Source of the DNA: Tilletia caries
Taxonomy: Eukaryota > Basidiomycota > Exobasidiomycetes > Tilletiales > Tilletiaceae
Reading direction: 5' to 3'
NCBI GenBank assembly: GCA_032718865.1
Contig: JALUTQ010000046.1
Coordinates: 1,674,001 to 1,738,000 of the forward strand
DNA length: 64,000 nt
Positions 1 to 64,000 of this stretch are shown here, piece after piece; position 1 is the stretch's first letter, and each line of letters opens with the position of its first letter. A model generated the notes under the pieces. It searched no databases and had not been told where the DNA came from. It saw only the letters and a list, made by a program, of their open reading frames with translations. The position numbers and the translations under genes were made by a program.

Positions 1-293
1 GCTGTTATCGAGCTCACTGTCAACCTGCTGGGCAACCTGGACGCTCAACAGACTAAGTCGCTCGTTAAGGTGAGTCACCTGTCCTTCCCCTCTCTCTCGC
101 TCGCTTTTGCAAGAAGCTGACCAAAACATTTCGTCCGTAAAAATTTTCGTAGACCGTCGACAGTAAGGCGTTTGAGCCCCTCTTCTCCGGTGTCAAGAAC
201 TTCTCCAAGCAAGTCGGCGGAGGACTCGAGCCCCTTGTCGACCCTCTCCTTGTCTCCGTGCAGACCCTGACGGCCATCCTCAACCTCAATTAA
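1..293 (+). CDS. 3' end of an unrecognised protein gene (partial)
   Basis: The last two exons are visible: 1-69 and 153-293, separated by an 83-nt intron with a GTGAGT donor and TAG acceptor. The frame is continuous and ends in TAA. The tail of about 69 residues starts AVIELTVNLLGNL and ends LTAILNLN. It alternates hydrophobic and small polar residues, and the C-terminus looks amphipathic. I do not recognise a family. The 5' part lies outside the window, so length and start are unknown. It is convergent with LEU1. Confidence 0.6.
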
Positions 294-896
294 TCCCTCT
301 CCCTTTTAACTCCCCTCTTACTTCCTATCCCCCCCCCGGGCATCCCAACTTGCCACACGGATACATAATACACCACTCTTCGCCTTCTCGACATACCCTT
401 CACACGGAGTCTGTTCGTCACCCATCGCCCTCTGGACTCCTGGATTCCTTTGCTTAGGTCTCTTTCCCCTCTTAATCCTCAACCTTTGGGAGCTTTATAT
501 TATCCTTGGCGCGTGGGCCGCGGTCGCTACGCTGGGTTGGACCCCTTTTTAACTTGGCGAGCGGGGTTTCGATTCTCAACATGGAGGACATTTCGGTCAG
601 ACGCCCGGATCCCTGTTTGAGCTTACGAAGTGTCGACGAGACGGCTTATATTACTCGCTGAGGAGCCTAAGGTTATATGTAGCGCTGTGAACAAGACGAG
701 TTCGAGGCCTTCGGAGGGACCGGTCCCACCCCATCAAAACCTATCGGAGGCCTGGACATTCCTTTCCTTCATAAAGCGTACGAGGGTATCCAATTGCAGG
801 GTTCTCGTTAAAAAAAAAAAAAAATTGACACGTCAAGCATCCAAGCGCGAAAACGGCCATGACGGCGTGACCGCGTGACCTCTCCTAGGCCCTTCT
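294..896. other. Convergent intergenic region
   Basis: This lies between the stop codons of the upstream gene (+) and LEU1 (-). It has pyrimidine-rich stretches and a run of 14 A near 811-824. I see no gene; it probably holds the 3' UTRs of both neighbours. Confidence 0.6.
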
Positions 897-3403
897 TCAC
901 CAGTCGTTGTTGCCTGTCACTTTGCCTACGGCCGCCTTGGCCTTGGCCACGAGTTTTTGTGCGCCTCCGGCAGCGGTGTACCCGAAGCCGTCTGTGAGAG
1001 TAGGTTGGGGGCGGCGGAGGGAGAGGGAAGTCGGAGGAAGTAAGGGGTGGGTCAGTCAACGCAATCCAAGATGATAAAGGGTAATAAGAGATAGGAAAGG
1101 AAAAGAGACTCACCCAGCCACGGCGTCTCCTTCGACCGACGCTCCTCAAAGCTCCGAATCGACTCCTCCTTCTGCAGCGTAAGCGCAATGTCATCCAGCC
1201 CATTGATCAAGCAATGCCTAGTAAACTCATTCGTCTCAAACGTAAACTCCGTGCTCCCATCCGCACAAACGACGACCTGCCTCTTCAAGTCAACAGTAAT
1301 CTCCTTCCCCGCTTCCGCATCCTCCGTCAGACGCTCGATCGCCTCCCGGGGCAGGATCACGGGCAGCTGTCCGTTTTTGGTCAGGTTGTTTCGGAAGATG
1401 TCGCCGAAGGACTCGGCGATGACGGACCGGATGCCGAAGTCGAGCAGGGACCACGCCGCGTGTTCGCGCGAGGAGCCACAGCCGAAGTTCGGGCCCGTGA
1501 CGACGAGGATCGAGGCGTGTGTATAGGGTTCCCGGTTCAGGACAAAGTTGGGATCCGGCTGGCCCGTCTTGTGGTCGTACCGGATCGGGTGGAAGAGCGC
1601 GGTGCCCAGGCCGGTGCGCTTGATCGTCTTGAGGAACTGCTTCGGGATGATCAGGTCCGTGTCGACGTTGGACCGGTCCAGCGGGGCCGCGATGCCCTTG
1701 AGGACGGTGAAGGCTTCGATCCCTCCGCCGCCGGTGGTAGGCGCCGCACTGGAAGAAGCAACCGGGACGTCCGCGATCTTCTCCCCGTCCGCGGTGGTAG
1801 CGAGGGGCGTGGTCTGGGCGGCCCCTTCGACGTCCACCTTGTTGATCGCCTTGGACGCGCGAGAGCGAGGCTCGGGAGGCGGCAGCGTCTTGTCGGTCAG
1901 GTACGACTTATCGTCGGTGATCTGAATCTCAAAGCCAGGCTGGGAAGCCTCAAAGCCGACCTTCTGCCCGTTGACGAGCTTTCGGACGTCGGTCAGGTAT
2001 CCCGTCACGGCCGCTGCGGCGGCCATGGCCGGGCTCATGAGATGGGTGCGGCCCAGAGAACCCTGTCGGCCCTCGAAGTTTCGGTTCGAGGTGGAGGCAC
2101 ATCGCTCGTAGGGCGAGAGCTGGTCCGGGTTCATGCCGAGACACATAGAGCAACCGGCGTCGCGCCAGTCGAATCCGGCGGCGATGAAGACCTTGTCGAG
2201 CCCCTCTGCCTCGGCCTGTTTCTTGACCAGACCGGAACCGGGGACGAGCATGGCGTAGATGCCCTGGGCGACTTTACGACCGTGGAGGACGCGTGCGGCC
2301 TCGCGGATGTCTTCGATGCGGGAGTTGGTGCAGCTGCCGATGAAGACTTTGTCGATCTTGATCTGCTCGACGGGCGTGTTTGCCTCGAGACCCATGTATT
2401 TGAGGGCGCCTTCCCATGCCTTGCGCTGAGCCTCGTCCTTTGCTTTGGCCGGGTCGGGTACGGCGCCTGTGATGGGGACGGTGTCCTGAGGACTGGTGCC
2501 CCAGGTGATGGTGGGCGGGATGTCCTTGGCGTCGACCTTGACGACGACATCGTACTGGGCGCCTTCATCGGAGGGGAGAGACTTCCAGTACGCGAGGGCG
2601 TCTTCCCACTCTCTGCCTTCCTTGGGAGCGAGGGGCCGTCCCTTGACGAAGTCGTAGGTGACCTGGTCGGGAGCAATGAGACCGGCGCGAGCACCTGCTT
2701 CGATGGACATGTTGCAGATGGACATGCGTGCAGCCATGGAGAGGCCTTCAATGGTGGGGCCCGCATACTCGATGACGGCGCCCGTGCCACCAGCGGTACC
2801 AATGATACCGATGATGTGGAGAACGATGTCCTTGGAGGTGACGCCGGGTGCGAGCTGACCGTCGACCTGGATGCGCATGTTCTTGGCGCGCTTCTGTATG
2901 ATGCACTGTGTGGCGAGGACGTGTTCGACCTCGGAGGTACCGATGCCGAAGGCGAGAGCGCCGAATGCGCCATGGGTGGAGGTGTGTGAATCACCGCAGA
3001 CGATGGTGGTGCCGGGTAGGGTGAATCCCTGTTCGGGTGCGACGACGTGGACGATGCCCTGACGGGTGTCGTCGAGGCCGAAGAAGGTGATGCCGAAGTC
3101 CTTTACGTTCTCCTCGAGGGTCATGCACTGGATCCGGGAGTCCGGCTCGTCGATGAAGGAGGCAGTGTCCTTGTACGACTTGCGTGAGACGGTGGGGATG
3201 TTGTGGTCGACGGTGGCGAGGGTGCAGTCGCGTCGTCGGACGACTCGGTTTGCGTTGCGGAGGCCCTCGAAGGCCTGCGGACTGGTGACCTCGTGTACGA
3301 TGTGGCGGTCGATGTAGAGGAGACAGTTGCCGTCGTCCTCGTGGACGAGGTGGGAGTCGAAGATCTTCTCGTACAGCGTGCGGGGCTTCGTGGTAGCAGC
3401 CAT
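897..3403 (-). CDS. LEU1: 3-isopropylmalate dehydratase (isopropylmalate isomerase), fused large and small subunits
   Basis: Catalyses isomerisation of 2- to 3-isopropylmalate in leucine synthesis. Exons on the minus strand are 3403-1114 and 991-897, giving 794 residues, close to the fungal norm. The N-terminal half is the aconitase-type large subunit. It contains [13 protein letters not shown] and the 4Fe-4S cysteines in GSCTNSR and AGCSMCLG. A linker of about 50 residues rich in Ala, Ser and Thr leads to the swivel (small-subunit) domain, with [13 protein letters not shown] and [13 protein letters not shown]. The 122-nt intron falls near the C-terminus; removing it restores the family-typical TPWLDGFGY ending, whereas read-through gives an unrelated tail. 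The start is the Met of [10 protein letters not shown]. An in-frame upstream ATG at 3502 would add 33 non-conserved residues. It is head-to-head with the NEDD8 protease gene. Confidence 0.95.
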
Positions 3404-3485
3404 TTTGCCAGCAGGGGTGGGGGTGAGAGAGGGGAAAGATGTAAGGCAGAGGAGGGATGAAGATCCGGCTGTGAGAGTGCTGTGG

Positions 3486-3493
3486 TATTTATA
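3486..3493 (-). promoter_or_regulatory. TATA-like box upstream of LEU1
   Basis: On the minus strand the sequence reads TATAAATA, about 83 nt upstream of the chosen LEU1 start. Spacing and orientation fit a core promoter. Inference only. Confidence 0.45.
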
Positions 3494-3537
3494 TCCTCGC
3501 ACAGGTTCACGGACAGCACAAAGGAGAGTTGTCGAGC

Positions 3538-3574
3538 GGCGTCAAGCGTCAAGCGTCAAGCGTCAAGCGTCAAG
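3538..3574. repeat. 7-bp tandem repeat (GTCAAGC)n
   Basis: About five head-to-tail copies of GTCAAGC lie in the LEU1/protease spacer, 135-170 bp upstream of the LEU1 start codon. Confidence 0.85.
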
Positions 3575-3952
3575 AAGAAAGGATGCCCCGGCTGTCGCGG
3601 ATTTCATCTGGGTGACTCATGCTTCTTACCCCGCACGCTCATTGGCTGCAGCCGCTGGGTCTGCTCTCTCTGCTAAGTATCTGAGCAGGAGGAGCGCTCC
3701 AGGCATGGTCAACGAATGGGTATCGGACGCGTACGAGTGTGAGCACAGGCTCGCGCTCCGGGTCCTGGCTGGGCATGCCTTCGTATGGCGGCAGCAGGCC
3801 TCGCCCGGACGAAAGCACAGTCGGCTGTCTCGCGTCTCGCGTCTCGAGCAGCAGGATGAGAACGAAATGAATCCAAAGGCACCTGTCATCTCACCACGAC
3901 TTTCTTCCATCATAACCTGCTCAGCCTCCTCGATCCCGGACTGCGCGGCGTG

Positions 3953-4281
3953 ATGCATTTCCTCAGAGCAAGGAAGGCCGACATGACCGACCCCGACTCG
4001 CCCGCGTTCTCCTTCAATGGCACCACCCTCTATGACTCCGACATCCAGGTCAGTACAGTCCCTTTCCCGTGGCGTGAGACCAACTCCCTCCTTGTTGTGA
4101 TCGTGCTCAAGTTTTCTCGATGTATGTGTGCGTGCGTGCGTGCGTGCGTGTGTGAGGATTGTGTGTAGACATTGGCAGAGGAAGAGTGGCTGGGGGACGC
4201 CATCATCATGCTCCTCTTCTCCTTGCTCGAGGACGATGCCCATCGCGCCGACGTCGAGCTGTGGTCGCCCGCAGGTGAGCC

Positions 4282-4327
<46 letters not shown>

Positions 4328-5579
4328 GGCTTCGGATGCTGATCGACCGAGTCCGTCTCCCACGGTTGAGAACGAAAGTGGTCCAGCTGCTGTCGACTAT
4401 GAGCAGTGATAATCTGGGTGCGTCTGAGGGAGACGGTCCGGGTTATCTGCGTATGCTCAGGCTGACCTTTCTCTCTCTCCTTTTCTCCTTCTTGCCTTTT
4501 TTATTTCGCTCCTTCTGCCCTTCTCCCCTTCTCCCCTTCTCCCCTTCTCCCCTTCTCCTCTTCTCCTCTTCTCCCCTTCTGCCCTTCTGCCCTTCTGCCC
4601 TTCTGCCCTTCTGCCCTTCTGCCCTTCTGCCCTTCTCCCCTTCTGCCCTTCTCCCCTTCTGCCCTTCTCTCCCTCTCTCCCTCTCTCCCTCTCTCCCTCT
4701 CTCCCTCTCTCCCTCTCTCCCTCTCTCCCTCTCTCCCTCTCTCCCTCTCTCCCTCTCTCCCTCTCTCCCTCTCTCCCTCTCTCCCTCTCTCCCTCTCTCC
4801 CTCTCTCCCTCTCTCCCTCTCTCCCTCTCTCCCTCTCTCCCTCTCTCCCTCTCTCCCTCTCTCCCTCTCTCCCTCTCTCCCTCTCTCCCTCTCTCCCTCT
4901 CTCCCTCTTTCCCTCTCCCCTTCTTCCGGTCGCACGAGGTCCATCCTATCCAGATCCATCCACCTCAGCCACCCTCTTCCCTCCCCTCCGCAAATTCAAC
5001 ATCCTCCCCGTCTCCGACGCCTACGCCTCCAATACCTCCCCCATCTCCTCCCACTGGTCCCTCCTGCTCATCCGCTCCCCCCAAAACCAAAACGACCACC
5101 TGACAACATATCACTTCGACTCCCTCGACCCGCACAACACCAACGCAGCCGCGAGATGTATCGCCAACTTTGCTGAGGCGTTCGGGAGGATCCCGACTCA
5201 GATTAGGGCTGTGGGGGGTAAGCATGGCTGGGGCTCGGGCTCGGGCTCGGGCGACAGGGGGCAGAAGGCGAAGATGGAGGCGCAGGAGAACGCATGGGAT
5301 TGTGGGATCTACGTCCTCGCCCTGACACAGGCACTCGTACATCGTCTAGCACAGGACGGAGGAGGTGTCGACGCCGCGGTGGAACGGGTCGTTCGGGAGG
5401 AGGCCACGCCGAAGAAGATCGCCCAGTGGCGAGCGAGGTTTTACCGTTGGGTCCGGCGCTGGCAGGCGGAGGCGAGGAAGGAGGGCGGTGGGGTGTGGGA
5501 CTCGAAGGAGGAGGTCGTCGCTGCATTGGGACCGTGGTGTGCGGACGAGGACGAAGTCCAACAGGAGCAGCACAGCTGA
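3953..5579 (+). CDS. NEDD8-specific cysteine protease (Ulp1/C48 family, SENP8/Nep-like deneddylase)
   Basis: Likely processes NEDD8 or removes it from cullins. Proposed exons: 3953-4048, 4169-4274, 4379-4450, 4969-5579, giving 294 residues. The N-terminal strand [20 protein letters not shown] matches the entry strand of SENP8-type proteases. The catalytic triad is visible: His in SSHWSLLLI, Asp in YHFDSLD and Cys in [12 protein letters not shown], with the oxyanion Gln just upstream (AQENAWDCG). The third exon joins as [11 protein letters not shown]. Its donor could be GTATGC at 4451 (chosen) or GTGCGT at 4418; both keep the frame. The third intron is very long for this locus (518 nt) and is nearly all pyrimidine repeat. 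A second in-frame ATG at 3983 is possible. The length and triad favour SENP8 over the larger SUMO proteases. Confidence 0.82.
4288..4325. repeat. (CT)n microsatellite in intron 2 of the NEDD8 protease
   Basis: About 18 CT dinucleotides form the polypyrimidine tract of intron 2. They lie ahead of a CAG at 4326-4328, which would be out of frame as an acceptor; the in-frame acceptor is at 4377-4378. Confidence 0.9.
4511..4923. repeat. Giant 8-bp-unit polypyrimidine repeat array inside intron 3
   Basis: More than 400 bp of almost pure pyrimidine on the plus strand, built from about 50 units of 8 bp. The units are TTCTCCCC first, then TTCTGCCC, then a long homogeneous block of TCTCTCCC (about 4668-4905). 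The 8-bp period persists while the unit sequence changes, suggesting successive expansions. The array lies wholly within the intron that separates the N-terminal part from the catalytic His-Asp-Cys part of the protease. The long frames it opens on both strands are artefacts of the repeat. Confidence 0.95.
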
Positions 5580-5708
5580 GGGATCTACATAATCCCATCC
5601 AAAATTCCGATAGTCCTTCCTGTTTGACAATTCGGGCGTACCTATTCAAGTCTCTCTCCCGCCTCAGATTCTCACATCGCAGCAATTCTAAGGGTTTTCT
5701 TCTGGATT

Positions 5709-7676
5709 TCAAGCCGTCCAGACGTGCATCTGGTGATCATAAAACGAACAACTCGCCACGAACGTATCCCCGTCCTCCTCCTTCTCCTTCCGTCCCCCAA
5801 CATCCATCCCCGTCCTCTCCCAATCACACCCATAAGCCAAACTCCCATGCCCCTCAAACGTCCTCACGGTCTCCAACTCTACCTCCTCTCCTGAAGACAC
5901 CCGCACGACGCAAAATCCGCCATGCATACAGCCCAGCAGGAGCCGGGATGGGTCGGAGGGGTGCCATCTCGTGCGCCAGAGGCCGCCGGAGACGTCGAGG
6001 GAGGTGAGTGGGGAGCGGGGGGAGCGGGAGTCGAAGATTCGGATGTGGCCGTCGTAGCTGGTATGCAACCCGACGGTGAATGGAGGAGAAGAGGAGGGGG
6101 CGAAGGCAGAAACGCAGAGGAGGAAAGGGAGGGAGGGATGGACGTTGATGATCAGTCTTCAGGGGAACAAGACCGCACTTGGCATCACAATCAAGGATGA
6201 CCACGTCCACAGACATCTCACCTCCCCACAGCCCAGATGTGCTCCCTCAAATGACTACTCTGTATCGCAGTGACGCCCCCGTCGAATCTTAGAGGGAGAA
6301 GGAGGAGGGGGAGCCCGTCAGTTTCGCGAGCAAGGCAGGAAGAACAGATGCAAGGTTTCTCACCCTCTTGAGACTGTGAAGATAGGAGAGCGCTTCCGAT
6401 CGGCGCCGATGGGAGTCCGCATATCCCACCCCATCAACTTGCAATCATCACCACCTATAGGGAGGAGGAAGAACGATCAGCGATCCAGGCCCCATAGTGA
6501 CCAGTGACAGACCCCAGCCAGCCCGAGGGGGGCCTTCGGGGAGAAAACGCACCACTCCAAGCGACCCGGCCCGAACTCCAACAGTCCCAAGCAGCAATCC
6601 AAGCTTCGTGCCCGTGCGCTCTCCAGACTTCCATCCCGCTCCTCGGTCGATGTTCCCACGCCCGCGAGGGCTGGTACGGCGCTAGTGGGTCGTCTTCGTC
6701 CATCTCGTCTTCTTCATCTTCATCCTCCTCTTCCTCGTCTGAGTCTGAGGAACTGTGAGAGCGAGGGAGGAGAGGAGGATTGTCACCCGGTTGGATGGGC
6801 TGGGAAAATTCGCGCTCGAGGTGGGGTAGGTGGACTAATGTGCCGTCACTCTGGCTGACGATCAGACTCGTCGTTTCCCCTGCTTCGACCTCGTGGGCGG
6901 GAACACCACCGCGTCGATCGGACCAGTCAAGGCTGAGACAGAGCACGTCGTGTGGGTTCAGCCGGAGTTGGGCGCGGTGTGCCAGGCGTGGACTTGTGGA
7001 GGGGGAGGGGGGGAGGAGGGAGTAGAAGTGGATCGAACCGCGGGCGTCGGCGAGGGCTAGGGTTGATGTTGATGTGCTTGATGTTGGAGAAGTCTGCGAA
7101 GCGGGAGTGGGGGAAAGGGAATCAGAGAGGGAGCGGGAGGTTGACCTGTGTGGATTGATGAAGGGGGAGTTAGGTTGGGGTTCAAAGGTCAGGAAAAAGG
7201 TCAGCAAGGAAATCCACTCCTCGACGGGAAAGAGTCGCCGACCCCTGAAGCTCGGCCCCGCACCACTTCAGATCCAGGATGGCGGACGTATCGAAGGACG
7301 CGAGGGTTTGGCTGGAGGCGAACGGGGATTTCGGAGCGAGACGATTCAGTACTGCCATGATTGAACAATAACGCAGCTTCCTTCTGACTCACACTTGTAC
7401 CGAATCGTCGTCCTTGCCGTCCAGGATCTGATGCAACGTCAAGCGGCCCCGACGAGTATACGCGCGATCCTCCTCCTTCGTTCCATCCCCATCCCCCTCC
7501 TTCTCCTTCTCGTCATCATCATCCTTGCCGCCGCCTGACGACGCTTGGGCTTCTTCGCGCTGGTCGACCTGATAGGTGCCCAAGGCGAAGAGACCGGGTG
7601 TGCGCGGGTCGAACTCGATCGAGTCTGCGGAGAGGAGGGTGTCCGCGGTGTAGAGGGAGCGGGCTGATGTTGGCAT
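5709..7676 (-). CDS. DPH7: Diphthine methyltransferase-type WD40 protein (DPH7/Rrt2-like)
   Basis: DPH7 acts in diphthamide synthesis on elongation factor 2, removing a methyl group from diphthine so that amidation can proceed. Six exons on the minus strand: 7676-7393, 7311-7264, 7145-6553, 6454-6364, 6287-6222, 6057-5709; 476 residues, all phases consistent. Family signatures in order: SADSIEFDP...LFALGTYQVD, VQTLASFDTSAILDLKW, LALADARGSIHFY, WRAHGHEAWIAAWDCW, WSGGDDCKLMGWDMRTP, GVTAIQSSHLREHIWAVGSY, CMHGGF and the terminal CSFYDHQMHVW. An acidic Ser/Asp/Glu insert interrupts the middle. The start is the Met of MPTSARSLYTADT; an in-frame ATG at 7751 would add 25 residues. The 48-nt second exon is unusually short. 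It is convergent with the protease gene, with a 129-bp spacer. Confidence 0.88.
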
Positions 7677-9013
7677 CGCTTTGTTTAACTCTCTCCCTCG
7701 GCTCTTGGACGACGTCTCGTCGGTGGTGGTGGAAATGCAGGACGGGGCCATTACTCTCCCATTCGAGGGATATCGCAGTCATCAGCAGTACAGCATGTTC
7801 GCTCGCAGTATTCAATTCCAGGCATCATCTTGCTCGCGTCGCTCAGGTCGGGCTGAAGGAGAGTGGGAGAACATAACAGTCCCTGCCCCCTGCCCCTTAG
7901 AACGAAACACATCACTCATTCAGACCGGGTCAGTGAAGTCGAGCTGACAGCATCGGACGGACGGGCCCCCAATAACCTCAGCCCGTCACTGGTCAGCCGT
8001 CGTTCTCAACGCTCAAGCTCAACCTTGCTCTTGATCGATTCTCATCGCCCCCATCTTCGCCAGCAGGGGAAGCAACTATAAGCCTTCCCTCTGAGCACCA
8101 AAGTGGCCGTCGTGGGCGATCGGTGCGTCGATGGAGACGGGCGAGAGTGAGGCGGGTCTCGGTTGTCTTTTTCTCTGTGAGCCGCACCGAAGTTATCCGT
8201 TGCGGCGAGACAGTGCCAGAAGAACTTCGAAAAGGGGAAGCAAGGAAGCCAATCTTGATTGAGATTCGGATCAGAGGGGGTTCACCGAAAGGGAGGGTGG
8301 CTCATATTTGTTTGACCGGCGGAGAGGATCGTGGGCGAGCGTGGAGCCAACCCTCTTGTTGCAGACGAGCACATCGTCGACCGTCGTTGTCGAGAAGCCA
8401 GCAGCCAGCAGCCAGCCACCAGCATGGACGGCGGACACTGGACGCGGACGGCGGGGATGGAGCACGGATTATTGGTGGCAGGGCCGAGTGCGGGGGCCGG
8501 GGGCAGCCACCTTGGGTGCTTCCTTGTCGTGCGTTCATCGTTGGTTGATTGGTTCTTTGATGGCTTTCCAGACTTGCTTCTCTCTCTTGGTTCAGCTGGC
8601 GGCTGCGCGGCTGGGGGGCATAAATTAAACCATGGGAAAGATGATGTGGGTGCTGCCCGCGCTGCCCGCCCGCTTGGGCCGAAATCAAGGCTGGAAAGGT
8701 TGTTCCTCGCCGAGGTCCAAGTTCCGAGACCGATGTCTCTCTCTGTCTCTCTCTCGCTCGCTCCCCCTCGCACTCTCTCCCGCTCTTCTCCCTGTCGATG
8801 ACTACTGTCTCCCGCTCACTGCCACTGCCACTGCCACGCATCCATCTCCATCCGCTCTGATTTGATTGCGCCTGGGGCCCAGACCGCCTGTCTCATCTTC
8901 AGCCTCACCAACGGAGCTCCCTTAAGACCACCACCAGTCACTACTGCGCAGCCTCCAGTTCCCTCCCTCCTTTCCCGCGCAGCAGCAGCAGCAGCAGCAG
9001 CAGAGCAGAGCAC
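7677..9013. promoter_or_regulatory. Divergent intergenic region, DPH7 / bHLH gene
   Basis: This 1.34-kb spacer lies between two head-to-head genes. It contains CT-rich stretches near 8735-8800 and a CAG trinucleotide run just before the bHLH start (about 8980-9003). No convincing coding region was found in it. The bHLH gene probably has a long 5' leader here. Confidence 0.5.
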
Positions 9014-9304
9014 ATGATGATGCAGTCACCCCCATCCATGCCGCCGTCCTACGAGGGTACGTCCCTTGACCGTCATTCGATTCCCACTGGCTGCGCTGCG
9101 CTGCGCTGCGATCACTCACCTCAGTTTCCCAACTCACTCACAGACTTCAACTACACGGCCGACATCGATCCGAACGACCCTTTTTTCACATCCATCCTCG
9201 CATCCCCGCCCTCAGCCTCGCCCTTCAACCCGCCGTTCCACATAGGCACAGCAGGCACTAACAGCGGGCCCTCCTTCGCGTCCAGCCTGCACCACAACCA
9301 TCTC

Positions 9305-9348
<44 letters not shown>

Positions 9349-10852
9349 CCACCACTACAACCATCACACAATAGGCGCAGGCACATCCGCTACTCTTCTC
9401 GCCTCTCCCAGCTTGCCCTCCCCCTTCGGCTTCGGTGGATCGACCAGTCTGCCCCCGACTCATGATGACCACCACGACAACCACAACGGTCTTCATCACC
9501 ACCAACACCACCACCACCACCAGCATCAGCAAGAGCAACAGCAGCAGCAGCAGCAGCAGCAACATCAGCAGCAGGAGCACGAGCAGCCCCTCCAATGGTA
9601 CTCATCTCAAATCTCAAACACAAATTTACATCACAGCGGCGTCCCAACTGAGACCATGCCCACAGGCTCTCTCTTTGACGCTTCTGAACAGTCCTTCCTG
9701 CTCTCCTTCCTCTCCGGCTTCGACGGCGAATTCAACCCGCAGCTGCCAGACAACATGCCATCCTTCGCCGAAGCCGCCGCACGAGTCGCAGCACAGGGTC
9801 CACCCCGCCCCATTTCCCCTCCTCCATTATCCTCCCGCCCTCCTCCCAAACCATCACGGACCTTCTCGTCCTCGTCATCTTCCCTCACCCCGACTCCCGG
9901 AGCCACCCAATCACCCGCTGCCATGGCACAGCTCAGGCAAGCCTCGATCTCAGGAGGACACGCACCACCGGGCGCAACGGGCGGAGTTGGATCTTCTCGA
10001 CGCGAACTCCTCACGGATACCGAGAAGAGACAGAATCACATCCTGTCCGAACAGAGGAGGCGGAACTACATTCGCGAAGGCTTCAAGGAACTCGTCGAAT
10101 TGCTCGATCTCGGCAGGAAGGCCGGTGCCAAAGGCTTGGGACTCGGAGCGGCCAAGGGCACCGGGGTGGAGGAGGAGCTCTGGGCAGCTGCGCTCGCCAA
10201 TGGGACCGTGGGCGAAGACGCCTTTGACGATGAGCTCGGAGCGAACGGCCAGGGGGCGGGCAGTCGGAACGAAGACGATGACGAGGGGGACGAATATCAG
10301 AATGGGAGTAGAGACGATGACGACGGACGCGATGGAGAGGAGGACGAGTATGAGGATGGCGATCTGGGACAGCGCGGGCCTCGGAAACGAGTCGCGACGG
10401 GCGGAGCGGGGGACGATTCGGACCGGCCGCGCAGTCGGGCCAAAGGCTCCTTATCAGCAGCCAGCACGAGTAAAGATGGCAAACTCTCCCGATCACGGTC
10501 CGGTCGTCGGACTTCTACCGCCGCCGGCGCCGGCGCGTCATCAACAGGCAGCAAAACCGGCGCAGCGCCTCCCCTCCCCCTCGGCGCCCTCGGCGGGAAA
10601 GGCAAAGGCCGCGGACGGGGCGGCTCAGCGGGTGGAGGCGCGGGATCTAAATCGGCGGTACTTTTTCAGGCTGTGGACCTGATTCGCTGGTTGAATGCGC
10701 GGAATGAGGACTTGGAGGGGCAGTGTAATGCGCTGGAGGGGTTTAAGGCTGCTAAGGTTGCGCAGTCGAATCCGCATTATTTGCAGCAGGGTCAGGGTCA
10801 GGGTGGGGAGGAGGGGATGGGGATGGGGATGGGTGGGCCGTCGACAAGGTGA
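9014..10852 (+). CDS. Basic helix-loop-helix transcription factor with a very long loop and poly-Gln/poly-His tracts
   Basis: A nuclear DNA-binding protein of E-box type is inferred. The basic region and helix 1 are clear (KRQNHILSEQRRRNYIREGF, then KELVELLDL, about residues 306-338 after splicing). Helix 2 is clear as SAVLFQAVDLIRWLNARNED (about 516-540). Between them lie about 175 residues of acidic, then Arg/Ser/Gly-rich sequence, far longer than a usual loop. The N-terminal half has CAG/CAA-coded Gln runs mixed with His and Asn (9307-9352, 9480-9590). A probable 87-nt intron, 9057-9143 (GTACGT...CAG), joins PPSYE to DFNYTADID. It is a multiple of three without a stop, so retention would simply add 29 residues. 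Spliced length is 583. The Ser-Glu-Gln-Arg-Arg-Arg core resembles fungal INO4-like factors, but the target is unknown. Confidence 0.8.
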
Positions 10853-13553
10853 CACCTCGCCCAGACCGTTTCCGAACCTCCGACTTTCGCTTCCTTCTTG
10901 GCCTTCAGGACAGCCACCCTTCATCCCACCTCCGAACTCAAGAATATTATATCCTCACCGTCAAATTCAACACGAATCCGGGGCCATCGCTCACGTCACG
11001 CCGGGGTTTTCAGCAAGGCTTCTTCCTTCCGTTCCGCCTGGGACCACGGACACGACAACCATGCATTCATCATTCCGCAAGCCAACCAAGCCAAGAACTC
11101 GTCACAAATCATCCACATTTTTTCAAAGCGTACAATTTGGTCCCTTCCCACCCACCCTCACTCCGTCTCCTTCCACTCGACTTGGAATGTTTTACACACC
11201 CTCCCCCTTCTGTATCGTATCAACAACAACTCTTGGAGAAAAGATGAAAAAAGCCGATCCGTTGTGTACCCGAACCTCGAACCCTTTTTCGGCTGAGGGA
11301 AGGTTGCGAGGCCTGGCTGGCTGTGTCATGCATGGCGCTGAGGAATGCAGGGAAGATCTCGCTTTTGGTTGGTTGGTGGTGGTGGACAAAAGCAGGCAAA
11401 CAAATCGACAAGGCGAGACGAGACGAGACGAGACGAAAGAGAGATAGAGCCGAGTCGCTGGGCTCCGTTCTTGCGACTTGCTCCCATCGCATGTTCCCCA
11501 CTCGACGCTCGACGCTCGTACGACGTGGCGCCTTCCAGGCCCGGAGTAGGGGTCGAGGGTGCGAACAAGGTTCGAAGCTATACCGAACGATGCATGGGCT
11601 TTCGCACCACTTCGCACTCGCTTTCGCTGGCTCGCTGGCCGCCTCACAGCTCACATATACTCGACGACCTTTGCTTGCCGGCTGGCAGATCGATGCTGGG
11701 CGAGGCGTCCATCTTTGTGCGTTCGGCTATGTAAGGTATGTACATACTGCCCTGCATTATGCTAGCTATCAGAATCTAGAACGCCTGCACGGCTGCACGG
11801 CTGCACGTCCGCCTGTCCTGTCCGGCTTGACTTTGTTGACCTCGACGCTGTATGGATGTGCGCTCGGGAGGGTATGTAAAGGAAGTGCCCGCTCCACCCG
11901 GGGAGCCGAAGGTTGATGCGTTGATGAGGGGTGCCGCTCTGCTTGCTGAATGCGAGGCGGAATCATAATGGGCCTGGAGCGAAGGTCAAGTAGCGGGCTT
12001 GCGAAAGTGGTGCGACCCTGCGTCCTCCTCTCTCCAGGGTCGACGCCTCCGGGGGCTTGCCTGGGGTTGCTCGAATGAGGGACTTTTTCTTTTTCTTTGT
12101 CCTTTAGCCGACCACTGCCGAATGCGGGCACCCAGCAAATGAGGCGTTCGGGAACTGAAAAGCTTCAATAATCATAGAATGAACTTTGTTTCGGGATTGG
12201 GCATGTGGGGGGGCCCGTTTTGCTTTGCCGGCTTGGATGTGGGGGCCTGTCCAATCGCCGATGGGAGGGTTGTGCTTGTGTCGTTGTCGGTTCGAGAGGG
12301 GAGGAAGTTGGACGATGGGATGGCGGATGGTGCTGGAGGACAGCCATGACCCGGGTCTGACTGTGAGCTGCGATATATCTGCTCTTCGTCGCCTCCGTCT
12401 TCGTCGGTCGTCCTCCTTCCGTGCCTGCTCGCGTCTGGGATCGCCCCAGCTCGGTCAAGGTCGTGTCGCCGTTGGGAGGAGCAGGTTGGGTAATCCTCAA
12501 GAGCGTCTGACTGAGGAGATGGGTGGAAGGGCGATGCGCGCTTTGGTCGACGCGCTTGCGTGTTGATGGTTAGTTGTATTGTTCTTCGAATGGGTGGAAG
12601 TTGAAGGTGAGGTAAATGCTGGGTGGGAAGGGTCTGGATGTATGCGCGTGGTCCCGACTCACTCGAACTGATGAACCCCCTCGTTGCTGCTGATCGCTTC
12701 TTGTGCTTCTGCAGGGCCTTCTCCTTTCCCCCTTCTGCTGATCGTGGAAGCTCTGGATCTCCTTCCTTATCTCTCCCCCCTTCTCCGCTCTCCCTCTGCA
12801 CGCCGTGCGTCTTTCCCAGAGTTCGAAATCGATCTTGACAGTATTCCGATGGGTTCGTCCGCCTTGACAAACGCGCCCGCGTCTCACCAGGAAAGGAAGG
12901 GAGTGCCTTGGCGTCGAAAGGCTGTCGTCCCGGCGCTGGCAGGATTGTGCTGTTGTTTGTAGGGGCTCCGGTTGATCATAGGTGCGAGGCGTGTTACCAA
13001 GTGCAACCCGCATGATCGCACCTCCTGGCGTTGCGTGTGCGACCAGGCACAACACATCGCTCCCAGTCCCGCACTGCTGCGCTCTCCGTCTGAGCAGGGG
13101 GCGAAGCTCGAGCGCACTCGCAGGCTGCTCTGTCGAAGCTTTGCAAGAGCTTGGGGGGCGCATATATAGGGGATACAGGTTCGATTTCCCTTCACCCTCT
13201 CCCTTCCTTTCCACCACCACCCTCTCCTCATCCCTCCCACATCACCACTAAATATCCTCCCGCTTAGACAACAACCGCATACAGCGACCTCACTTATACT
13301 CACACGCCTTCCACATCGTTCCTCATTCACAGCTCCTTCCAACAAAGAAACCTTGTGTCGCGAGACCGATTTTCTCCTTCCTTCCCCCATCCTATACATA
13401 GACACACGAACTCAGACATCGAACTCTCCCGAGGGCACAAGGCAGTACTAAGGAGTACGATCGCAAACCTAGGGACGGCCAAGGCATTAACGAACCAGCC
13501 CTCGTGTCTCGCCTTCGAGCGACAACGTACAACTGACCCCACGCACTGTGAAC
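10853..13553. other. Long intergenic region upstream of the RING-RRM gene
   Basis: This stretch of 2.7 kb has no gene I can support. It holds a (GAGAC)n run near 11418-11443, a triplicated GGCTGCAC near 11788-11810, and a TATATA box at about 13162-13167, followed by a CT-rich stretch typical of a transcription start zone. That would give the downstream gene a leader of about 380 nt. Frames of 100-230 codons exist on both strands but lack conserved features. Confidence 0.5.
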
Positions 13554-16500
13554 ATGACAAAATCGAAGCGTTCTGTACGCACCGAGATGGCACCACAGCA
13601 GGCGAATAGCGTCGGGTCGAGGACAGCATCTGCATCGCAAAGCGATCTCACTCATGCTGATTGGGGCATCCCGACGCTCGACGCGAAGGAGGACTCAAGT
13701 GGGAAGACTGTTTCGGGACCTGCGAATGGTATGTATGCGATTTGAATGCATAGGACTGATTCGACCATTCACTCACATTATGTCCTGTAGCTACATCATA
13801 CACAGCGTCGAAGGGCAGTGGAAAGAACAGCCGTGCTATGGACGAGATTGGACGGGAAGAAACAGCCTCCCGCGGTCGCATGACACCGCATACATCCGAA
13901 AATTCGCCAACCATCCCAAAGCAGAGCTTGAAGATTCAAACCTCAATGCTGAACCAGAACAACAAGATGGACAACAATGCAGTCGCTGGACCCAAGACAG
14001 CATCCCCTTCGACTGCTCCCCTTAGTCTGGCCGGCCCCCGGACTCGCCCACGCGCCAGCACTATCTCAGCAGCTGCTGCCAAAGTCAAGCTGCCGGCAGG
14101 CACCGATAGCGACGAGGACGACACAGACAAAGAAGGTGGACCTGCATCAGCCAGCGGCACGATGTTTGGCCGTCCCAAACTTGCCGACACAGCTCCACGA
14201 ACCGCTCGGTTCGCCTCCTTCTCTGCTATAACGACCACCTCGCAAACCGTTCACGTAACGCAGGCCCGTCCATCGGTGAACACGGTTCCGGCTGTGAAGG
14301 TTCAGATCGGGAGTGCGAGCTCGCATTGGCGCCGTGCTTCAAGCGGTAGCCCCGCTTCGAATGCTTCCTCGACCACATCTTCTGCGGCTGAGGTCTCGCC
14401 TCCCACGCTGACGACGGCGAACCGGTTCGCTATACTCGATGAAGAGGCCATTGAAGGCACGGCAAACAACTCTTCGGTTAATGCGGGGCAAGACACACCG
14501 GTTGAAGAGTCGATAATGGTCGGTGATGCTTTCACGTTTAGTACGGGACAGGTCCAGGTGACAAGTCCGAAGCGGCCTAAGTCGAACACGATTACCGGCC
14601 TTGCTCCGCAACTTTGGAGAGCTCAGCGTGCGGCTATGGAAGCGGCAGAAGGCGGGACCGGCTCCGTCTCTCTCCTTTCCGGAACGAATGCTTCTGCTTC
14701 GGATGGGAAGCATTCAAACGTGGTCAAGTCGGGAACCGAACTCGCTTCCGATCAGTCCTATGCTTCCTACTCATCGACGGACACAGTTTTTGCGCCTGCG
14801 GCGCCTCCGTTGGGCTCAGTCTTACGCTCGAGTCGACTTCGGGAGACGATATCGAGGCGCATGACGGTCAGCACTGACATCCGGGCTCGCAATACGGGTG
14901 CAGAGAGGCCTGCTGAGACGCAGAACGGCAACGATTACCCGCTCTATCCGATGGCATTTGATGTGCGAGCCCCAGCAGATCGGCGCGCAAGTGAGGCAGA
15001 TGGCTTTTACGATCGACCTGATGCTCCGTTGACGCCCAGACCGCTCGAAGTCGTCGGTGCTGCGCTCAACCAGGCCCGGGCCAACCCTACCGGTGCAGGA
15101 GAATGCGAACTGTGCGGCATCTTGACTCCGACGCTTACGGTTCTCCTGCCGTGCCAGCACAGTGCATGTGCGGCGTGCTGCTCTTCGGGGATCAACCAGG
15201 TCTCGACGAGCCCGCCGCGGAGCCATGTCTGTGCGGCGTGCCGGGCGCCGGTGGAGAGTATTGCGCTGTGGAAGTCGAGCGCAGAAATGGCTGGTGGTGA
15301 GGCTCGGAGCTTGGACGACCAGGAGACGCTTGCTGGCTCGGTTGAGACGTTGGCTGGCGACGAAGGTGCTTACCTCGACATGTCGTCGTCTGTGGGTCCG
15401 ATCCCGATCCCAAGTGGCCTGGTGGCATCTTCTTCTGCTCACGAGTTCGACCTGGGCGCCACTCCGTCCACGGAGCAGCATATTGCTCGACTTCAGTCTC
15501 CATATGGCGGACCTGTGACGCAGCCTCCGGCTGCGACGGTGTATGGAGCCACGTTCCCTTCGTCTGCCCTGCACCCTTCGACGGATCACATCGGTCATTC
15601 CGTCCATGGTGAGATGAACGAAGGCACGCAAGGTGGGGCTGGGCTGCTTCCTGGCTTTGAACCTCAAAGTGCTTATGATGCTGCCGCTGACGCCTTGTCA
15701 GAACTGTGAGTTTATGTGATGCGCGTGTGGGCTTTGCTGAGAGGAACTTTGTTACTGACGAAGTGTGTTTGGAAACGATATATGTAGCGAGATGAGTCCC
15801 TCGTCGCCGTGAGTGCTTTGAAGTGTTTGTGTCGAGAATGTGACGCATGTCCTGACGACAGCCGGAGTCGTTTCTTTAATGTTCTACAGAGAGTCTGATG
15901 TGTCACAATGCGCCGTTGTACGGATCGACAACGTAAGTTTGACCCTTCGAAGTCAGCGTCTCTGCTCAGCTTCAGCTCACATCTTCACTCTCCACTTTAT
16001 CAGATCCCTTGGACGGTCGGTTGCGACGACGTGATGAAGTGGCTCCCGGATCCTGTCTTTACGCTGGCGTCGAGGGATGTCTGCGCCCAATCTGTGCATA
16101 TTCCGATCGAGTGAGTACTGAATGAGTAGCGTCTGAATGGTCTTGTTCAATGCTGAAACCTGAGGTCCAATCCGATCGTTTCCTTCCAGCTTGCAGAGTG
16201 GGAAGACCAGGTGAGAAGATGTCTCTGTTTTTGCACAGCGAGAGAATCTTGATGCTAATATCACTCGTTTCCTGCTTGAAGTAACGCATGCTTTCTCGTC
16301 TGTCGTGATCGGAAGGCTGCGCAACGCATAGTCCGCGCCAGAACGGTAAGTTCTCAGGATCAAAAAAAAAAAAAACGTTCGCGACATTGCCTTTCTGACA
16401 CGAAGATGCGTTCTCCTGCAGAACACGAAGCTGTGTGGACGTCCTGTCACGCTGATCTTGTCGACTTACAGCGAGTTGCTGGACGAGGTGAGTTTGTAGA

Positions 16501-18395
16501 AAGCACTCTGAAGGCAATGTTGATCTTGGACTCCCTTGCTGACATCTCTCTGGCCAACAGATTTTCACCACTCGCAACCTATCTGCTTCGCTGGAGGATG
16601 ACCGAGCCGTTTACTTCACTGAGCAACAGCTCGAACGGCTCCTGCTGCTGCTCAAGGAAGGTGGAGGTCAGCTGAAGGACGGCTCCAAGCCGATCGAGTT
16701 TGCTTCGAGCCTGATGGCTTTGGTGCCGCAACGTTTGGCGATTGAGCAGAGAGAGATGTTGTTCAATGCTGTTCATGGTGAGAGGCTTGAGCGAAGTGAG
16801 GAGAGCTTTTGATGAGGGATATGCTGACGCTTTTTCATGTCAACTGCCCACGCATTTCAGACATGGTCAACTACTGCTTGGCTGTTTCTGGTGTCATGCC
16901 TAGCGTTCGCCCTGCTCTGGATCGGTTGTTGCGGTCTTGCTCGATGTGTGGAGGTACGTACTGTGGCGTTCCGTGTTCCTTTCCAATGGTCGTTCAATAC
17001 TCACTTTCCACCATCTTTTGTTGTTACAAAGCGTTCGCCCCGGACCAGAAGATGACCGTCATAGAGACTGCTCGAGCGGCGCTGTCGGCCATGATGGTCT
17101 CAGAAAGCATGCAGAAGAAGGGATCACCTCGAGCGCGCAAGTCGTCCAGCTTGACGCTTGCGGTTGTATCCGATGGACAACGACCACCGTACTACGGCGG
17201 CACACATGAGGAAACAGGCTTCCGATCGCGAAATCGTCAGATGCATCCGAGTCCGCGTCCTTTCTGCTCGCCCATTCATGCTTCTGGAATGGTAGCGCCA
17301 GCGCTTTCTCCCATGGCGCACTACAAGACGGTCGATTTCCACAGCGGGCCCTACTACGGTCCGACACCGTACGCTACGCCTCCGTACGCAGCGCATGATG
17401 GGGGGATGCATTCCGCCGGGCACCAGAACGACGGGACCGACAAGATGGCTGAGATGGAGCCAGTGGGCGGATCTGCTATGCGTCTTGCATGTGGTCCTGG
17501 CTACTATGCGGCTGGAGGGATGATGCCGCCGGGACAGCAGAACATGCCGCACATGTTCACTCCGGAGTGCTCGCCGTATGGCGAGATGAAGACGACGTTC
17601 CCTTCGCCGAATGGACGCCACAATCCGGGCATGGATCATGCCACTCAAGGTCCACCTACGCCTATGCGCTCCGAGCACGGTCCGGCTGCGACGATGCATC
17701 CGCCTTCGTACTATGGCGGGATGGTGGGCATGGGCATGGGTCCTTCGGCTATGCCTGGACCTTATGGCGCTTACCCTGGAACGCCAGGTCCTTTGCTCCC
17801 GCCGTATGGCTATCCGGTCGGTATGCCGCCTTCGAGCTCGTCACCGATGCCAATGCAGAACATGGCTCGACCGACTCAGGTCACACTTCTTGGTGGACCG
17901 GGACCGCGGGGACTTGTTGGTGTTGGTGGTGCTTATCCGCCATCGCAGGTTCCGGTGGAGGGATCGACGCCGTACCAGCAGCTTGGGCTCTACCAGGGCG
18001 GTACATTCAATGGTCAGCCTGGGGCGAACGCTGCGAGTGTAGATCCTTCCATGGCGAACCCGCTCCGGCCGGTGGCCCCTGCAGGCCCACCCTCACCCAG
18101 CGTCGACTTCTCGACGGGACAAGCCAACGTGGGGGACGGCACGGCCCAACCGACGCCCGCCTCGCTCCGCAACGACGTATCTGTCTCGCTGCAGAAGCTG
18201 ATGCGCTCGGGAGACGTCAACCTGGCCGAAGGAGGATCAGGAGGATCGAGCGGGGAGGAGGTTCCGAGCTTGGCTACGATTGCGTCTGTGCTGCCGAAGG
18301 TGAAGCAGGACGAGGACGAGTTTGAGAGGCTGGTCGAGGCTGTTGCTCAGGCGATGATGAAGAAGAAGGACGGACGGGAGGGCGAGCGCGAATGA
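13554..18395 (+). CDS. Large protein with a RING-like zinc finger and an RRM-like domain
   Basis: I do not recognise the orthologue. Eleven exons keep one frame: 13554-13728, 13791-15705, 15788-15808, 15890-15932, 16004-16110, 16190-16210, 16282-16345, 16422-16487, 16561-16777, 16861-16953, 17032-18395; 1,361 residues. Residues 1-490 are Ser/Thr/Ala-rich and probably disordered. A C3HC4-type RING-like finger follows (CELCGILTP, LPCQHSACAACC, HVCAACRAP; about 496-550). An RRM-like fold lies near 709-800, with an RNP2-like strand VVRIDNIPW and an RNP1-like strand NACFLVCR. Next is a helical segment (about 805-930). The C-terminal 430 residues are Pro/Gly/Met/Tyr-rich and low-complexity. Two exons are only 21 nt long. 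The domains suggest an RNA-binding ubiquitin ligase or RNA-regulatory factor; this is inference. Confidence 0.75.
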
Positions 18396-19212
18396 AGGCG
18401 GCCTGGAGGCCTTGTACGATACACCATTTTCCCGGATTCCTCTCTCGGCTGGGATCGCTCTCCCTATTATAGGAGCGTCCCCAGACTCAGCTATTTCTCG
18501 ACCTCTCACGACGGACTCGGACAGAAGACCATCTCACGGATCCCCCGGACTTCCAATAAAACTTCCCTCAAGGAGCAACAAGGCCTTCATCTATTCCCCA
18601 CCTGGACTGGATACTTCTCGCAACAACTCACGTCTCTTCTCCCACAAGTTTTTCGATTTCGACTTGTCGACTGGTACGACCCTTCTTGGACTAATGAGCA
18701 AGCAAACAAACATCAAAAAGCACTCGGCTCTCTCTCTCTCTCTTGGATCGAGGCAGGAACTCTCGCGACACTTTCCCAAGACCGGCTGGCGAACGTTCTG
18801 GCTGCTGATAACGTTCGCACAGCCCCTCAAAACCTTCTGGGCTCCCCGAAAGCGCGTCCTTTTACGAGCCCGTGTTGTCACTAGACCTTTCTCGCTCCAT
18901 CCAGGCTCATCCACAGGACAGCCTCAGACGGCAATCAAAATCCGGGAAAAGACATCACCCGCTGGTGATGCGGTGATGGCCGCTCTCCGAATTGTACATA
19001 CAGGATTTGGAAACTGGGTGTGAAAACATTTTGATTTGCGAGCCAGCAAAGTTGACTTTGAGCTTGAGTGAGAATGGTGGTGGTGATACATGATGGTTTG
19101 GCTGCGAGGGAAGAGAGAGCCGGGGTGACAACATTTGTTTCGAGAGAAGGCGTGGGCTACGGTGGAAGAGAGAGCCACAACGTTTGTTTCAAGAGAAGGC
19201 GAAGAGATTCGT
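18396..19212. other. Convergent intergenic region
   Basis: This 817-bp spacer lies between the RING-RRM gene (+) and Gemin2 (-). Frames here are short and unremarkable. It probably holds two 3' UTRs. Confidence 0.5.
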
Positions 19213-20766
19213 TCAGCGCGTTTCGGGAGCCTGAAGTTGGCGGTCTGCTTCTTCGAGCTAAAAGAGGAGGGAGGGGGAGAGGAAATGGTGAATTAGTGGG
19301 GACAGCGAGCGGAGGATGATGGGGTTACTCACGAGGTCGTGCTGGGCCCAGAAGCTGGTGACGAGGGTGATGAGCATCCATGCGGGACCCTCTCTGCGGA
19401 TACGGTTGAGAGGGCATACGCAACGGTCATAGAGCTCATCGTGCTCCTCCGTCCAATAGAAATCTTCCTCCTCCTCCTCCTCCTCCTCCTCCTCCTCCTC
19501 CTTCTCTTCATCTTTGTCAGGATCGCCGCCCCGTCTGTGTTCGCGTTCGACCTGCCTGATGGCCTGCTGCTCGAGATGATAAGCATGGGCAGCCTCGAGG
19601 TCGGACTTGTCCCTGTAGATGGAGAAGCGGTCGATGGTGATGCTGTACATGATGGTACGTGCGACGTTCCTGAGCTCGTCGAGATGGTCGGATATGAGGT
19701 GTCCGTCGAGGACGGTGAGGAGGGAGAATATCCAGCGGGCATGGAGCGGGGTGAGGACGTCCCGCTGGGCGGTGTGTTCGGCGTTGTGGTCCCTGTCCTG
19801 GGCGGCCTGGGAGAAGCGGGCGATGGTGTCTGCGAGGACTCTCAGCATGATCCGGATCTGGGGCTGGCTCAGCCGGAGCAGGATGTCGAAGGTTGGCGTC
19901 CGACCGGAGTCGACGAGGGCGTTGATGTTGAAGTGGGCCGGCTCGTCGGGGATCGCTCCTGACTTGGGAGCCCGGTCAGACCTGATGAGGCCGGGGGGAG
20001 GTGGTTTGTTGTGGATGAAGCGGAACCAGGATTCGCGGTCGCTGTCTTCGGGGAGGGAGAGGGGTTTGAGCGGGTGGGGCGCATCGGCGAGGGAGGTATT
20101 CTGGAGGGTGTGGCGCATGGCCTCGAAGCGTTGGAGTTGGTACTGGCGCCAAATTGGGTCGGGCAGCGAGCCGGATTCTTCCTTCTGCTGCTGTTGTTGC
20201 TGCTGCTGCTGCTGCTGTGCTTGCTTCCGGTTCGAAGCGGAGCGTGAGGAAGAAGGAGCATCATCATCATCGGGCTCTTCGTGCTCGGGCTCTTCCTGGC
20301 CGTACGGGTTGTGGGCGCGAGTGAAGCGTGGTGCGTGCTCGGCTTCGCGTCGGACGAGGAAGAGGTATTCGTCGCCGGAGACGGGTGTGCCGTTGAAGTC
20401 TCTGGGCAGATCAGCGACGGGTAAGCCCTGGTTGGGACGTTGTTCTGCCTCGACGGAGCTGCCCTTGTCCTTCTTTTTGTCGTCGTCATGGTCACCGTCA
20501 TTGCTGCCAACGTCGTTCTCATCTTGATCGATGTGGTCAGCTTCGGGCGGAGGGGGCTGTCGTCGCTGTCTCTTGCGTGGATGGTCCTGTTGTGCTGAGG
20601 AGGATGGGGCGGGGGTCGGCCCTCCGTCTGCGTTCTCGTCGTCGTAGTGTTCGTAGCTGACCATCTTCCTGCGCAGCGGAGGGCCGCCAACAGCAGCAGC
20701 AGTAGCAGCACCAGCAGCACCAGCAGCACCAGCAGCACCAGCAGCACCAGCAGCAACAGACGCCAT
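19213..20766 (-). CDS. GEMIN2: Gemin2/SIP1 homologue (SMN-complex subunit, spliceosomal snRNP assembly)
   Basis: Gemin2 binds Sm proteins and SMN during cytoplasmic assembly of snRNPs. Exons 20766-19333 and 19257-19213 give 492 residues, much longer than the animal protein (about 280). The hallmark LPRDFNGTPVSGDEYLFLVR is at about 119-139, followed by DPIWRQYQLQRFEAMR, the helical core (ESWFRFIHNKPPPPGLI, PQIRIMLRVLADTI) and the C-terminal RREGPAWMLITLVTSFWAQHDL. Extra length comes from a Gly-Ala-Ala repeat at the N-terminus (hexanucleotide repeat 20709-20756), acidic stretches, a run of Gln and a run of about 12 Glu. Splicing a 75-nt terminal intron replaces a read-through tail with LEEADRQLQAPETR. 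A 15-G homopolymer lies 26 bp upstream of the start. Confidence 0.85.
20709..20756. repeat. Hexanucleotide repeat (AGCACC)n coding Gly-Ala-Ala
   Basis: Repeated AGCACCAGC units at the very 5' end of the Gemin2 coding sequence give the GAAGAAGAA run in the protein. Copy-number change alters the length without a frameshift. Confidence 0.85.
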
Positions 20767-21296
20767 CTTCTACTTCAGATTTCAGACCTTTGGGGGGGGG
20801 GGGGGGTTGCATCGACGACAACTTGGGCAAGTTCGAAGGTTGGAAGGTGGCCGCGGTGGCCGGACCATCGCCAATTCTTGAAATCACTTTTGTCCCAAAA
20901 TACGGGAACGCTGCTTACATCAGCACGCATCTGTGTTTATCCGCTCCACCTGCTGAGCCACGTGACCACGTTCGGGCTGTGTACAATGTGTTGCTCTCAT
21001 TCGGACTTCGGAGTGGGGCCCCTGTTTGGATGCCCCGAGCATCAGTCGAGTGGCCGCGCTCAGTCCCCCTTCCGCGTCCATACAGCACACAGCATACACA
21101 CACACAGCTCCCACTCAGGTCCAGCACACCCAGACAACGACGACCCCTCGCGCGCCCACCACGCTTGACCAGGGCGAGCTCCCCCTTGGCTAACACCTCT
21201 TTCCGTCGCGCCTGTGTACAGTCCTCGACGCGTATTGGTGTTGACCACCCGCGCATTCCGCTCTCCTCCACCCCCACCCGTCATCGCACGCAAGCT
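20767..21296. promoter_or_regulatory. Bidirectional promoter region, Gemin2 / myosin II
   Basis: A 530-bp head-to-head spacer. It contains a G15 homopolymer (20792-20806) and a palindromic CACGTG at 20959-20964, a consensus E-box for bHLH factors. I see no gene. Confidence 0.5.
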
Positions 21297-24200
21297 ATGG
21301 CAGACGCATCCAAACGCAGGAGCATCCTGCCCGGAGCAAGCAGCCGCTCCGTACGACCCAGCACCGGCGCGCCAGCATCTCCCAGTGCCGCCGCAGCCGA
21401 CGTCTTCACGGGAGGACGCAAAAAGAAACCGGAAACTTCCGCTGCCGATGCTGCCGCTGCCGCCGAGTTTGCAGAGAAGAAGTGGGTCTGGATACCGGAC
21501 AAGGACGCCGGATACTTGCCCGCATGGGTCATCCGTGAGGAAGACGACGGCGAGACCAGCGTGTGCAACCTCAGCGATGGACAGGTGAGCGCCATTGGCA
21601 TACATTCCAGTCTGTGCTCACATGGCAGAGCTGATGCGCAATCTGCCGCTTTCTACTCCTCTCAGTTGCGCAAAGTTCCTACTTTCGAGCTCAACAAGAT
21701 GAATCCCCCCAAGTTCGAGAAGGTCGAAGACATCGCCGATCTCACCTTCCTCAACGAGGCCAGTGTGGTACACAACCTGCGGCAACGATACAACAGCGGC
21801 CTCATTTATGTGAGTTTCATCAACCCGTGCTGCCTCCACGCCTCATAAGCACCTGACCAATCGCTCTCTCTTCTCTTCAGACTTATTCCGGCCTCTTCCT
21901 CGTCGCAGTCAATCCATACCATGCCCTCCCCATCTACACCGACACCATCGTGGCCGCATACAACGGCAAGCGGAGAGAAGAGAACGCCCCGCATGTCTTT
22001 GCCCTCGCAGACGGCGCCATACGCAGCATGCTCGACGCAAAGGAGAACCAAAGTCTGCTCATCACGTAAGTCGCTCAAGCTCCCCGGTGTTGAGGTAGTC
22101 TCATTCCTCACATTTTACCCTTCTGCTACGTTCGCTACAGGGGCGAGTCCGGCGCGGGTAAGACGGAGAATACCAAAAAGGTCATTCAGTACCTGGCCGC
22201 CATCGCAGCCGATGCCGCACAACCAGCTGCAGCAACAGCGACGGCCGCTTTTACAGCCCACCAACGGGACGCGTCCGCAGCCACCGGTCTCGTTCGCACC
22301 GGCTCATCACGGCAGGTACTTGATCACCTTAATGGCATTGAGGCCATTGGCGCCAAGCGTCTTGGCCTGCTGGAGCGCCAGATTCTGCAGGCAAATCCCA
22401 TCCTGGAGGCCTTTGGTAACGCACAGACCATCAGGAACAATAACTCGAGTCGTTTCGTGAGTATCATGATGAGCGACAAACAAAGAAAAGTCGCGCTGAC
22501 CCATCTACCCTCAAAATCGCGAAGGGTAAATTCGTGCGCATCGAGTTCACCTCCCTTGGCGCTATTGCGGGCGCAAACATCGACTGGTACCTGTTGGAGA
22601 AGAGCAGAGTGACAAATCGGAGTCCAAAGGAGAGAAGTTTCCACATCTTCTACCAGCTCCTGCGCGGTGCCGATGCCGACCTTCGCTCCCGGTTGCTACT
22701 CTCCAACTCGCCCGATGACTACGGCTATCTCCGTGGAACGCGCAAGGACGTCGAGGGCGTGGACGACCATGAGGAGTGGAAGGCCCTCAATGAGGCTTTC
22801 AAGGTCGTAGGCTTCTCAGACGAAGAACGCCTGAACATGCTCCGCATCGTCGCTGCCATTCTCCACATCGGCAACATCCAAGTCGCCGATGACCGTTCCG
22901 AGCAAGCGCGTATCACCAATGCGGCCGCCGTCGAAAAGGTCTGCCACGTCCTCGGCCTTCCCGAGCAGGAGCTCAATAAGGCCTTGCTCCGTCCGCGGGT
23001 CAAAGCCGGACGAGAATGGGTGACCCAGAGCCGGACGAAGAAACAGGTCATCGACGAGATGGCGGCGCTTTGTAAGACGATGTACGAGAAGACGTTTGCG
23101 AGTCTGGTGGAGCGGGTCAATCGGGCGCTGGATCGCCCAACGAGCAAGAGCACGTTTATCGGTGTGCTGGATATTGCCGGTTTCGAGATCTTTGAGGTCA
23201 ACTCGTTCGAGCAATTATGTATCAATTACACCAACGAGAGACTGTGAGTTACCGACCCGAGTAATGCTGGTGTTGCCTTGTCATTGACGAATACTGACGA
23301 CGCGTTTGTCCTTGATCTCTATCCTCCCAGGCAACAATTTTTCAATCACCACATGTTTGTTTTGGAACAGGAGGAATACGCGCGCGAAAGTATCGAGTGG
23401 GACTTTGTCAACTTCGGTCTCGACCTACAACCGACCATCAACCTGATCGAGTCCTCAAACCCGATCGGTATCCTGTCCTGCCTTGACGAGGAGTGTATCA
23501 TGCCGAAGGCGACCGATCTGACGTTCACTGAGAAGCTCAACCGGATCTGGGGCACCAACAAGGACGGAGCGGCGAACGACAGCGTCTCGGCTGCGCTGTC
23601 TCTCGAGGCGGGTGTTGCGCATGGCTCGACCAAGTTCCTGTCTGCGCGCTTCGCCCAGGGCTTCACGGTCAAGCATTACGCTGGTAATGTCGAATACCGG
23701 ACGGAGGGCTGGCTTGACAAGAACAAGGATCCGTTGAATGACAACTTGACTCGCGTCATGTCGGAGTCTACGGACCGCTTTGTTGCTGGTCTCTTTGCGG
23801 AGTATGCGGCGGACGACGAGGCGCCGGTTAGCGGCAATAATGGCGCGGGACCGTCGCCTCCCAAACGACGGATCAAGCGCGGTGCTTTCCGGACGGTGGC
23901 GCAGCGACACAAGGAGCAGCTTTCGTCGCTCATGTCTCAGCTGAGCTCGACACAGCCGCACTTTGTACGCTGCATCGTGCCGAACCCGAACAAGAAGCCG
24001 GGCGTGATGGATGTGCCGCTCGTGTTGGAGCAGCTCCGGTGCAACGGTGTGTTGGAAGGCATCCGAATTGCGCGTCTCGGGTATCCGAACCGGCTTCTCT
24101 TCTCCGAGTTTAGGAACCGGTATGAGGTTCTCACTCCTGGTATCATACCGCAAGGATACATGGACGGACGCAAAGCCAGCCAGCGGATGGTCGAGGCGTT

Positions 24201-26265
24201 GCAGCTCGAGCCGTCGAGCTTCAAGATTGGCACGTCCAAGATCTTCTTCAAGGCGGGCATCCTTGCGCTGTTGGAAGAGCGCCGCGATTCGCATCTGTAC
24301 GACATCTTCTCGCGCTTCCAGGCGGCGTGTCGGATGTTCACCGCTCGTCGGCAGATGAAGAAGATCCTCAATCGGGCCGCGGCGGTTCGGACGATCCAGC
24401 GGAATGCGAGGTTGTACGTCGAGTTGCGGGAGTGGCCGTGGTGGCAGCTCTACACCAAGGTGCGGCCGCTGCTGACTGCGACGCGTCACGACGAGGAGTT
24501 GAAGCGGAAGCAGAACGAGCTTGCGCTGTTGAAAGAACGGGCTGATCGGGATCTCAAGGAGAAGGAGGCTTTGGAGACACTCCGGCACTCGTTGGAGACG
24601 GACAAGAAGAAGGTGGAGACGGAGCTGGAGTCCGAACGGGCGCTCTCGCTCGACAAGGACGTACTTCTTGCCAGGTCGAAGGAGCGCGAGTTGGCCTTGG
24701 AGGAGGAGCTGGCTGCCCTTCAGGCGGATGTGGATCTTTTGGACAGCCAGCTGGAGCGCATGATGGCCCAGCAGAAGGAGTCGGAGACTGGTCGGACGGA
24801 GCTCAAGGCTGCGCTGGACGCGGCACAGGAGCGACTGATGACGCTCCAGAACGCGCAGAACGAATGGTCGGTCCGCGAGTCGAGTCTGACGGCCGACATG
24901 GACAAGCACACCGGCGAGCTGCAGCGTCTGACGAACGAGCGCGGCGCGATTGAGTCCGAACGGAAGATGTTGGAGCGGAAGCTGGTGGAGCGGGAGCAAG
25001 ATTTGGACCGGTTGCAGACGCGCCTGACGGCTTCGCTGACGGAGGCGGAGAGCAAACTTGCTGCGGAAGTCAAGGCGAGGGCGGAGGAGCGTGAACGGCT
25101 GTCGAAGTTGGAGGCGCAGTCTCTGGAGTCTGCGCGGGCGGAAGCGGCGGCGCTGACGACGGCGGAGAAGAGTCAGCGGGTAGCGGAGGAAGAGCTGAGG
25201 CAGCTCCGCGATCTCAATTCGACTTCCGAGCGGTCACTTGCTGAGCTTCAGCGAGCGAAGGAGGCGATCGACAAGCAGCTTCAGCACACGCTCACGAAGC
25301 AGCAAGGACTGGAGGACGCCGTCTTGGAGCTGGAGCGATCGAACACCCACCTGAAGTCTACGGCTGACCAGCTGGCGGTGGAGCTTTCTGCGGAGACGAA
25401 GCGGCGTGAGCTGGCGGAGAGCAAGACGAAGTCGCATATCCAGGCGCACGATATCTTGCAGCAGCACATGACTGTGCGGGACAAGGAGCTTGCGAAGCTG
25501 AGGGAGGAGCTGAAGCAGGCGAATGCGGAGATGAAGCGGTTGCAGTCGATGCAGAGCAAGACGATTGTGGAGCATGTGCATGTGCTCGAGGAGGCCAAGC
25601 GATACACGGATCGGCAACTGGCGGAGGCACAGGCGAAGCTTCAAGAGCTGGCTCAATACACGCGCACGCTCGAGAAGAGCAAAGCCCGGCTGATCTCGGA
25701 CAACGAGGATCTGAATCGGCAGATTGGACAATTGCAGCAGACGAACCATCGTCTGCCGGTCAAGAATGGCGGTGGCGTTGACGAGACGACGGTGAAGCGG
25801 ATGGAGGTGCAGGTGAAGGACTTGACGGCACAGCTGCGCGAGGCGAAGCGGGAGCGGGACGAAGCTCTATCTGCGAGTCGACGAAAGGACCTCCAGCTGG
25901 ACGACACGCTATCCCGAAGCTCGCGCGGGTACGAATCGCGAATCATCGACCTCGAGCGCGAAGTCCGCAACGCACACGCAGCGCGAAGTAACGCCTTCGC
26001 AAACCTCGAGGACCTAGTGGCGTACTCGGACCCGAATCTGGACGACGGCTCGTTCCGACGGCGACTGTTGAATGAGTTGCGGGCGGGGAACGCGGCGATG
26101 GAGGCGGAGTTTGTGGCGAAGCAGGATATGTTGAGGAGTCATAAGGCGAGTAATGCGAATGGGGGGATGGGGATGGGGAGTCCTTCTGCTGCGAGGTATA
26201 TTGGTACGACGCCTAAGGTCGGTGGGGCTACGACGGCGACGGGGGTGCCGGCGAAGTATCGGTGA
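21297..26265 (+). CDS. Conventional (type II) myosin heavy chain
   Basis: The actin motor of the cytokinetic ring. Six exons: 21297-21584, 21666-21809, 21881-22065, 22141-22456, 22525-23243, 23331-26265; 1,528 residues, about the size of fission-yeast Myo2. An N-terminal SH3-like strand ([18 protein letters not shown]) leads into the motor. Motor motifs: P-loop GESGAGKT, switch I region NNNSSRFGKF, switch [22 protein letters not shown], and the SH1/SH2 helix [13 protein letters not shown]. An Ala/Thr-rich insert sits after the P-loop helix (loop 1). One clear IQ-like segment ([15 protein letters not shown]) follows the converter. A coiled coil of about 650 residues, rich in Glu, Lys, Leu and Gln, fills the rest. 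Introns fall only in the head-coding part. It is called MYO1 in budding yeast and myo2 in fission yeast. Confidence 0.96.
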
Positions 26266-26766
26266 ATGGTGATGAACGGTCGGTCCCGCTTTCTTTTGTT
26301 TCCTTTTTCACAAATCCCTCCTTTCCTGGCGAACAGTCTCTGTCTCCCTTCCCTTCCCTCTCCCTCTCCCGGTCTTTCATCACACGTCCCTCGACTTCCT
26401 TCGTAACTTGTTGAAATCTCCCGCGCTCTTCTCTCTCCCCTTGTTTGGTATATCTTCTTCCCCCTATCTCCCTATCGTTCCTTGGGTCCGCCCTTTCTCC
26501 CACCTTTTCCTCTCGCAACGTTTCCCTCCCCTCTCTCTAAGCTCCAAGGCTCTCTTCAAGAAACTGTATGTTCCGCTATCTTCTCGCGAATTCACCCTTC
26601 TCACGAATGGCCTGGGGTTGTGATTTCCCTGATCGTTGACCCAAAGCACCGACGTGTCCTTTTGAGGCGATCCTTCTCGCTGCTGAATTCTGTCAGTGAG
26701 CACGTCCTTCAGGGCCATCCTTCAGCACGACGTTCCCCCACCACTTCAAGACGGCGGCGACAAAAG
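26266..26766. promoter_or_regulatory. Spacer and leader upstream of the Tom20-GART gene
   Basis: This 501-bp pyrimidine-rich spacer contains the myosin 3' UTR and the promoter of the next gene, including the motif at 26641-26663. In-frame codons extend upstream of the chosen start but lack conserved features. Confidence 0.5.
26641..26663 (+). promoter_or_regulatory. 23-nt motif shared with the eL8 promoter
   Basis: CCAAAGCACCGACGTGT followed by CCTTTT lies 104 nt upstream of the Tom20-GART start codon (motif end to ATG). The same sequence with one substitution lies upstream of the eL8 gene at 29106-29128. It is likely a transcription-factor site shared by the two genes; the factor is unknown. 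Confidence 0.5.
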
Positions 26767-28284
26767 ATGAAGACATCAACGGTGGTCACGGCGTCAGCGG
26801 CCACTCTGGTCTCCGTAGGCGTCGCCTCTGCGCTCTACTTCGACTACCGCCGTCGCAACGAGGCCACCTTACGCAAGACGCTCCGCAAACAGCGAAAGGA
26901 GCGAGCAGCCGATCCTACCTCCTCTGCCTCCGTCCCACGCACGTCCGCAGAGAGAGCAGCGGCCCTCGATCGCGCGTATGCGGAGTTCAAGCGCGCTGAG
27001 AGGGAGGAGGAGGACACGCCAAGGGACCTCGCCGCTCTACGCTCTTATTTCGACCGCCACGTCGCGCTGGGCGAGACGCTCAGCGCGGCGGGTCCGGCGG
27101 CACACTACGACGCGGCTGTGGCATTCATGCGCGCTCTTCGCGTTTATGCGGAACCGCTTGAGTTGCTGGAGATCTACAGTAAGGCGTTGGGGAAGGGCGT
27201 GTATGGGATCGTGATGGAGCTTATCGCGAGGGATGTTGTGGAGAATACGGCTGGGCATGCTGGGGCTGCTGTCGTTGCTTCCCTGGGTTCTGATAAGGAG
27301 GATGCTGCTGCCGGTGGAGTATCTGCCGAGTTGAGCAACAAGGACGGCAATGGATCGGCAGCCGGCGCTGGTTCTGGTTCTGCTACCGCGGCGCCCAAGG
27401 TCACGGCTACGAGTGGGGCGGGTGCTGTTACGGAGAAGGCTGTTCAGAAGCCTGAACCGCCCAAGGGACGCAGGTCAACTGTCGGCAAGCGCATCTTGGT
27501 GCTCATCTCAGGCTCAGGTCAGTCTTTTGCATGTTCCGAGGCAGGCCTCCTTTGGAAGCTCCCTGGGAGGCTAAACACGTTCTCATGCTCTTCCCCCCCC
27601 CTTTCTGCTGCAGGATCCAACTTCCAAGCGCTCATCGACGCTACGATTCCATCCCTCCGCACCTCCGGCCAGCCTCACATCCCCAACGCCCAAATTGTTG
27701 GCGTGATCTCGAACCGAAAAGCCGCCTTCGGCCTCGAACGCGCCCGGGTCGCCGACCCGCCCATCCCCGCCGACGTCTTCTCCCTCCAAAGCTTCCGCAA
27801 GGCGCACCCGGGCCAGGGCAGGGACGAGTATGACGAAGAGCTCGCGAGGATGTGCAGCGCTTATACTCCGGACGTCATCGTCCTCGCTGGCTTTATGCAC
27901 ATCGTGTCGCCGAGGTTTTTGAGGGTGCTGGGGCATGCGTCTGCCAGTTTGGGTCCTGGGCTTCCTGAGACGGAGGGTCGGCCGCCGGTACCGATTATCA
28001 ACCTCCATCCTGCGCTTCCAGGCCAATTTGACGGGGCGGGCGCGATTGAGCGTGCGTTTGAGGCGTACAAGGCTGGCACGATTACTCAGACGGGGGTGAT
28101 GGTGCATGAGGTTATTGCGGAGGTCGATCGAGGGGCGCCGGTGCTGGTGGAGAGGATTGAGATGGCTGGGGTGGAGAGGATTGAGGAGCTCGAGGAGAGG
28201 ATTCATACGGTCGAACATCGGCTTATCGTGGAGGGCACTCGGAAAGTGCTTGAGCGGTCATTGGGCACCGAGAGACGGGAGTGA
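26767..28284 (+). CDS. TOM20-ADE8: Fusion of mitochondrial import receptor Tom20 with phosphoribosylglycinamide formyltransferase (GART)
   Basis: One reading frame, exons 26767-27517 and 27614-28284, 473 residues. Residues 1-160 look like complete Tom20: an N-terminal transmembrane segment (TVVTASAATLVSVGVAS), the adjoining YFDYRRRNEATLRKTLRKQR, then the TPR-like receptor domain (ALRSYFDRHVALGETL, FMRALRVYAEPLELLEIYSK). A Gly/Ala/Ser linker of about 90 residues leads to GAR transformylase: KRILVLISGSGSNFQALID, VGVISNRKAAFGLERA, GFMHIVSPRFL, active-site Asn/His in INLHPALPG and Asp in AEVDRGAPVLVE. The 96-nt intron splits the phosphate-binding SGSGSNF loop, so splicing is needed for the enzyme. 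No Met codon lies between the receptor's last helix and the enzyme, so the enzyme has no obvious start of its own. Each half is near its usual length. Confidence 0.88.
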   Translation: MKTSTVVTASAATLVSVGVASALYFDYRRRNEATLRKTLRKQRKERAADPTSSASVPRTSAERAAALDRAYAEFKRAEREEEDTPRDLAALRSYFDRHVALGETLSAAGPAAHYDAAVAFMRALRVYAEPLELLEIYSKALGKGVYGIVMELIARDVVENTAGHAGAAVVASLGSDKEDAAAGGVSAELSNKDGNGSAAGAGSGSATAAPKVTATSGAGAVTEKAVQKPEPPKGRRSTVGKRILVLISGSGQSFACSEAGLLWKLPGRLNTFSCSSPPLSAAGSNFQALIDATIPSLRTSGQPHIPNAQIVGVISNRKAAFGLERARVADPPIPADVFSLQSFRKAHPGQGRDEYDEELARMCSAYTPDVIVLAGFMHIVSPRFLRVLGHASASLGPGLPETEGRPPVPIINLHPALPGQFDGAGAIERAFEAYKAGTITQTGVMVHEVIAEVDRGAPVLVERIEMAGVERIEELEERIHTVEHRLIVEGTRKVLERSLGTERRE

Positions 28285-29339
28285 GGATCGCGGCTGTCGT
28301 CACTTCCCTGGCTTCCGAAACTGCGTCTGTTGCTGCTGCTGGATCTGCCGAGCACATAGACGGAATCAAGGAGTTGTCGCCGTAAACTGCACCAGGAAGA
28401 GCAGGAGGGCCCATCGGCATCCGCAAAGTCACCGCTCAACAGATCCTTGACCTGCATTCATGCTCGGAGGATCCAGTGCCGTGTTATGTGGTCCGCAAGA
28501 TCACCGTTGACGACGCCCTACGAACTAGGTAGGCTTCCGACGTCCCCCGTCAGCAAGAAAGGGCAAATCGCTACGACCGGCCTACCTCCCTGCCGCATCG
28601 ATGAGTTCCGCGTTTCTTCGCCGGATCATCGACCCCATGAAGGTAGCTCCCGGTCCAGATCAAGTCCAACGATCACCAGCTCGTAGCCCCGCGCCACGGG
28701 CAGCAGCCAAACGTGAAGGAACCCATGTTTCAAAAGGAGAGGGAAACTGAGGAGTATCTCGCCCTTCCCTGGGGAGGCCTGGATAGCGGAGTAGGCCTCT
28801 CCTGAGGACACGCCGTATCTCTTTAATTGGGATCTCAGCGCTTGGTACATAGGGGTTCCCCTTCTGGGCGGGCTCGATGTCTCTCTCGTCTGTCAGATAA
28901 CCCAGCCTCTGCGCATTCCAATTGAATGCGCCTTTGCTCTGTCAGATGTTCTGTGTGTGAGACGCGTAGATAGGAATTACAACGCGTAAACCTCCTCTCT
29001 CCCACGCCCTTTCCATGAGACTGTGTTTTGCCAACCTCTATCAACACACCGTCTGATCATCTGATGGATGTCCCCGGCGGCCTTCCGTTGCGAATGCGAT
29101 GCGGTCCAAAGCACCGACGTGTTCTTTTAAGCCGAGTCACGTGTGCAAAAGCGTGAGAAACGAGGCCCTCTGCGAAAATTCGTGTGGCGACGCTGTTGTC
29201 ATGCAAGCGACGAAGAAGAACAGGCCACGTGGCAAATCCAACTTTTTGCGGCCAACCTCCTTCTGGCTGCTGCCATCGTCGAAGCTCACCTCGACACCCA
29301 TACCCTCAAGATCAGCCCAACCCCAGCACACACATCAAC
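28285..29339. promoter_or_regulatory. Intergenic region and promoter of eL8
   Basis: This 1.05-kb spacer has no supported gene. Its last 240 bp hold the shared 23-nt motif (29106-29128), a CACGTG at 29138-29143 and a perfect palindrome GCCACGTGGC at 29224-29233, consistent with a dense promoter. Confidence 0.5.
29106..29128 (+). promoter_or_regulatory. 23-nt motif in the eL8 promoter, shared with Tom20-GART
   Basis: CCAAAGCACCGACGTGT followed by TCTTTT, 22 of 23 positions identical to 26641-26663 and in the same orientation. It ends 211 nt upstream of the eL8 start codon. Confidence 0.5.
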
Positions 29340-30916
29340 ATGGTACGTATTAAGCACTCCTCGAGCAGCGCTGAGCACGGAGCAGCAGCAGCCACGGACG
29401 CACCAGGAACGATCGCGGGTCAGCAAGCCAGCCAGCCAGCCAGCCGGGCCGAGGACGAATCGATGTCGGCACGCACGCAGCCAGCGCACTCGACTAAGAG
29501 CGGACGGAGGACAACTGCGGGAAGGGACGGTACCAGCGTCGGAGAGCTCCGCAGGCGTTTGTAAAAGCTCGTCGCTGGGATCTGCCACCAGGCGCGATCC
29601 CATACGGTTCAGAGCGCGTGGTCGGCCAGCTTGCGGAAGGGTCGTCTGGATGTATGCGGTGCCGACCTTGGTCAACCACCCCGGGCAGGAAGGGGACATG
29701 GAGCGCTCGATGCGACTTTGTTGGATCGATGGCATTGGGGACACAGGCGGTCGGGATACGCGGGCGGCGGACAGCCAGGTGATCAATGTACGGCGGCCTT
29801 GCTGGCTGGCACGTCGACATTCGACAGGCCCCTTCGCTCGATCGGACAGCTTCGCTCGACTTCTGCTGCTGCTGCTGCTCCTCTCGGGACCTCAGGCGTC
29901 CGATAGCTCTGCTCTGTGCGCGTACCCGCATACACCGATTGCGAGACTGACTTCTGCTATGTCCCTTCCCTCCACTCTCCCATAGCCCAAGGACACTTCC
30001 AAGCCGAAGAAGGCCGCCTCCACGCCTTACGCCAAGAAGTCTGCTGGCGCCAAGACCGTCAAGAACCCTCTCTTCGAGAAGCGGTCACGGTCGTTCGGCA
30101 TCGGTGGTGACCTCCAGCCCGTGCGGGATCTCACCCGGTTCGTGAAGTGGCCCCAATACGTCCGTCTCCAGAGGCAGCGGGTTATCCTCAACCAGCGTCT
30201 CAAGGTTCCCCCGGCAATTGCCCAGTTCTCCAACACCCTCGACAAGAACACTGCCACCAACCTGTTCACTCTTTTGAACAAGTACCGCCCCGAGTCCAAG
30301 CAGGAGAAGAAGGTCCGCCTGGACGCTGCTGCCAAGGACGTCGCCGACGGTAAGAAGGCTGACCCCAAGGCTGACGGCAAGAAGCCCCTCTTTGTCAAGT
30401 ACGGTCTCAACCACGTCGTCGCCCTCATCGAGGCCAAGAAGGCCCAGCTCGTCGTCATCGCCGACGACGTCGACCCCATCGAGCTCGTCGTCTACCTGCC
30501 CGCCCTGTGCCGCAAGTTTGGCGTCCCGTACGTCATTGTTAAGGGAAAGGCACGTATCGGTACCCTGGTGCACAAGAAGACCTCCGCCGTCGCTGCCGTG
30601 ACTGACGTCCGGTCCGAGGACTCGCGTGAGCTCGCAAACCTCGTCTCCGCCGCCAAGGCCAACTACCTCGACAAGTTTGAGGACTCTCGCCGACACTGGG
30701 GTGGTGGTCTCCGTGGCAACAAGTCGCAACAGATGCTCCGCAAGCGGGCGCAGAAGGTGAGTTGATTTGAACGCGCGTGTGCCTGTCAGAAAGGCGCGCC
30801 GCGTTGCCTTGCCGATTTAGCACATGTACAACACAATTCTGACCTATTCTTCTCGTCTTGTTCCCCTCAACCAGCCCGGTGCCGCTGCACCAGTCGCCCC
30901 CGCTGCCGCGGCCTGA
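29340..30916 (+). CDS. RPL8: 60S ribosomal protein eL8 (L7a/L8 family)
   Basis: A large-subunit structural protein. Exons 29340-29342, 29986-30756 and 30875-30916; 271 residues. The first exon is only the start codon; a GTACGT donor follows at once and the 643-nt first intron ends at CATAG. The protein begins [11 protein letters not shown]. It has the eL8-typical [36 protein letters not shown] and the L7Ae RNA-binding core ([52 protein letters not shown]). It ends RKRAQK, joined by a second intron to an Ala/Pro tail. Codon use is strongly biased to C-ending codons, as expected for high expression. The long first intron is a candidate host for regulatory sequence or a small RNA, but I see no clear box C/D pair. 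Confidence 0.95.
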
Positions 30917-31940
30917 TTGGTTCAAACACACACCCAAGCTTAAAACCTCTTTCCCATCGCAGCATCCACGATTATGGCCAACCCCGACCCACACCCACTT
31001 CGATCTCTCTCTCTCTCTCTCTCTTTTGCAACTTTGTTTCCCATATTCCTCATCCCACCACCCATGTCTTCCCTTCTCTTCTCTACTCTCGAGAATGCCA
31101 TCAACCATGGTACATGTCCCACGCACCCATTTTTTCTTAGGGGACTCGTCGCAGATCGGACGGGGGGTTTCGTTGAAATCGATGAGATTGGGTTGCATAA
31201 CACTTCGCGAAGAGTGTCAAGACGGTTGGAACAGACATGAGTGAGTGAGGAAGCGAGGAAGCCCAGAGGAAATCTCGAGAGGAGGTGGGAGTGGATGAGT
31301 GCTGGGCGGTGGGATGTGGGAAGTGGAAGTTGGCCAGAGGGCCGCAGAGGCCACGCTGAGACAAAGAGTCCCCCTGTGCCCTCCCTGATGAAGGGGGTAT
31401 ATATGATGTCGTTCGTTAGGTAGGGAAGCTCGCGGCCAGAAAGAAAAGGAAGGTGGAAGATGAATTTGACGGTGGGCAGGAAGACCGTGGTAAAGACGTT
31501 ATTAGATAGAAAATTTGAAGGAAAAGAACGGATTGGGAGGGAGAGAAAAAACCCGGGGGTTGGTTGGTTGGTGTGAGGATCGCTGGCGAAAATCCTTGGG
31601 TGTGATGATGGATGATATGGCGCGCGCCGGCGGTGCACCCCGAACATAGTCCCCCCGTCTCGGCCTCTCTCCCCCCGTCTGGTATAAGTGCTTAACTGGT
31701 GGATTTTTGTATGTTCGGGAAGAGATAGTTGAGACGGGTTCGTCGTCCGTCGTCCGTCGATAAGGTCGAGTCGGGTCCGGCCGGCAAGGGGAAGTTGTGT
31801 GTGTGTGGTGATGAAGAGGTCGATGGGCGCCCAACGAGAGCCGAGCGCTTTCGCAAGACCGCGAGAGGTGGGGATAGGGGAAAGTGCCGTGCCTTGAGAA
31901 CCGGGAAGAGCGACGAGGAGACGAGGGACATGGACTCTGT
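30917..31940. other. Convergent intergenic region
   Basis: This 1.02-kb region lies between eL8 (+) and the RhoGEF gene (-). It contains a (CT)n run at about 31002-31023 and no supported gene. It probably holds the two 3' UTRs. Confidence 0.5.
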
Positions 31941-34900
31941 TCATCGATACGACGAATTCGACACCCGACCCGACTTGCTCTGCCCCGTCGTGCCCGACGT
32001 CCTCCCACCAACAGCCCCACTCCCACCATACGAAGAACCCAACGTCCCCGAAACCCGGCCCGACGAACTCCCCACGGACGAATCATGCGTCCCATGCCCA
32101 TACGACTCCGCACCAGTAGCAGGCGCAGCCGAGCGCAACCGGTTCCCAAACTTCTGCACCCTGGGGCCCGCATGCGAACCTGCCACGACGGACTCGGCTG
32201 CGAGTCGTTTGGAGGGGGAGAGCGAGCGGAGGTTCGGTGTCGAACCTGCGGATTGGACGAGGTGCGAGAGGTCGCCCCGGCCGGACATTTGGGCCCCACC
32301 ACCTCCTCCTCCTCCTCCCGCTGAGGAAGAGGCGGAGGACGCCGAGTGCGGACCGTGCCCGTTCGTATTGACGTTGCTGCCATGAGGGCCGGCACCGGCA
32401 CCGTTACCATTCCCATTCCCATTGCCGTTCCCATTCGCAGCTGCAGACGTGGCGGCGGCAGAATTCGCCTCTTTCGCCTCCTTGGCGGCCCGGAAGGCAG
32501 CGACGGAGGACAGCGCGGGTGATTTGGTCGAGGCGGAGGAGTACGTTGCCGACGGACGGGGCTCGACTCGGTCGTCGCCCCAGTACTGTCAGAGAGAGAG
32601 AGAGAGAGAGAGAGCGGTCAGCCATCCCATAAATACGCATATCTGAAGATATCCCCCTCCCCTCTCCTCAAACTACGTATAGACACTCACAGAGAAACTA
32701 AGCTTAGCCTCCCTAACGAACCTCTCCTGATTCCCACCTGCTCCCCCACCCCCTCCTCCACCCGCATTACCCGTGCCAAACTCCTCCCCCCCACTCTCCT
32801 CACTCTCCGTCGGCCCATCCTCCTCCTGAATCCCCAACCCCTGCCCCCCACCCTCATCCTCATCAGTATCGCTCTCCCCCTCCCCATCCAAATCACTCTC
32901 ACTCTCCGCCTCCACCTCCTCAATCGCCCTCGCCAACCCTTCAGCCCGGCGCGCAGCATACGCAGCAGCAGCCGCAGAGGGCGCGGCCGTCTTCCAACTC
33001 TGCACCGCGATGAACTTGTACAAGTTCCGAGTTTTCGCGCGGAGTGTCGTGTTTCGCAGCGCTCGGAGACGTTCCTTGCTGTATTGAGCTCGACTGGCGA
33101 AATCGGGCACTTCGTCTTCTGTACCCCCTCCTCCTCCTCCTCCTCCTCCTTGTTGGGGTGAGGTGGAGCCGGGTGGACCGGGCTGGCCTTCGGGACGGAG
33201 CGCGGCGGAGCTTACCATGGGCAACGTCGTCGTGCCCGTACGCTGACATCTCAGCTCGACGTCGGAGAACCGAATGACCCAGAGATCCCGCTTCGAGCCG
33301 AGATTCGGCGCTTTGGTCGGGGCGCTCCCACCGGGGGACGACGAGCTGTTGTTGTTGTTGTTGCCACCACCAGCACCGGAGCCAGAGCCAGACGCACCGC
33401 CCTTCTCGCCGTCCCCGCCAGCACCGAGACCAGAGGGACCCAAGAAGTCCGACAACCGCCTAAAAGAACGCTTACTCTTCAACATCGCCCTCAACGAGCT
33501 CGAAGGCCCGTCCAACCCAGCAGCCGCACCAGAAGCCTTCCCCACACTCGCCCTGGGACCCGAAGTCAACTCCGAAGTCAACGCCTCACTATTCGCCAAC
33601 CCGACCCCCTCCGTCCGACTCTCCGACAGCGCCCGTCGAGGCCCTTCATCGTAAAGCGGCTTCTCCTCCACAAGCGTCCGATCCGCCTTCGGCTTCAGCA
33701 CAGCCTTATCAGTAATCCCATCAATCCTCGCGAACGCATCCCGACTCCGGTCCCGTTCCTCCGCGGACACTTTTTCGTCCTCGATCGAGCGCACGATCCG
33801 CTCGACTTCGACGACCATGCCGACGGTGGACTCGAACTCGTAGGTGGAGGGGTCGGTGTGGAAGAGGAGGTTTTGGAAGAGGAGCGGGTATTTTAGCAGG
33901 CGTTGGAAGGGCTTGGAGATGAAGAGGGCTAGGCCGGGCTCGCCCCGTTCGGCCGCAATGATCTCCAAGGCCTGCGTTCAATCACACCATGCTTCGTCAG
34001 CCCCAAATCCTTGCACAACAGATACACATACAAAGAGAAAAAAGAGAGAGAGAGAGAGAAGGGATACTCACAGCAATCGCCCTCCCCACAGCAACAGTCT
34101 GCGTCATCTTCTCCTTCCGGATCCTCTTCCCCCTCATCGCCCGCTCCATCAACGCAGCCTCCTCCAAAAACTCCAACGCCCGCTCCAAATGACAGACATA
34201 CCGTGCATAATGCTGCAACAAGAAACTATGCTTCAAAAACACGTCCGCAAGCGTGCGCACGAGCGGCCATTGCTCTTGATACCGGTTCTTGAGCGCGTCG
34301 GAGAGGAGGGCGTGTTCGTGCAGGAGACCTTCGGAGATTGTTTCCAGCACGATGCGGACGGGCGTGGGCAGGGAGACGGGCAAAAGCACCTCGAGCGGGT
34401 CCGGGGCGCCTCGGCCCTGCGACGATCCGGGGAAGGTGGGGAACATGGGTAACTTGCCCTTCCAGGCGGAAGAAGCAGACGCGGCCAGGGAAGCTCCCCG
34501 CCTACCTTTACGCGAGGCAGACGGCGACGACGTCTTCGGACTCGAGCTCGAATTGGAGTTCGAGACGTCCTCGGAGCGGGAGAGCGGGTGTGGCTGCGCA
34601 GGCACCGAGAGCGCTTCAAACGTCGCCGAGCGCGTCGGTTTGTTGTTACTACTACTACTGCTAGCAGGCGGCGCCCCACCCGAAGCCGTCCGTGATCCAG
34701 AAGGACCAGCGCCACCGCCAGGAGTAGAAGGAAGCGCAGCCCCGGGCAACCTCGGACTCCCCGTGCTCGACCTCCTCCCAGCCAACGGCCGATAGCTAGA
34801 CTGGATAATGGCCGCCGTAGAGGGTGGCCCACCACCGCCAGCGCGGGAGGAGGAGGACCCCGCTGATGGTGATGATGTCCCGTTCACGCCGACGGTGGCG

Positions 34901-36330
34901 CCGGAGGAGGTGTTCATCCATCGCGCCGCAATGGGCAACTCGACCGGATGCTCAGGAACGGTCTCCGTCAATTTACTCGGCGCGAAGTTCTCCGCCCCGT
35001 TATTCCCCATCCCCATCGCCATCCCTGCCCCCGCCCCATTCGCCGATGACGAGGCAGACTGCTGCTGCGGCATGCCCGGCGGCGGCGAATTCGGGGGCAA
35101 CGGCAACTCCTTCGTCGAGAACCGATAAGGATGCAAGAGCGCCTCGAGATAGAACAACTGCGTGCGTTGCAACTCATGCACATACCTCTCCTCACTCGCC
35201 ACGATCTCCCACAGCACCTCCTGCCGTGTCCGTTCCCGCGGCCCTAAATTCATCACCAGGTCGTCCTCGGTCATCTCGCTCCAGCTGGGCCCACCGACAC
35301 CGCGGGCGCCGGTGCTTTGGTAGGAGAGCGAGCCTTCTCGGCCTCCTCCTCCTGGGGCGCCTACGCCGCCTGCTTCGAGCAGGGAGCGCGAGGGGAGGGA
35401 GATCCGTTTGGAGTAGAGCGAGGCGGAACCTCCGCTTGCGGTAGACAGCTGTGGACTGCCCGAGCGGAAGGCGGCGCGCGCTAAGCTGGCCGCAGTCGGT
35501 TTTGCGAAGGAGCGCAGGAGGTCGGTGTCGCTCCCCGCGCCGCCGCCGCCGTTTTCGACCATCCCGCCTGCAACTCCACCTCCAACTCCACCTCCGCTGC
35601 CGTTCGATCGGTCATGTCCCCCAGAGGAGGAGGAGGAAGAAGTCGTCGGGAAGGAGAACGAGCTGGTATGGTTATTAGGCGGTGGTGTGGCGAGGTTCGT
35701 GGGTGAGCCAGCAGCAGAAGCCGAGGCCGAGGCGGAGGCGGCGGAAGAAGAGGAAGCGTGGTTGTCGAGGATCGGCGATCGGACGGCTTTCTTGGGGGAC
35801 GGTGCGAAGGCGACCGTCTTGGTGGGGTGGTGCGGGGTGGTTGATGCGGATGAGCTGTTCGCGGCTGAGGAACCTCCGCTGGCGTCTCTTGCTTCTTTTG
35901 TCCTTCTCCCGCCTGGGCCTCCCCCTGCGCCTGTAGAGGAACCATTGGTATTGGTGTTGCCGTTGAGGATGACACTGGGCAAATTCGGAGTCGAGGACTT
36001 AGCAGAAGGCAGGGACGGCTGCTGCTGCTGCGCGGGCGCGGGCGGTGGAAGCCCAGCATTGGTGATAGTCTGCAAAGCAGGCAGGATACTCGATGATGGA
36101 GTGAGGACCCCCCCTCCTCCCACTGATGGCGAAGCAGGAGGCGAGCTGAAGGATTCAAAGCGGGCGGCGATGGAGCGTACGTTGCCGTTGCCATTCGGGC
36201 TGGAGGAGGCCTTGGGGTTGGCGCCGCTGTTGTCGTCAGTCGGGGGCAGACCTGAGTGTGAGGAGGAGGAGGAGGAGGAAGCTGCGACTGCTGTTGGGCC
36301 GGTGGAGAACCGGGAGAAGAACTTCTTCAT
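31941..36330 (-). CDS. Dbl-homology RhoGEF-like protein with an interrupted DH domain
   Basis: Probably activates a Rho-family GTPase. Exons 36330-34072, 33971-32691 and 32585-31941; 1,394 residues. Residues 1-360 are Ser/Asn/Gly-rich. DH conserved region 1 is RQEVLWEIVASEERYVHEL (about 365-385). An insert of about 240 residues rich in Ser, Gly, Pro and Ala follows. The DH domain then resumes with VRIVLETISEGLLHEHALLSD (about 655) and continues across the first intron to ISKPFQRLLKYPLLFQNLLF (about 768-787), the DH hallmark. A possible PH-like segment (RDLWVIRFSDVELRCQ ... KTRNLYKFIAVQSW) lies around 960-1070, also split by Gly/Ser inserts. The C-terminal 215 residues are Asn/Gly/Ser-rich. 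The specific family (Cdc24, Rom or other) is not clear. Confidence 0.78.
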
Positions 36331-37217
36331 GGCTGGGTGGGGGGGAGGGAGAGTCGTGGAAGAGAGAAAGAGAAAGGGGGAAGAGAGAGAGAGAGAGTGT
36401 GTGTGTGTATAGATGACGAGAGTCGAGAGATATCAGAGAGAGAGAGCGAGAGGGTGTCGATGTCGATGCACACACGCAGACACAGAGACGGGCGCGCGCC
36501 CAGGGGGGGAATATGAATGTATGTATGAGCGTCTGCTTAGGAGTGAGTGAAGGCCAGTCAGAGTCAGCGAGTCAGTGAGTCAGTGATGGTGTCCGCTGGG
36601 TTCGTGGTGTTGGCTTTGGCCTTCTCTAGCTCTCTCGAACCATTCAATTCGCTTCCGTCCCCAGCAGTCCCCACCGACCCTGTACAAGGAACACCTTCTC
36701 ACACACAGCAATGAATCCAAAGCCAAGTACAAGTTACAGACAGCAGGGAAACAGGGCATCTCGTTGCATTTTCATCCCCATCGCCCAACGCCCAACGGCA
36801 TCCTTCACTTCTCAGAACGCGAGAAGGGAAAAAGAGAGAAAGCGCCAGTAGTCGACCCCTTCCGATAGCAAACCCAAATAACGGCGACCAGCGTTTGTCG
36901 CATATCTCGGGGGATGGCATCCGTCCAGAGTCTTCGAGCGGGCATGGCTGGCCGATGGGTGGCGACGGTGGGGACCAGTGGTTTTGATACAGGGGGTGGG
37001 AAGATTCATTGATACGAGGGAACCTGCCGCTGGGGATGAGGCCCTTTTGCTGGAATCGTGCAGGGGAACTTTTTTTTTAAAAAAGCGGAGAGGAGGAACC
37101 GGGGAAATCGGAAGAAACCCGGGCCTTGAAGGAAGGAATGCTTGTCTGGCTATATCGGATCGTCGACCGCGAATCCGTGGATACGTGCTTGCAGCCCGAG
37201 GTATTTTTTTTTTTTTT
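36331..37217. promoter_or_regulatory. Upstream region of the RhoGEF gene
   Basis: This 887-bp spacer lies between the RhoGEF start and the HP1 stop. It carries (GA)n and (GT)n runs at 36360-36410 that likely lie in the RhoGEF 5' leader. No gene is seen. Confidence 0.5.
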
Positions 37218-38063
37218 TCACTCATCCTCCACCGTCGCCGCCTTCGGCACAGCGCCCCCACCCGCTCCCGCACCCAACCCACTCGCCCCCGAATCCCTAA
37301 AGCGCAAATGCCGCTCATAGAACCGAATCAGCGCCTGCGGGCACCTCGTCCGACAGACCTCACTCTGATAAGCCAGCTGCTCCCCGGTACTAAACGTCAA
37401 AAAGACGACGAGCTCCCCCGTCTCGTTCCGCTCGACGGTCTCCACGCGCTCGATGAGAGGGTCCCAGTCACCTATGGACGCCAGTCGACGCTTGGCCTGT
37501 TCTTCCTTCTTCTGTTTGCGAGCGAGCGGCGTTTGCGAGTCCTGAAGCGGGTCGTCCTCCGCGTCGGAGTGTTGTCCGCGAGAGACGTCCCGACTCGAAC
37601 TTCCCTGCCGAGCCCGCTTCGCCCCTGCCCCCGCTCCCTGGGAGGACGACCCACCGGCGCCCAAATCGCGCTCGGTAGAAGCACTGGGTCGGGACCTCTT
37701 CTTGGAGGCAGCGGCTTTGGACTTCTTAGCTGCGATCGCAGCCTCGACGGCTTCGCGCTTCGAGGCGTTGTGTGCCCAGAACTCTTCGAGCATCTCGGAT
37801 GCGTTCTCGGCGTCTTCTTCGCGGACCCAGGAGTTGTCGTCGGAGCCGTAGCCTTTCCAGGAGACGAGGTAGGCCCATTTGCCCTGTTTGGAAAGGGAGG
37901 GGGGGGTCAGTTTTTGTGAGTGGATGTGACAGATGGATGGGTGGATGGGATGGATGGATGGGTGGATGCTCACCTGTTCGAATCGCTCATAGTCACAGTC
38001 GAGGACCTGCTCGATCTCGTACTCCTCGTCGGAGCCGGCGTCGTTGTTCTCCTGGTCGGACAT
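37218..38063 (-). CDS. HP1-type heterochromatin protein (chromodomain plus chromoshadow domain)
   Basis: Reads histone H3 lysine-9 methylation and dimerises to compact chromatin. Exons 38063-37974 and 37883-37218; 251 residues. The chromodomain is residues 15-68: EYEIEQVLDCDYERFEQ, GKWAYLVSWKGYGSDDNSW; the aromatic-cage residues Tyr (EYEIE), Trp and Tyr (SWKGY) are present. A basic, Ser/Gly-rich hinge follows. The C-terminal chromoshadow domain runs from WDPLIERVETVE through GELVVFLTFSTGEQLAYQ to QALIRFYERHLRF. The 90-nt intron interrupts the chromodomain between FEQ and GKW; it has no stop and would be in frame if retained. The stop codon is followed at once by a genomic A14 run on the coding strand. 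Relevant locally because a transposon island lies 14 kb away. Confidence 0.92.
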   Translation of the reverse strand: MSDQENNDAGSDEEYEIEQVLDCDYERFEQVSIHPSIHPIHPSICHIHSQKLTPPSLSKQGKWAYLVSWKGYGSDDNSWVREEDAENASEMLEEFWAHNASKREAVEAAIAAKKSKAAASKKRSRPSASTERDLGAGGSSSQGAGAGAKRARQGSSSRDVSRGQHSDAEDDPLQDSQTPLARKQKKEEQAKRRLASIGDWDPLIERVETVERNETGELVVFLTFSTGEQLAYQSEVCRTRCPQALIRFYERHLRFRDSGASGLGAGAGGGAVPKAATVEDE

Positions 38064-38456
38064 AGCTTGCTCGTTCGGTGGGGGTACGGTGTTTATACTG
38101 GTGGGAGAGGAGGACAGGTGAGCTGGATTCGTGCGCAGGGAAGGAATCAAGCCGCCTCCCTAACAGATGGGAAGCTCACCTATCGAGGAGTACTAAGGGA
38201 GATGGTTGTCGTTTATCGCGATCGACCTCGGCGAGGATGGTGGATGTTCCTCGAGTGTGCACCTCGAGCGTCCTGGGGTCCTCTGGGTCCTCCGTCCGGG
38301 TCTCCCACCGAGGCTCCGCCCAAAAACAACGCCTTGTAACTTAATTACGATTTTCACCACCTCATTTACAATTTACAAAACGCGTCGCGTCTTTCCTGCA
38401 CACACACACGCGACTCAAACGCGCGTATTTTTCCCAGGTTTTTATATTTCCAAGTC
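38064..38456. promoter_or_regulatory. Short spacer between PIG-U stop and HP1 start
   Basis: 393 bp between two minus-strand genes. It must hold the HP1 promoter and the PIG-U 3' end. Nothing else is recognised. Confidence 0.5.
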
Positions 38457-40107
38457 TTACATCTGAACGACCACTCGTCTAGCCAGGACCTTCTCGTCCC
38501 CCTCCCCCTCCCCCTCCCCCTCCCCTCCCGGCCCAGCACCCGGATCGACCCTCGCAGCCAAAGCGACCCTCTCCCTCCGCTCGCCCTCCCACCGGGCCCT
38601 GCCCCAGGCCCAACATGCATCCAACACAGCCGCCTGCCCGCCCAACCCCCAGACGAGCGTGATGGCATAGAAGAAGTTTGCGTTTCCTGAGCCTGAGCGT
38701 GAGCCGGGCCCGAGCCAGAGGGTGTGGAAGATGGGGAGAAGGAGGGTTGCGTAGGTGAGGAGGAGGGTCGTCACCAGTGGATGGCGGAGGTCTGCGTGCA
38801 GAATAATCTATCAGTATGATGGCTCAATGCGCAGACGAGGGAAGAAACGCACAAGGAAAGATCTCAGGATGCAACGAGAGCAGTCCCCAGAACAGACCCG
38901 CATCCGCCACCGTGGGATACGACTGGAACACAGCAAAAATCCCCGCGAGGGCAGTGAGTGCGAAGAGCGGGTCGGCCCTGAACTTGATGGTGAAGGGTGC
39001 GACGTAGGAGAGGACGTGCACGTTGAGAGTGAGGAGGAAGAAGTCGCGGAAGTGGTCGAACATCTCGGTGATGAAGTAGGACCAGAGACCGATGTTGGGG
39101 GTGAGGTCGGTCAGGAGGATGCTAATCCAATCCCACACGGAGAAAAGTCGGGGTCAGGTGTATAAGATCAAAGGAGGGAATTTTGGGGGGGGGGGGACGG
39201 AGGAGAGGACCACTCACATTGAACCCCAGCTGTGATAGATCCAGTCCCAGCTTCGCCCCTGCAAGGTCCAAGCCAACCAGATCCCACCGCCAAAGCCAAC
39301 GGCCACGCCAGCCAACGCGCTTACCAAAGCCCAATGCGCCGACCGCTGTCCGTTCGTAAGGAGGCCAGTCTGTCGCCGCACAAGAAGCAAGAGAGGCGGG
39401 AGGTACAGGAGCGGATACAGGGCGGTATGCGCTGCGAGGGAGAGGACGAAGGTGGAGAGGAAGGCATGTCCTTCCATGGCTTGCTGGACTGCGAGCAGGG
39501 TGAGGGATGAGCTGAGTGGTTTTGTGGTGCGGGAGAGGCAGGAGGCGAGGTTGAAGGGGTTGAAGAGGTATCTGCACGTAGGCGAGAACTGAATCAGGAT
39601 GAAGTCCGATGCGCTGGGGAGAGAGAGAGAGAGAGAAGATGGGAGTACTCACAATGCAGCCACCTTCAACGCTCGTTGTTCGCTTCGTGTCTGATGGCCT
39701 TCTGCACCTGCCCCAAGCTTGTCGACTGAAGCGGTGGTGCGGGACTTGAGAAGCGCACTCCTGTACAAGGCCCATGCGCCAAGGACATCAAGGACACTCC
39801 AAAGGACTGCACTGGCGACCTCGGAGCTGGGGGCACGCAGGACCTGTCCCAGGGTCGCAACAACAAGCGGGGAATGATGACCGGCGGGGACGGTGGCGCG
39901 GTGGAAGGCGGCGAGTGCGCGAAGATGTACTTGTTCGCGGAGGGTGGTGAGGGAGTGTATTGGGGTTGAGGTTTGTGGGTGTGCTGTGAGGGATTGTTGG
40001 AGGTGTGGGTGGTGTGTGAAGAGGTAGATGCGGAGTGCTGCTGCTGCTGTGAGGAGGGCGAGCAGGCGGAGGTGGGCCTGGGGAGCTGTCGCTGTTGTTG
40101 TTGCCAT
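38457..40107 (-). CDS. PIGU: GPI transamidase subunit PIG-U/Gab1
   Basis: A multi-pass ER-membrane subunit of the complex that attaches GPI anchors. Exons 40107-39653, 39571-39218, 39121-38853 and 38791-38457; 470 residues, with all phases agreeing. Family motifs: AALYLFNPFNLASCLSRTT, the stretch IILLTDLTPNIGLWSYFITE then MFDHFRDFFLL, FRADPLFALTALAGIFAVFQ, then SYPTVADAGLFWGLL, FPYLRHPLV and GSGNANFFYAITLVWGLGG. Many hydrophobic segments are visible. The start is the Met of MATTTATAP, with a strong GCCATGG context; an in-frame ATG five codons upstream (40122) is possible. It is head-to-head with the helicase gene. Confidence 0.9.
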
Positions 40108-40382
40108 GGCTGCTGTGTACATATCGTATGCTGTGTGTAGCTGGTAGCTGGTACGTAGCTGGTAGCTGGCCGATGTCGCTGGCTGCTTCCAAGATCGAAG
40201 AGGGAAGGTGTTGGTGTCACGTGCGTTTGACGCGTGAAATGGATACTCATTGATTACGAGAGGTGGAATAAGCCATGGAAATGAAAAATTTCCAGCTTCT
40301 CCTTCCTTCCTTCCAACTTTGGCTGAGCGCTGAGCAAGACGATCACTTCCTCGCACTCGCACTCGCACTCCCAGAACCGACG
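40108..40382. promoter_or_regulatory. Compact bidirectional promoter, PIG-U / DEAD-box helicase
   Basis: Only 275 bp separate the two start codons. The spacer contains repeated TAGCTGG units (about 40137-40170), a CACGTG at 40218-40223 and a triplicated CTCGCA near 40352-40369. Confidence 0.6.
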
Positions 40383-43232
40383 ATGCTGCGACGATCGCTA
40401 TTCGGACTGAGTGCGCCACTCGCAAGAACAGCTGCAGCAGCTGCGACGCGGACGCTACCAGCAGCGGCCATCAGCACTCGCCCCTCGGCCCTCTCCCTGA
40501 CCCTGACCCTCCTCCGGCCAGCACGCGCCGCTCTCTGCCACAGACATCTACAGACATCAGCAGCGCAGGTCGAGCAACAGGAGCACCACGATCACATCCA
40601 CCTCATCCCACAACACGACCCCGCCTCCTTCCACTCCCTACACACCAAGATCTCAAAACACACCCTCACCGCGCTCGTCGAACACCCCTTCCAGTTCAAC
40701 AAGATGTCAGACGTGCAGCAGCGCGTACTCAACCTCCTCCCCGACCTCATCACACCAGCATCAAACGGCTTCCAGGACCTCCTCGTAAAAGCAAAGACGG
40801 GAACAGGCAAGACCGTCGCCTTCCTCGTGCCCGCCATCGAGGCTCGCTTCAACGCAATCCAGAACATCAGAGATGGCTCCTTCCCCCTCTTCAAACCATG
40901 GGAACAGATCCTCAGACGGAACCGCCCCGAGCTCTTCCCGAACGCACACGAAGCACCAGCAGACGACCCCACAGCACACCAAACACCACTCGACTACACC
41001 ACCCTCTCCCAAGCCGAGCGCAACACACTCAGCACACAGTTCAGCCGAAACACAGCAGGCATCCTCATCCTCTCCCCCACCCGCGAACTCGCAACACAAA
41101 TCGCAACCGAAGCACGCAAACTCATCACACACCACCAACGCGCAATCGCAGACGAGTCCACCCCCGCCCCGGCCATGCGCGGTCGAGCAAAACCACCGCA
41201 TCAGCAGCGAACAGAGTGCGTACAGATGCTCGTCGGGGGCATGTCCCGCAACCACCAGATCCAAGACTGGTCCCGCGGTCGACCGGACGTCGTAGTCGGC
41301 ACACCCGGACGCGTCCTCGACCTGCTCAGCGACAACGACACCATCAGCTCCGCCATGAGCGCATGTCAGACTCTCATCCTCGACGAAGCTGACACGCTCC
41401 TCGAGATGGGCTTCCGGGATGAGATTCAGAAGATCATTGATTACTTGCCCAATACCAAGGTCGTCACTAGGAATAGTAGTAATAAGCGGGATCGCCGAGC
41501 GCCTCTCCAGACCGAGGAAGGCGATACACCCATCGTCAGCCGTCAAAGCGCCGAACTCACCCGCCAGACCTTCCTCTTCAGCGCAACGGCCTCCCCCAAG
41601 ATCCGCGAAGTCGCCCGCTGGGCCCTAGCCGAAAAACACACATTCATCGACTGCGTACCCCAAGGCGAAGACAACACCCACTCCCACATCCCACAAGCAG
41701 CCTACATCGCACCCACACCCACCGAACAACTCGAACTTGTCGTCCGCCTGATTCAGCACGATCAGCTCGTGCATCCGCAGACGAGTAAGGTGATCGTGTT
41801 TGCCCCGACGACGTTGCTCACGCAGATGATCTCGGGCGTGTTGAGGAAGGTCGCTCTTGGCGGTGGCTTTCCCGCGAATACGTATGATAAGTATGGAGGG
41901 GCTACCTCGACTGGTCGCGCGGGTGGCGGGGGTATCGGAGGATCCGTATACGAGCTCCACTCCAAACTCGACCAGTCGGTCCGGTTCAACACCTCCGCCT
42001 CGTTCCGGAAGGACGGCTCCGGTGGTGCGGTCCTCGTCACCTCCGACGTCTCGGCCCGGGGGGTCGACTACCCGGGCACGACGCGGGTGATCCAGTTCGG
42101 CGTGCCCCAAACTCGCGAGAGCTACATCCATCGGATTGGCCGAACGGGCCGGGCGCAGCATCGCGGCGGCCGGGCCGACCTCGTCCTCCAACCCTTCGAG
42201 GCCGGCTACGTCTCTGGGGCGCTGCGCAACCTTCCCATCCGCGTCGCGGAGCCGTCGGAGATTTATGACGAACTGGACAGCTTGGGCGCGAAGTTTGATG
42301 CCGAGGGTCCTGCGGGCTTGGGCCTGGATGCTGAGAAGACGAAGAGTTTGAATCGGGAGGCGATTGAGGCGCGGAATGCGAAGCGGAATGCGAGGGGGAA
42401 CATGCGGTATGGTGCTCGGGCTGAGCCTCCTTCGCTCCCTGCGCCCATCAAGGGCCCGCTCCTCCCGCTCGTGTCGACGTCGTCGGACACACCCCTGGAG
42501 CTCAACCTGCCAGACGCCGAAGAGCTCCGAGCGACGTTCATGTCCCTGCTCGGGTTCTACACCGCCATTGAGGCCGGTGATCTGCGCTGTGAGAAGAGCG
42601 CGGTCATGCATGGGTTGAAAGGCTGGGTTGTCGGGCTCACGGGGGACGAGCAGGCGGGGTATGTGTCGCAGAGTATGGTGTTGAGGTTGGGCTTTAGGGA
42701 GAGTGGTGGTGGTGGTGGTGGTGGTGGGGGTGGATATGGAGGTGGGGGACGAGGTGGATATGGACGGGGCGAATATGGAGGAGGTGGACGGGGCGGATAT
42801 GGAGGTGGAGGACGCGGTGGATACGGCGGTGGAGGAGGAGGCCGCGGCGGTGGGGGGTCATACGCCGATCGAAGCTGGCGCTTCGATAACGGCGACGCCT
42901 CGTCATCCCCCAGCTTTGGCAACGACCGTCCCCCGCGAAGGAGCTTTGGCGAATCCTCCCCCTCCTCCGGGTTTGGAGGGGACCGTCCCCGGAGAAGCTT
43001 TGGTGACTCTTCCTCCGGCGGCTTCGGCGGCGACCGTCCCCGGAGAAGCTTCGGAGACTCCTCCCCTTCCTTCGGGGACCGTCCTCGGAGAAGCTTTGGC
43101 GAGTCGGACTCCTCCTTCGGCGGCAGTGGCGGGCGAGGCGGTAGTGGTGGTGGAAGCAGCTTTGGTGGGCGGGAGAAGCCTGCGTGGGAGCAGCGCGGGA
43201 ATTTCAAGGCTCGGGCGATGCGTGAGGGGTGA
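40383..43232 (+). CDS. Mss116-like mitochondrial DEAD-box RNA helicase with an RGG-like tail
   Basis: An RNA-dependent ATPase and RNA chaperone, probably mitochondrial. Single exon, 949 residues. The N-terminus MLRRSLFGLSAPLARTAA is Arg/Ala-rich without acids, a typical presequence. Helicase motifs: I AKTGTGKT (about 137), Ia PTRELATQI, GG, TPGR, II DEAD (about 333), III SAT (about 399), V TSDVSARGVDYPG and VI HRIGRTGR (about 583). The HPFQF...MSDVQQRVL lead-in is of the Mss116/Dbp type. The C-terminal 180 residues are Gly/Arg/Tyr-rich, followed by four copies of a DRPRRSFGDSS-type repeat (coded at about 42925-43110). An in-frame ATG at 40275 would hide the presequence, so 40383 is preferred. 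Confidence 0.9.
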   Translation: MLRRSLFGLSAPLARTAAAAATRTLPAAAISTRPSALSLTLTLLRPARAALCHRHLQTSAAQVEQQEHHDHIHLIPQHDPASFHSLHTKISKHTLTALVEHPFQFNKMSDVQQRVLNLLPDLITPASNGFQDLLVKAKTGTGKTVAFLVPAIEARFNAIQNIRDGSFPLFKPWEQILRRNRPELFPNAHEAPADDPTAHQTPLDYTTLSQAERNTLSTQFSRNTAGILILSPTRELATQIATEARKLITHHQRAIADESTPAPAMRGRAKPPHQQRTECVQMLVGGMSRNHQIQDWSRGRPDVVVGTPGRVLDLLSDNDTISSAMSACQTLILDEADTLLEMGFRDEIQKIIDYLPNTKVVTRNSSNKRDRRAPLQTEEGDTPIVSRQSAELTRQTFLFSATASPKIREVARWALAEKHTFIDCVPQGEDNTHSHIPQAAYIAPTPTEQLELVVRLIQHDQLVHPQTSKVIVFAPTTLLTQMISGVLRKVALGGGFPANTYDKYGGATSTGRAGGGGIGGSVYELHSKLDQSVRFNTSASFRKDGSGGAVLVTSDVSARGVDYPGTTRVIQFGVPQTRESYIHRIGRTGRAQHRGGRADLVLQPFEAGYVSGALRNLPIRVAEPSEIYDELDSLGAKFDAEGPAGLGLDAEKTKSLNREAIEARNAKRNARGNMRYGARAEPPSLPAPIKGPLLPLVSTSSDTPLELNLPDAEELRATFMSLLGFYTAIEAGDLRCEKSAVMHGLKGWVVGLTGDEQAGYVSQSMVLRLGFRESGGGGGGGGGGYGGGGRGGYGRGEYGGGGRGGYGGGGRGGYGGGGGGRGGGGSYADRSWRFDNGDASSSPSFGNDRPPRRSFGESSPSSGFGGDRPRRSFGDSSSGGFGGDRPRRSFGDSSPSFGDRPRRSFGESDSSFGGSGGRGGSGGGSSFGGREKPAWEQRGNFKARAMREG

Positions 43233-43621
43233 ATGGAATTCCAACCCAGCCACACGATGGACCAACATAGAGTCGATCCTCCATCCGCCTCGCTTTCCTC
43301 TTCAAAACTGGCATCCTTACCTTTTTTGGGGTTCTTTGCTTTCCTTCCCTCTCTCGATCCTTCCCAAGTTTTGCACAGTCCCTCTTCGATCTCAGTCCTT
43401 TCTCCTTCGCTCTCGTCTCTCTACTCTCCCCCCCTTCTTGGACGTAATCATGCTCAGAGACTCAGAATAAAAAAGCACCACCTTTCATCATCCAGATAAA
43501 CATATGCACCTTGATTCCCGTTCGGTGTGAGAGGAAGGAAGAAGGCCGATAGTCGAGCCAGGAGTGAGGAGCAGGAGCATATGCACCGCACAGATCGAGC
43601 ATCGAGGTGGTGGCGTGGACT
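43233..43621. other. Convergent spacer, helicase / beta-galactosidase
   Basis: 389 bp, pyrimidine-rich, between two stop codons. No gene is seen. Confidence 0.6.
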
Positions 43622-46600
43622 TCAGGACGTCCCCCTCAGCTCCTCCCACGTCGGGTTATTCACCACGACGCTCTCCGCACCCACCGCCCCCACCGCCGGC
43701 CCCCTCCACTTCGCAACGACCTCCAACCTCACCCCGCCATCGAGCCGTCCGTGCCGCTCACCCGCTTCAAGCGCCCACAGCGCCAGCCCCACCGAGTTCG
43801 TCCCCGAATAATCCAAAATCCCACGGGGCACGGGGAAGACGTCCTGTGGACCCAAGGAGGGGACGTACTTCCCCATCTGCCACCCGTTCACATAGAGCAA
43901 CGCCCTGTACTGCGGTCGTTCGCCCTTATCCTTGTTCTTGAGGATGGCAGGGAAGCGGAAGGCCAAACTGACATCGTGCGTCTCCAACCCGGGCACGTCC
44001 AATCCGAATTCAGCGCGGAAGAACCCAACGCCCGGCTGGCCGCGGGTCCAACCGCGTCCGATCCCTTCGAGGGGCGAGCGACGTTCCCAGCTGTCCGTGC
44101 CGTTGAAGCCGGGTAAATGCCACCCCGCCCGCTCAGCGAAAAGACCGCCCTCGTTCAGATGCGAGCGTACGCGGTCCGGTGCGTCTTCGCCGTGCAAGTT
44201 GCCCGCGAGGTGCCAAGTGACGTTGATGCTCTCCCTTTTCCGTTCTTCTTGAGGAGGGCGTGAGGTGCTACTGCGATGATGGTGGTGGTAGATGAAGTCG
44301 TACGAGATGATCCCTCGCGGAAGCTTGACAGCCTCGTACTGATCCGTCGAGCTGGCGCTCTTGAAGAAAGGATGATCAGCGCCGGCGCCGTCCTCCTTCA
44401 GACCAATTGGCAAATCACCATACTCCATCTCAATCCCCGTATGATCCTGAACGATGACCAGACTCTGCTCGGCCCCGACACCGGGTACCAAGTCCGACGG
44501 GCCAAAGGTGAATTCCTTCTGCACAGCTCCGTGCGCCTTGTCGCCCGTCGCCGAGCCGAGGAAGCGTCCGTTCAGCCAGACCGAAAACGCAAAGAAACGG
44601 CCTCCCTCCAGATGGAGCTTGATACCCTTCAACTCGTCCGAAGGAGTAGAAGAAGACGAGTTGAGCCTAAATCCACCCCGCCAGAGAATAAAGTTCCCAT
44701 GAAATCCATACTCGCTCGCGAAGAGCACCTGCCCCTGCGTCTGCACTAGCGCATCCTGGAAGTACGGATTCACCGTATCCTCCGCCGTCTTATTGGCCCG
44801 GACGAGATGCTCGTCGAATGGGAAATCAGCCTGGAGTTCCGGCAGACTGTCCGCGTACGTCCATTCGAGATCCTCGAGCGAAGGGGGTGTCCACGTCGCC
44901 ACGTCGTCGCTCAACCCGGGCAAACCGACCGACTTGATGGGCCCATCCTCGAGGAAGGGCACAGACTCACCGTTCCAAGTGACCGTCTTGACACTCTGTC
45001 TCGCAACGAATTTCAACAAGGTAGTCACGTTCGTTTGACCTTCAAACCGCAGTTCCGAGCCGTCGTCGGAGTACGTGGCCGATCGGACCAGCCCGGGCTC
45101 GCTGAGGTAGGACAGCACCGTATCTTGAGCGCCTAATTCCCAGAAGTTGGCGAAACCCTCGACGGGTCCGTTGGCGATGATGTTCGCTTGCAAGCGGTCG
45201 ACGGCGGAGGGATGCGCGTAGACGAGCAGGAGGGGGACGCCACCGAAATCAAAGTACAGCCAGCTGACGTCGTCCCCTTCCGATCCTGCTCCCGCTGCCG
45301 CTGTGTTGCTCGTATTGCCCTTGGGATCGTACGTGATCTCCGTCCGGTTCACTCCCGGCGTAATCTGAACCTGGCCGCCCGGCATCTGCTTGATCCCGTG
45401 CTCGAACGCAGACGCAGACGTACCCGGGGGATGGGCAAAGACAGTCTCGATCGGTCCCGCCTCAGGCTCGGCATACATGACCAAGACGTCAACACCGTCG
45501 ATGGCGCCAGCGAAGAAGAGCGAGGCCGTCGTATAGAGCAAATGATGTCCGCCCGGCAGCGTCCGATCGGTACAGATGACCTGGCTGGCCCGACCTGCCA
45601 ACGCCAACTTGGCCCCGGACGCACGAGGCAAGCGCTGTAAACCCTGCGAGGTATTGACAGCAAGCTCGTACCTCGTCTCCTCGCGCGAGGAAGAATCCGT
45701 ATGCCGAACGAAGTAGAACCCGGCGTTCGTCTCTGGGTTCCGAAGCTCGGTCACCATCAGCCCATCATGCCGCTTCCTAACCGAGACCCGCTCCGTCTTG
45801 GCGAGGTCCGGGAAACTTCGAATCAGGTGCGCCAACGCCTTCACAGCGCCGTACTTAGGCGTCAACTGTCGACTCTCCGAGATGGGCGCCGCGTAGTCGT
45901 ACGAGGTATACACGTCCGGACTTGCCAGGCCGCCCCAGTTCGTGCCTCCAAAGCCCATGTAGAAGGAAAGCCATGTGACACGCTGGGCCAGCATCGCCTC
46001 CGTGGCAAGTCTCGTGAAAGCCGGACCCGTAAGCTCCGCGCACGCTCCGAAGCCCTCACCCCCATATGGGTCGTACGACCCACCCTGCCACTCCGGAATC
46101 ATGAACGGCTGATCGGGGTTCGTACGCTCGTGTCGGGCGAGATAGTCGTCTGGGATCTGCTGCCATTTGTCAGGGTGGGAGCAGTCGAAGCCGAGCGGGT
46201 ACGAGTCGAGGCCCCAGAGGTCGACGATGTCCACAAAGGAGTTTTGCTGGCCGATATCGTTGTAGGTGATGGGTACCCAAAAGCCTTGATCCTTGTAAAA
46301 CTGAACCAGGCTGCGGATGTAGGCGTCCCGTTTAGGGCCAGCGTGATACTCGTTGTCTGCCTGGACAGCAATGACGCTGCCTCCGGACACTCCTTTCCCC
46401 GGGACGTCCCCGTCCCAAACGAGTTGTCGAGGCTTGACCACATCGGAAATAGCAGTCAGGTACGGCGTCCACGCCTGTTCCCACTCTGTCGCATTCGTCC
46501 GAAGCGTCGATCCCAGCCGGGTCGTCCACGTCGCCATTCCTCCCGCGGTCGTCTCCGCATTGATGTAGGGACCTGGTCGGACGATGACGAAGAGGCCGAC

Positions 46601-47184
46601 TTCTTTGGCGAGGTCGAGGAAGGCGCCGAGATCATGCATGTGGTCGAAGTTCAGACTGGCTGGATCAGGCGTAGGCTGCATGAGCCCCCAGTGGGTGTAT
46701 ATGCTGGGCGAAAGACGGAAGGGATTCGATCAGCCAGGCGTTGCTATACTCTGTGCAGAACTCAGACTCACCTAACGCAATTGAAGCCAGCGACTTTGAA
46801 CTTCTCGAGAACGTCCCTCCACAGCCCAGGTACAGGCAGTCGCCAGGGATGGAACTCGACGGAGAAGAGGAAGGTCCGTTTACCAGCAAGGACCATTGAG
46901 TATTGGTCCCACTGGACCGCCTTCTGATCCGTGCCCCGAGCCCGACGAAGATCCCCCTCGTCCTCCGGCCCGCTCTTGATGACCGATTCGATAGAAGGAC
47001 CATCGGCCCATGCGAAGACGTGCTGTCCAGCATCACTGCTCTGCGATGGAGCATCTGACGGGGACATCCACGGGGCGGGCGATGCGATGCAGAGGGTGGC
47101 GAGCAAGGTGAACGTAAAGCTGGCCAGTACTGCGGCCAGCAGGGACCTCGACGGCCTCGTATTCCCCCTGATCATGACTCTCAT
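43622..47184 (-). CDS. Secreted beta-galactosidase, glycoside hydrolase family 35
   Basis: Likely releases terminal beta-galactose from plant or other polysaccharides outside the cell. Exons 47184-46772 and 46703-43622; 1,164 residues, within the range of large fungal GH35 enzymes. A hydrophobic signal segment follows a basic N-terminus ([20 protein letters not shown]). The TIM-barrel has [31 protein letters not shown] (formed only after splicing), [22 protein letters not shown] with the acid/base Glu in NEY, and FMIPEWQGG with the nucleophile Glu. [11 protein letters not shown] follows. C-terminal jelly-roll domains end [10 protein letters not shown]. Several N-glycosylation sequons are present. 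The upstream ATG at 47175 is an alternative start. It lies downstream of, and in the same direction as, CDC27, with a 247-bp spacer. Confidence 0.92.
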
Positions 47185-47431
47185 TCTTTTCCTGATACGC
47201 ACGCACACGCAATCTGTCCTGCTCTCTCTTCCGAAGCGGTCGAGGATCAGTGTAGGTCTGGACTCTGGAGACAAGTTGGAAGGGTACGGGGAGCTGTGGT
47301 GATGGTCAGGCTTGTGGGCACGTGCGCGCTGGAGACAAGAACAAAGGGAATACATAATAAATCGCCTTTGCGGAGAGGTGCTAGAGCGGGACAATATTGG
47401 GGGGTGAATTGCTTGCGCAGTAGGGTAAGGA

Positions 47432-50400
47432 TCAAATATCAAGCTCCATGCTCTGCTCTTCCGACATGAACATGCTTCCGTCCCCAGTGGAGGCCGACAT
47501 CCCCGCCGCTGCCGAAGAAGTCGTCGACACGCTCAAGTTCGCCGCCGCTTGTCCGGGCGAAGGCATCGACGGCTGGTGCTGGTGCTGGTGCTGCTGCTGC
47601 TGGGGCTGTGCGTTCTGCGCATGCCGATTTGCGCGGCCCCGGTACGCATTTTCGCTGTCCTCGCCCGCGGCCGTTTGACGAGGTTCGACATTCTCGCTCT
47701 CGTCCTCATCATGGCCAGGGATCCGATCATCGCCGTCCGAATCACCCTCATCCTCCTCCTCTTCTCCGGTCCCATCCGACTCGTCATCGTCAGAGTCCTC
47801 ACCGTCCTCACCATCCGAGACATCGTCGTCGTCCTCGTCGTCCTCGTCGTCCTCATCATCCAAATCCTCCTCGTCATCCTCATCATCCTCGCTCGGAAGC
47901 GCACCCTCCGCCATCGCTTCGTCCGTTACGCGAGAGGCCCCAGACTCCTCCGGTCCGTCCTCGAACACCTCCCCACTCTGGTCGACAGGGTACATGCTCG
48001 AGTCGACCGTGCTGTCCATCGCGCTCATGTCGACGGTTCTTCGCCCACCCTTGAGCGCGGTACGAGCACCTTCGCCCATGGCCTTGACGATGCGAACGTT
48101 CTTCGGATCGAGATCGATGGCAGCAGCCAGGTGGAAAGCGATCTCCTCATGATATGCGCTCGGCGGCACAGGTTCTTGCGCAGCCATGCTTGTGCTCTTG
48201 TCGCCTCCTCCACCCGTTGAGCCGTAGTTGGGATCAGCGAATTGACCATGTCCAAGCCGCATGTACGACTTTGCGAGCAGGATGTGCACTCGCGACTCGT
48301 CGGGAACGAGCTCAGCAACGCGAAGCAATTCTTCATGCGCGTCCTCGTAGTTCTCCATATGCGACAGTAGCTCGGCACGCTTGAGACGCGTCATGGCGAG
48401 CTTGGGCGACATTGCCAACGCAGCGTCGTACTCGTCCAAAGCCTCCTTCCATCGCCCTTGAGTCTCGAACGTCTGCAAAAGGTAGCATAACGTGTCAGTT
48501 TCTGTATGGAAGGCAGGCGTCGTGAGCGACAATATACATAGAAGAACTCACATAACCCAGCAGATCCTTTAAAACGGCATGGTGGGGATTGATCCCGATC
48601 GCCTCCCGATAATGCGCCTCCGCCCAATCCGTCTTCTGAATCTTCAAGAAAATCTGACCCAGCCCAGCCCACGCATTCCAATGCCTCATATCCACCCGAA
48701 TCGCACTCCGGAAAAAGCCCACAGCACGCTCGAGCTGAGAGAGCTCAATCGCCTCGTAGCCCGCCAGCGTGTACGCATACGCACATCCAGGTGCGATCAG
48801 CGCAGCACGCTTGAACGCCCGCATCGCCTGCGCATGTTCGCGCTGCAGCGCAAACGCATTCCCACACGCGATGTGCGTCTCGGCCGCATTGGCGTCCAGC
48901 AAGCCCAAATCTTGGGCAAGCGCAGACAGCTTCACTTCCCGGTTCAGATGGAAGAGAACGAGACTGAAGATGTCCATATGCCGCGTGGGCACAATCGCAC
49001 TGGAACACGAAGACGACGGCTGAGCGATGTTGCGCCGAGCGGCGTCGAAATGGCGTTCCGCCTCGGCGTACCTGGCCGAGTCATGGGCCGCCCGACCCAA
49101 CAAGCACCGCACCGGCTCCGTGTTGAGTACAGCATCCGAGATACCCAGGCTGAACGGCGAGTCACCGTAGACAGCCCGATTGGTAGCAAGCTCAGCCTGC
49201 TGCTCTTCCGTCGTTGCCATCGTTCCGAGAAGCGCACGAGTGACATCGTCAACGCTGCGGAGCAGGTAAGCAGTCTTGCGCCCTTCATACAGTCGCACAG
49301 TACGATAGGCCTCCGCAAGCTGCCTTACTGTCGACAGGACGTCCATGTCCACATCCGACCACAGCTGAGCCACTTGAGATGCCGCTGCCTTGGCATCTGA
49401 GATCCGCGCCTCAGCTTCCACCCGCTTCGCTCGCACGGAGTCCAGCTCAGCCGCAGCGGCACTCAGAGCGGCTGCCGCTGCATTTGAAGTCCCAGTCGTC
49501 CCATTCGTCGCACCAGCAACACCGAGCCGACGAGTCCCCTTCCCGGTGGCCGACGCAGCCGCATCTGACCGACCTGGCAAGGCAAGTGAAGTGACTGAGC
49601 CCGTCCCAAGACTGGAATCTGTAGAAGAGGAAGACTTCGGAGCCCTCCCGCCCAACGCGTCAGGGCGAGTCGATGTCATCCCTCCCGCTCGACTGGCCGT
49701 GCTCGAGCTCGAACTGCTCGCACCTGCAGGCACCCGGCCTTGTGCACTCCCAGCCTGACTACGACCCAAAGCCGTGGACTTCGACACCGTCGTAGTCGAT
49801 TGAGGACCCCGACCAGCCCCAGTTCCCGTTCTCAAGCCCGTAACAGTTCCCGGGACGGCGCCGCCAACTCTTCTCCCAGCCGCGATACCACCACCCACCG
49901 CCGCACCCGTCCCAGCGCCCACCCGAGTCCTCGCCGCGGCAGCCCCAGCAGCGGCCTGAGCATTCGTCCGCGTGCTGCGTCGAACAAGCGCGCCCTTCTC
50001 GAACTCCCGCACGAGCCCAACGGGCGCAGCATCCTCCAGCAGATTCTGTCTGCCCTCCACCAATGCCGCGCCGCTTTCCGTAGCCGGCATGTCATCCACC
50101 AGCATGAGCTCGTCGTCAGCCAGACCCATCGCCGACTCGCCGGTGTCGGCGCGCGACGGATGACCCTGACTGCGCGACAGGGCATGGCTGCCCACGTTCG
50201 TCCGCGCCGTGGTCAGCGTGCGTGCAGACGCGCTGCTCGCTATCGCCGATCGTGAACCCGCTCCCGCTGCAGTCCGATTCTCCGATGACGGGCCCGGGAA
50301 GGCGGGCACGCTCCGACTCGCGGCGTTCCGAGTGCTGGAAGACACACTCCCGTCAAGCCCGGATCGGGCGCGCTTGTTGGAGCCTGGATTGCCGGCGGCC

Positions 50401-51761
50401 GTGCTGCGAGCCCCCGTCGTAGTCCGTGAGCCCGCGCGAACAAACGTGGGCAAGCCGTTGCTCCCCGCCGTGCCGGTACCAGATCGCCCCTTCTCCAACT
50501 GAGCGGATGCTCCGTTCGTGGAAGCTTTGAGCCGGCTGGTAGCCTGACTTTGTGATGATGCTGTTCCGCCTTGAGATGCTGAAGACTGCGGCTGCGATTG
50601 TGATTGTGATTGAGAAGCTCCCGCTCCTCCAGGTGCCGCAATACCACTCCCTCCGCCCAATTGTCTCCACTTTGTCTCCGCCTCCGCCTCCTGCGCGACA
50701 AGCTGTACCAGGAGCGCCTCCCAGTCCGCCATATTGTCCGGCAAGAACTCCTCCAGGCCGTGTAACCCGAGCTCAGTGTGCGACCACCTCTTGAGGGTAT
50801 CGGTACAATTACCACCATCCACCACTCCCCGTTGTGAGCCGACGCGTGCGACATCGCAGAGTCCCGCCCACGCTGCCCAATTCCACCGGTCGGCATCAAG
50901 CGCTGACTCGAAGGAAGATGCAGCTTCGGCCAACCGGTTCCCCTTGGCGGCGAGATGTCCGAGAGAAGTGAGCGTCTGGGATTGTTGAGCAAGCGAGGTG
51001 CTTGTCTGTCGTGGCGAGACCAGGACTTTGATTGGCTGCGAAGGTCGCAAGTTGGATGTGGATGGATCGGCAGCAGATGAAGTGAGAGAGGCAAGAAGCG
51101 CAGCCGTACCATCATTCCCCTCATCCTGGATATGCTCGCTCCGCGTTTGGGATGGACCCGCCGCAGGAGTGACTATGCCCGGTATGATGCCCAAACCAGC
51201 CAAGCCAGCAGGCGCCTTCCCCCTCGCGTTCATCGCAGCCAATCGCGATCGGAATCCAGACGCGTGGTCGACGGTCCAAGAGAGCGCGTCATGTGCTTCG
51301 GAGAAAGCAGAAAGCGCCGAGCTGGCCTGTGCGAAGAGCGTTGCGCATCCGACGTCCTCATAGACGCCCGCGGGCCCGCCCTGGAGCAAAGAGATGGCCG
51401 CATGAGCCGCTGCGCTGGAGATGCCGCCGATGAGTAGGCCCGGAGCCGCAGTGACGGGAGAAGGACAGCCCGCGGATGTGGATGGAGAGAAAGGGAAGGG
51501 ATCGGCGCCTGCGAGGATGCAGGCTGCGAGGAGTCGTCGTGCTGGGATGGAGTTCGGGAATCGGGCGAGGGCGAGGAAGGAGAAGAAGGCGGCTGTGATG
51601 TAGTCTGGTGTGGGCAGGGTGGGCAGTCTGGATGCTGCTCTTGATGAGGAGGAGGATGCTGCTGCGTCGGTTGAGATCCCTGTGAGGAAGCGGTTGGCGA
51701 GTCCGATGAGACGGTCGTGCGTGAGGATAGCGCGGGACTCTGGCGTTGCTATTCTTTCCAT
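47432..51761 (-). CDS. CDC27: Anaphase-promoting complex subunit 3 (CDC27), TPR protein
   Basis: A scaffold TPR subunit of the APC/C ubiquitin ligase, which binds co-activators and drives mitotic exit. Exons 51761-48552 and 48472-47432; 1,416 residues, longer than the usual 750-900. N-terminal TPR helices cover about 1-190, with the APC3-type [15 protein letters not shown] and [11 protein letters not shown]. About 600 disordered Ser/Ala/Gly/Thr-rich residues follow. C-terminal TPRs include [80 protein letters not shown] and, after the 79-nt intron, [20 protein letters not shown]. The tail is a long Asp/Glu run followed by Gln/His-rich sequence. An acidic tail of this length is unusual for the family. 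Confidence 0.88.
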
Positions 51762-53032
51762 CTTGGCAGCAGTGACTGTCGCTGTCGCTGATGCTTCGAT
51801 GTTGTTGTTGCTGGCTTCCGTGCTTTGATGAGGGGAGCCCGATCGTAGAATGTGCCGACTGCCGAGACGAAAGCAAGCGTTTGGACCTTCTTCCCGCCCC
51901 AGCTCGTCTCCTTCGAATCAGCAGGACCGCACGCGTCTGATTCTTGCGCGTTCCTGGCTTCGCTGTGCTTCGTGTGCGTGTGTGTGTCCTGGCGAAAGCT
52001 GAAAAGTAAAGGTCGCGTCTGTTGGTGGTCTTGCTGGCAACGGGGAGAACGCGACGAGGGTCTGTGTTTAGCACGTACCCATATTGTCCGATAAGATTGG
52101 TGTTTTGACCTGATGAGGGAAAGGGGTTTTCAGTTTTCACCCTGTTAGCATGGGCTTTCGGACCAGCAATAATTGTCATTTCATCCTGGATCCACAGCGA
52201 TTTGAGGCTCTCAGGACAGGCATTCCGCCGGCTGTCAATGTCATGGCGCCCATGAACACACTCATTTACCCTGCTAAGTTGAGGCAATACACCACGATGG
52301 ATGGCCTTTCGGCCAGTGAACTTTGGTTATTTCTTTAGGCAAACACAGCATATAAAAGTATGGGCTTATATATACGAGCAGTTGGATTTACCGGTACCTT
52401 TAATGGGCCTAGCCTTCAGCCGAAGCCTAGCAGCTGACTGGCCTCTTGTTCAGTAGGGGAGACTTTGATGCGCAGCAAGCGTGTGGATTAATCGTAAACA
52501 GGATGTCGGAAGGTACCAGGACTACATAAGAGGGAGGAGGTAAAGGAAGTAAGGCCTTGTAGAATAGATCTATCGAAGTCTGAGTCTCAGTAGTTACATA
52601 TTCTGGTGTGAGACTCTGAGGTGCCCACTGTGCTAAGTGCTACATATATATATAACGAGGCAGAAATCCTGATTTGACCGGAACGAAATAACATCCAGTG
52701 ACGGTCAAATGACATATGTTATCCGTTAAGATGACTATCCTTCTAAGGTGGAAATATTGCTTTTAATCTGGTCAAAAGACTGTCTGAACGTGAACGATTG
52801 CCTGCTGTTACACGATGGAAATACCGAAAAGTTACAGGCTGAAAACCCTGTGGCAGCACGGCCAAAAGCCCTATGTCATCACTCAGAGATGAAGGCGAAA
52901 AGCCTGTTGGGAGAGGTCGGAAATATTAACTTGCGCTTTAGGTGGAATCACCGTCTGGACACGCTGGACCACCTGTGTGGTGAGGTGGAAAGAAAATAAG
53001 TTCCGACAATAAACCATTTTGGCTCCGGAGTA
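51762..53032. other. CDC27 upstream region grading into the repeat island
   Basis: The first few hundred bases form the CDC27 promoter. From about 52100 the base composition becomes more AT-rich (for example TATATATATA near 52646) and short repeats of the GCCGAAGCCT / GAAAAGCCTG kind appear. I see no supported gene. This is the left edge of the transposon-rich segment. Confidence 0.45.
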
Positions 53033-53062
53033 CGAGGTGGAGGGCAGAAGTCTTCGAATGAA
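53033..53062 (+). repeat. Left terminal inverted repeat of the Tc1/mariner element
   Basis: 30 bp, identical to the reverse complement of 54348-54377 and bordered externally by TA. Confidence 0.9.
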
Positions 53063-53117
53063 CACAACACCAAACACCATAATTCTCATACTCTCTCCGT
53101 TCACCACAATACCAACC

Positions 53118-54260
53118 TCACACTTTCCAGTCACAACCACACATATGACAATAGTAGAAGTTGAAGCAATGGAGATATTTGAGAGTAAGAAAAAAAATTA
53201 CTCGGAAAATTGACCGTGGCGCTGGCCGCTGCCTGACGACCTTGACACGTCGGGGCATATCGTCGATGTACTTGTTGAGATGAGCTACTTCGATCTTTGC
53301 CCACTCCTCTTTGGCCGCCTCCCAAAGCTCGTCGGGCTTGGCCTGGCTGAGGTTACGAGCACGAAGACGGGACTTGAGCAGGCGCCAAGCCTTTTTCGAT
53401 CGGGTTGAGATCCGGAGAAAGTGGCGGGTGAGAATGGCGCTGAATACCCGCCTCCTTCCGAGCCTTGTTGGTAGCCTTCGAGTTATGAATGGAAGCGTTA
53501 TCTTCCACGACCTTGTAGGGCGTGAACTCCTCGAGCTCACACTGCAGCACAAAGGGGCGTAAGGCCCCATTAATGACGTGCTCAATGTAGCGTTTCGAAT
53601 CGACCTTGCGGTAGCCCGTTCCCGACAATCGTACCAGTGGAGACTTCTTCCCGTAGGCGATTGCTGCCCAGATCATAACCGTTTTGCGAGCCGTTCTGAA
53701 GCTCCTAGAAGTGTTCTGAGGAACCGCAGCGGCTCCTCGAAAGCGGCTGACGAAGGGCTTGCGCCTAAGGTTAGAAGTGTCCAAAGAACACTCGTCCGTG
53801 AAGATAATTCGGCGCCAGTCAGTAATCCGGTTCTTATTTGCCCAGATTTTTCGCTTTTTGACCGCAGCAACACTCAGTGCTGGACGTTCGCGGGCGATAT
53901 AGCGCGCTATGCCATGCTTGTGAGCAATGCGCCTAACCTTCCACGGCTTGATGGGTAGGTCGTGTCGGGTCAGATTTTCGGCGACGCCTCGCCATGTCGC
54001 CCATCGCATCAACAGCACGGTGCGGACTACCCGACGACAGTCCCGTGCAGACAGCGTAGGAGGACGAGCCGCTGCGCGGGAGTGTGTTATGTGACTTTGT
54101 CTTTTTCCCAGCGTGCCTTTGTGTAGGCAACGGTACTGGGGCTGCAGCCGATTTGTTTGGCAATGTACTCGTATGTATGGCCCATTTCAATCATATATTG
54201 AATACGGCCACGCCTGGAAGGCGTCAGAGGAGGTCTACGAGCAGCAGCAACACGCGGCAT
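53118..54260 (-). pseudogene. Tc1/mariner DDE transposase remnant
   Basis: The N-terminal helix-turn-helix part reads MPRVAAARRPPLTPSRRGR with HTYEYIAKQIGCSPSTVAYT, then hits an in-frame TAA at 54087-54089. A second segment in another frame has the catalytic motifs IIFTDECSLDTS (first Asp), YKVVEDNASIH (second Asp) and LSPDLNPIEK (third acidic residue, in the DD34D/E layout). A further frameshift at a short A run near 53390 moves the C-terminal part (AWRLLKSRLRARN) to a third frame. At least one stop and two frame changes make it non-functional. Confidence 0.85.
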
Positions 54261-54347
54261 TGTGTTTGTGTAGAGAAAATGTAGAGATGCTAAGTGTGTG
54301 AAGTTGGGAGAGGGTGTGGTGAGGTGGTGGTTTTGGTGAATTTTAAT

Positions 54348-54377
54348 TTCATTCGAAGACTTCTGCCCTCCACCTCG
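54348..54377 (-). repeat. Right terminal inverted repeat of the Tc1/mariner element
   Basis: 30 bp, identical to the reverse complement of 53033-53062 and bordered externally by TA. Confidence 0.9.
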
Positions 54378-54589
54378 TATTCGGGACCCCCAGGCTCCGG
54401 AGCACAGTGAGAGCGCTCGAGAAATTTGTGACTGCAACAGGCTTGCCTTCGTCTGGGTATTCTGTCCTCTCCGCTGCGTGCGACTCAATTCCACGCACGC
54501 ATTTCGTTGTTTCCGACTCTTGGGCAACAAAGTGTTGGCAGCAGTGGTATATAATTTTCATTCCAGAATTGATTAATGATGAATACCCC

Positions 54590-54671
54590 CGATCGTATAG
54601 AGGTTATGATGTGTAATTGCAAAAGCGTCAAGTCTGGGGTTCGAGTCTCACAAATATCAAATATTTTTTTG
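54590..54671 (+). ncRNA. tRNA-like sequence with pol III-type boxes (pseudo-tRNA or SINE head)
   Basis: GATCGTATAGAGGTTATGA resembles the D-arm/A-box of eukaryotic tRNAs. About 45 nt later comes GGGGTTCGAGTCTC, a good B-box/T-arm. A run of seven T lies soon after (54664-54670), as at pol III genes. The acceptor stem does not pair and the anticodon arm is poor, so a functional tRNA is unlikely. Confidence 0.35.
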
Positions 54672-54780
54672 TGTTTATTTTTATTTTTTAATTTCATCCT
54701 ACAATCGCTGGACTTTCATGGCTCGCAGCACCTTTCTGCGGCGCTGGGAATTCCCAATTTGCTCAATGTCATGCTGTCCA

Positions 54781-54970
54781 GATCACTCCCATGATACTCG
54801 GGAGTATTGCTCTGGAGCGTACCAGAGTATTCTGCTCCGGAGGTGCTCCCGAAGACCCGAAGACCGCAGAAAATACTCGGGAGTGACTCTGAGGGAAGTT
54901 GTCTCCACTCAGACCCCGAGTCACTCTGGAGTACTCGGCCGAGTCTTCCTGAAAGACTCGGGCAGTCTGG
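54781..54970. repeat. Field of short palindromes around ACTC-GG-GAGT
   Basis: Imperfect palindromes recur, for example ATACTCGGGAGTAT at 54794-54807, ATACTCGGGAGT at 54873-54884, GAGTACTCGGCCGAGTC near 54930-54946 and GACTCGGGCAGTC near 54955-54967. The segment could fold into several hairpins. Origin unknown; a miniature element remnant is possible. Confidence 0.55.
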
Positions 54971-56488
54971 TGGTGTAGGACGCCTGGGTGCCTCCACAAG
55001 GAGCTCCTTGCAATGTACACCGCAGGTTTACTGTGTGCCCCTAGGGGCCCTTTTGGGCTAAACGGCTTTTGACAGCCTTTCTCTTTAGCCTTTCAAAAAC
55101 ATTTTCTGTGTACGCTCGTGTGGTCTGTGTTAGAAAGGTCTTGACAAGCACCTAATCGAACGTCTTTGGGAGTCTGGGTTGGTGTGCTGGATCCACGTGG
55201 TATCACCACATGGCCAGTATCTTATCTCCCTCTTTCCTTATCTCCTTTGCTCTTTCCTCGGCCGATACTCTTTTCTCTCACGCTCGTCCCTCTGCATAGC
55301 AACATCCTGCCTCCACATTTCCCACGTCACATTCCCTCGCTCTCATCCTTTCCGCTCTCGAGCTCATCCTTGTATTCTTTCCTCTTCTCTTGGTCGCATC
55401 ACAACTCAACTCATACCTCACTTTACTTACAAGACTAGTACTTCTCGCAACTAGCATCTTGTACAGTTGGTCTGACTCTGCGCCGCCTGCTCACACGAGC
55501 CTGTATACAGAATGTTTTAAGCAGGCTCCTGCGGGCTGCGGCCTGCGAGGCATTTCATAATTACAGGCTTCACACCGCCGGGGCATAGGAGAGTGCACAA
55601 GCCTTTTGACGCAAGAGCCCTCTGAGGTGATGACGGAACCCCTGCTATGAGCGTTTCTTGCGCAAGGGCCATAGAGTGGTTAGGCGTGAAGGCTCTGTCA
55701 GACTTTTCGCTGCAAAAGGCTTCTCCAAGCCTTCTGATGTACAGCCTTCTGAATGAAACCCCACAGATCATGCAGACGCTATAGTTTCCCCAATTGGCAT
55801 GACCTGCACTAGGAGTTTCACGGTCTCTATATAACCGGCGCTGATCTTAAAAAAATTCGTAACTTTTTTCAGGCTCGATCGATGCTGCTTTTTGAAGACA
55901 GGAAAGCTCGTTTTTCTGTATTGCTACGCGTAGGTACATGAGTACTGTGAGATTGGGAAGGTGGTGGTATGCGTGTGATGGGGAGTAGGTGGCTTAGACG
56001 ACGACGACCATGACGACGGTGACACCGTGAGCAGCATGGGCCTACGGTGGTAGCGTGCGGGGACGGGTCACCATCCAGACGTGGCCCGTGGGTCATTTCG
56101 CACTAACCGCAGTCACGTGACTATAAGCTGGTCAAGCCTCCTGGTGGCCATATGGTCTCAGACTCTGAAAAAACGTTTTGGAAAAGGCGCGATTGAGGAT
56201 TCTCCTGAGAAGGCTTCTGGGAGCCTGAACTCGGAAGGCTTCAGATGCCTTCACAAGGCCCTTGCACAAGCCTCACACTAGCTTCATATAAGCCTGTCCG
56301 AGGCCCTCCAAGGGAATAAGGCTTTAGGAGGCTTCACGTCAAGCCTCTTTCAGCCCTCTCCAGGGTCAGCGGTGTAAAATGGCCACCACACCTCATACAG
56401 GCTACAGCAACACTCACTCACTCACTCTCTCACTCACTCCCTCCCACTGAGCACTCCTTCCACACTCATCACCCTCGCAGAGCCAAGC
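54971..56488. other. Gene-poor part of the repeat island, with two AAGGCTT-type repeat fields
   Basis: Between the palindrome field and the DUF6589-like gene no intact frame is convincing. Fields rich in AAGGCTT/AAGCCTT and near variants occur at about 55500-55760 and 56195-56350. A pyrimidine-rich promoter-like stretch lies at 55200-55440, and a TCACGTGA palindrome at 56113-56120. CACTC repeats (56410-56440) directly precede the next gene. Confidence 0.45.
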
Positions 56489-58511
56489 ATGAGTGGCTCT
56501 TCCGACGCCTTTTCCTTCAGCAGTCTGTCCAGCGTCCCTTCCCACTTGCTCTTCGGCAACTTCGACGATGAACTCGACGCAGCTCTGCAGCCCGGCTTAG
56601 AAGACATCGACGACAGTCAAGAGCCTCAACCTCAAGGAACAAAGCCAAGAAGGAAGGCAAGAATGTCGGATCGAGATCGCCTGGAGTTCCTGCGCTGGCT
56701 GAAGAGCCGTAACCTTGCCTTGAGCAGCATACTCCGCGCTCTCTTTCCGTCCGACCCGCAAGCATCTCGCTCAGCCGACTTCAATCCCGCCCCGGACGCG
56801 CCTTCCTCCTCCCCCTCTGCCTACTCGAGCACGGACCATTCTCTGTACTATCGGATACAGAAATGGCTGAGCGGAGACGGACCGACACATTTCGCGGAGC
56901 GGTGGAAGGGGATGGACCAGTTCGCCATACAACACGTCGCCAAGATGGTCCGGAGCGAAACGAGCCGCGCCATCACCGATCCTTACCTCAAAGGACCTGC
57001 GGCAAAGGACGTCACCAACAAAGTCCTCCGAGATTACACGCTCGCCAAGGCTGCAGATGTTGCAGCTCAGCGGTGCCCGGTCTTACAAGAGATACTCGAT
57101 TCGGCGGTGGGGGAGGCATCACAGAATCTGACAGACGACGAAGAGGAACAAGATCAAGCAAATCCTCAAGACGATCCCGACTGGAACGGTGAGGAGGAAG
57201 ACGCAGAACGAGAAGGCGCGATTGGACAAAGGGGCTTCAACGATTGGAAAGGGCGATGGGGCTTCTACGGACAGAGAAGCAAGGGAAACGTGAGTCAGCC
57301 TTTGAGCTACACTTCTATCACCGGGGTGCGGATGACTGACGGTGATCATGTAACGCTCTATACTCAGTACTCTATAGGTCTCCACAACAGCGTTACATCT
57401 TCTCTTGTTTGGCAGGAACAAGGCGTGCAACATGTTCCAGCTCACGATGGGCCTCCTCTTCTACGCAGGGCGGGTCGGAAAGAGGGTCATCGAGATTCTG
57501 GCTCGCGGAGGGATGAGTATATCGTGGAAGACGATTCAACGACTCTCGACGGCACTGGCTGACGACGCCATGAAGGAGACCAGGGCCATGGTCCAACGCT
57601 CCGATACCTTCATCACCCTCTCGATCGACAACCTCAACTGGATGTCCTCTCCACGCGACAAGACCACCCTCCGAAAGAGCCATATGGAGGCTGCCACTGC
57701 TGGAAACCTCTACGTCGTCGATGACCAGGTTCGATACGACAGCGCTGCGCCGATCTGCTCTCCAGCACTCTTCGAGGACGTATTCGGCCTCGAATTGGAG
57801 AAACCGACAACGGAGCCTCGAGCCGTCAGCCCTCTGGACGACAACGGCCGCCCAGCCGCAATGAACCGGGAAGCGCGGGATGCGTATCGAGCGCGAGCAA
57901 GTGATGCCGACATCGACATGTACGACTTCGTTCCGACATTGGAGGAGCACAAGCATTTAACCCACTGCATCATCTCACACGCGCAGCGAGCCTGGATCGA
58001 GATGCACTCCGAAGCAGACTTTGAGGAACAACCCGATGCACCTCCTCAAGTCTTCCCCCTTGTTCCGAAGAAGTCGACAGTGCTTCCGCTCCCGGTGTAC
58101 GATCACAACGAAGGCTCCATCCAGGGCAACATCGACGTCTTGGAAGCGATCTGCAAAGATCTCGGGCTGGAAGACGCCGACCTTGCGCAGCGCATCATGA
58201 GTTCCATCGGGGATGCGTTCACTGCTACGCTACAGCGCAAGGCTGTCCAGAGACGCGAAGACGACCGCTCAGACACTCCGCATCATGATCGATTGCAGTA
58301 CTTGCAAGTCTTGGCTGCTTTCTTTCAATATCAAGTGAGTGGCTTCGCAGTCTGATTGACCTGTCTTTCGTGCGCGAACACTCACACTTGGAAGCCCTCT
58401 TTATCTTTTCTTCAGTACGCCTACCAAAAGTACCTCAGCGAGACTCACGCCGGTACCGCAGTCGCTCAAGACCTTCTCAGTATGCGACGGATGTCATCAG
58501 TGGCCGGTTAA
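56489..58511 (+). pseudogene. DUF6589-like protein gene, truncated at the C-terminus
   Basis: Exons 56489-57289, 57378-58334 and 58416-58511 give 617 residues before an in-frame TAA. The N-terminal part is acidic and polar (RKARMSDRDRLEFLRWLKSR). After the first intron comes STTALHLLLFGRNKACNMFQ, then LTMGLLFYAGRVGKRVIEIL, then SISWKTIQRLSTALADDAM and TLSIDNLNWM. From memory this pattern resembles the DUF6589 proteins, repeated in many mushroom-type fungi and thought to be transposon-associated; the match needs a search. After the TAA the same frame reads on for about 33 more codons (LFTGNLDFHDADAFFHTYFK) to another stop, so the C-terminal half of the family is missing or ruined. An uncertain alternative is that a further intron removes the TAA. 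Confidence 0.55.
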
Positions 58512-59325
58512 AAGCACCTCTTCACCGGCAACCTCGACTTTCACGATGCTGACGCATTCTTCCACACATACTTCAAGTCCATGTCCGACCTGATTGGAAG
58601 GCGTTTTTACTAAGTGAGCTTTGAAATGAGACAAACGGGCATCCAGCGTGCATGGGCCACCTTTTGCACCTTGACAAACTGGGATCCAGCGTGCACGGGC
58701 CACGATACACCCATTTTTTCACCTCATCTCTGTGCAGATGGGCGGCTGACACGGTCCACGCGACGCGACGCTGCCCGCCGCCGCCTGCGCTGCCCAGTAT
58801 TTATCCCTGGTTAAAGCGCTCCAGGAGGGTTCCACGTGAGAAATCGACTCCCCCCTGACATGCCATGAACGCAAAGCAGCACCACCAGTCCTGCTCCTTA
58901 TCGAACAGAGATCTGAAGCCTGGAGATAATTCTTACTGTGCCTGGCTATGCTCATGCGCAGTTTTATGTGCTTACGTTTGTGTCTCGACATGCAGTTGGT
59001 GTGCGAAGTTGGGCTTCGAACGAAGTTGACTACAAAATTTGCGGGCACTTACTAACAAAATCGGGTCGAGTGCGTCCAGACCGCCACCGCGGCGACAGTT
59101 CTGATAAGCGCGTGGAGGTGACTCTTTGATCACCGCCGGTCTGGTGTGATCAGACTAGACGAGGGTCTGTGTTTATGTTTAGCAAGGGAGGCGCGGCATT
59201 TGCTTACCACGTGGATTGGGCGACGCGTGGTCCACAAGGAAGGTCACGTGAAAGAAAGACTCTCAAAAACTGTGTGACGTGGGGTCTTTGAGCAGCCAGA
59301 CCCGCAAGGCGCAAGCCACCCACCC
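58512..59325. other. Degenerate sequence between the DUF6589-like gene and the MULE
   Basis: No gene is supported. A local duplication of CATCCAGCGTGCATGGGCCAC (58640-58660) recurs with changes at 58683-58703. The string GACGAGGGTCTGTGTTTA occurs at about 59158 and also at about 52053. Palindromes TCACGTGA (59244-59251) and CCACGTGG (59210-59217) are present. Confidence 0.4.
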
Positions 59326-59335
59326 ACCGCACGGC
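59326..59335. repeat. Left target-site duplication of the MULE
   Basis: ACCGCACGGC, identical to 62439-62448 and directly abutting the left TIR. Confidence 0.88.
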
Positions 59336-59432
59336 GTGAAATTTGACAGAATGCCCCTCCCTCGGCTCGAATTGGACAAAATGCCCTCCTCCGCCCGATT
59401 TGACAGAATGCCCTCCCCGATGCGACGCGTAG
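59336..59432 (+). repeat. Left TIR of the MULE with three internal sub-repeats
   Basis: Begins GTGAAATTTGACAG. Three spaced copies of the theme ATTTGACAGAATGCCC (the middle one ATTGGACAAAATGCCC) lie inside, candidate transposase-binding sites. The TIR also contains in-frame ATG codons. Confidence 0.9.
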
Positions 59433-60461
59433 CTCTCCAGCCGCCCACCACAAAGGTGCAGTACTTTCCTTTCCAGCTTCGCATATCCACCATTGACTCT
59501 TCTTCCTCTTCGTCTTCTCCTTCTCTCATAGATCAACAATACTGCGTTTTTGGTGAGTAGTCTCTATCGTCCTGCTTAGTGCTTGTCCTGTCCTGTTCCA
59601 GCTGCTTCTGATACTCTACCCTGCCTTTCTTTGCATCCATCTAGCCAGCGGCTCAAGCAACGCCCGCCTCGCCTCCTGCTGGTTGCTTCCCGGCGCCCGT
59701 TGCTCTCGGTTCCGTGCGTGCGTGCACATCCGTGCTGTCGTGCGTCCGGTTTTTGATCTGCGCGAGTGAGTACTCAGGAATGTTCTGGATTCTACGGCTG
59801 CGCTGTCTGATAACTATGTACATCCTTTCCACAGATACCCATCACCACCAGACAAGACAGGCGCGTGGATGATGCGTGCGCGACGGTCCTTGGTGCGTTG
59901 ATCACTCTCCCCACGCAGACACTTGCCTACAGTCACTGACACGTATCTGTTTTCCCTTTCCCTTCTGCCAATCTGCCTTGGTCCTTGCCTGTCTTCTTCC
60001 TCAGTGCAGATTCCTTTCAAGCAACGAGCGGCGGGCCGCAGGACGGAGGACAACGTGGGAGGTGCCTCAGTCGCTCGGGGCCAGTCAGGTGAGTTCATGC
60101 ACGACTTACGCGGCACGCGTAACCAGGACAGATTATTGACATTGCTCCTATTGGTCTCCCTTCTTCTTGTAGGTTCACATCAGACTCTACCTGTCTGCGC
60201 GCAGTGAGTTCATGACCACGCTGGCTACATGAGCGCTCGAGTGGATGAAAGCTGACACTTTACATGTCTCCATCTTTTCTCCCCTTAATCCATTGACCCT
60301 TCTGTTCCCTTGGAACTGGTCGTCGTACCCACCGCACCTATGACCTTCTAGTTTCTACAGTACAAATCCCCTTCCCAGCACAGCTTCCGCGCCTTCCTCA
60401 CTGTCAAATGTCATCCAATGCACCAATGCCTGCTGTCAATCGCATCGAATACAATTGCTGA
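59351..60461 (+). CDS. Putative second MULE gene, six exons, converging on the transposase
   Basis: Exons 59351-59552, 59645-59765, 59835-59892, 60005-60088, 60173-60203 and 60361-60461 all end at GTGAGT or GTGCGT donors, begin after CAG/TAG, and stay in one frame to a TGA: 198 residues. The start lies in the left TIR and codes MPLPRLELDKMPSSARFDRM. The rest is Ser/Arg-rich and matches nothing I know. Introns are 68-157 nt. The arrangement recalls mudrA/mudrB of maize MuDR, where a second, spliced gene converges on the transposase gene. Chance compatibility of phases cannot be excluded, as the exons are short. The final acceptor may be 60352 instead of 60360; both keep the frame. Confidence 0.45.
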
Positions 60462-62260
60462 AGCTTATCATTGAGAATTTCATGCTGTTGAAAAAAGTGT
60501 ACATATGAGCAAGACTTCCTGGTGTGGCCTCCCTCTTGACAGATACTACACAGAGGCTGAGTACGCTGCTCCTTCTGCTTCTTTCCCTTCTCCATTCTCT
60601 TGATCCGCCGACGACCTTTGGTTTGAGTGAGCTCCGGGCCTTCCAACCAATCCGCCACAGGAAGATCGCTGGTAGAGACAGGGAAAAAAGAATTGTTGTA
60701 GGCAGTGGTCCAGGTGGATTTGCTGTAGCTTGAGTGGACATGGGAGATGGGCTGCTGTCGGAGCTTGACGCTCAGCGCGACGAGGTGCGCGCATGGTCGC
60801 AGCAGCTGCTGCGGGATGCCGCAGGTGCATGCGCCTTGCGGGAACTCATTTGATTTGGGCAGGTAGACTTCCCAGGCGCTGGTGCCGGACCGAACGAGGC
60901 CCGAAAACTCGCATGATGGTACTGTGGACATGCCGCGAGCTGCATCACATGCGACCTTCAGATTCCGGGTTGCCGTCGGCGAAAGGGGACCTTGCCACGC
61001 TTGGCTTTCCACACGACGTGCGTAATATTTTTCTTGTTGATGTTCGTATATGCTGGAGAGAAGCTGAAGGAGGGGGAGGGACCGAATTGGAACCAGGAGA
61101 GCGTTGGCTATCTCGGCGAGGTTGGAGGTCACAAGTCCCCATCGTCGATTGGGAAACGCGTACGAGGCCCAGTGCTCGTGGGCCTGCTCTGGAGCACAAA
61201 GGTAGTCCGCAGCTTCTTTGCATCGTTCTCGTAATTGACCCATCGCTCGATCGAACTCCTGCTTTGACGTGGCGTATACGCAGCGCCAGAAAAGCGGCTG
61301 GGTCGAAGCTCCGTGATGTTTCTTGAGGTTGGCAGCTAGATGATAGCAGCAGTAGGCGTGACAGACCTCCGGGAGCTCGTCTTCTACTGCGGCCAGCAGG
61401 CCTTTGTCCCTATCTGAAGTGATGGTAGTGAACGGCTTTTCGATCCGTGGAAACGCCGCCTTCAAATTCTTGATGAACCATGACCAGCTGCTCGTAGACT
61501 CGGAAGAAACCAACGCCCAGGCAAGAATGATAAGAGAATCGTTCGCGTCGAATGTTGCGGCCAAGAGAAGCACCATCTTGACCTTGCCCTTCAAGAATGT
61601 GCCATCCAGAGCGACGATTGGACGGCAATAATCGAACGCGATCCGAGCTGGCCCTGGAGCAATGAAGCAGCGCTTGAACTCGGTCTTGGTGTCCTGTTGA
61701 GAGTCTTGCGAGGGGTCGGGGAGCATGACCGCGATGGTATCCGGGTCGGCGTCTTTGAGCTTGGCGAAGTAGGCCGGCAGGTAAAGCACCTGATTGCGGA
61801 GTTCCTCGTCGTGACACCCGAGAAGAGTTTTCTTCGCCTTGTAAAGCGCGTCTAGCGATACCTCGATGTTGAGACCCTTGCGCAAGACGTCCGCAATCTC
61901 TTTGGCCGGGGTACTGGATTTGACCGTCATCCTCTCCTGAACGACGCGTACCAGAAACGCATTTTTGGACCACGCGGGCCGGTAAGGAGCAAGCGTTCCA
62001 ATGCAAGTATGCGTCCCCATGTCGTCCAAGCGGCTGATCTTGACGCGCGAGCCGCTTCCCATCCACACGCGAGCACCCCACAGACAGCTCCCTGTTTTTG
62101 CGCCGCATCTGTAGACGATGCGGGTTTTGTCCGACTTCTTGACACCGGGAGAAAAGCCGTTGGCTACTCCATACTCGGTCACAGCATGCTCCGCGTCCTC
62201 AAAAGAAGCGAATGTGTCGCCAACGGCGCAAAGGGGCTTTTGAGGTTGTGTGTTTGCCAT
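60404..62260 (-). CDS. MULE transposase (DDE, MULE/MuDR type) with SWIM and CCHC zinc fingers
   Basis: Catalyses cut-and-paste of the element. Single exon, 618 residues from MANTQPQKPLCAVGDTF. The N-terminal part is a WRKY/FAR1-like zinc-binding fold (VYRCGAKTGSCLWGARVWM). The core has the catalytic Asp in VALDGTFLKGKVKMVLLLA, the second Asp in TITSDRDKGLLAAVEDELPE with the following CHAYCCYHLAANL, and a Glu in TSNLAEIANALL. The SWIM finger is CTCGIPQQLLRPCAHLVAL and a zinc knuckle CSICQEGGHTRKSC lies near the C-terminus. No internal stop or frameshift is seen. An in-frame ATG inside the right TIR (62392) could extend it by 44 residues, beginning MPSSARFDRMPSPMRRV. Confidence 0.92.
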   Translation of the reverse strand: MANTQPQKPLCAVGDTFASFEDAEHAVTEYGVANGFSPGVKKSDKTRIVYRCGAKTGSCLWGARVWMGSGSRVKISRLDDMGTHTCIGTLAPYRPAWSKNAFLVRVVQERMTVKSSTPAKEIADVLRKGLNIEVSLDALYKAKKTLLGCHDEELRNQVLYLPAYFAKLKDADPDTIAVMLPDPSQDSQQDTKTEFKRCFIAPGPARIAFDYCRPIVALDGTFLKGKVKMVLLLAATFDANDSLIILAWALVSSESTSSWSWFIKNLKAAFPRIEKPFTTITSDRDKGLLAAVEDELPEVCHAYCCYHLAANLKKHHGASTQPLFWRCVYATSKQEFDRAMGQLRERCKEAADYLCAPEQAHEHWASYAFPNRRWGLVTSNLAEIANALLVPIRSLPLLQLLSSIYEHQQEKYYARRVESQAWQGPLSPTATRNLKVACDAARGMSTVPSCEFSGLVRSGTSAWEVYLPKSNEFPQGACTCGIPQQLLRPCAHLVALSVKLRQQPISHVHSSYSKSTWTTAYNNSFFPVSTSDLPVADWLEGPELTQTKGRRRIKRMEKGKKQKEQRTQPLCSICQEGGHTRKSCSYVHFFQQHEILNDKLQQLYSMRLTAGIGALDDI

Positions 62261-62340
62261 GATTGCGCAGCGAACGTTCGATATGGTCAGGATGATGAAG
62301 GTTTTATGGAGGCAAGACTCAAGAGGGCTACGCGTTGGTT

Positions 62341-62438
62341 CTACGCGTCGCATCGGGGAGGGCATTCTGTCAAATCGGGCGGAGGAGGGCATTCTGTCCA
62401 ATTCGAGCCGAGGGAGGGGGCATTCTGTCAAATTTCAC
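62341..62438 (-). repeat. Right TIR of the MULE
   Basis: Reverse complement of the left TIR with one substitution and one additional C. It carries the same three sub-repeats. Confidence 0.9.
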
Positions 62439-62448
62439 ACCGCACGGC
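62439..62448. repeat. Right target-site duplication of the MULE
   Basis: ACCGCACGGC, identical to 59326-59335. Confidence 0.88.
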
Positions 62449-62809
62449 CCGCAACCCGAAAGACAAACGTCGCAACTCGCAACCGCTTCCGCAACGCAGG
62501 CCGCAGCCAGCATGGTTTGGTTCCTGTTCCTGCAGCCGCCACTGACTCGATGTCTATACTACAGGTCCTCCCTTCCGTGTTCCGGTGTGAAGCGTGAGAA
62601 GACAGTCTCTGACTGATCTGACGCCTGGCGTTGGTCCAGCATCCACCCTCCCGACTGACTACCCTGATGCTCTCCAACTTTTAACTGACATCGTACAAAG
62701 CTGACCTTCTCCCCGTCCCCCCTTCCTTTCTTTCCGCTTTCCCACACCGCTTCCATTCCATAGTCATCAACTCACGATCGGCAGCCTTACGATCGGTCAT
62801 TAATTCACG
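62449..62809. promoter_or_regulatory. Upstream region of the cysteine-rich protein gene
   Basis: 361 bp between the MULE and the start codon, with a CT-rich zone (62700-62755) and a repeated ACGATCGG just before the ATG (62774-62797). The MULE has thus separated this gene from its original upstream sequence. Confidence 0.5.
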
Positions 62810-63997
62810 ATGCTCCCAACACTCAACTTCACCAAGGTCGCCCTCCTCCTCCTCGCCTCCACCACTCTCCACGCCGTATCAGCCCACCCCTCCATCCTCG
62901 AAACCGACACACCCTCCCCCCTAGCCATCCGCGCCACCGGCAAGTACGTCGGCGCAACATGCACCTCCGACGCCGAGTGCTACAGCAAGAACTGCGTTCT
63001 CTACGGCAGCCTCCGTCAGAAGACCTGTCGCCGCCAACCCTCCGGCGGGCCCTGTTTCGAGGCGAACAACTGCGGCTCGAGGTCCTGCGTCCAGGGGCGG
63101 TGCCAGTCTTCGGACCTGAATGGACCGTGCGATACCGTGTCGGATTGTATTGGGACGAGTCTCCTGTGCGACGCGGGTGCGTGTAAGGTCAACCCGAACG
63201 TAGGGCCTACGTCAGCGCCGAACCAGGCGTGTCGCACCGGGTCGGATTGCGCGTCGGAGAGATGTGAAGCTCTCACGTACTGCCTCGACCCGACTGGGAA
63301 AGAAGGGCCGTGCTCATCTTGCTTCCCAGGTACGGGGTTCGATCCGCCTTGCGAACCAGCACCTCTGCACTGCACCCGGCTGCCCCTCGGTGCCAGCTGT
63401 GCGAACAACGGCGACTGTGCCGAAGGATTCTGCCGCTCGGGGACGTGCGCCGTCAGTCAAAGCGGGGACGCCTGTGTATCGGAAGCTCAATGCACGGGTA
63501 CCTCGATCTGCGGCACTCGTGGCACCTGCCACACCCCGGCCAAACGGACCTTGTACACCCAAGATATCTGCGGGGCTGACTCTCAATGCAAGAACGGCCG
63601 GTGTCGCACCGGCTTGAACTTCACCGACGTCTACGACCAGTCCTTCCAGTACACAGGCCAATACACCTATCCCCCGCGATGCGACTATCTCAGCCTCGGC
63701 GAGTCGAACTGCCGAACATACAGCGACTGCACGAGCGGTATCTGCAAGAACGCAGTCTGCGTCCTCGGCGCCGACGGCGATCGATGTCTCTTCAACCAGC
63801 ACTGCGCAAATCTCTGTGGCGCAGATGGGATCTGCCAGCCACTTCCCGCGCAGGGATCCGTCGCTCTCAAGCAGCCTTGTACTGCTGACAACCAGTGCGC
63901 GTCGGGTCGGTGTGATGGCGACTATGGCTTCATCGCCCGGCCGCTGCCTTATGACCCCAGCAAGACTCAGTACGTGATGGACAAGCTCTGCTCGTAA
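62810..63997 (+). CDS. Secreted cysteine-rich repeat protein
   Basis: Predicted extracellular; function unknown. 395 residues with a clear signal peptide (FTKVALLLLASTTLHAVSA). The mature part has 44 Cys, in about eight loosely repeated modules of the form G-x-x-C-x(4-5)-[DE]-C-x-S-x-x-C-x-x-G-x-C, for example GADGDRCLFNQHC and QPCTADNQCASGRCDG. Such modules recall small disulphide-rich EB/Dickkopf-like folds, not an enzyme. It could be a wall-associated protein or an effector-like protein; this is inference. The window ends 3 nt after the TAA. That TAA lies in TCGTAAGCG, which could instead be a GTAAGC splice donor, so the gene may continue beyond the window. Confidence 0.75.
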   Translation: MLPTLNFTKVALLLLASTTLHAVSAHPSILETDTPSPLAIRATGKYVGATCTSDAECYSKNCVLYGSLRQKTCRRQPSGGPCFEANNCGSRSCVQGRCQSSDLNGPCDTVSDCIGTSLLCDAGACKVNPNVGPTSAPNQACRTGSDCASERCEALTYCLDPTGKEGPCSSCFPGTGFDPPCEPAPLHCTRLPLGASCANNGDCAEGFCRSGTCAVSQSGDACVSEAQCTGTSICGTRGTCHTPAKRTLYTQDICGADSQCKNGRCRTGLNFTDVYDQSFQYTGQYTYPPRCDYLSLGESNCRTYSDCTSGICKNAVCVLGADGDRCLFNQHCANLCGADGICQPLPAQGSVALKQPCTADNQCASGRCDGDYGFIARPLPYDPSKTQYVMDKLCS

Positions 63998-64000
63998 GCG

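What the first reader, a model, noticed from the sequence alone, without database searches (positions are those of the whole stretch)
26767..28284. Tom20 import receptor fused in frame to GAR transformylase
Seen: one frame codes a complete-looking Tom20 (transmembrane segment, FDYRRRN junction, TPR domain), a Gly/Ala/Ser linker, then a complete GAR transformylase with its Asn/His/Asp catalytic set. The frame has no Met between the last receptor helix and the enzyme, and the only intron splits the enzyme's phosphate loop. Known: Tom20 is N-anchored in the mitochondrial outer membrane with a cytosolic C-terminus; GART is a cytosolic purine enzyme. Inference: the enzyme would sit on the mitochondrial surface, hard-wiring an association between purine synthesis and mitochondria. 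I know of no described case.
Basis: partly seen in the sequence, partly recalled or inferred. Interest (0 to 1): 0.88.

Follow-up and report, generated by a model that had tools for sequence, protein, structure and literature searches.

The report
Mitochondrial receptor fused to purine enzyme
In a wheat bunt fungus, a spare copy of the mitochondrial import receptor Tom20 runs in one reading frame into a spare copy of a purine-making enzyme, both parts look intact and conserved, and the joined protein would be expected to hold the enzyme on the mitochondrial surface.

Summary
Window 26767-28284 encodes one 473-aa protein (one 96-bp intron): a Tom20 receptor domain, an Ala/Gly/Ser linker, then a complete GAR transformylase (GART) with its Asn/His/Asp set. 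No in-frame Met lies between residues 150 and 330. The genome belongs to the Tilletia caries/laevis/controversa group. Both halves are second copies: a normal Tom20 and a second GART sit on contig C28, and that GART is itself inside a longer open frame. The fused copy is not decayed: pairwise dN/dS is 0.26 (Tom20 part) and 0.20 (GART), below the 0.5 expected if this copy drifted freely and branches are equal. GART keeps 40 of 40 near-invariant columns, while an NDUFS2 fragment next door is frame-shifted. Database protein P0122 has the same exon 1 on other contigs but stops at the intron; no protein listed in three searches spans both halves. Trees place the duplications within the genus. Most likely this is a lineage-specific, outer-membrane-anchored GART. 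Transcript structure and location are not shown, and constraint on the anchor segment alone is not established. Rivals: soluble GART from internal starts, an unexpressed spare copy, separate transcripts.

The parts
26767..27517 (+). Exon 1: Tom20 domain, linker, first GART strand and half of the P-loop (residues 1-250 and first base of codon 251)
   Evidence: identical 250-aa database protein P0122
26779..26835 (+). Predicted N-terminal transmembrane segment (residues 5-23), followed by FDYRRRN (25-31)
   Evidence: 19-residue hydropathy maximum 1.72 at residue 5; FDYRRR invariant in 7 of 7 aligned rows
27022..27246 (+). Tom20 TPR/presequence-receptor domain (about residues 86-160)
   Evidence: AlphaFold2 model matches solved Tom20 chains
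27247..27432 (+). Low-complexity Ala/Gly/Ser linker; Tom20-like DNA ends near 27271 (weak protein similarity to about residue 195), GART-like DNA starts near 27400
27518..27613 (+). Intron (GTCAGT...CTGCAG, 96 bp, 3n, no in-frame stop) inside the GART P-loop; same position as the 84-bp intron of the C28 copy
27614..28284 (+). Exon 2: rest of the GAR transformylase and stop codon
27490..28257 (+). GAR transformylase domain (residues 242 to about 465); catalytic codons Asn380 28000-28002, His382 28006-28008, Asp422 28126-28128
   Evidence: read
28356..28701 (+). Decayed fragment of an NDUFS2 (complex I 49-kDa) gene; probably a relic of a NDUFS2-Tom20 duplication
   Evidence: 68% identity, 42 gap positions in 366, E 5e-21; the intact C28 gene matches PF00346
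28749..28823 (-). Possible further, inverted NDUFS2 scrap (weak)
   Evidence: tblastn E 0.064

Best explanation
A Tom20 gene copy and a copy of the GART domain of the resident longer GART gene became joined in the T. caries/laevis/controversa lineage. The GART piece replaced the receptor's tail and took over its start codon and presumably its promoter. The gene is expressed as one protein: the Tom20 segment anchors it in the mitochondrial outer membrane, the TPR domain and linker face the cytosol, and the C-terminal enzyme formylates GAR at the mitochondrial surface, near where mitochondrial formate leaves. Shown: intact joined frame, intact domains, constraint on both parts, separate partner copies elsewhere. 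Inferred: one transcript, membrane anchoring, enzyme activity, benefit of the location.
Against: No listed database protein spans both halves: none (120 of 210 hits listed, lengths about 260-828) or (4 of 4), and the exon-2 search lists nothing closer than 57% over most of the query (120 of 1494 listed, lengths about 122-388; a few Kwoniella rows show 62-66% over 41% of it). P0122 stops at the splice donor for a reason I cannot see. Residues 1-43 alone, with the membrane segment, give dN/dS 0.436 with a wide interval (0.188-0.999; 721 of 2000 reach 0.5), so constraint on the anchor itself is not shown. At 92 columns invariant in four other Tilletia Tom20s (two of them identical here) the window differs at 16, the C28 type at 11. 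The conserved Tilletia Tom20 tail is missing. Another GART and another Tom20 make the fusion potentially dispensable.
Confidence: 0.6

Rival explanations
1. The locus makes mainly a soluble GART from internal starts (Met121 or Met150) or a shorter transcript, with the full-length anchored form minor or a second isoform (dual location).
For: In-frame Mets at 121 and 150; dN/dS of residues 1-43 alone is inconclusive.
Against: Residues 2-120, which such a product would lack, are constrained (0.269, 95% 0.156-0.437).
Confidence: 0.17
2. A spare copy, once constrained, now unexpressed or just beginning to decay.
For: Second copies of both genes exist; the adjacent NDUFS2 copy is dead; no full-length database protein listed.
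Against: No stop or frameshift at dS 0.6-0.7; omega below 0.5 in both parts; GART branch no longer than that of the C28 copy; near-invariant residues intact.
Confidence: 0.13
3. Two gene products from one open frame: a Tom20-only product ending by polyadenylation or an unseen intron in the linker, and a separate GART.
For: The linker could hide an unrecognised splice site (not searched); retention of the known intron would also read through and break the P-loop.
Against: No AUG for GART between residues 150 and 330; P0122 carries the linker as coding.
Confidence: 0.07
4. Assembly artefact joining two loci.
For: Short exact matches of 16-28 bp between this locus and the C28 loci exist.
Against: The sequence is 24-27% different from both C28 loci, so it is not a chimera of them; P0122 has the same exon-1 junction on other contigs.
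Confidence: 0.02

Closest known systems
Fungal Tom20 (MAS20, PF02064), e.g. the C28 copy and Tilletia P0026, P0027, P0035, P0052, P0123
   Same: N-terminal membrane segment, FDYRRR junction, TPR receptor domain
   Different: Own long tail ending in RDxPRWS is replaced by an enzyme
GAR transformylase (PurN / ADE8 / GART domain, PF00551)
   Same: Complete domain, catalytic Asn/His/Asp, 40 of 40 near-invariant columns
   Different: No start codon of its own; carried on a membrane receptor
GART inside a longer protein with DUF7904/gelsolin-like part (C28 copy; Malassezia P0010, P0021; unnamed P0006)
   Same: The C28 copy is the likely source of this GART: same intron position and same EKAVQKPxPPKGRRSTVGKR flank
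   Different: Partner is not a mitochondrial receptor
Mammalian mitochondria-associated purinosome (PMC9035706, passages read)
   Same: Would place a purine enzyme at mitochondria, a source of formate
   Different: There an assembly of separate enzymes; here a covalent anchor, and only one step

Membership tests
Tom20 / MAS20 | Profile match over the whole model | tested here: met
   PF02064 positions 2-132 of 132, 89.2 bits, cut-off 27
Tom20 / MAS20 | N-terminal membrane anchor with basic flank | tested here: met
   Hydropathy peak at residue 5, FDYRRRN at 25-31; insertion itself untested
Tom20 / MAS20 | Tom20 receptor fold | tested here: met
Tom20 / MAS20 | Presequence binding and presence in the TOM complex | not testable with these tools
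   needs experiment
Tilletia Tom20 orthologues | Conserved C-terminal tail ending RDxPRWS | tested here: not met
   absent in window, present in 5 of 5 Tilletia Tom20s aligned
GAR transformylase (GART) | Complete domain with P-loop and catalytic Asn/His/Asp | tested here: met
   242-457 aligns with 2-179 of human GART; N380, H382, D422
GAR transformylase (GART) | Catalytic activity | not testable with these tools
   needs assay
Purinosome-type mitochondrial association | Purine enzymes located at mitochondria | not testable with these tools
   location inferred from the anchor only

The most novel reading that the evidence does not exclude
Bunt fungi carry a natural, selected tether that puts one purine-synthesis step permanently on the mitochondrial outer membrane, using an import receptor as the anchor, possibly as a seed for a purine enzyme assembly drawing on mitochondrial formate, alongside a second GART embedded in a gelsolin-like protein.
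Probability: 0.25. Interest if true: 0.85.

Novelty: new variant of a known kind. Interest (0 to 1): 0.62.

Why it matters
Mammalian purine enzymes are reported to assemble near mitochondria, and some authors call that assembly an artefact (abstract starts listed: PMC9035706, PMC6066232). A natural covalent anchor kept by selection would be independent evidence that the location pays, with a GART not tied to Tom20 in the same genome as a built-in comparison. It would also show an import receptor recruited as a membrane anchor for an enzyme.

Tried and rejected
Segmental duplication of the whole region: window 14000-26260 matches the genome only through a dispersed repeat of about 70 bp; the downstream search could not be scored, so that side is open. 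A third GART in this genome like the short T. horrida protein P0015: only the two GARTs plus a match at E 0.855. The other PF00551 hits, on C5 and C22, are best matched by formyltetrahydrofolate deformylase (with an ACT domain upstream) and methionyl-tRNA formyltransferase, as partial matches below the curated NCBIfam cut-offs. A chance open frame without constraint: rejected. I considered that the short exact matches shared by the two GART copies broke short-read contigs and so cut P0122 at the intron; the assemblers named in PMC9172201 (Velvet, Canu) allow it, but I could not test it. Literature: 0 papers held Tom20 + phosphoribosylglycinamide formyltransferase + fusion, Tilletia + glycinamide + formyltransferase, or 4 of 5 fusion terms; the titles and abstract starts listed (3 of 3; 2 of 2; 2 of 2; 8 of 31) show nothing on such a fusion. 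Subscription journals are mostly not in that library. PMC10023807 passages on gelsolin and Ustilaginomycotina were not relevant.

Full report
What is there. Window 26767-28284 (+) encodes 473 residues in two exons, 26767-27517 and 27614-28284. Residues 12-151 match the Tom20 family over nearly its whole profile and the later part of the open frame matches the formyl transferase family. Solved Tom20 of Chaetomium thermophilum aligns to residues 5-168 and human GART to 242-457. The Mets are 1, 121, 150, 330, 345, 413 and 434. The enzyme part therefore has no AUG of its own.

Where it is. The genome has 38,104,258 bases in 40 contigs. By eye, the C28 GART residues read the same as proteins named T. 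caries and T. laevis (P0003-P0005), and the C28 Tom20 is nearly the same as a T. controversa protein (P0026). PMC10684912 (abstract and other passages) describes a 38.18-Mb, 46-contig T. caries assembly; that this is the same one is only a guess.

The partner copies. The genome holds two MAS20 matches, window and C28:668267-668713, and two GARTs, window and C28:502840-503439. These searches score only the best candidates and go exon by exon. The C28 Tom20 is an ordinary 526-aa receptor frame with a long tail, next to NDUFS2 (PF00346, 269 bits). The C28 GART lies inside a 1548-codon open frame with a weak DUF7904 match after it (23.3 bits, cut-off 30). In Malassezia P0021 GART is followed by a gelsolin repeat over cut-off (26.2 vs 21); in P0010 and P0006 by gelsolin or DUF7904 matches below cut-off; in T. 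horrida P0002, P0019 and P0025, where GART ends the predicted protein, no such domain was found. So in several members of this subphylum GART sits inside a longer protein, and the window GART, with the intron position and upstream flank of C28, is a copy related to that one.

How it arose. DNA similarity to C28 Tom20 runs 26764-27271 (73%) and to C28 GART 27401-28257 (76%). Just downstream, 28356-28701 is a broken NDUFS2 piece. On C28 NDUFS2 precedes Tom20 on one strand; here it follows Tom20 on the same strand, as a tandem copy would leave it (inference). Trees pair the window Tom20 with the C28/T. controversa type apart from T. indica/walkeri (support 95/91; 8 rows, 6 different) and the window GART with C28 apart from T. 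horrida (88/95, below the tool's mark; 14 rows). PMC7184893 (abstract passage) puts T. indica/T. walkeri and T. controversa/T. caries/T. laevis in two clades. The Tom20 duplication is therefore probably younger than that split; the GART tree had no T. indica sequence.

Is it kept? NG86 against C28: Tom20 193 codons dN 0.225, dS 0.719; GART 243 codons dN 0.126, dS 0.586. Bootstrapped ratios on the trimmed parts are 0.257 and 0.199. A freely drifting copy paired with a constrained one of equal branch length should give at least about 0.5. The argument assumes equal branches, which the protein trees support. Subranges: residues 2-120 0.269; 1-43 0.436 with a wide interval; 86-160 0.193. In an alignment of 130 GART rows (window, C28, 3 T. 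horrida rows and 125 others; 84 of 212 candidate proteins were left out for lack of the P-loop pattern), all 40 columns at 98% or more are kept by both copies; at 95% (50 columns) the window departs at 2 and C28 at 3; at 80% (89 columns) at 5 and 7. A substitution-only neutral simulation leaves 0 of 2000 copies open at divergence 0.35 and 1.6% at 0.15.

Other sequence data. P0122, 250 aa, identical to exon 1, stands for a cluster of 9 sequences on 3 contigs, the longest 20,453 bases; I read the representative only, and its sources are not shown. It supports the junction and the donor site but not exon 2. No listed protein has both domains: 120 of 210 hits seen, 4 of 4, 120 of 1494; searches scored only the 7996 candidates that share most words. 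PMC9172201 (passages) annotated T. caries, T. controversa and T. laevis isolates with RNA-seq-guided tools; that P0122 comes from them is my inference.

How it would work. Tom20 is held in the outer membrane by its N-terminus with the rest in the cytosol (established knowledge of the family). A C-terminal GART would therefore sit on the cytosolic face. PMC9035706 (passages) states that mammalian purine enzymes co-localise with mitochondria and that purinosome-made purines preferentially incorporate mitochondrial substrates. A tethered GART would fit that logic. Location, activity and benefit are inferred.

Verdict. A real, intact, probably functional Tom20-GART fusion in one smut clade. It is a new domain combination as far as my searches show. 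The main gap is transcript evidence.

Noticed in passing
L008:1913-6559 (C28:499912-504558); P0006, P0010, P0021: GAR transformylase embedded inside a longer protein with gelsolin/DUF7904-like sequence (over cut-off only in P0021) in Tilletia and Malassezia; no paper on it among the 3 listed.
   Followed up: partly
window 27518-27613 and C28 GART intron (L001:1421-1504): Both P-loop introns have a length divisible by 3 and no in-frame stop, so retention would give a full-length protein with a broken P-loop; could be chance (57% and 48% of random sequences of that composition are stopless, before the 1/3 for length).
   Followed up: partly
G000 C28:669661-670212 and C5:113510-114061: NDUFS2 is present in two copies 99% identical over 184 residues, besides the broken piece in the window.
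   Followed up: no
P0015, P0017 (T. horrida): T. horrida also has short 274-277 aa GART proteins besides the long P0002, an apparently separate duplication.
   Followed up: partly
window 20688-20764: A dispersed repeat of about 70 bp; 40 matches elsewhere in the genome were listed, a lower bound.
   Followed up: no
L008:4649-4651 vs window 27403-27405: An in-frame ATG just upstream of GART in C28 is ACG in the window copy; which is ancestral is unknown.
   Followed up: no
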